Shown here in pieces: positions 1-25,722 of a stretch of 25,722 nucleotides of DNA. This stretch comes from a virus. The stretch's first letter is position 1, and every line of letters begins with the position of its first letter. The position numbers and the translations under genes are program-made. The stretch covers positions 1-25,722 of the IMG/VR virus record IMGVR_UViG_3300042402_001342. One strand, 5' to 3'. The notes beneath the pieces are model-generated. The model did no database searches, was not told where the DNA came from, and was given only the letters and a program-made list of their open reading frames with translations.

Positions 1-2178
1 CCCACTGGATTTTCATCAAGTAGAATTCTTGGCGGAATAGAGGTTGCCTGGGCTGGAACATATGGATCAGCATGGACTGGATTTGAAGCTATAAATATTT
101 ATGCTGGAACATCAAGTTCTGCTACTGGAGGAACATATATAAAAGTAGGTCAAATGACCGCTAATAAAATTGAAAATAAAATTGTAGTTCCAGTAGATGG
201 AACTTACGTTAGATATAATGTTGCAGTATATATCCATGCAAGCTCTGTAAATAGAAATGGTATAGAGTCAGCAATTAGTGCAAACGTTACAAGTCAATCT
301 TCTGGTGCAAGATCTGCAATAGGTACAGATTTAGCAGATGAAATTATTTCAAATGCAAAACTAGTAAACGATGCAGTTACTGAAGCTAAAATTGCAACCT
401 CTGCAATTACAGAAACTAAGATTTCAAATGATGCAGTCACTTCTCAAAAAATTATTGCTAATGCAATTACTGCAGATAAAATTGTTTCTGGCGCTATTAT
501 TGCAGATAAAATTGCAACAAATGCAATTACAGCAGGAAAGATTCTTGCTGGAGAAATTGATGTAACAAAGCTATCAGCTGGAACAATATCTGTAAATAAC
601 CTTGAATCTGGAACATTAAGCGCAACATCATTTATTCGTGCTGGAACAGCAGGATCTTCTAGAATAGAAATATCAAGTGCCGCAGTGTCAGCTTCATCTA
701 TATTGGCTGGGCTTTATATTTATAATGGATCAACGGCAGTTTTACAAGCCCCGCTTGGCGGAGGGTTAACTATAACTGGATCTTTGACAGCAACAGAAAT
801 ATCAACATCTTCTGGCAAATTTTCTGTTAACACTGGAGGGATACTAACTGCAACTGGAGCAAGTATTGGCGGAACCATAACAGCAGAAGGTGGAACAATT
901 GGTGGAATCACAATTGCTGCAGATGGCATACAAAATTCTGGAAATACATTTAAAATAGATAGCAGTGGAATCATAAGAGCTGGATCATCTTCTAGCAATG
1001 CAATTATAATTAGTCCCACACTTGGAATATATCATAGCGCAAATGGTGGATCTACTGCATCTGGAAGATTTACTCTTGGTTTATCTTCAAGCACAATTTC
1101 TGGCTGGACAATAGGAACATCAACATTATCTTCAGGCAATTTAACTCTTAATAGCAATGGAACAATTACCACAACTAATCTTACAATTTTTGATACAGGA
1201 AGAATTTTAAATTCTGGAGGATTTGAAGTAACCGCTGCTGGTAAATTAATTGCAACGGGTGCAGAAATATCTGGAACAATTACTGCAAGCGCATTGGATA
1301 CAACAGCATTAGATATTGCTTCAACTGGAGCAATTACAACAACAAGCGGCAATTTTGGAGTAACATCTGGAGGCATTCTTTCAGCAACTAATGCAGTTAT
1401 ATCTGGATCAATAAAAGCTGGATCATCAACAAACTACACACAGCTTTCTACCAATACCTATGGACAGGGCTCTATAGATTTTATTTATGGCGCCAACAGT
1501 GCAAACATATACTATGATGGATCGGGTTGGCTTCAAACATTAGTATCTAGCCCAGGTAATTTTTCATACATAAGCCATAAATCAACTTCAATTGAGGTAA
1601 ATTCACCTGTAATTTATATGTATGGAAGAGGCGAAGTTAATAATACCTGGGGATGGGGATCATATTCAACTACTGCATCTGAACAAACTGAAGGAACCAC
1701 AATCCTTTCAAATTCTATTCAGATAAGAAGAAATAACGGACAAGCTTTATGGCTACATAGATATTCTTCATCTGGAACAGTAGAGATAGCACGTTTTATC
1801 TATAATGGATCTGATACTGGAGGAATTAACGTAAATGGTTCCTCTGCTGCATTTAGAACTCCATCAGACTATAGACTTAAAGAAAACATTGAAGACTACA
1901 ATGATTCAATTAACAGAATTAAATCAATTAGATTAAGATCGTTTAATTTAAAATCTGATCCAGATAAAAAAGAAATAATCGGGTTTGTAGCCCACGAACT
2001 TGCAGAAGTTGATCCAGAATTAGTTGTGGGAGAAAAAGATGCATTAGGCTTAGATGGAAATCCAGAATATCAATCAATTATGTCTGGCAACCTAGTACCA
2101 TATTTAGCTGGAGCACTTAAAGAAGTTATTATTAAATTAGAAAATATAGAGTCAAGACTTGACGCCCTAGAAGGATAA
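1..2178 (+). CDS. Tail fibre/tailspike-like protein with C-terminal S74 peptidase chaperone (5' partial)
   Basis: The frame is open from base 1, so the true start is upstream and 725 residues are visible. Residues about 115-210 are a run of roughly 10-residue repeats of the type AITxxKIxxx, common in trimeric phage fibres. A long Gly/Ser/Thr-rich stretch follows, with repeated GGxLTATGAxIxGT-like blocks that suggest a beta-helical or beta-prism shaft. The last ~105 residues match the peptidase S74 intramolecular chaperone: the SDYRLKEN motif holds Ser622 and Lys627 (window numbering), spaced like the self-cleavage dyad of endosialidase-type fibres. A helical C-terminus (KEVIIKLENIESRLDAL) fits the trimeric coiled coil. 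Family knowledge: the chaperone folds the trimer and then cuts itself off. The receptor-binding role is inferred. Three small structural-type genes follow. Confidence 0.9.
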   Translation, partial: PTGFSSSRILGGIEVAWAGTYGSAWTGFEAINIYAGTSSSATGGTYIKVGQMTANKIENKIVVPVDGTYVRYNVAVYIHASSVNRNGIESAISANVTSQSSGARSAIGTDLADEIISNAKLVNDAVTEAKIATSAITETKISNDAVTSQKIIANAITADKIVSGAIIADKIATNAITAGKILAGEIDVTKLSAGTISVNNLESGTLSATSFIRAGTAGSSRIEISSAAVSASSILAGLYIYNGSTAVLQAPLGGGLTITGSLTATEISTSSGKFSVNTGGILTATGASIGGTITAEGGTIGGITIAADGIQNSGNTFKIDSSGIIRAGSSSSNAIIISPTLGIYHSANGGSTASGRFTLGLSSSTISGWTIGTSTLSSGNLTLNSNGTITTTNLTIFDTGRILNSGGFEVTAAGKLIATGAEISGTITASALDTTALDIASTGAITTTSGNFGVTSGGILSATNAVISGSIKAGSSTNYTQLSTNTYGQGSIDFIYGANSANIYYDGSGWLQTLVSSPGNFSYISHKSTSIEVNSPVIYMYGRGEVNNTWGWGSYSTTASEQTEGTTILSNSIQIRRNNGQALWLHRYSSSGTVEIARFIYNGSDTGGINVNGSSAAFRTPSDYRLKENIEDYNDSINRIKSIRLRSFNLKSDPDKKEIIGFVAHELAEVDPELVVGEKDALGLDGNPEYQSIMSGNLVPYLAGALKEVIIKLENIESRLDALEG

Positions 2179-2211
2179 TGTTATCCTTATTACTAATAGA
2201 TTGGAAGAATA

Positions 2212-2367
2212 ATGTCAACAAAGGCAGAATTGATTATTACCGCCCTTCAACAGCGTATTGGAGAAATTGTAGCAAACTATGAAACTCAGATTGCAATACT
2301 ACGGGCAGAGCTTACTCAGCTTATGGAAAAAGATGTTCAAGAAGAATCAACAGAAGACAGTAACTAG
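2212..2367 (+). CDS. Small coiled-coil protein, 51 aa
   Basis: ATG at 2212 is preceded by a GGAAG ribosome-binding site (2202-2206). The product is almost entirely helical, with heptad-like hydrophobics (LIITALQQRIGEIV, then TQIAILRAELTQLM) and an acidic tail ending EESTEDSN. It looks like a short coiled-coil oligomerisation or fibre-linker protein. It lies between the fibre gene and another structural-type gene, and its last 35 bases overlap the next gene in a different frame. No family is recognised. It is supported by its ribosome-binding site, coding-like composition and tight packing. Confidence 0.6.
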   Translation: MSTKAELIITALQQRIGEIVANYETQIAILRAELTQLMEKDVQEESTEDSN

Positions 2368-2722
2368 CCCAACCATTTTCCCTTCAGGAATTGCAGTCAA
2401 GACCGACAAAGGAATTTACTGGATTAAAGATGGCAAGAGGTTTAAGCTTATATCAGACAGGGCTGCAAAGTCGTGGATGTTTACAACCGTACTTGCTACC
2501 GAGTCTGCTGTGTCAGGAATGAAGTTGGCAGGGAAGCTAGGATTCAGGGACGGCACCTTGATAAAGAACATAGCAGATGGTAAACTATATTTAATATCAC
2601 AAAATAAAAAAAGGCATATTGTTGATCCAGATACATTTAATAAATACGGTCTAGATCGCTCACAAGTAATAGAAGTAAGTGCTTTTGAGACAAGTATGCA
2701 TGAATTAGGAGAAGAACTATAA
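2333..2722 (+). CDS. Surface-type repeat protein (YLIxxxKKRHI repeats), 129 aa
   Basis: The start at 2333 is chosen because GGAAAAAG lies directly before it; an earlier in-frame ATG at 2279 has no ribosome-binding site and would overlap the upstream gene further. The chain has two related units. The first is GIYWIKDGKRFKL around residues 26-38. The second, more complete, is GKLYLISQNKKRHIVDPDTF followed by NKYGLD and VIEVSAFE around residues 84-120. From memory, this DGxxYLIxxGKKRxI...FxxxG...VxxVS pattern recurs in exported and cell-wall proteins of actinobacteria and of small-genome bacteria. No signal peptide is visible, so here it may be a virion protein. The function is unknown; the position within the fibre module suggests a tail-tip or baseplate accessory. 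Confidence 0.7.
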   Translation: MFKKNQQKTVTSPTIFPSGIAVKTDKGIYWIKDGKRFKLISDRAAKSWMFTTVLATESAVSGMKLAGKLGFRDGTLIKNIADGKLYLISQNKKRHIVDPDTFNKYGLDRSQVIEVSAFETSMHELGEEL

Positions 2723-3150
2723 TGGCTACACCATTTGAGACTATTACATTTAATGAGGGTGAACCACTAGACCCAAATAAGTTAAATAAGTTGCAGGAAA
2801 ACATTGTAACTACATATGCTACAGCCAATACTCTTTTTAATTCAACAATAGATGGACAGACTGTGTCATACAAAACAATTACAGATTGTGGAGTTATTGA
2901 ATGTACTGGTGTTTCAAAAGGCACAACAAAGTCATTTGATCTAGACTTAGGTACAGGGTTTGAAAATGTAGGAACTAATCCACCAAGAGTTGTTGCAACG
3001 CTTTCTGGAGGACTTGGAACTGGCGATGTAGTAACAATATCAATTACTGGTGCAGCAACATCTTCTCCAAAGCTATTTATATCAAATAGTAATTCAAGCA
3101 GATCTACATTTAATGTTATGTGGGTTGCTGTTCAAAAAGTAGCAGTATAA
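2722..3150 (+). CDS. Probable phage structural protein (fibre/baseplate accessory), 142 aa
   Basis: The start overlaps the previous stop (TAATG). The N-terminus (FNEGEPLDPNKLNKLQENI) is of the kind that opens many tail-fibre and baseplate attachment proteins, where a short NxLNxLxxN helix precedes the shaft. The rest is Gly/Thr/Ser-rich and beta-strand-like (TTKSFDLDLGTGF, GDVVTISITGAA, TFNVMWVAVQKVAV), which suggests a small beta-sandwich or head domain. There are no cysteines beyond the TDCGVIECTG pair. This is the last gene before the strong terminator-like hairpin at 3194-3218, so it probably closes the structural operon. No catalytic motif is seen, and the exact function is unknown. Confidence 0.75.
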   Translation: MATPFETITFNEGEPLDPNKLNKLQENIVTTYATANTLFNSTIDGQTVSYKTITDCGVIECTGVSKGTTKSFDLDLGTGFENVGTNPPRVVATLSGGLGTGDVVTISITGAATSSPKLFISNSNSSRSTFNVMWVAVQKVAV

Positions 3151-3153
3151 GCA

Positions 3154-3181
3154 TTGACAATCAGTAAACATATGTTACAAT
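3154..3181 (+). promoter_or_regulatory. Sigma70-type promoter, TTGACA-N16-TACAAT
   Basis: TTGACA (3154-3159) is separated by 16 bases from TACAAT (3176-3181). The predicted start, near 3188, gives a leader of about 49 bases for the metallophosphoesterase gene at 3237. The -10 box lies within a perfect inverted repeat (3172-3192). This is the only intergenic site in the window with a perfect -35 hexamer. Confidence 0.65.
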
Positions 3182-3192
3182 TATTGTAACAT
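3172..3192. promoter_or_regulatory. Perfect inverted repeat over the -10 box, candidate operator
   Basis: ATGTTACAAT (3172-3181) and its exact reverse complement ATTGTAACAT (3183-3192) flank one base. The repeat spans the -10 element and the expected transcription start, a classic place for a repressor dimer. It could instead form an RNA hairpin in read-through transcripts from upstream. No cognate repressor can be named. Confidence 0.5.
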
Positions 3193-3193
3193 C

Positions 3194-3218
3194 AAAGTCA
3201 CGTACCCGTGACTTTTTT
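3194..3218 (+). terminator. Rho-independent terminator
   Basis: Perfect 9-bp stem: AAAGTCACG (3194-3202), loop TACC, CGTGACTTT (3207-3215), with six consecutive T at 3213-3218. It follows the last gene of the structural block. A transcript starting from the promoter just upstream would carry this hairpin only about 6 bases from its 5' end, where termination is unlikely; there it could act as a 5' stabiliser. Confidence 0.8.
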
Positions 3219-3236
3219 AATTATTAAGGTGTTTTA

Positions 3237-4040
3237 ATGTCAAACGATTTAAAGTGGATGCTATCATCCGATCAGCAATTCCCATATCAAGATGATAAGA
3301 TGATTGCTTTGTGGTTTAAAGTAATGAAGTGGTTTAAGCCAGATGTAGTAGATTATCTTGGGGATACAGATGACCAAGCATGTTATAGTAAGTATACAGA
3401 AGGTCGCTCTGCTGAATTTATGCAATTGCACAAAGATGATAGCCGTGACTTAATTGTTCCAATGATGAGGCATGAGGCAAAAGGAGCCAGAGACTTTTAC
3501 GCTAAGACAAGAGAGATGCTTCCAGACGCACAATTATTCTCAGCTCTTGGAAATCATGATGTTAGAATTTTTAATTATGTTGATGCAAAGCTTCCAGACT
3601 ATTTAAATGAAGTTACCCCAGAGTCTTTGTGGAGCTTAGACTCTTTAGGATATGATTATATTTATTATGACAGCCTTCCACGCAAACGCTTTGGAGACAT
3701 TCATGTTCACCATGGACTTTCTGTTTCTGCAACTGGTGCGGTTAGAAAAGATATGGAAGACATGCAGGTATCTTTAATTAGAGGACACTCGCACAGAATT
3801 GCTTCACATATGGTAACATATGAACTTAGAAATAATGGCGAAGGAGAAACCTTGCGTGGTTATGAGATTGGCCACATGTGTGATGAAAAGGGTCCAGGAA
3901 TGAAATATACCCAACATCATGATTGGCAAAAGGGCTTTGCTATAGCTCATATTGAAAATGGAGAATATCCACACGTTCAGATGATTCATGTATCTCCAAA
4001 TTATACATGCGTAGTTGATGGAAAGTTGTTTAGTTTATAA
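3237..4040 (+). CDS. Calcineurin-like metallophosphoesterase, 267 aa
   Basis: A phosphoesterase with the ordered metal-binding motifs of the calcineurin superfamily: D12-x-Q14 (the usual DxH with Gln for His), G42-D-T-D-D46, G105-N-H-D108, H158-H-G and G183-H-S-H186. Family members hydrolyse phosphomonoesters or phosphodiesters with two bound metals. In phages they are proposed to act on nucleotides, nucleic acid ends or protein phosphates; the substrate is not readable here. The Gln at the first metal site is an unusual change and may alter metal choice. ATG 3237 is preceded by AAGGTG. It is the first gene after the 3154 promoter and shares a TAATG junction with the next gene. Confidence 0.88.
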   Translation: MSNDLKWMLSSDQQFPYQDDKMIALWFKVMKWFKPDVVDYLGDTDDQACYSKYTEGRSAEFMQLHKDDSRDLIVPMMRHEAKGARDFYAKTREMLPDAQLFSALGNHDVRIFNYVDAKLPDYLNEVTPESLWSLDSLGYDYIYYDSLPRKRFGDIHVHHGLSVSATGAVRKDMEDMQVSLIRGHSHRIASHMVTYELRNNGEGETLRGYEIGHMCDEKGPGMKYTQHHDWQKGFAIAHIENGEYPHVQMIHVSPNYTCVVDGKLFSL

Positions 4041-4225
4041 TGAGATGTAAGAAATGTGACGGCAGAGTATTCATTGATAGAGTATTCTCACAGAAACTAC
4101 ACATGGAGCTATTCTGCGTTATGTGTGGAAAACGATGGATGATTAATAAGGAAACGAATGCGCTTGCAAAATGGCTAGACAACAAAGAACTCCAGCACCG
4201 AAGAAGTTCCTCTATTTCTTCTTAA
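4040..4225 (+). CDS. Small zinc-ribbon protein, 61 aa
   Basis: Two CxxC knuckles (MRCKKCDG near the start and CVMCGKRW around residues 26-33) make a four-cysteine zinc ribbon, followed by a basic Ser-rich tail. Such miniature ribbons in phages are usually predicted nucleic-acid or protein binders. The start overlaps the previous stop (TAATG), and the last 55 bases overlap the next gene in another frame. No specific function is recognised. Confidence 0.75.
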   Translation: MRCKKCDGRVFIDRVFSQKLHMELFCVMCGKRWMINKETNALAKWLDNKELQHRRSSSISS

Positions 4226-4653
4226 ATGACAAGATACATAAAGTATTAAAGTCATCAAGATCAAAAGATGAAATTATCGCCTGGTGCTATCCAGATAAAA
4301 AGCGTGTAATGTATTCTTATTCACAAGTAACTAAATACATGGAAAACGCTTTTACCACATCTCAGGTGGGGGAAATTTTAGGAAAGCATAAGGTTACTAT
4401 TGAAGACTACATACTTGAAGGAAAGATTAGGATGCCACACAGAGTTTATCCTATCGGAAATCCAGATAGCAAATGGTCTAAGTATATGTTTAATCAAAAA
4501 GACATATTAGAATTGCATCAATTTATTTTAGATGATGGGCACTCTTCAAAACTGCCTTCAAAAACTGAATTGCTGGCTATTCTCAAACACAATACAATAT
4601 TGTATACTAAGACAGAAGATGGAAAGTTCGTACCTGTATGGAAGGCGGAGTAA
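4171..4653 (+). CDS. Putative helix-turn-helix DNA-binding protein, 160 aa
   Basis: The central segment around residues 60-85 (FTTSQVGEILGKHKVTIEDY followed by ILEGKI) reads as a helix-turn-helix resembling MerR/excisionase-type winged helices, in which a site-recognition helix is followed by a short beta wing (MPHRVYPIGNPDSKWSKYMF). The N-terminus is basic (MARQQRTPAPKK). It may be a phage regulator or a replication-origin protein, since it sits in the replication gene block upstream of the helicase. The start at 4171 lies inside the preceding zinc gene and has a weak ribosome-binding site, but there is no better ATG before residue 46. Confidence 0.65.
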   Translation: MARQQRTPAPKKFLYFFLNDKIHKVLKSSRSKDEIIAWCYPDKKRVMYSYSQVTKYMENAFTTSQVGEILGKHKVTIEDYILEGKIRMPHRVYPIGNPDSKWSKYMFNQKDILELHQFILDDGHSSKLPSKTELLAILKHNTILYTKTEDGKFVPVWKAE

Positions 4654-4856
4654 TGACAACAAAAGTAAAAGTAGACCTATCCTTTACTAGGAATCTAGGT
4701 AACTATGAAAGTATTAAGATAGGCATTGGAGTAGAAGACGATCTTCGTCTTGGCGAGAATGTTGAGTCTGCAACTGAAAGGGTATATAAGTTTGTAGAAG
4801 ATAAGCTTATTGAAAAGACTCGTGAGGTTGAGGAAGAATTAAAGCGTGGAAAATAA
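4653..4856 (+). CDS. Hypothetical protein, 67 aa
   Basis: The start at 4653 overlaps the previous stop (TAATG) and has GGCGGAG just upstream; an in-frame ATG at 4638 is less likely. The sequence begins with beta-like segments (TKVKVDLSFTRNLGNYESIKIGIG) and ends in a charged helix (VYKFVEDKLIEKTREVEEEL). No family is recognised. It has the alpha/beta proportions of a small adaptor and is embedded in the replication operon. Confidence 0.65.
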   Translation: MTTKVKVDLSFTRNLGNYESIKIGIGVEDDLRLGENVESATERVYKFVEDKLIEKTREVEEELKRGK

Positions 4857-5169
4857 AAAAGAACCTTACGTTCTGATTAGCCTATATCAATCTTTATATA
4901 AAGAAAAGTATGGTCGCACACCACAGATAAATAAATTTCGTGAGAAGTGGGCTATGCAAGATGTGATTGATAGTGTAGGATTTGATCGTGCTAAGGAACT
5001 TTTAAAGTATTATTTTTCATTGCCTAAAGGCGGACATCCATTGCCATTCTTTCTGTATAACTTTGATAGAATGGATTCAGTTGAGGTTGAGTCGCAAAAG
5101 GATAAAGCAAGACGTCGTTTGTTACTAGAAGAAACGAAGAAAATGGTTGAGAATGGCGGAATAGAGTGA
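4846..5169 (+). CDS. Hypothetical protein just upstream of helicase (possible loader/accessory), 107 aa
   Basis: Starts with GTG at 4846, inside the end of the preceding gene, with GAGG about a dozen bases upstream. The product is mostly helical and basic in the middle, with a conserved-looking core (KYGRTPQINKFREKWAMQDV) and a charged C-terminal helix rich in Lys, Arg and Glu. Its stop overlaps the GTG start of the DnaB-type helicase, so the two proteins are probably made together. Phage helicase loaders are often small helical proteins encoded next to the helicase, so a loader role is a reasonable guess, but no loader family motif is seen. Confidence 0.6.
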   Translation: MENKKEPYVLISLYQSLYKEKYGRTPQINKFREKWAMQDVIDSVGFDRAKELLKYYFSLPKGGHPLPFFLYNFDRMDSVEVESQKDKARRRLLLEETKKMVENGGIE

Positions 5170-6410
5170 ACACAGAAGCAACATTAATATCTGCCGTATG
5201 TAAGAATAAAGACATTAGTACTCTTCTAGCAGACAACGTAGATGAGCTATTTACTTCCCATAGGGATATTTGGGAAGGCCTAAAATCATATTATTATAAG
5301 TTTAAGGCTGTCCCAGAAGTTGGAATCCTGACTGAGAGATTTAAAGACTTTGAGCCAGTTGAATCAAAAGCAGAGACAGGCTACTATCTTGACAAGCTTA
5401 AGAATGAATTCCTTTCTAACAAACTAAAGAACATTCTCATCAAGAGTGGTTCGATGCTTAAAGAAGATGCCGCATCAAGAGTTCTTGCAGATATGCAAAG
5501 TCAGTTAGCAAATCTTAGTAGGTTCACAAATAATGTTCGTGACTTAGATATTACTGATTCAGAGTCTGCAATTAGACACATGGAAGCACTTAAGATTCGT
5601 TCTGCAGAAATGGGTGGGTCTCCAGGAATTAAAACTGGGTTTGAAGCAATCGACCTTGCGTACCCTACTGGTATGGCTCCAGGACATTTAATTGTTGCTA
5701 TTGGTTGGCCAGGCCGTGGTAAGACTTGGTTCACTTCCTACCTTGCTTGTAAGGCTTGGGAGCAAGGGTTTAAGCCAATGATTGTGTCACTTGAAATGGC
5801 ACCAGAGAATATGCGTGATCGTATTTATACAATGCTTGGTTCTGGTTTGTTTAAGGCTAGCGATTTTTCTAGGGGAGATATCAATGTTGATGATTTCCGA
5901 TCATGGAGCACTAAGAAGTTTGAAAACAAGAATAGCTTTATTTTAGTTTCTAATGAAGGAAATACAGAAGTTACTCCAGCAACTATTCAAGGAAAGATTG
6001 ATCAGCATAAGCCAGACCTAGTTATCCTTGACTACCACCAACTCTTCAATGACAATAAGCGAAGTAATTCAGAAGTAGAGCGTAACCGTAATATTTCTCG
6101 TGAGTTTAAATTGCTTGCTGTATCTAACAATATTCCAATCATTGATATTACTGCTGCAACGGCTGACGATATTTCAGATCAAGACAACCCACCAATGATG
6201 AGCCAAGTAGCTTGGTCAAAGGCTATTGAGTACGATGCTGATATGGCTATGGCTGTTCATCGTTACCCAGGAACAAATATGATTGAGGTTGTTTCACGAA
6301 AGAATAGACATGGTCACGAGTTTGGTTTGTATTTAGACTGGGATATTAATAGAGGTATTGTTAAAGAAATTTACGAGAATCCATTCCAGAATGACTCACA
6401 GAAGAATTAA
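5166..6410 (+). CDS. dnaB: Replicative DNA helicase, DnaB-type
   Basis: A 414-residue hexameric replicative helicase that would unwind DNA at the phage fork. A helical N-terminal primase-interaction-like domain (about 1-140) leads to the RecA-fold motor. Walker A is G180-W-P-G-R-G-K186-T. Walker B is PDLVILD, ending at D289. A conserved-type TAATADD(I) segment and a C-terminal Arg-rich RKNRHG stretch follow, as in DnaB domains. The length is slightly below cellular DnaB (about 450-470). It starts with GTG, overlapping the previous stop (GTGA), and is followed by the primase region, consistent with a DnaB-DnaG partnership. Confidence 0.92.
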   Translation: MNTEATLISAVCKNKDISTLLADNVDELFTSHRDIWEGLKSYYYKFKAVPEVGILTERFKDFEPVESKAETGYYLDKLKNEFLSNKLKNILIKSGSMLKEDAASRVLADMQSQLANLSRFTNNVRDLDITDSESAIRHMEALKIRSAEMGGSPGIKTGFEAIDLAYPTGMAPGHLIVAIGWPGRGKTWFTSYLACKAWEQGFKPMIVSLEMAPENMRDRIYTMLGSGLFKASDFSRGDINVDDFRSWSTKKFENKNSFILVSNEGNTEVTPATIQGKIDQHKPDLVILDYHQLFNDNKRSNSEVERNRNISREFKLLAVSNNIPIIDITAATADDISDQDNPPMMSQVAWSKAIEYDADMAMAVHRYPGTNMIEVVSRKNRHGHEFGLYLDWDINRGIVKEIYENPFQNDSQKN

Positions 6411-6693
6411 AAGATTTCAGATCAATGTTGAGTTTCACGACAATGCTCAGTTAATTAGTTTAAGACCACAGTATGAAAACCTCTTAACTCATGACATGAG
6501 ATCGAAAGGCTATGTAAAAGTACTTGACATAGACCCAGCATTTTCGGTAGAATTCACGGGTGAGACATGGAGGTTCTTAATGACACTTCATGGAGTTTAT
6601 GTAGGAAAGAAGAAGGCATGGCTATCAGAAGGTATAACGCAAGGGAAGTTGATTCCACGCAATATGCTCCAGCCCACATCAAATCAATCCTAA
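6391..6693 (+). CDS. Hypothetical protein between helicase and primase, 100 aa
   Basis: Begins at an ATG at 6391, inside the last codons of the helicase gene, and ends 76 bases inside the primase gene. An alternative in-frame start at 6358 would overlap the helicase further. The protein is basic, with strand-rich segments (IKRFQINVEFHDNAQLISL, YVKVLDIDPAFSVEF, WRFLMTLHGVYVGKKKAW). No family is recognised. The long two-sided overlap lowers certainty, but both neighbours leave no other reading for 6411-6617, so a gene here is likely. Confidence 0.6.
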   Translation: MTHRRIKRFQINVEFHDNAQLISLRPQYENLLTHDMRSKGYVKVLDIDPAFSVEFTGETWRFLMTLHGVYVGKKKAWLSEGITQGKLIPRNMLQPTSNQS

Positions 6694-7616
6694 AAGAATT
6701 AGGACTGGATGTAGTTGGTGAAACATCAAATGATTACCTATGCTACTGCCCATTTCATTCAAATAGACATACATCTAGTTTTAGCGTAAGTCGTGAAAAG
6801 GGTGCCTTCATTTGTTTTAACCCCTCATGTGGTGAGGCTGGAACTTTATTAGAGTTAGTAAAACGTGTAGCGCACAAGAATGACTTTGAAGCTATGCGAT
6901 TTATATCTGCTAAGGAGACGGAATCATTAGAGAATTTTGATGAGTTGCTGGCAGAAGCAATGAAAGATAAGCCAGTCTTTGAAGAGTTCTCACAGGAAAC
7001 TTTGTTAAAGCTACACTCTAGTTTATTAGCAAACGATAGGGCTAAAGATTACTTTAAGTCTCGCAGCATTCATGCTCAGGCTATCTTAGATTTTTCTTTA
7101 GGATATTCAGACAATATGGACATGGTTATTGTTCCAGTGCATAGTCCAGACGGAATGCCAATTGGAATTGTTGGAAGATCTGTTGAGGGCAAGTCTTTTA
7201 AAAATAGCACCAATCTACCTAAGAGCAAAACACTATTTAACATTCATCGTGCTAAAAAAATAGGAGATCAAATTATTGTTGTTGAATCCAGCTTTGATGC
7301 CATTAGAATACATCAGGCTGGCTTTCCAAATGTTGTAGCAACACTTGGGGGGTTTTTGTCAACAGACCAACAAGTATTATTAAATAGATATTTCAATAGA
7401 ATAATTGTTATGACGGATGCGGATTTAGCTGGAAGAGAACTAGGAATGAGCTTGGCTAATAAATTAAGAACAAAAGACATCTTGTGGGCTTCTTACAGTT
7501 ATGGTAAGATATATCCACATGATGCAAAGGATGCAGGAGATATGACTGATGAAGAAATTAAAGCCTGTATTAAAAATGCTGTATCCGATATAGAATACAG
7601 ATCTTGGAATCAGTGA
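6618..7616 (+). CDS. DNA primase, DnaG-type (zinc finger + TOPRIM)
   Basis: Makes RNA primers for replication. The start at 6618 has GGAAAGAAGAAGG before it; the frame is open upstream but lacks such a site. The N-terminal CHC2-type zinc finger is C44-P-F-H47 ... C66-x4-C71. The TOPRIM catalytic fold follows: E223 in IIVVESSFDAI, and D267-A-D269 in VMTDADLAGRELG. At 332 residues it is much shorter than cellular DnaG (about 580), with a reduced RNA-polymerase subdomain and no clear C-terminal helicase-binding domain. The pairing with the adjacent DnaB-type helicase suggests that they work together. Confidence 0.9.
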   Translation: MAIRRYNAREVDSTQYAPAHIKSILKELGLDVVGETSNDYLCYCPFHSNRHTSSFSVSREKGAFICFNPSCGEAGTLLELVKRVAHKNDFEAMRFISAKETESLENFDELLAEAMKDKPVFEEFSQETLLKLHSSLLANDRAKDYFKSRSIHAQAILDFSLGYSDNMDMVIVPVHSPDGMPIGIVGRSVEGKSFKNSTNLPKSKTLFNIHRAKKIGDQIIVVESSFDAIRIHQAGFPNVVATLGGFLSTDQQVLLNRYFNRIIVMTDADLAGRELGMSLANKLRTKDILWASYSYGKIYPHDAKDAGDMTDEEIKACIKNAVSDIEYRSWNQ

Positions 7617-7622
7617 TATAAT
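7614..7622 (+). promoter_or_regulatory. Extended -10 promoter for the SSB-like gene
   Basis: TGATATAAT: TG at 7614-7615 and a perfect TATAAT at 7617-7622, overlapping the primase stop. No good -35 is seen. The expected start near 7629 gives a leader of about 42 bases that contains a small inverted repeat (GATGG 7632-7636, CCATC 7644-7648) and a strong AAAGGAGA site before the ATG at 7671. Confidence 0.6.
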
Positions 7623-7670
7623 AGTAATACAGATGGATTTATACCATCAACTACAAAAGGAGAATACATT

Positions 7671-8348
7671 ATGGGTATAGTAAAAGGACTTAAAGATTTA
7701 AATAAGGCACTAGATAAGCCTGCATATAACGAGTCAGATTCAACTAAGGGCCGTTGGGTAAAGCTAGAAGATGCAGAAAGCGTAAAGATTAGATTTTTAC
7801 AAGAGCTTGATCCAGATTCACCAAGCTACAACGAAAAAAATGGCTTAGGCTTTATTGCCGTAGAGCACACAAATCCAAAAGATTATCGTCGCAAGGCTCT
7901 ATGCACAATGGAAGACCAAGGTAAGTGCTGGGGTTGCGAACAACATAGAAAAGATTACAAGGCTGGGTGGAAAGGCCGCTCACGTTTATACATTAACGTA
8001 CTTGTGGATGATGGCAAAGAAGATCCATATGTTGCAATTCTTTCACAAGGTAGTAGCGGAAAAACAGTTACGCCAACTCTAATTGAATACGCTGGAGAAA
8101 TGGGAAGCATTACGAACTTAATGTGGAGAATTAAGCGAAGCGGAACCAAGACAGACACAAGCTACACAATTATTCCATTAGCTAAGGATGAAACACCATT
8201 TGACTACTCATCTTTAGAACTTTATGAATTAGAAACATCTGCGGTAAGAGATCTTCCATATACAGATCAGGAATCTTTCTTTGCTGGAGAACATTCAAAC
8301 AATGAAGAGCAGAGTTCGTCTTCTACAAGTAGCAGTTTAGACTGGTAA
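7671..8348 (+). CDS. Single-stranded DNA-binding-like protein, 225 aa
   Basis: Probably coats single-stranded DNA at the fork. The core is a beta-rich OB-like region (VKIRFLQELD, GFIAVEHTN, RLYINVLVDD, DPYVAILSQG). It carries a putative zinc site, C78-x7-C86-x2-C89-x2-H92, in the manner of gp32-type proteins. The C-terminus is an acidic, Ser-rich disordered tail ending SSLDW, an acidic-plus-aromatic tip like those through which SSBs contact partners. It has its own promoter and a strong ribosome-binding site, fitting a protein needed in quantity. It lies between primase and polymerase. The family is inferred from architecture rather than close sequence memory. Confidence 0.75.
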   Translation: MGIVKGLKDLNKALDKPAYNESDSTKGRWVKLEDAESVKIRFLQELDPDSPSYNEKNGLGFIAVEHTNPKDYRRKALCTMEDQGKCWGCEQHRKDYKAGWKGRSRLYINVLVDDGKEDPYVAILSQGSSGKTVTPTLIEYAGEMGSITNLMWRIKRSGTKTDTSYTIIPLAKDETPFDYSSLELYELETSAVRDLPYTDQESFFAGEHSNNEEQSSSSTSSSLDW

Positions 8349-8358
8349 ACGTTTGGCA

Positions 8359-8380
8359 GGGAGCAGAGCAATCTGCTCCC
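8359..8380 (+). other. Strong GC-rich hairpin with GCAA tetraloop
   Basis: Perfect 9-bp stem GGGAGCAGA (8359-8367) and TCTGCTCCC (8372-8380) closed by a GNRA-type GCAA loop, 11 bases after the SSB-like stop and 4 bases before the tRNA. No T-run follows, so it is not a canonical terminator. It may protect the mRNA 3' end or guide tRNA processing. Confidence 0.7.
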
Positions 8381-8384
8381 ATAT

Positions 8385-8457
8385 GCCAGAGTAGCCCAGC
8401 GGCAGAGGCGGTAGACTTAAAATCTATACAGCGTGAGTTCGAATCTCACCTTTGGTA
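8385..8457 (+). tRNA. tRNA-Leu (anticodon TAA), short variable region
   Basis: A 73-base cloverleaf. The 7-bp acceptor is GCCAGAG/CTTTGGT with G1-T72 and G5-T68 wobbles. The D arm is GCC(C)...(A)GGC with GG in the loop. Anticodon stem GTAGA/TCTAT has loop CTTAAAA, putting anticodon TAA at 8418-8420. The T arm is GTGAG-TTCGAAT-CTCAC and the discriminator is A. CCA is not encoded. The variable region is only 5 bases (ACAGC), whereas bacterial tRNA-Leu normally has a long variable arm, so the fold is class I. It would read TTA codons. The assignment rests on the anticodon and A73. Confidence 0.88.
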
Positions 8458-8476
8458 CATGGAAGAAAAGGCGGAA

Positions 8477-8683
8477 ATGATTAATCTAGAGATACCAGAC
8501 CCATTTGATACTTTTGTGTCAAAGAAATACAAAGACTTTAAGGGAATGATGTATGACTTCTTTAATAAAGAATGGCATATGTCATGCAGATGCTGCAAAG
8601 AAGATTTATATGCACCAAGTAAAAAGATAATGACTAAGATTAGACTTTATCATTCTAGAGTAGAATGTACAGGCGGATACTAA
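8477..8683 (+). CDS. Small cysteine-containing hypothetical protein, 68 aa
   Basis: The start at 8477 is preferred because AAGGCGG lies before it; the earlier in-frame ATG at 8459 is only two bases after the tRNA end. The sequence has an acidic N-terminus (EIPDPFDTF), a basic middle and a CRCC cluster near residue 38 with one later Cys, perhaps a partial zinc site. The stop overlaps the polymerase start (TAATG), so translation of the two is probably coupled. No family is recognised. Confidence 0.65.
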   Translation: MINLEIPDPFDTFVSKKYKDFKGMMYDFFNKEWHMSCRCCKEDLYAPSKKIMTKIRLYHSRVECTGGY

Positions 8684-11600
8684 TGAGTTTTACACACTTA
8701 CACGTTCACTCATACTACTCACTGATGGATGGTTTAAATTCTCCTAAAGAGCTGTGTCAGGCTGCGTTAGATGCAGGACAAACAGCAATTGCAATTACAG
8801 ATCATGGAACTTTAGCCTCACATCGTGAAATGCAGATTGCTGCTAAGGAATTGGGCATCAAGCCCATACTAGGGGTTGAAGCATACATTTCACCAACTGA
8901 TAGGTTTGATCGTTCTTCTAAAACAGATAAATCTATTCAGGCATATAATCACATTATCCTTTTAGCTAAAAATAAAAAAGGCTTAAAAAACATAAACATA
9001 TTACAGGAACTTGCATGGAACGAAGGGTTTTATCATAAGCCACGTATTGATAGAGAGGTATTAAAAGAATATGCAGAAGGCATTATTGTCCTATCTGGTT
9101 GCCTTAATGGACTTATTTCTAAAGCTATTGAGAAAGGCGAATTCTCAGAAGCCAAGCTTATACTCAAAGATTTTAGTAAGACTTTTGGTGACGACTTTTA
9201 CATTGAGGTGCAATCTCATAATCCGCATGAAATAAATTCAAAGCTGCTTGAGTTGGCAGATGAGCTTAAAATTAAGGCGGTGGCAACAGGAGATGCACAC
9301 TTTGCTAAAGAAGAAGATAGAATCCTAGAAGAAGCATTACTTATATTGTCTACATCGCCAAAGGCTGATAAAGACATGGACTTTGACATGTCTAGAAATA
9401 TGAAGAATATGTTAGATAGATTTAATTATCTTTATCCTGAGCGTAGAATTTCATTTCAAGACTATAATCTATTTATTCAAAGTCGTGAAGAAATTGAGGC
9501 TGATTTTAAGAAGGCTTTAATTAATCGAACAGACATCTTTGATAATACAATGGAAATTGCTGATAAGGTTCAGGAATATGACTTTTACCAAGGACTAGAC
9601 CTTCTGCCAGTCCCAAAGACTGATGCTGATGAAAGACTACAGGAGCTGGCTCTACAGGGCTTAGAGAGGCTAGGGAAGGCTTCAGATGAGGCTTATCTGG
9701 AGCGCATCAAAGAAGAGATGAAGGTGATTTCTAAAAAGAAATTCTCCTCATACTTCCTAGTTGTTTCTGATATGGTTAATTGGGCCAAGGAAAATAATAT
9801 TATGGTGGGCCCAGGCCGTGGATCAGCTGCGGGGTCCCTAGTCTGCTACGCCTTGGGCATCACAGATGTTGATCCAATTAAATATAACCTACTGTTCTTT
9901 CGTTTTATTAATGAAGAAAGAAATGACTTTCCAGATGTTGACGTAGACTTTATGGATAGACAGAGAAAAGAAGTAAAAGAGTATTTAAAGAAAAGGTTTA
10001 CACACGTTGCTTCTATTTCAACATACACCTATTTTAAAGATAAAGGTGTTATTCGTGATGCATCTCGTGTATTTATGGTACCACTTCAAGAAGTCAATCG
10101 TGCATTAAAGCCAGTGGATACATTTGAAGATTTTATGGAGTCTCCAAATACAAAAGAGTTTAGAACTAGGTATCCAGAGGTTGTATGGCTTGCAGATAGA
10201 CTACGTGGAAGAATTAGGTCCGTTGGAGTACATGCATCAGGAGTAGTTGTTGCAAAGGATAACTTAAGAAACTATGCACCAGTTGAGTCTAGAGAAGATG
10301 CACAGGATAAAGTTTCAGGGAGAATACCAGTTGTTGGTTACGACATGGATACGGTTGCAGATGTAGGCCTTATTAAGCTTGACGTTCTTGGGCTTAAAAC
10401 TCTTTCTGTAATTTCAGACACCCTGCAGTCTATTAAGAATCGTACAGGTAAAGATATCAATCTGTCTGAATTAAAACTAGACGATGCTAATGTATATAAG
10501 ATGCTAAGCGATGGATACACGAAAGGTGTTTTCCAGGCGGAAGCTACCCCATATACAAATCTACTTATTAAAATGGGTGTAGATAAGTTTGAGGATTTGG
10601 TTGCATCTAATGCACTTGTTCGTCCAGGTGCCATGAATACAGTAGGCGCTGCATACATTAATCGTAAAAACGGCAAAGAGGCTGTTGATTATAGCCATAA
10701 GATCATGAAAGAGTTTACTGAAAATACATATGGTGTTATTATATATCAAGAGCAGGTTATGCAGGCCTGTGTTTATTTAGGAGGAATGTCTTGGTCAGAG
10801 GCTGATAAGGTCCGCAAGATTATTGGAAAGAAGAAAGATGCAAAAGAGTTTGACCAATTCAAAGATAAGTTTATTAATGGGGCTTCAGAGCACATTACTA
10901 AGAAAAAGGCAGAGGCCCTATGGCACGACTTTGAGGCGCATGCGGGTTATTCTTTCAACCGCTCTCACGCTGTTGCTTACTCTATGCTTAGTTATTATAC
11001 TGCTTGGCTTAAGTCCTATTATCCTCTTGAGTTCATGTTTTCAATACTTAAAAACGAAAATGACAAGGACGCAAGAACAGAATATCTGATTGAAGCTAAG
11101 CGCCTAGGATTGCGTATTATGCTTCCACACATTAACGAATCAGACATTTATTTTTCATTGCAAGAAGACGGAATTAGATTTGGTTTAGCAGAAGTAAAAT
11201 TTATTTCTGACAGTATTGCTAACAAAATTATGGAAAGAAGGCCTTATGCAGACTATTCAGACTTTATTACTAAAGCATCTAAAAAAGGTAGCGGCATTAA
11301 CAGTAGGGCTATTGCTGCTCTCAACTCCATCGGTGGTGCGGCGTTTGATGATAATCCGAGACAAGGTAATGAGAAAGACAACTACTACGAATACTTAGGA
11401 ATACCTACATTTAATTTAGCAGGCATTCCTCCTAGAATTAAATCTCAGGCTAGACCTATTGATGATTTTGATGATCTTGGTTCGTTTGTAATGTTTGGTA
11501 TGGTTAAAAGCATCAAGCGTGGAAGCGGGTGGGCAAGAGTAGAGCTTGTAGATGAGACAGGAACCATTGGTTTATTCCATCATGAAGATACTCAAATTGA

Positions 11601-11952
11601 ACCAAACCAAATGTACTTCATCCTTGTAGGAGATAATCGTATTGCTAGATACGTTAATGTAAAAGAAATTGATCCAAATGCCGCAGACCTATTTGTTGAC
11701 TATCTGTATAGAAAAGAATATGATTTAGAAGAAGATGAATATATGGTTGTTAATTTTACAAACTATAAAACAAAGGCTGGAAAAATGATGAGCCACATTG
11801 TTTTATCAAATGCTCAAAAAGAGTTAACCAGAGCAATTGTATTCCCAACACTTTACAAGATGTCTTTGGCCAAGATGAGAGAAGGAATGAAGTGTAAGGT
11901 TGTGCTTTCAAAGCTTGATGACGGCACATTAAATGTAAAGGAAATAAAATGA
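8683..11952 (+). CDS. dnaE: DNA polymerase III alpha subunit (DnaE-type replicative polymerase)
   Basis: A 1089-residue C-family polymerase. The PHP domain opens the chain (HLHVHSYYSLMDG, residues 5-17). The palm follows with GPGRGSAAGSL and the catalytic aspartates D418 and D420 in FPDVDVDF; the third expected acidic residue is D567 in KLDVLGLKTL. The finger and tandem HhH regions follow (VYLGGMSWSEADKVRKIIG, HAGYSFNRSHAVAYS). A C-terminal OB-like domain lies near residue 940 (VMFGMVKSIKRGSGWARVEL). The length is close to cellular DnaE (about 1160), with a slightly short C-terminus. No beta clamp or clamp loader is seen in this window, so host processivity factors are probably used. The start overlaps the preceding stop. 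Confidence 0.96.
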   Translation: MSFTHLHVHSYYSLMDGLNSPKELCQAALDAGQTAIAITDHGTLASHREMQIAAKELGIKPILGVEAYISPTDRFDRSSKTDKSIQAYNHIILLAKNKKGLKNINILQELAWNEGFYHKPRIDREVLKEYAEGIIVLSGCLNGLISKAIEKGEFSEAKLILKDFSKTFGDDFYIEVQSHNPHEINSKLLELADELKIKAVATGDAHFAKEEDRILEEALLILSTSPKADKDMDFDMSRNMKNMLDRFNYLYPERRISFQDYNLFIQSREEIEADFKKALINRTDIFDNTMEIADKVQEYDFYQGLDLLPVPKTDADERLQELALQGLERLGKASDEAYLERIKEEMKVISKKKFSSYFLVVSDMVNWAKENNIMVGPGRGSAAGSLVCYALGITDVDPIKYNLLFFRFINEERNDFPDVDVDFMDRQRKEVKEYLKKRFTHVASISTYTYFKDKGVIRDASRVFMVPLQEVNRALKPVDTFEDFMESPNTKEFRTRYPEVVWLADRLRGRIRSVGVHASGVVVAKDNLRNYAPVESREDAQDKVSGRIPVVGYDMDTVADVGLIKLDVLGLKTLSVISDTLQSIKNRTGKDINLSELKLDDANVYKMLSDGYTKGVFQAEATPYTNLLIKMGVDKFEDLVASNALVRPGAMNTVGAAYINRKNGKEAVDYSHKIMKEFTENTYGVIIYQEQVMQACVYLGGMSWSEADKVRKIIGKKKDAKEFDQFKDKFINGASEHITKKKAEALWHDFEAHAGYSFNRSHAVAYSMLSYYTAWLKSYYPLEFMFSILKNENDKDARTEYLIEAKRLGLRIMLPHINESDIYFSLQEDGIRFGLAEVKFISDSIANKIMERRPYADYSDFITKASKKGSGINSRAIAALNSIGGAAFDDNPRQGNEKDNYYEYLGIPTFNLAGIPPRIKSQARPIDDFDDLGSFVMFGMVKSIKRGSGWARVELVDETGTIGLFHHEDTQIEPNQMYFILVGDNRIARYVNVKEIDPNAADLFVDYLYRKEYDLEEDEYMVVNFTNYKTKAGKMMSHIVLSNAQKELTRAIVFPTLYKMSLAKMREGMKCKVVLSKLDDGTLNVKEIK

Positions 11953-12176
11953 TTGAAGTTAAATTGACTACAGATGAGGCAAAACGCCTTGAGACATTTA
12001 TTGGAGATCATAGAAGTATGTGCATGAGTTATCTATATGATGACATTGTTCCAGAAGATTGGGAGCCTTACGGCTTATACGATGGATGCGATACATGCGA
12101 AACAAGAGAACACCTGATGGCAACATTTGATTGGCTTAAATCAAATGGCAAGATAGATATATTTGTGGAGGACTAA
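11949..12176 (+). CDS. Hypothetical acidic protein, 75 aa
   Basis: The start overlaps the polymerase stop as ATGA. The protein is acidic, with one CxxC (DGCDTCETRE, around residues 46-55) and a predicted C-terminal helix-strand (MATFDWLKSNGKIDIFVED). No family is recognised. It lies in the run of small genes between polymerase and MazG-like enzyme, and a GGAGG in its 3' end serves the next gene. Confidence 0.65.
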   Translation: MIEVKLTTDEAKRLETFIGDHRSMCMSYLYDDIVPEDWEPYGLYDGCDTCETREHLMATFDWLKSNGKIDIFVED

Positions 12177-12373
12177 TGACAGAAGAATTACCAGTGGACT
12201 TAAATATAGGACAATTACTAATTGCTATATTAGACACAGTAAAAAGTATAGATGTTAAAACTGTAACATTTTTAAATGCCGCATCTGATACTAGACAAAT
12301 TGCAGTAGACTATAATGAGGAAGAATCTTCATTTACATTTAGATTAAAGGATATAGAAGATGAAGCCATTTGA
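12176..12373 (+). CDS. Hypothetical protein, 65 aa
   Basis: ATG at 12176 has GGAGG seven bases upstream and overlaps the previous stop by one base. It reads as a helix (IGQLLIAILDTVKSI) followed by beta strands (VKTVTFLNAASDTRQIAVDY, SSFTFRLKDI) and an acidic end. Small alpha-beta sheet protein of unknown role; it overlaps the MazG-like gene by 14 bases. Confidence 0.65.
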   Translation: MTEELPVDLNIGQLLIAILDTVKSIDVKTVTFLNAASDTRQIAVDYNEEESSFTFRLKDIEDEAI

Positions 12374-12707
12374 TATGGTCACTGATTATGGTATTGATGC
12401 ATTAGCAGCAACCCTACACCAGACAGCAGTTGAAAAAGGATTTTGGGATGGAGAAGTAACTAATGACAAGATTGGAAATAAACTTGCGCTAGTTCATTCA
12501 GAGGTAACAGAAGTTTTAGAAGCAATTAGAAAAAGTAAAGGATCAGAGTCTGTTGTTGAAGAAATGGCAGATGTCCTTATTCGTTTATTAGATTTGTATG
12601 CTGCTATGCGTGATGAAAATCTTATTGAACATAGTTTTGATGAAGTTTTAGATAAAAAATTAAATATTAATAAAGAGCGTCCAAGACTTCACGGCAATTT
12701 ATTTTAA
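12360..12707 (+). CDS. MazG-like nucleotide pyrophosphohydrolase, 115 aa
   Basis: An all-helical NTP pyrophosphohydrolase-like protein. The metal-binding pattern is present: LVHSEVTEVLEAI (the ExxE part, about residues 37-49) and, about 20 residues later, EEMADVLIRLLDL (the ExxD part). Family members cleave NTPs or dNTPs to NMP and pyrophosphate, or degrade (p)ppGpp. Phage versions are proposed to sanitise dNTP pools or damp the stringent response. It overlaps the previous gene and precedes the RecA promoter, so it ends the polymerase operon. The exact substrate cannot be read. Confidence 0.82.
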   Translation: MKPFDMVTDYGIDALAATLHQTAVEKGFWDGEVTNDKIGNKLALVHSEVTEVLEAIRKSKGSESVVEEMADVLIRLLDLYAAMRDENLIEHSFDEVLDKKLNINKERPRLHGNLF

Positions 12708-12716
12708 TGCTATACT
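12708..12716 (+). promoter_or_regulatory. Extended -10 promoter for recA
   Basis: TGCTATACT: TG at 12708-12709, TATACT at 12711-12716, immediately after the MazG-like stop. The preceding bases make TTTAATGCTATA, identical to the site before the secreted PA14 gene at 24312-24320. No -35 is evident. The start would be near 12723, giving a leader of about 14 bases containing an AG-rich site before the ATG. Confidence 0.55.
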
Positions 12717-12736
12717 ATGAGAAAGAAAGAGTTTAA

Positions 12737-13741
12737 ATGACAATTATAATTGATAATATCTTAGCAAAGCTAGACCCAAAGACAAGAGCAAGAGTTCAGT
12801 CCGCACAAAATGTTGTTGTTGAAAAGCAATTAACACCAAGTATAGGGTTGAACATGGCACTAAAAGGTGGTCTTGGGTACGGCAGACAGGTCTTAGTTTG
12901 GGGAAACAAATCAGCTGGCAAGTCTTCCTTTTGCTTACAAATGATTGCCATTGCACAAAAAGAAGGAAAGACATGTGCTTGGATTGATGCTGAGGCTTCT
13001 TATGATCAATCTTGGGCAGAGTCATTAGGCGTAGATTCTTCTTCTCTTATCTATTCCCCAGCCAAAACAGTTAATGATATGGTTGACGTAGCAACAAAAC
13101 TTATGGATGCTGGAGTTGATTTAATTGTTGTTGATTCCATTTCAGCATTATTGCCAGCCATCTATTTTGAAAAAGATGGAAATGAAATGAAAGATTTGCA
13201 AGACACTAAGCAAATCGGCGCAGAAGCAAAGGATATGACCCACGCAGTCAAGATGTTAAACTATGCAAACAAAAACACATTACTTGTTCTTATCTCACAG
13301 CAACGAAATCAATTTGGATCTATGCATGCTAGTCACATCCCCACAGGTGGCATGGCAGTCAAGTTCTTTTCTTCCACTGTCATTAAACTCTGGTCGTCTG
13401 AGGCTGAGGCGAATGCTATTAAGGCTGGGATTAAAGTTGGCGACAAGATCATTGAACAAAGAGTTGGACGGCCAGTTAACTGGATTATTGATTACAACAA
13501 GCTTGGCCCCCCAAATCTATCAGGACAGTACGACTTTTATTACCAAGGGGAAGCTTTGGGTGTAGACAGGATCGGAGAGACTCTTGATGTTGCAGAGATG
13601 TGCGGAATAGTAGAAAAAGGTGGAGCATGGTATACAGTAAATGGAGAACGTTTTCAAGGACGTGCAAAGGCTGTAGCATACTTAAGAGAAAATCCAGATG
13701 TTGTAGACAACTTAGTAGGAGAAATAAATGCCAGATCTTAA
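12737..13741 (+). CDS. recA: RecA-family recombinase
   Basis: A 334-residue RecA homologue that would form filaments on single-stranded DNA and catalyse strand exchange for phage recombination and repair. Walker A is G56-N-K-S-A-G-K62-S. The catalytic-type Glu follows in WIDAEASYD, and Walker B is LIVVDSISALLP. Loop motifs ISQQRNQFG and PTGGMAVKFF match RecA L1/L2 surroundings. The C-terminal domain is short. It begins its own transcription unit from a nearby extended -10 promoter and is followed at 13728 by an overlapping zinc protein and other recombination genes. Confidence 0.93.
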   Translation: MTIIIDNILAKLDPKTRARVQSAQNVVVEKQLTPSIGLNMALKGGLGYGRQVLVWGNKSAGKSSFCLQMIAIAQKEGKTCAWIDAEASYDQSWAESLGVDSSSLIYSPAKTVNDMVDVATKLMDAGVDLIVVDSISALLPAIYFEKDGNEMKDLQDTKQIGAEAKDMTHAVKMLNYANKNTLLVLISQQRNQFGSMHASHIPTGGMAVKFFSSTVIKLWSSEAEANAIKAGIKVGDKIIEQRVGRPVNWIIDYNKLGPPNLSGQYDFYYQGEALGVDRIGETLDVAEMCGIVEKGGAWYTVNGERFQGRAKAVAYLRENPDVVDNLVGEINARS

Positions 13742-13919
13742 TGAATTTTTTAATAAGCCAAATGAAAAGGTAGATCCATACAACCTAGAAAAGCTTGGTG
13801 GCATAAGGCCATGTTCAAAATGTGATGAGGATGTAGAAGGAGCGTTTTGGGATGCCCTAGATATGGTCATGTCATGGAAGTGCTCTAAGGGTCACGAAAC
13901 TGTATTTAAGGTTGGATGA
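13728..13919 (+). CDS. Small zinc-binding protein, 63 aa
   Basis: Starts inside the end of recA with GTAGGAGA before it. One CxxC (RPCSKCDED) and a later CSKGHE pair give a C-C-C-H set (around residues 29-56), a likely zinc ribbon. The N-terminal stretch (MPDLNEFFNKPNEKVDPYNL) is polar. Its close link to recA suggests an accessory for recombination, but no family is recognised. Confidence 0.65.
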   Translation: MPDLNEFFNKPNEKVDPYNLEKLGGIRPCSKCDEDVEGAFWDALDMVMSWKCSKGHETVFKVG

Positions 13920-14224
13920 TGTCAGAAAGATCTGAAGTAAAGCGTGATGGTGCAAAGGCACAAAAAAACAGTGGTCGTGGAGATTATCAAAAAGGTGACG
14001 CACAGTGGAAGCAGTTCCTTGTAGACTATAAAGAAGCAGGGAAGTCTTTTGCTTTAAACAAAGATAATTGGGCAAAGATATGCACTGATACATTTAAAGT
14101 TAATAGAGACATGCACCCAGCATTAAAGATTATTATTGGCGAAGAATCCAAGGTCCGTCTTGGAATTATTGAATGGGCAGTTTTAGAAGAGCTGATCCAA
14201 TTTTGGGAGGATAACCATGATTAA
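13916..14224 (+). CDS. Candidate PD-(D/E)XK nuclease, possibly Hjc-like resolvase, 102 aa
   Basis: The N-terminal half has the pattern SGRGDYQKGDAQWKQFLVDY followed by KE. An acidic residue (KGD) precedes a strand ending in D-Y-K, the spacing of a PD-(D/E)XK active site, and a basic helix follows (SFALNKDNWAKI). A later strand (ALKIIIGEES) and helix complete a minimal core. Archaeal Hjc-type resolvases share this small size and order. Context supports DNA processing: recA upstream, Cas4-like and RuvC-like genes downstream. The start at 13916 overlaps the previous stop; 13919 (the second ATG) is equally possible. The nuclease assignment is inference from motif and position. Confidence 0.55.
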   Translation: MMSERSEVKRDGAKAQKNSGRGDYQKGDAQWKQFLVDYKEAGKSFALNKDNWAKICTDTFKVNRDMHPALKIIIGEESKVRLGIIEWAVLEELIQFWEDNHD

Positions 14225-14375
14225 AGAAGTATTTTTAACAACACTAACTGGAATTGCAGTTGGAGGTATATTTAGTATTTTAAAATTACCTATTCCAGCC
14301 CCTCCAGTATTTGCAGGTCTTATGGGAATTGTTGGTCTATGGATTGGCTATGGGATTGTTCAGAGGTTCATCTAA
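14217..14375 (+). CDS. XapX-family small membrane protein, 52 aa
   Basis: Two transmembrane helices (VFLTTLTGIAVGGIFSIL and FAGLMGIVGLWIGYGIV) are joined by the hallmark KLPIPAPP turn, which matches the XapX domain (named from a xanthosine-operon protein). The molecular function of XapX proteins is not known to me. The start overlaps the previous gene by 8 bases and the stop overlaps the next start (TAATG). An inner-membrane protein inside a recombination operon is unexpected. Confidence 0.78.
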   Translation: MIKEVFLTTLTGIAVGGIFSILKLPIPAPPVFAGLMGIVGLWIGYGIVQRFI

Positions 14376-14485
14376 TGAATATGTTTTTACTTGGACTTGG
14401 TATAGGTTTTGTCATTGGATATGCTATGGGTTTATTTATAGATAAACTAGACAAAAGGGAGAGGGCTAAGAATGACACAAGATAA
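14375..14485 (+). CDS. Single-pass mini membrane protein, 36 aa
   Basis: Starts on the last base of the XapX stop. One Gly-rich transmembrane helix (FLLGLGIGFVIGYAMGLFI) is followed by a charged tail (DKLDKRERAKNDTR) predicted to sit in the cytoplasm. The glycine spacing (GxGxG, GYAMG) suggests tight helix packing, perhaps with the adjacent XapX protein or itself. It overlaps the next gene by 14 bases and carries that gene's GGGAGAGG site. It is short, so called with moderate confidence. Confidence 0.6.
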   Translation: MNMFLLGLGIGFVIGYAMGLFIDKLDKRERAKNDTR

Positions 14486-14810
14486 AAATACATTAGAGTT
14501 GATAAGCGACATTACAGAATTTAATGATCTGCATGAGTTTATGAAAGATGATCACCTAGATAAGGCCCTTGCTATTGTGGTAAAATTATTAATGAATCCA
14601 GATGTACCTTCAGCAAAAGCCCCACATCTTATTATGGAGCTTCAGGCTATGTCAACTAAGTTTGCTGTGCTTGCCTCAGTATATTCAACTATTGCAAAGG
14701 ACAAGGCTGGAACAGAAAATAATAACAAGAAGAACATTTATTATTCAGTAAAGGAGTCCATAGACAAACTTGTAGATGCACTTAAGTATGTCGTTAGGTA
14801 CAATTCATAA
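14472..14810 (+). CDS. Helical protein, possible recombination mediator, 112 aa
   Basis: ATG at 14472 has AAAGGGAGAGG upstream. The sequence looks all-helical: an acidic N-terminus (LELISDITEFNDLHEFMKDD), a middle helix pair (KAPHLIMELQAMSTKFAVLA) and a Lys-rich C-terminal part (NNNKKNIYYSVKESIDKLVD). Size, composition and position between recA and a Cas4-like exonuclease recall UvsY-type mediators, which load recombinase on SSB-coated DNA. I cannot match residues to that family, so the role is a guess. Its stop overlaps the next start. Confidence 0.65.
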   Translation: MTQDKNTLELISDITEFNDLHEFMKDDHLDKALAIVVKLLMNPDVPSAKAPHLIMELQAMSTKFAVLASVYSTIAKDKAGTENNNKKNIYYSVKESIDKLVDALKYVVRYNS

Positions 14811-15601
14811 TGGGTAGAGATATAGTAAAGAACCTTAAGTTTAAGAAGCATACTGGCAAGTACTTTGATCCAGAAAAATTTGCTGCCCTACTTGATGAGT
14901 CATACAGAAATACAAAGCGTGCAGATGGAGAGATGACAAAGAAATCATTTAGCCCAAGCTCGCTTGGCTATGGTCACGGAACATGCCCAAGATATTGGTA
15001 TATGGCTTTTAGCGGAGCAATGTTTATTGATGATAACGATGCTGTTGCTGTTGCTAATATGGCTCAGGGAACTCAGGCTCATGAAAGACTACAGAATTTA
15101 ATTAAGACAATGCCAGAGTGGAGAGCGGAAGAGGAAGAGATCGTTAATGAGTATCCTCCTATTCGTGGTTTTATTGACTTAATTATGGAGTATGATGGCG
15201 AGACTGTTATTGGTGAAATTAAGACGGCAAAGCAAGAAGTATGGGATACAAGACAGGCTGAGATGAAATCATCCGCTAACCATATGCTACAGTTGCTTAC
15301 ATATATGAAGCTTAAGAATGCTAAAGAAGGATTCTTTCTTTATGAGAATAAGAATACACAAGAGATCCTTATTATTCCAATTTCAATGAACGAAAAAAAT
15401 ACAGAGATTATTGAGAATACATTCTTATGGATGCAAGAGGTCTGGGATAATTTTCAAGACGGAGATCTACCAATGCGTCCTACTGGTGCAACAAAGTCAA
15501 AGATGCCATGTACATACTGCCCAGTTAAAAAAGAATGCTATTCAAAGGAAACACCTATTGGAACAGTTCAAATTGAGAAGTTTGAGGTGCCAAAGCTGTG
15601 A
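14810..15601 (+). CDS. Cas4/RecB-like PD-(D/E)XK exonuclease with Fe-S cysteines, 263 aa
   Basis: Probable single-strand DNA exonuclease for recombination. C59 lies in GTCPRYW near the N-terminus, and C234-x2-C237-x5-C243 sits near the C-terminus; these four cysteines match the iron-sulfur cluster layout of Cas4/AddB-type nucleases. Between them come QGTQAHERLQ (the His of motif I), GFIDLIMEYDG (motif II Asp), GEIKTAKQ (motif III ExK) and the QxxxY-like MLQLLTYMKL helix. No CRISPR genes or repeats are present, so this is the phage recombination type of Cas4-like protein. It starts at a TAATG junction. Confidence 0.88.
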   Translation: MGRDIVKNLKFKKHTGKYFDPEKFAALLDESYRNTKRADGEMTKKSFSPSSLGYGHGTCPRYWYMAFSGAMFIDDNDAVAVANMAQGTQAHERLQNLIKTMPEWRAEEEEIVNEYPPIRGFIDLIMEYDGETVIGEIKTAKQEVWDTRQAEMKSSANHMLQLLTYMKLKNAKEGFFLYENKNTQEILIIPISMNEKNTEIIENTFLWMQEVWDNFQDGDLPMRPTGATKSKMPCTYCPVKKECYSKETPIGTVQIEKFEVPKL

Positions 15602-15876
15602 TTTGCGGAAATAAAGAGTGTGCTAAAGACTTTAATGCCAAAACACATAATCAAAAGTACTGCTCTGATGAGTGCTGCAGAATTGCAACAAACAGAAGGA
15701 TCATGGAAAAGTATTATGAAAAGAAGGCTATTAGAGGCGGCGCATTCAGGGCTTGCTCTAAATGTAAAATTAAGCTAAGTAGATATAATCAATCTAACAT
15801 ATGCTCTTCATGTGAAAAAAAGATAAATGTTTCTAATAAAAATAAATTAATTGGTATGATCGATGACGTTAGCTAG
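15598..15876 (+). CDS. Double zinc-finger protein, 92 aa
   Basis: Starts with GTG overlapping the nuclease stop (GTGA). Two cysteine clusters are visible: CGNKECAKDF...NQKYCSDECC near the N-terminus, and CSKCKIKL...NICSSCEKK near residues 53-74. The NQKYCSDEC part resembles small treble-clef knuckles found in HNH-like and DNA-binding phage proteins, but no catalytic HNH residues are seen. Probable nucleic-acid binder coupled to the recombination nucleases; it overlaps the RuvC-like gene by 14 bases. Confidence 0.7.
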   Translation: MICGNKECAKDFNAKTHNQKYCSDECCRIATNRRIMEKYYEKKAIRGGAFRACSKCKIKLSRYNQSNICSSCEKKINVSNKNKLIGMIDDVS

Positions 15877-16429
15877 CCTAAAAAAGACACAGGCCAACAG
15901 GGTTTTGGGGATAGATGCCTCAACAAATTCAATTGCGTTCTGTTTAATGGAAAATGATGTTCCATTAAAGTGGGGCAAGATAAACATAATTGGCAATGAT
16001 ATATATGAAAAGATATACGACGCTAAGGTCAAGATGTCTGTAATGCTTGATGAATTAAAGTCAGACTACATTGTAGTAGAGGGCGCTATCCTTGTCAGAT
16101 CACCTGATGCTGTGATAAAATTATCATATGTATATGGCGTTGTTATTGCTGAGCTTATGTCTACTGGAGCTAAGGTCATCACTATTTCTCCTACCGCTTG
16201 GCAGGCTTATATTGGAAACAAAAATCCAACAAAAGATGAAAAGGCGGCTATCAGATTAAAGAGTCCAGGATACGCAGACTCATGGTATAAGACACAAATA
16301 AGAAATATGAGAAAGCAAAGAACAGTAGACTATTTTAATAAGAAGTATAGATTGTCATTAGATGATTTCGATGTAGCAGATTCATTTGGAATTGCTCATT
16401 ACGCAAATAAGGTGCTCACAGAACGATGA
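15863..16429 (+). CDS. RuvC-like Holliday junction resolvase, 188 aa
   Basis: An RNase H-fold nuclease that would cut four-way DNA junctions before packaging. The first catalytic Asp is in VLGIDASTNSIAF (about residue 17). The Glu is in YIVVEGAILVRSP, and the final acidic pair lies in DDFDVADSFGIAHY near the C-terminus, the RuvC order. A basic middle segment (RNMRKQRTVDYFNKKY) fits DNA contact. The length is close to cellular RuvC (about 170). It overlaps both neighbours and lies just after the Cas4-like nuclease and zinc protein. Confidence 0.87.
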   Translation: MTLASLKKTQANRVLGIDASTNSIAFCLMENDVPLKWGKINIIGNDIYEKIYDAKVKMSVMLDELKSDYIVVEGAILVRSPDAVIKLSYVYGVVIAELMSTGAKVITISPTAWQAYIGNKNPTKDEKAAIRLKSPGYADSWYKTQIRNMRKQRTVDYFNKKYRLSLDDFDVADSFGIAHYANKVLTER

Positions 16430-16572
16430 AATTCTATCAAAGCAAAGAGTGGCTATATAGAAGATATATAGTTCAAAAGAAGACAGTTACGGAAATAGGC
16501 AAAGAGTGTGGAGTATCTGCTATGACAATACAAAGATACCTAGAACAGTTTGGGTTAATTAAAAAAAGATGA
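16426..16572 (+). CDS. Mini helix-turn-helix protein, 48 aa
   Basis: ATGA overlap at both ends ties this reading frame between its neighbours. The whole protein is one homeodomain-like HTH: helix WLYRRYIVQ, then TVTEIGKECGVSAMTIQRYL, then EQFGLIKKR, matching the SxxEIAxxxGVSxxTIxRxL pattern of DNA-binding domains that precede HNH nucleases or sit in regulators. Alone it could bind DNA as a dimer. It is too short for a catalytic domain. Confidence 0.75.
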   Translation: MKFYQSKEWLYRRYIVQKKTVTEIGKECGVSAMTIQRYLEQFGLIKKR

Positions 16573-17132
16573 AGATACATGAAAATGGAAAAGGGCAAGC
16601 TGGCCAAGACTCTTTCGTATTAAATGTTTTAAATGAAAAAAGAAATGGTTGGTATGTTGAAGTTGGTTCTAGTGACCCTGTAATATATAACAATACCTAC
16701 ATACTAGAAACAGAGTATGGTTGGCAGGGTGTAGGATTTGAATGGGATCAAGATGCAGCTGATATTTATAATAGCGTAAGAAAAAATAAATGTATTTCTG
16801 CAGACGCTACACAGTTTGATTATTTAAAGTATTTTCAAGACAATGCTTTTCCAAAACAAATAGACTACCTTCAACTTGATATAGAGCCAGCCTATCAAAC
16901 TTTAGCAGCCTTAAAACAGATTCCATTAACAGAATATAGATTTTCTGTAATAACATACGAACACGATTTGTATGCAGATCCAGCAAATAAAGAAATCAAA
17001 GAGGAGTCTATAAGAATTTTGTCGTCTTTAGGCTATAAGCTTTTAGTAGAAAATGTTAACGACGGTTCCCCAGATAGAATATTTGAGGACTGGTGGATAG
17101 ATCCACAAGTTATTAGGAGTACAGACACATGA
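16569..17132 (+). CDS. FkbM-like SAM-dependent methyltransferase, 187 aa
   Basis: The N-terminus GQAGQDSFVLNVL, then GWYVEVGSSDP (the SAM-binding VExG loop), NNTYILETEYGWQGVGFEWD and a motif around YLQLDIEPAYQTL follow the layout of FkbM-type methyltransferases, which often methylate sugars in glycan clusters. The cofactor is S-adenosylmethionine; the acceptor is unknown. It is somewhat shorter than typical members (about 200-250). It opens a run of carbohydrate genes, overlaps the mini HTH gene upstream (ATGA) and the glycosyltransferase downstream. Confidence 0.8.
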   Translation: MKIHENGKGQAGQDSFVLNVLNEKRNGWYVEVGSSDPVIYNNTYILETEYGWQGVGFEWDQDAADIYNSVRKNKCISADATQFDYLKYFQDNAFPKQIDYLQLDIEPAYQTLAALKQIPLTEYRFSVITYEHDLYADPANKEIKEESIRILSSLGYKLLVENVNDGSPDRIFEDWWIDPQVIRSTDT

Positions 17133-17890
17133 TATCAAAAACAATATGGCAAACATACGAAACACCAATTGATCAGTTGCCTTCAAAAGCACAAGAAAGC
17201 TTACAAACCTGGAAGAATTTAAATCCAAACTGGTCTCATGGATATATGAGCGGAGCTGATAGAGAAGACTTTTTTAGAACTGAGTTTGGCGGAGAAGTTT
17301 TTGATACATATATGAAATATCCAATGGGGGTAATGAAAGCAGGTCTGTGGAGATTCGCCATTCTTTATAAAAATGGTGGAGTATACGCTGATTTAGATAC
17401 AGAATGTATCAACCCCATAGACACTTGGTTAGATCAGCAGTACGATATGATTCTTGATTTGGAAGGTAATACACCATGGTATGCCACACAGGTCATTGCT
17501 TCATCTAAAGGTCATAAATTTTTAGAAGATGCTATCAATATGGCGGTTGAAAGAGCAAGAGGTGGAATTGTAGAACAGCAACACATGGTTCATTACTATA
17601 CAGATGTGGCTATGTTTACAGACAGCTTATTTAAATCAATGAATATTGAAGACGGATATAATGGAGATTTAAAGCAGAGAACACTTGAGTTTAACGAATT
17701 GCCAATTGCAAAAGAAAATAAATTCTTTAGTTTTGGTGGCAATGATGCTCGTAGGCTTTTAGATGTAGACGTTAAACATCTTTATTGGGGAGATGGAAGG
17801 CTAGAAAACTATGTAGCTTGGAAAAAGGATTCCATTTTTGAAAATTTAACTGTTGAAGACGTACAAAAAAGTCAGGCTAATAATCAATGA
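17129..17890 (+). CDS. Glycosyltransferase, GT32/OCH1-like, 253 aa
   Basis: Sugar transferase of the DXD-containing class. The start MISKTIWQTYETP recalls the IPKxIHQxW opening of this family. The GLWRFAILYKNGGVYADLDT segment holds the D88-L-D90 metal and nucleotide-sugar site. A later His-containing WYATQVIASSKGHKFLEDAI helix follows. Donor and acceptor sugars cannot be read. It has ATGA overlaps with both neighbours (the methyltransferase and the sugar nucleotidyltransferase), implying that the three act in one pathway. No transmembrane segment is evident, so it is likely cytoplasmic. Confidence 0.85.
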   Translation: MISKTIWQTYETPIDQLPSKAQESLQTWKNLNPNWSHGYMSGADREDFFRTEFGGEVFDTYMKYPMGVMKAGLWRFAILYKNGGVYADLDTECINPIDTWLDQQYDMILDLEGNTPWYATQVIASSKGHKFLEDAINMAVERARGGIVEQQHMVHYYTDVAMFTDSLFKSMNIEDGYNGDLKQRTLEFNELPIAKENKFFSFGGNDARRLLDVDVKHLYWGDGRLENYVAWKKDSIFENLTVEDVQKSQANNQ

Positions 17891-18546
17891 GCACTATAGG
17901 AGTTCTGCCAGCTTCTGGTAAAGCCGCAAGGGTAGGAGGAATACCTAAGTTTTGCTTACCTATTTCTGATGAAAGATCTCTTCTGCAATGGCATGTAGAG
18001 CAAATGCTTGAGGTTTGCGATGAAGTTAGGGTTTCAACTAGAGCAGAGTGGGTTCCAATTATCCAAAATATGGATATGAATATTAAGCTTATCGTACGTG
18101 AGCCATCAACAATGTCTGATGCAGTTAGGTTTATGGTTGGAGATTATAACGATACTGTTTTAGTCGGAATGCCAGATACATATATTCTAGGTACTCAAAA
18201 AAATATTTATAAAGAGATGATAAAATCTCCTGGAGACTTAGTTCTAGGTACATGGGAGTGTAACGAAGAATTAAAAGGTAGGGTTGGTCAAGTATTAATA
18301 TCTGGCGACAAAGTTCTTTCTTCTAAGGATAAGTCAAACAACTGTGATTATCCTGATATGTGGGGCACTATGCTATTTCGTAAAAATTTGGTAAGATACA
18401 TAGACATTGAGCTAGAACATCCAGGAAAGCAGATTCAAGAATGGATCGATATGAGTCTGGATATTAGAGCTGTAAAGCCAGGCGGCAAGTATATGGATAT
18501 AGGAACACTAAAAGGTCTTAAACAATTATATAAGGAGATGGAATAA
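17887..18546 (+). CDS. Sugar-phosphate nucleotidyltransferase, 219 aa
   Basis: Would join a sugar-1-phosphate to an NTP to give the donor for the adjacent glycosyltransferase. The N-terminal signature is LPASGKAARVGGIPKFCLP (about residues 7-25), equivalent to the GxGxR...PK nucleotide-binding loop of this GT-A fold family. LVGMPDTYI near residue 97 gives the metal-binding Asp, and KPGGKYMDIGTLKG near the C-terminus matches the common DIGTP-like end. At 219 residues it is shorter than RmlA/GalU types (about 290) and lacks the usual C-terminal left-handed helix. It overlaps its neighbours by 4 and 1 bases. Confidence 0.82.
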   Translation: MSTIGVLPASGKAARVGGIPKFCLPISDERSLLQWHVEQMLEVCDEVRVSTRAEWVPIIQNMDMNIKLIVREPSTMSDAVRFMVGDYNDTVLVGMPDTYILGTQKNIYKEMIKSPGDLVLGTWECNEELKGRVGQVLISGDKVLSSKDKSNNCDYPDMWGTMLFRKNLVRYIDIELEHPGKQIQEWIDMSLDIRAVKPGGKYMDIGTLKGLKQLYKEME

Positions 18547-18893
18547 TGGGATTTACATCATATCCAAATAAAGAAAACGGTTACCAAATGTGGGTAACAG
18601 ACTTACAGTTAATGGCAACAGACGCTCCTTCAGGACATAAGATAATTGTAGAGTGTCTTGAGATGGCAGAAATGCTAATTAATAAAAATATATCGTACGG
18701 AGACTCAGCATTAAGTCCTATTCGTATATTTTCTCAGGCGGATAACCAAGAGCAAATTAAAATTCGTATTGATGATAAGATAAATCGTATTAAGAATGGC
18801 TCAGGATTTGCAGGAGATAATGATATTGACGATATGATTGGTTATTTAATCTTACTTAAAATCGCTAAGAAGCTTGCTATTTCAGTCGACTAG
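18546..18893 (+). CDS. Nmad1/DUF1599-like protein, 115 aa
   Basis: Helical protein with the pattern INKNISYGDSALSPI, then IRIDDKINRIKNG, then DIDDMIGYLILLKI. From memory this K-N-x-x-Y-G ... D-K-x-x-R-I ... D-x-x-x-Y order resembles the nucleotide-modification-associated domain 1 (DUF1599) and related phage domains, relatives of all-alpha NTP pyrophosphohydrolases. That would suggest a role with modified or free nucleotides, but its position between two carbohydrate genes could also mean nucleotide-sugar control. The start overlaps the previous stop (TAATG). Family match is tentative. Confidence 0.6.
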   Translation: MGFTSYPNKENGYQMWVTDLQLMATDAPSGHKIIVECLEMAEMLINKNISYGDSALSPIRIFSQADNQEQIKIRIDDKINRIKNGSGFAGDNDIDDMIGYLILLKIAKKLAISVD

Positions 18894-18902
18894 AAGTATA
18901 AT
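18874..18902 (+). promoter_or_regulatory. Promoter TTGCTA-N17-TATAAT driving a leaderless mRNA
   Basis: TTGCTA (18874-18879), 17-base spacer, perfect TATAAT (18897-18902), then six bases and the ATG at 18909. The expected transcription start therefore coincides with the A of the start codon, and the ATG has no Shine-Dalgarno sequence. An 8-base palindrome AGTCGACT (18884-18891) lies in the spacer. Confidence 0.7.
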
Positions 18903-18908
18903 TATCTA

Positions 18909-19247
18909 ATGAGTATAGAAAATAGACCATGGGGTTACTATCAGATTCTAAATGAATCAGATAACCATAAGACAAAATACATCTATGTTGAATCTGGAAA
19001 ACGATTATCTTATCAAAAGCATGAGAAAAGACATGAGCACTGGTTTATAGTTTCTGGCAATCCATATGTAACAATAAACGGGGTAAGCAAAATTATGTCA
19101 CCAGGACATTCTATAGATATAAAAGCTGGCGATCTTCATAGAATAGAGTCTCAACAGAGTCCTGTAGAGTTTATAGAGGTTCAAACAGGCACCTACTTTG
19201 GAGAAGATGATATTCAAAGAATAGAGGATGATTACAATAGAAATTGA
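18909..19247 (+). CDS. Mannose-6-phosphate isomerase type II-like cupin, 112 aa
   Basis: Single-domain cupin matching the C-terminal isomerase half of ManC/AlgA proteins: RPWGYYQIL at the start, SGKRLSYQKHEKRHEHWFIV (metal-binding His/Glu set, about residues 29-48), PGHSIDIKAGDLHRIES, then VEFIEVQTGTYFGEDDIQRI and EDDYNR. It would convert between fructose-6-phosphate and mannose-6-phosphate. In ManC the same domain is fused behind a guanylyltransferase; here a separate nucleotidyltransferase lies two genes upstream. It has its own leaderless promoter. It overlaps the next gene by 20 bases. Confidence 0.85.
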   Translation: MSIENRPWGYYQILNESDNHKTKYIYVESGKRLSYQKHEKRHEHWFIVSGNPYVTINGVSKIMSPGHSIDIKAGDLHRIESQQSPVEFIEVQTGTYFGEDDIQRIEDDYNRN

Positions 19248-19770
19248 ATTAGCAGATCATTATGATCGCATGAATAAAGTTGTTGAGGAATTATTGAAGG
19301 GAAATAGCCCTACAGCAATTGCAACTTTGACTGGATTTAAAAGGGCAGAGGTAATTGAGCTTATTGATGAATGGAAGTCTGTTGTTCATAATGACAACTC
19401 ATCAAGAGAGCGTGCCAAGGAAGCAATATCTGGAGCAGACCAACACTACGCAATGCTCATTAAAGAGGCCTGGAAGACCGTAGAGGACGCAGATCAATCT
19501 GGTCAACTAAATGTTAAGGCCAATGCATTAAAGCTTATCTCAGACATTGAAACCAAAAGAATTGGAATGTTGCAACAGGTAGGTCTGTTGGATAACGCAG
19601 AACTTGCAGGACAAATTGCAGACACTGAGCGAAAGCAAGACATACTAGTAAGAATATTAAAAGAGGTTACATCGACCTGTCCTAAATGTAAGATGGATGT
19701 TGCAAAGAGGCTCTCTCAGATTACTGGGGTAGTAGAGTCAGTTGTAATTGAGGACGCAGATGTCGTTTGA
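19228..19770 (+). CDS. Probable terminase small subunit, 180 aa
   Basis: Would recognise phage DNA for packaging. An N-terminal HTH-like segment (KVVEELLKGNSPTAIATLTG followed by FKRAEVIELIDEW) is followed by long charged helices (ADQHYAMLIKEAWKTVEDAD, ANALKLISDIETKRI) typical of small-terminase oligomerisation regions, then a CPKCKMD knuckle near the C-terminus. The large subunit follows directly, with an 11-base overlap, which is the main argument. The start at 19228 lies in the end of the cupin gene. No close small-terminase sequence is recalled, so the call depends on architecture and position. Confidence 0.72.
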   Translation: MITIEIELADHYDRMNKVVEELLKGNSPTAIATLTGFKRAEVIELIDEWKSVVHNDNSSRERAKEAISGADQHYAMLIKEAWKTVEDADQSGQLNVKANALKLISDIETKRIGMLQQVGLLDNAELAGQIADTERKQDILVRILKEVTSTCPKCKMDVAKRLSQITGVVESVVIEDADVV

Positions 19771-21559
19771 TTTTTCAGATCTAATCGACATGCTTGACGG
19801 AGAAGAATTTGACGAAAAGCCCGTTGATTTAAGAACATTTGTGAACGGACCAGAGTATCTTGGCCTGCCACCTTTGTCTGAATTTCAATACACATTAATT
19901 GAAAAAAGCTCACAGATTTATAAAGAAGCAACTCTTATTAAGCTCTTCGGAGAAGAAGAGGGAAGAATCAGATCAAAGCAAACAGCAAATGAAGTTGTTG
20001 CTCAATTAGGAAAAGGATCTGGAAAAGATTACTGTTCAACCATTGCTGTAGCTTATATAGTGTATCTATTGCTATGCTTAAAAGATCCAGCAACATATTA
20101 TGGAAAGCCACCTGGCGACAGCATAGATATTATTAACATTGCGATTAACTCACAGCAGGCTAACAATGTTTTCTTTAAAGGGTTTAAGACAAGAATTGAT
20201 AAGTCACCATGGTTTGTTGGAAGATATAATGCAAAGGCTTCAGAAGTTCAATTTGATAAAGCAATTACAGTTCACTCTGGACACTCAGAGCGTGAGGCAT
20301 GGGAAGGCTACAACGTAATCGTTGTAATCCTTGACGAAATTTCAGGGTTTAGTATTGAAAATACAACTGGTCATGAGCAGGCAAAAACTGGCTCTGCCAT
20401 TTATGACATGTACAGGGCATCAGTAGATTCTCGTTTCCCAGACTTTGGCAAAGTAATTCTTCTTTCTTTCCCACGTTATAAGAATGATTATATTCAACAA
20501 AGATATGATGCGGTGGTGGCTGAAAAAGAAACTATTATTCGTGAGCATAAATTTAAAATGTATGAAGAATTACCAGACGGAACAGAAGGTAATGAGTTTG
20601 ATATTCAGTGGGAAGAAGATCATATAATTTCCTATAAGATTCCAAAAGTCTATGCACTTAAGCGCCCAACATGGGAGATTAATCCAGTTAGAACAATTGA
20701 TGATTTTAAAACAGCTTTCTATACGAATCCATCAGATGCTCTTTCAAGATTTGCATGCATGCCACCAGAAGCAATTGATGCATTCTTTAAGTCTAGAGAA
20801 AAGGTTGAGAAGGCATTTAATGTAGGAGCACAGGCCGTAGACAGCTTTGGAAGACTTCAAGAATGGTTTGTTCCAGATCCAGATAAGGTTTATTTCCTTC
20901 ACGTAGACTTAGCGCAAAAGCATGACCATTGTGCAGTTGCAATGTCACATGTTCAAAAGTGGGTTAATGTTAAAGTCACTGATACATATTCTCAGCCAGC
21001 ACCTATTATTGAAGTAGATGCAGTAAGATATTGGACACCAACAAAAGATAAGTCAGTTGATTTTACTGAAGTTAAAGACTATATTTTATCTCTTAGGTCA
21101 AGGGGATTTAATATAAAGGTTTGTACATTTGACCGATGGAATTCTCATGACATGATGCAGCAGCTAAAGCAGTATGGGGTTAACACAGAAATATTATCTG
21201 TGGCAAAGAAACATTATGACGATATGGCAATGGTTATTGCTGAAGAAAGGCTGAGGGGCCCAGCAATACAACTACTTGTTGATGAGTTATTACAGCTAAA
21301 GATTATGAGAGACAGAGTAGATCACCCAAGAAAAGGATCTAAAGACTTGGCAGACGCTGTTTGTGGATCAATATTTAATGCAATAAGCAGGACTAGATTT
21401 GCAACAAATGAAGAAGTAAATATTCATACATATGAATCAATGTCGTTCGAACAAGATTTTGGAAAACCAAAAGAAGAAGAGTCAGTCATGAATATGATTA
21501 GGGCGCCAAGAATGCCAGACAGCTTAGCAAGTGAAATAGAAAGAATGACTATACTATGA
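19760..21559 (+). CDS. terL: Terminase large subunit
   Basis: The packaging motor, an ATPase plus nuclease of 599 residues. The start is set at the ATG at 19760; a TTG at 19748 is in frame but less likely. Walker A-like G84-K-G-S-G-K89-D, Walker B VVILD192-E193 and a coupling segment follow in the N-terminal ATPase. The RNase H-like nuclease shows D383 in HVDLAQKHD, an Asp in CTFDRWNSHDM, and D529/D532 in GSKDLADAV. The Walker A shape (GKGSGKD) and extra N-terminal length differ from the T4 gp17 pattern and fit other large actinophage-type terminases. It overlaps neighbours by 11 and 4 bases. Confidence 0.92.
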   Translation: MSFDFSDLIDMLDGEEFDEKPVDLRTFVNGPEYLGLPPLSEFQYTLIEKSSQIYKEATLIKLFGEEEGRIRSKQTANEVVAQLGKGSGKDYCSTIAVAYIVYLLLCLKDPATYYGKPPGDSIDIINIAINSQQANNVFFKGFKTRIDKSPWFVGRYNAKASEVQFDKAITVHSGHSEREAWEGYNVIVVILDEISGFSIENTTGHEQAKTGSAIYDMYRASVDSRFPDFGKVILLSFPRYKNDYIQQRYDAVVAEKETIIREHKFKMYEELPDGTEGNEFDIQWEEDHIISYKIPKVYALKRPTWEINPVRTIDDFKTAFYTNPSDALSRFACMPPEAIDAFFKSREKVEKAFNVGAQAVDSFGRLQEWFVPDPDKVYFLHVDLAQKHDHCAVAMSHVQKWVNVKVTDTYSQPAPIIEVDAVRYWTPTKDKSVDFTEVKDYILSLRSRGFNIKVCTFDRWNSHDMMQQLKQYGVNTEILSVAKKHYDDMAMVIAEERLRGPAIQLLVDELLQLKIMRDRVDHPRKGSKDLADAVCGSIFNAISRTRFATNEEVNIHTYESMSFEQDFGKPKEEESVMNMIRAPRMPDSLASEIERMTIL

Positions 21560-21807
21560 GCATCTACCAAGAAAAAGCTAAAGAATGTAAATGTTGCGGA
21601 AAACATGTTCCTCTGCCAACTGTTTTAAAAGAATACAACGAGGTATTGCTTTGCCCCACAACTTTTGCAAATGTGATAGAATATAAAAGATTATGGAAGT
21701 CACTTGGTTCAAGGCCATCTGGAAACATAAGAAAGCATTTCTCTGACTATGTGCAGCAGTTAGTAGAAGTAACTATTGACAAAAATGAAGACGGTACGTT
21801 ACAATAA
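21556..21807 (+). CDS. Small zinc-containing protein, 83 aa
   Basis: ATGA overlap with the terminase stop. An N-terminal CKCCGKHVP knuckle and LLCPTTF about 20 residues later form a likely zinc site. The rest is helical and basic, with a Lys/Arg-rich SLGSRPSGNIRKHFSDYVQQ segment. Small zinc proteins beside terminases are sometimes HNH packaging partners, but no HNH residues are visible here. Function unknown. Confidence 0.7.
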   Translation: MSIYQEKAKECKCCGKHVPLPTVLKEYNEVLLCPTTFANVIEYKRLWKSLGSRPSGNIRKHFSDYVQQLVEVTIDKNEDGTLQ

Positions 21808-21814
21808 ACACTTG

Positions 21815-21888
21815 GCACCAGTAGCCAAGTTGGTTAAGGCCCCGAACTCATAATTCGGCTATCGTAGGTTCAAGTCCTACCTGGTGTA
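21815..21888 (+). tRNA. tRNA-Met (anticodon CAT)
   Basis: A 74-base cloverleaf. Acceptor GCACCAG/CTGGTGT has a G1-T72 wobble and discriminator A. D arm is GCC...GGC with GG in the loop. Anticodon stem CCGAA/TTCGG with loop CTCATAA places CAT at 21849-21851. Variable region is CTATC, T arm GTAGG-TTCAAGT-CCTAC. CCA is not encoded. The weak first pair and the anticodon do not by themselves separate an elongator Met tRNA from an Ile tRNA whose C34 is lysidine-modified. Confidence 0.88.
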
Positions 21889-21902
21889 CAAGAAAGGTAA
21901 CA

Positions 21903-22223
21903 ATGGATGGTTTAGAGCCAGAAGATGGCGAGATGTTAGATTACTATATCCAGCTTGGCGCTATAGAAGTTGCTGGGATATCAGAGGACGGCGAATTTAT
22001 ATTTGGAATAACTGAACTTGCAAGAGAAGTTGCTCCAGATTTATGGGAAGCGCATGCAAACCATGTAGATCAATCTATGATGCAGCTATATGAAATGGGT
22101 TTAGTTAATATAACCTATGATGAAAATTTAAATGCAACTTTTGAATTAACTGAAGAAGGAAAGAAAGTATCAAAAGATTTTGGAATTATTGAACTAGATA
22201 ATCCAGACATACCAAATAACTAG
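21903..22223 (+). CDS. Hypothetical acidic winged-helix-like protein, 106 aa
   Basis: ATG at 21903 has AAAGGTAA before it, 14 bases after the tRNA-Met. A winged-helix-like alternation is visible: MLDYYIQLGAIEVAGISEDG, FGITELAREVAPDLWEAH, MMQLYEMGLVNITYDENLNA, FELTEEGKKVSKDFG. Twice, a hydrophobic helix ends in a strand and a TELA/TEEG turn, as in MarR-like and other transcription-factor wings. It is strongly acidic, so DNA binding is uncertain. No family is recognised. Confidence 0.65.
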   Translation: MDGLEPEDGEMLDYYIQLGAIEVAGISEDGEFIFGITELAREVAPDLWEAHANHVDQSMMQLYEMGLVNITYDENLNATFELTEEGKKVSKDFGIIELDNPDIPNN

Positions 22224-22233
22224 GAGGAATAAA

Positions 22234-22416
22234 ATGCCTTGGCAAATTAAACAGAATGCAGCAGGATGCAGCGGGTACGCTGTAGTAAAAGAAGATACTG
22301 GAGAACTTGTTGGATGTCACTCTGGCAGAACCGCAGCTGAAGCACAGATGAGAGCTTTATATGCATCAGAGTCTGATACCAAAAAGATGGAAGATAAAAA
22401 GAAAAAGATCTTTTAA
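22234..22416 (+). CDS. Small conserved-type phage protein (CxGYAVV...GCH...AxAQMRALYASE), 60 aa
   Basis: ATG at 22234 follows a perfect AGGAGG site (22223-22228). The chain PWQIKQNAAGCSGYAVVKED, GELVGCHSGRTAAEAQMRAL and YASES matches a short module that I recall near head-protease and portal genes of many phages. It is built as beta-beta-alpha with conserved Cys/His, and ends in a very basic Lys-rich tail. Its function is unknown to me. The promoter for the endonuclease VII gene follows. Confidence 0.75.
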   Translation: MPWQIKQNAAGCSGYAVVKEDTGELVGCHSGRTAAEAQMRALYASESDTKKMEDKKKKIF

Positions 22417-22421
22417 ACATA

Positions 22422-22450
22422 TTGACCTCTAGCTCAATGTTTGTTACAAT
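22422..22450 (+). promoter_or_regulatory. Promoter TTGACC-N17-TACAAT driving a leaderless mRNA
   Basis: TTGACC (22422-22427), 17 bases, TACAAT (22445-22450), six bases, then ATG at 22457, so transcription would begin at the start codon itself. The -10 context TGTTACAATT is the same 10-mer found at the 3154 promoter. A 9-bp inverted repeat brackets the -10 box. Confidence 0.72.
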
Positions 22451-22457
22451 TGAGCTA
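22430..22457. promoter_or_regulatory. Inverted repeat bracketing the -10 box, candidate operator
   Basis: TAGCTCAAT (22430-22438) and ATTGAGCTA (22449-22457) are exact reverse complements separated by 10 bases containing the first part of the -10 region. Because the predicted transcript starts at 22457, this repeat is not transcribed and would act at the DNA level, for instance as a dimer-binding site. Confidence 0.5.
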
Positions 22458-22894
22458 TGACAAAGATGTGTGTAAAATGTGGAGTTACAAAGCCACTTGA
22501 CCTATTTGCAAAAGCAAGTAGGTACAAGGACGGCAGAAGAAGTTATTGTAAAGGATGTCACTCTATTTATATGAGTGATTATTATAAAAAAAATCCAGAA
22601 AAGTTATTAAGCGAAGCAAAACTAAAGTCTGCTAAAAATAGGACGAACTGGAAAAGGCATAAGTTATCTGAAGAAGAATACAATAATCTTTATGAAATTT
22701 ATGATGGTAAGTGTCACTCATGCAAAGATAGAAAAGCTACGAACATAGATCATGATCACCTATGCTGCTCAGGATCATTTTCTTGTGGAAAATGTGTTAG
22801 AGGAATCTTATGTAATCAGTGCAATACAGCTTTAGGATTGCTAGGAGATAGTACAGAAAAAATTAAAAGCCTTTTAAAATATTCACAGTTTTAA
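22457..22894 (+). CDS. Recombination endonuclease VII-type HNH nuclease, 145 aa
   Basis: A His-Me-finger nuclease that would cut branched or nicked DNA. An N-terminal zinc module CVKCGVTKPLDLFAKASRYK with YCKGCHSIYM is followed by the core: CHSCKDRKATNIDHDH (catalytic His region, near residues 90-100), then CVRGILCNQCNTALGLLGDS, the signature of endonuclease VII family members. In T4 this enzyme resolves junctions ahead of packaging. The start has no Shine-Dalgarno sequence and fits leaderless expression. Family members may also be mobile homing-type enzymes, but no flanking insertion signs are seen. Confidence 0.87.
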   Translation: MTKMCVKCGVTKPLDLFAKASRYKDGRRSYCKGCHSIYMSDYYKKNPEKLLSEAKLKSAKNRTNWKRHKLSEEEYNNLYEIYDGKCHSCKDRKATNIDHDHLCCSGSFSCGKCVRGILCNQCNTALGLLGDSTEKIKSLLKYSQF

Positions 22895-22900
22895 ATGTAT

Positions 22901-22975
22901 CTCCCCGTATTGGCAATGGTTTCTACCCATTAGGCGCATAACGGATCAATGCACGTTCGAATCGTGTCGGGGAGA
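22901..22975 (+). tRNA. Aberrant tRNA-Arg-like gene (anticodon TCT), D arm nearly absent
   Basis: Seventy-five bases with a perfect 7-bp acceptor (CTCCCCG/CGGGGAG, discriminator A) and a complete T arm (GCACG-TTCGAAT-CGTGT). An ideal anticodon arm is AATGG-TTTCTAC-CCATT (22915-22931), with T33 and A37, placing TCT at 22922-22924. Only seven bases (TATTGGC) lie between acceptor and anticodon stem, so no D arm can form; 19 bases (22932-22950) fill the variable region. Bases ATTG (22909-22912) could pair with CAAT (22947-22950). Either a truncated-D-arm tRNA, a decayed gene or a tRNA-like RNA. The anticodon would read AGA. Confidence 0.6.
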
Positions 22976-22979
22976 CCAT

Positions 22980-23050
22980 GCGGATGTTGCATATTGGTAG
23001 TGCCTCTGCCTTCCAAGCAGAAGGGGTGAGTTCGATTCTCATCATCCGCT
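22980..23050 (+). tRNA. tRNA-Gly (anticodon TCC)
   Basis: A 71-base cloverleaf. Acceptor GCGGATG/CATCCGC is fully paired with discriminator T, the usual glycine choice. D arm GCA...TGC has GG in the loop. Anticodon stem TCTGC/GCAGA with loop CTTCCAA gives TCC at 23012-23014. Variable region is 4 bases and the T arm is GTGAG-TTCGATT-CTCAT. CCA is not encoded. It follows the tRNA-Arg-like gene by four bases, so both are probably cut from one transcript. Confidence 0.93.
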
Positions 23051-23062
23051 CAAAAGAAAAAA

Positions 23063-23071
23063 TGGTATAAT
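23063..23071 (+). promoter_or_regulatory. Extended -10 promoter for hsp20
   Basis: TGGTATAAT (TG at 23063-23064, TATAAT at 23066-23071), 12 bases after tRNA-Gly. The start near 23078 falls inside a small inverted repeat ATTGG-CTGT-CCAAT (23075-23088). The leader of about 54 bases ends in a strong GAAGGAGG site. No -35 and no recognisable heat-shock operator are seen. Confidence 0.6.
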
Positions 23072-23131
23072 AAGATTGGCTGTCCAATAGGAGGCCACTA
23101 AATTAATTTATTCGCTTGAAGGAGGAATAAT

Positions 23132-23608
23132 ATGGTTAACACATTCTCACTGGATCTTTTTAAGGATCCTTTTTTTATTGGTTGGGATCGCCATTTTCAA
23201 GATCTCGAAAAGGTAATGCATAATTCAACAAGCTACCCACCATACAATTTGGTTGAGGTGAGCGAAGACACTTATATGATTGAACTAGCTTTGGCTGGAT
23301 TTAAGAAAGAAGACATTTCTATTGAACAAGAAAAGAATGTCTTAACAATTAAGGGATCTTCGCAGGAAGATGAAAACAATTATATTCATAAAGGAATTGG
23401 TGCAAGAGCATTTACACGAACATTTTCTTTATCTGAATATATGAACGTAACAGGGGTTGTCATGGAAAATGGCGTCCTTCGTGTTCTTATTGTTAAGTTA
23501 GTTCCAGAAGAAGCAAAACCAAAAACATTTGAAATTCTTGATTCTTTTACACCAGAAGAGAAGGTCTTTGCCCCATCGTCACGTAAGAAGAAGAGAGAAA
23601 TAGTATAA
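23132..23608 (+). CDS. Small heat shock protein, Hsp20/alpha-crystallin family
   Basis: A 158-residue ATP-independent chaperone that holds unfolding proteins. The N-terminal arm is hydrophobic (FSLDLFKDPFFIGWDRHFQD). The alpha-crystallin domain spans roughly residues 35-130: YPPYNLVEVSEDTYMIELAL, AGFKKEDISIEQEKNVLTIK, GIGARAFTRTFSL, and GVLRVLIVKL in the A-x-x-x-n-G-v-L place. The C-terminal tail is basic (SSRKKKREIV) and lacks a clear I-x-I motif. Hsp20 proteins are also known in cyanophages, where they are thought to help virion assembly. A strong ribosome-binding site and own promoter suggest high expression. Confidence 0.93.
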   Translation: MVNTFSLDLFKDPFFIGWDRHFQDLEKVMHNSTSYPPYNLVEVSEDTYMIELALAGFKKEDISIEQEKNVLTIKGSSQEDENNYIHKGIGARAFTRTFSLSEYMNVTGVVMENGVLRVLIVKLVPEEAKPKTFEILDSFTPEEKVFAPSSRKKKREIV

Positions 23609-23609
23609 T
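23604..23609 (+). promoter_or_regulatory. -10 box for the structured leader RNA
   Basis: Perfect TATAAT at 23604-23609, overlapping the hsp20 stop. The expected start near 23616 is exactly the first base of the CTGC strand of the first RNA helix. The -35 region is unremarkable. Confidence 0.5.
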
Positions 23610-23615
23610 ATAAAT

Positions 23616-23712
23616 CTGCACCCCGTCACTGGGGAGTCGCAGACGACGGGTCGCTACCCGTAGGATGGACCTGAGCATGTCTATAAACTGCTCATTAATA
23701 TTAAGGAGAATC
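23616..23712 (+). ncRNA. Candidate structured leader RNA / riboswitch-like element before the SNase gene
   Basis: GC-rich island in AT-rich DNA with several helices. P1 is TCTGC (23615-23619) with GCAGA (23639-23643), closing an inner CCCC (23621-23624)/GGGG (23631-23634). P2 is ACGGGT (23646-23651)/ACCCGT (23656-23661). P3 is TGAGCA (23672-23677)/TGCTCA (23689-23694). An alternative helix CCCGTC (23622-23627)/GACGGG (23645-23650) excludes both inner P1 and P2, a switch-like layout. An AAGGAGA site and the SNase ATG follow at once. No T-run and no known riboswitch class recognised. Confidence 0.5.
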
Positions 23713-24120
23713 ATGTTTGAGTATTATGTAAAAAAGGTTAGTAAGGTTGTGGATGGAGACACAATAGATGTAGACATTGATCTTGGATTTGATATCTCGT
23801 TTAGTTCAAGAGTTCGTTTGGCAGGAATAGATACTCCAGAAAGTAGAACAACAGACAAGATTGAAAAAGCATTAGGCCTTGAAGCTAAAGCATATTTAAA
23901 GAATGCAATTGATTCAGCAAAAACTGTTGTTATTAAAACAGAAAAAATGAATTCTTCAGAAAAATATGGAAGAATTTTAGGTTGGATATTTTTAGACGGA
24001 TCTGATGTTTCTATCAATCAAAAAATGATTAATGATGGTCATGCGTGGGGATATATGGGAGAGACTAAGGTCAAAGATTTTGATGCCTTAGCAAAAGCGA
24101 GAAAAAAGAGCGGGAAGTAA
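23713..24120 (+). CDS. Staphylococcal nuclease-like (SNase/thermonuclease) protein, 135 aa
   Basis: OB-fold, calcium-type nuclease. The start at 23713 has AAGGAG; a longer reading to 23665 is possible but would run through the structured RNA. Catalytic residues line up: VDGDTIDVDID (metal Asp), R35 in RVRLAGIDTPE with E43, and R87 in KYGRILGWIF, the same set as the classic enzyme. There is no signal peptide, so unlike the secreted bacterial nuclease this one should act in the cytoplasm, perhaps degrading host DNA or RNA. It overlaps the next start (TAATG) and is preceded by a structured leader that may control it. Confidence 0.9.
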   Translation: MFEYYVKKVSKVVDGDTIDVDIDLGFDISFSSRVRLAGIDTPESRTTDKIEKALGLEAKAYLKNAIDSAKTVVIKTEKMNSSEKYGRILGWIFLDGSDVSINQKMINDGHAWGYMGETKVKDFDALAKARKKSGK

Positions 24121-24308
24121 TGCCAGTATACGAGTATCGTTGTATTGATGATGAAGAACATCCAATCATCGAAATAACAAGAGGTATAATGGATACAGAA
24201 TCCATTTATAAATGTGATGTTTGTAAGTCATTAATGACAAGACATTTCACTCCATTTGGAATTCAATTTAAAGGATCTGGGTTTTACAAGACAGATAATC
24301 CTAAATGA
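24120..24308 (+). CDS. FmdB-like zinc-ribbon protein, 62 aa
   Basis: MPVYEYRC at the N-terminus and CDVCKSLMTRHFTPFG, then FKGSGFYKTDNPK, match the FmdB-type putative regulatory ribbon, whose family ends in the same G-S-G-F-Y-x-T-D motif. The first knuckle has only one Cys (YRCIDDEEHP) where the family usually has CxxC, so the zinc site may be three-cysteine or use His. Coupled to the SNase gene by a TAATG overlap. Role unknown; FmdB-type proteins are found widely in bacteria and phages. Confidence 0.82.
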   Translation: MPVYEYRCIDDEEHPIIEITRGIMDTESIYKCDVCKSLMTRHFTPFGIQFKGSGFYKTDNPK

Positions 24309-24313
24309 TTTAA

Positions 24314-24322
24314 TGCTATAAT
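24314..24322 (+). promoter_or_regulatory. Extended -10 promoter for the PA14-domain gene
   Basis: TGCTATAAT: TG at 24314-24315 and TATAAT at 24317-24322, five bases after the FmdB-like stop. Preceded by the same TTTAATGCTATA string as the recA promoter. A start near 24329 leaves about 31 bases of leader with AGGAG (24349-24353) before the TTG start. Confidence 0.65.
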
Positions 24323-24359
24323 TAACTAAATAGACAATAGGTTTGTTTAGGAGTTATAG

Positions 24360-25722
24360 TTGACTGGGACACAAGCATGGAGATTATCATTAGCCGCCAT
24401 TTTAATGTTTGGATGGGTATTTCTTACTCCTGCCCACGGAGATGATCCACTTAGCGTAGCTGCTCAAGAAATACAAGAGCTTAATAATAAAGTATCTAAT
24501 TTAGCTTATCAAGATGATTTTATAGATCTTATAGACATAGCAGAAAATAAATTTACATATGCTAAAAATGCGATGGATCTTAAAGAAGATGCATATGATG
24601 CCTATGATGATGCAGTAGATGCAGAAGCATCAGCCTTAGAGGCAAAAGTCCTTGCCCAGTCAAATGTAGATGCACAAACAGCAGTAGTAGCACTAGCACT
24701 TGAACATAAAGACAGCGCACTTGAAGATAAGAATGATGCACAGGATGCACTCAGCATAGCCAATATTAATGTTCAAACCACCCAATCAAATATGCAAAAT
24801 GCTGGTGGAACTGGGCTTTCCTATACAGTTTATAACCTATTAAGAAATGGTAATCAAGCAGTTACTGGATCTGTAATATGTACTGGCACATGGAACTCAA
24901 ATCATATGCAGCTTCCAGTATGTGGAAATAGATATGAAAACTTTATAGTTAATTTTAGTGGTAGGATTACAGTACCTTCATGGTTTACTCAAACATATTT
25001 TGCAGGTTATACCGACGATGGGTTTAGAATGTATGTCGATGGACAACTGGCTGTAAATAACTGGGTAGAGCAAGGAACAACATGGAGCGATTATTCTCCA
25101 GTATATGATGTTAGTGAAGACAAAACTTTAGATGTAGAAATATGGTGGTATAACGGTGGAGGCCCAGGTTCATATCATCTTGGATGGGGGATTCCTGGAG
25201 GATGGACTGGGGCAGGATGCGACTACGCTGGAAATCCAAGGGTTTGGGGACAAGATTTTAGTTGTAATCTTAACACATTTTCTCACGGGCCTGGAGCAAC
25301 ACAAGAGCAAATAGATGAATACAATAATGCAGTTGCAGAAAGGGCTACAGCGCAAACAAATTATAACAATAAGTCTGCAGTATACAATGATAAGCTTGTA
25401 GTATACAACTCTGAAAACGCAACGCTGTCATCAATGAATCAGATTTTACAAACAAAGACACAGGAGCATCTTGATGCCGTTGCGGACACAGAAGATGCTC
25501 TAGATTTAAAGAATAGTAGAATAAATACATATGATCAATCTATAATTGATTTAAATTCTGCTATTGAAGATGCATGGAACTATTATTTTGAACAATCTGA
25601 AAGAGAATTAAACGCCGCAATTGCACAAGCAGCAGCAAACGCTGCAGCAAATCAGCCAACACCAGAACCAAGCCCAGAACCAACAGACGAGCCTACATCT
25701 GAACCAACAGACGAGCCTACAT
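24360..25722 (+). CDS. Predicted secreted protein: signal peptide, coiled coils, PA14-like domain, Pro-rich tail (3' partial)
   Basis: An open frame of 454 codons to the window edge, starting at TTG 24360 with AGGAG seven bases upstream. Residues 1-27 are a Sec signal peptide (W7-R8, hydrophobic LSLAAILMFGWVFL, then TPAHG before DD). Residues about 30-150 and 312-430 are Ala/Asp/Glu-rich coiled coil. Residues about 151-311 look like a PA14 domain: FAGYTDDGFRMYVDGQLAVN, NWVEQGTTW, then VEIWWYNGGGPGSYHLGW, the DDG-x-x-x-x-V-D-G...W pattern of carbohydrate-binding PA14 modules; four cysteines could form disulfides. From about residue 433 the tail repeats Glu-Pro-Thr/Ser units, as in wall-spanning segments. 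Unknown function; likely exported by the infected cell. Confidence 0.8.
   Translation, partial: MTGTQAWRLSLAAILMFGWVFLTPAHGDDPLSVAAQEIQELNNKVSNLAYQDDFIDLIDIAENKFTYAKNAMDLKEDAYDAYDDAVDAEASALEAKVLAQSNVDAQTAVVALALEHKDSALEDKNDAQDALSIANINVQTTQSNMQNAGGTGLSYTVYNLLRNGNQAVTGSVICTGTWNSNHMQLPVCGNRYENFIVNFSGRITVPSWFTQTYFAGYTDDGFRMYVDGQLAVNNWVEQGTTWSDYSPVYDVSEDKTLDVEIWWYNGGGPGSYHLGWGIPGGWTGAGCDYAGNPRVWGQDFSCNLNTFSHGPGATQEQIDEYNNAVAERATAQTNYNNKSAVYNDKLVVYNSENATLSSMNQILQTKTQEHLDAVADTEDALDLKNSRINTYDQSIIDLNSAIEDAWNYYFEQSERELNAAIAQAAANAAANQPTPEPSPEPTDEPTSEPTDEPT
25677..25722 (+). repeat. 24-base tandem repeat coding for a Pro/Glu/Thr tail
   Basis: Two copies of a 24-base unit (starting GAACCAACAGACGAGCCTAC), at 25677-25700 and 25701-25722, the second cut by the window end. 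Each codes for EPTDEPTS. More copies may lie beyond the edge. Exact nucleotide identity points to recent duplication. Confidence 0.85.

Follow-up and report, generated by a model that had tools for sequence, protein, structure and literature searches.

Why should a phage encode a protein laid out like a bacterial surface adhesin? The question is raised by the right end of the window, the whole stretch of 25,722 bases analysed here, which is one entire virus record (viral contig). A frame opens there with TTG at 24360, directly behind an in-frame stop, and stays open until it runs off the contig at 25722. A preliminary description of the locus had proposed both the TTG start and a gene running past the window; with AGGAG 6 nt upstream of the TTG, a stop directly before it and a frame open to the contig end, both were confirmed. 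The window holds 454 residues of this stalk-and-tip open reading frame, out of about 710 codons as judged from the full-length relatives L003, L004 and L014. The order proposed for the protein, a signal peptide, a coiled coil, PA14, a coiled coil and a Pro/Glu/Thr repeat, was borne out by Pfam PA14, the predicted helices and the relatives. The Pfam PT repeat matched the window protein with E = 5e-5, yet below its own cut-off. The features of the locus were as follows.

24314..24322, + strand: extended −10 promoter element TGCTATAAT, conserved in the leaders of relatives
24328..24348, + strand: stem-loop of the 5′ leader with 8 bp arms (24328-24335 and 24341-24348), from covariation in 44 distinct leaders
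24349..24353, + strand: Shine-Dalgarno site AGGAG, 6 nt upstream of the TTG and conserved in relatives
24360..25722, + strand: stalk-and-tip gene with a TTG start, cut by the contig end, its length taken from relatives
24360..24440, + strand: predicted Sec-type signal peptide MTGTQAWRLSLAAILMFGWVFLTPAHG, with probable cleavage before DDPLS, from hydropathy and the conserved length in relatives
24441..24800, + strand: first long helix or coiled coil (AlphaFold2 model helix 25-119, pLDDT mostly over 90)
24816..25289, + strand: PA14 beta domain, a candidate lectin-type tip with TDDG, WWYNGGG and four invariant cysteines, from Pfam, Foldseek against the PDB and alignments
25302..25640, + strand: second long helix or coiled coil (AlphaFold2 model helix 288-399)
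25641..25722, + strand: start only of a Pro/Glu/Thr-rich linker, in relatives about 100 residues long and followed by a conserved C-terminal domain and a hydrophobic anchor

Elsewhere in the window, positions 16569-18546 hold a cluster of putative FkbM-like methyltransferase, glycosyltransferase and nucleotidyltransferase genes, named by sequence reading only.

The beta domain was matched by Pfam PA14 (PF07691) at residues 192-280, with E = 1.2e-5 and 25.6 bits against a cut-off of 24; relatives scored 24.5-28.5 bits. A first structure model, of the whole protein, had a pLDDT of 62 and was poor apart from the helices and the tip. An AlphaFold2 model of window residues 28-427, built with 53 sequences as input, had a mean pLDDT of 88 and consisted of two helices, the first of 95 and the second of 112 residues, with the beta domain (pLDDT mostly 73-87) between them. 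Such an arrangement points to an antiparallel stalk carrying PA14 at its tip; as the overall pTM of the model was 0.56, we infer the packing of the two helices from their order. Foldseek against the PDB gave RsgI-type PA14 domains as the best matches (6qe7, E = 2.6e-7; 6qdi, E = 5.5e-7), followed by sugar-bound Marinomonas PA14, MhPA14 and Flo/Cea1 adhesins, with MpPA14 and 6m8m in the 1e-5 range. The model and its matches to sugar-binding PA14 adhesins support the PA14-type fold that had been assigned from the letters.

In the TDDG and WWYNGGG motifs, the two Asp residues and the Asn were invariant in 53 sequences. The DD pair and the second-loop Asn serve Ca2+/sugar binding in PA14 (PMC6218569; for the DD pair also PMC6650083), and at least one adhesin PA14, the KpFlo2A domain, yielded no sugar ligand (PMC6218569). 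The conserved residues make the tip a candidate Ca2+-dependent lectin-type PA14 that may bind glycans. It shares with the PA14 (PF07691) adhesins MhPA14 and MpPA14 and yeast Flo5 and Cea1 a common beta fold (by Foldseek), the Asp-Asp pair, the loop Asn and a position at the tip of a long adhesin. Unlike these proteins, the stalk protein is phage-encoded, is only about 10-20% identical to them, and carries its PA14 between two long helices.

Hydropathy showed that the N-terminal hydrophobic segment is kept in relatives. It is followed by a cleavage motif, A-x-G/S and then DD, and the start codon lies exactly 27 codons ahead of DD in 68/68 unique leaders. The segment, the site and the fixed spacing support the Sec-type signal peptide of the preliminary description. 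No lipobox was found in 65 cases. The stalk protein is thus predicted to be Sec-exported, with a signal peptidase I-type site. All four cysteines of the mature protein are invariant and lie in the tip, which fits an oxidising location outside the cell.

The nature of the C-terminal anchor, which that description had left to sequence beyond the window, was read from the relatives. Full-length relatives are mostly about 670-745 residues long. After the Pro/Glu/Thr-rich stretch they carry a conserved domain of ~150 residues and then one C-terminal hydrophobic segment of about 18 residues, with mean hydropathies of up to 2.2 over 17 residues in full-length relatives, about 1.8-2.4 in representatives, and low AlphaFold confidence. 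An LPXTG-like motif was absent from the last 80 residues of 193 proteins. Conserved C-terminal arginines were considered as proof of topology and dropped, because the same bases encode the Shine-Dalgarno site of the next gene.

A scan of IMG/VR with the window protein gave 449 relatives, and a scan with a distant member gave at least 592. The loci examined were the best 80 per scan, so that sampling leans to near relatives, and counts refer to unique sequences, not independent lineages. Among the matches listed, the closest viral structure was A0A6J5NKY8 of an uncultured Caudovirales phage, with 707 residues and 58% identity over 725 columns. It belongs to the same family and is named only 'PA14 domain containing protein'; no description of its operon, start codon or tip exchange was found. 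INPHARED gave no match to the window protein. With a PA14-B relative as query, the only matches were to phage DSL-LC01, over a stretch covering the Fn3-like part of the query, and to a faecal contig, over a PA14-like stretch.

The terminase shared about 63% identity with its counterpart in Streptomyces phages (Stanwilliamsviridae), and a WhiB-like gene, spotted by sequence pattern, occurs near the locus in relatives. WhiB has served as an indicator of actinophages, in that case of freshwater 'Ca. Nanopelagicales' (PMC10202952). The terminase and the WhiB-like gene make an actinobacterial host likely, and the hosts are probably abundant planktonic actinobacteria. Two scans of genome contigs gave no reliable cellular homologue; since they used short peptide patterns only, distant host proteins may have been missed. 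The sole match, L083:2595-3035, was judged to be an assembly chimera of a phage fragment and a ribosomal-protein-S6-like frame, located at the end of a MAG contig. In 151 genomes of the phylum of that MAG, a scope that is no test of actinobacterial hosts, only proline-repeat matches were found beyond the chimera itself. The resemblance to a bacterial wall adhesin drawn in the preliminary description therefore holds for the exported, adhesin-like layout and not for close descent, as no reliable bacterial homologue was found.

In the relatives, the stalk gene heads a lysis operon. It is followed by a 2-TM gene (median +2 nt after the stalk gene, 69 loci), by the gene for a holin-type protein at about +260 nt and usually, within a few kilobases, by a CHAP endolysin; PHROGs matches among the downstream genes included holin and endolysin. 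In L004, a close relative, the stalk gene is followed in turn by genes for the 2-TM protein, a lipoprotein, a membrane protein and the endolysin. In all of 113 distinct junctions (113/113), the next gene starts between −8 and +4 nt relative to the stalk stop and has its AGGAG(G) within the last stalk codons. The tail genes sit in another module (115-kb relative), and the stalk protein matched none of the PHROGs virion families. A location outside the tail module is thereby supported.

Other genes were observed around the operon. A second exported protein (MNSFKKIALA...; L066:6709-7881, L069:6778-7884, L158:303-1493), with a signal peptide, a beta-rich part and an Ala-rich coiled coil, is encoded in many relatives shortly upstream of the stalk gene (median −107 nt) and in the L014 phage about 7 kb downstream of it; the protein had no Pfam or PHROGs match. 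A subtilisin-like protease with a signal-peptide-like N-terminus lies in the region past the lysis genes at L003:14600-15772 (Peptidase_S8, E = 1.3e-14), and an HslV-like peptidase (L029:12488-13042; phrog_1040) occurs near the lysis genes in most relatives. The metagenome-assembled actinophage DSL-LC01 (OQ999401.1; L399:8784-9309) has a holin homologue, upstream of which lie a ribonucleotide reductase and a small gene, and no stalk protein.

The promoter of the gene was examined across the leaders of relatives. Within the window alone, four −10 sites of this kind were found against 2.66 expected, which is not above chance. Among 64 unique leaders, however, an exact TATAAT was present in 63 and TGnTATAAT in 58, and in the wider superfamily the figures were 97/98 and 91/98, respectively. 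It is this conservation that bears out the suggestion that the gene has its own promoter. The stem lies between the −10 element and the ribosome site. Its double-changed cells numbered 44; shuffles gave 15.3 (0/500) and slid controls 1-19. In one clade the leader is short and lacks the stem. A search of Rfam with the leader gave no match near a gathering score.

The start codons were unusual. In 69 unique PA14-family leaders, the codon 27 codons from the mature N-terminus was TTG in 32, ATT in 20, ATA in 13 and ATC in 4, and was never ATG or GTG. Upstream alternatives for the AUH-start leaders (n = 37) were considered and rejected: a stop adjoins the AUH codon in nine, and in 28 the stretch from the upstream stop to the mature part contains no ATG, GTG or TTG at all. 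A census based on Shine-Dalgarno sites in 87 unique regions of the wider superfamily gave ATT 33, TTG 32, ATA 15, CTG 6 and ATC 1; one of the ATA calls, L275, proved on manual reading to be an ATG start, and ATG occurs in one clade only. In the same loci, ATG opens the neighbouring genes in 45/45, 36/36, 29/29 and 27/27 cases, and it opens 32 of the 37 genes read in the window. The stalk gene thus shows a strong avoidance of AUG, to which there is at least one exception, and initiation would take place at non-AUG codons. Avoidance this consistent offers a natural setting in which to test start-codon control. Because the usual gene finders allow no starts other than ATG, GTG and TTG, they would clip the signal peptide in many relatives, so that the exported nature of the family is easily missed.

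The position before the 2-TM gene was then treated as a slot, for which 128 complete frames were collected from terminase relatives and from two scans with the 2-TM protein. These frames share N- and C-terminal hydrophobic segments, with one short frame (L377) lacking a clear N-terminal one. By motif patterns, which are approximate, 63 carry a type-A PA14 tip (the kind in the window), 43 a divergent PA14, accompanied in some by Fn3-like domains, and 22 a beta tip of another kind; these counts are not population frequencies, because the two scans used each lineage's own 2-TM protein. Pfam gave no tip match for the non-PA14 tips, for which 'nidogen-like' is a tentative name only. The stalks vary too (Pro/Thr/Glu, PPAEE, Ala/Glu helices). 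For the two main types, a match between the C-terminal anchors spans 33 columns (E 3.6e-5, probability 71%). At 57 loci, distances in the PA14 tip showed no correlation with terminase distances (r = 0.06, p about 0.2), against r = 0.79 (p = 0.001) for the signal peptide and a moderate r = 0.34 for the C-terminal domain. Tip distances uncorrelated with the terminase phylogeny fit an exchange of tips between phage lineages.

Computation established the architecture, PA14 fold, operon position, start-codon pattern and exchangeable tips. On these we lean, by somewhat more than an even chance, towards a phage protein made late, by which a lectin is displayed around lysis on the infected cell's envelope. 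Its export, topology, glycan binding, timing and benefit would then be as follows. The protein would be exported by Sec, lose its signal peptide and be held in the cytoplasmic membrane by its C-terminal hydrophobic segment. The Pro/Glu/Thr-rich linker would span the wall of the cell, and the long helices would pack as a pair into a stalk with PA14 at its tip, where a glycan may be bound, probably via Ca2+. Since the gene heads the lysis operon and is translationally tied to the next membrane protein, it would be made together with the lysis proteins, in amounts held down by the poor start codon. Near lysis, the tip could attach to glycans on the surface of its own cell or of neighbours, and so occupy phage receptors or hold cells and debris. 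Simple masking of plentiful receptors is disfavoured, because the weak start codon suggests low abundance. Streptococcal antigen I/II-type adhesins likewise use helical and proline-rich stalk parts to hold a lectin-like tip off the wall; unlike the stalk protein, they are bacterial and LPXTG-anchored and have another tip fold.

The weak start codon and the coupling to lysis genes also make lysis timing a serious rival, which we nevertheless rate as rather improbable. Here the exported tip would sense the outside, or a long, poorly initiated and coupled leader gene would delay and meter the membrane proteins that open the cell. A first place in the lysis operon with coupled start sites at all 113 junctions, starts at TTG, ATT, ATA, ATC or CTG (ATG in one clade only) against ATG in the neighbours, and a strong conserved promoter with a leader stem all favour it. 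In a pure delay device, however, a conserved lectin tip, invariant cysteines and exchangeable tips would be superfluous; the next gene, with a strong AGGAGG and an ATG of its own, may not depend on coupling; and DSL-LC01 has a homologous holin without a stalk gene upstream. T4 RI, the lysis-inhibition sensor, is likewise an exported phage protein and acts with the holin, but lacks a lectin tip or long stalk, and we know of no sequence relation between the two. Lysis inhibition in T4 and N4 is mentioned in PMC12642591.

Two further explanations appear improbable, each to a similar degree. In one, the protein belongs to the virion, as a fibre or surface decoration for instance, and no signal peptide is cleaved from its hydrophobic N-terminus. 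Phage fibres often have long coiled coils and tips that bind carbohydrate, and phage structural proteins are among the distant structure matches. Against this stand the separate tail module, the lack of a PHROGs virion family match, the conservation of both the signal-peptide-like N-terminus and the C-terminal hydrophobic segment, and an operon shared with lysis genes. In the other, which takes up a suggestion of the preliminary description, an early superinfection-exclusion protein masks the receptor. The surface layout, own promoter and lectin-type tip would suit such a role, and tip exchange fits an arms race over surface glycans. Its difficulties are an operon position that points to late expression, a weak start codon that points to low amounts, and the absence of any early regulatory feature seen. 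A late or release-time role is favoured over early exclusion because the gene heads the lysis operon.

Late display of a lectin around lysis, on a membrane-anchored stalk, has the best support of these readings. More tentatively, and with less than an even chance, an exchangeable-tip adhesin in a lysis operon, throttled by near-cognate starts (AUU, AUA, AUC, CUG, UUG) and coupled on the holin side, may make display and lysis one regulated unit. The gene is found on hundreds of IMG/VR contigs, so such phages are widespread there. If the reading is true, a lysis-tied, lectin-tipped surface protein would give a new handle on how phages of this kind leave or hold their host cells.
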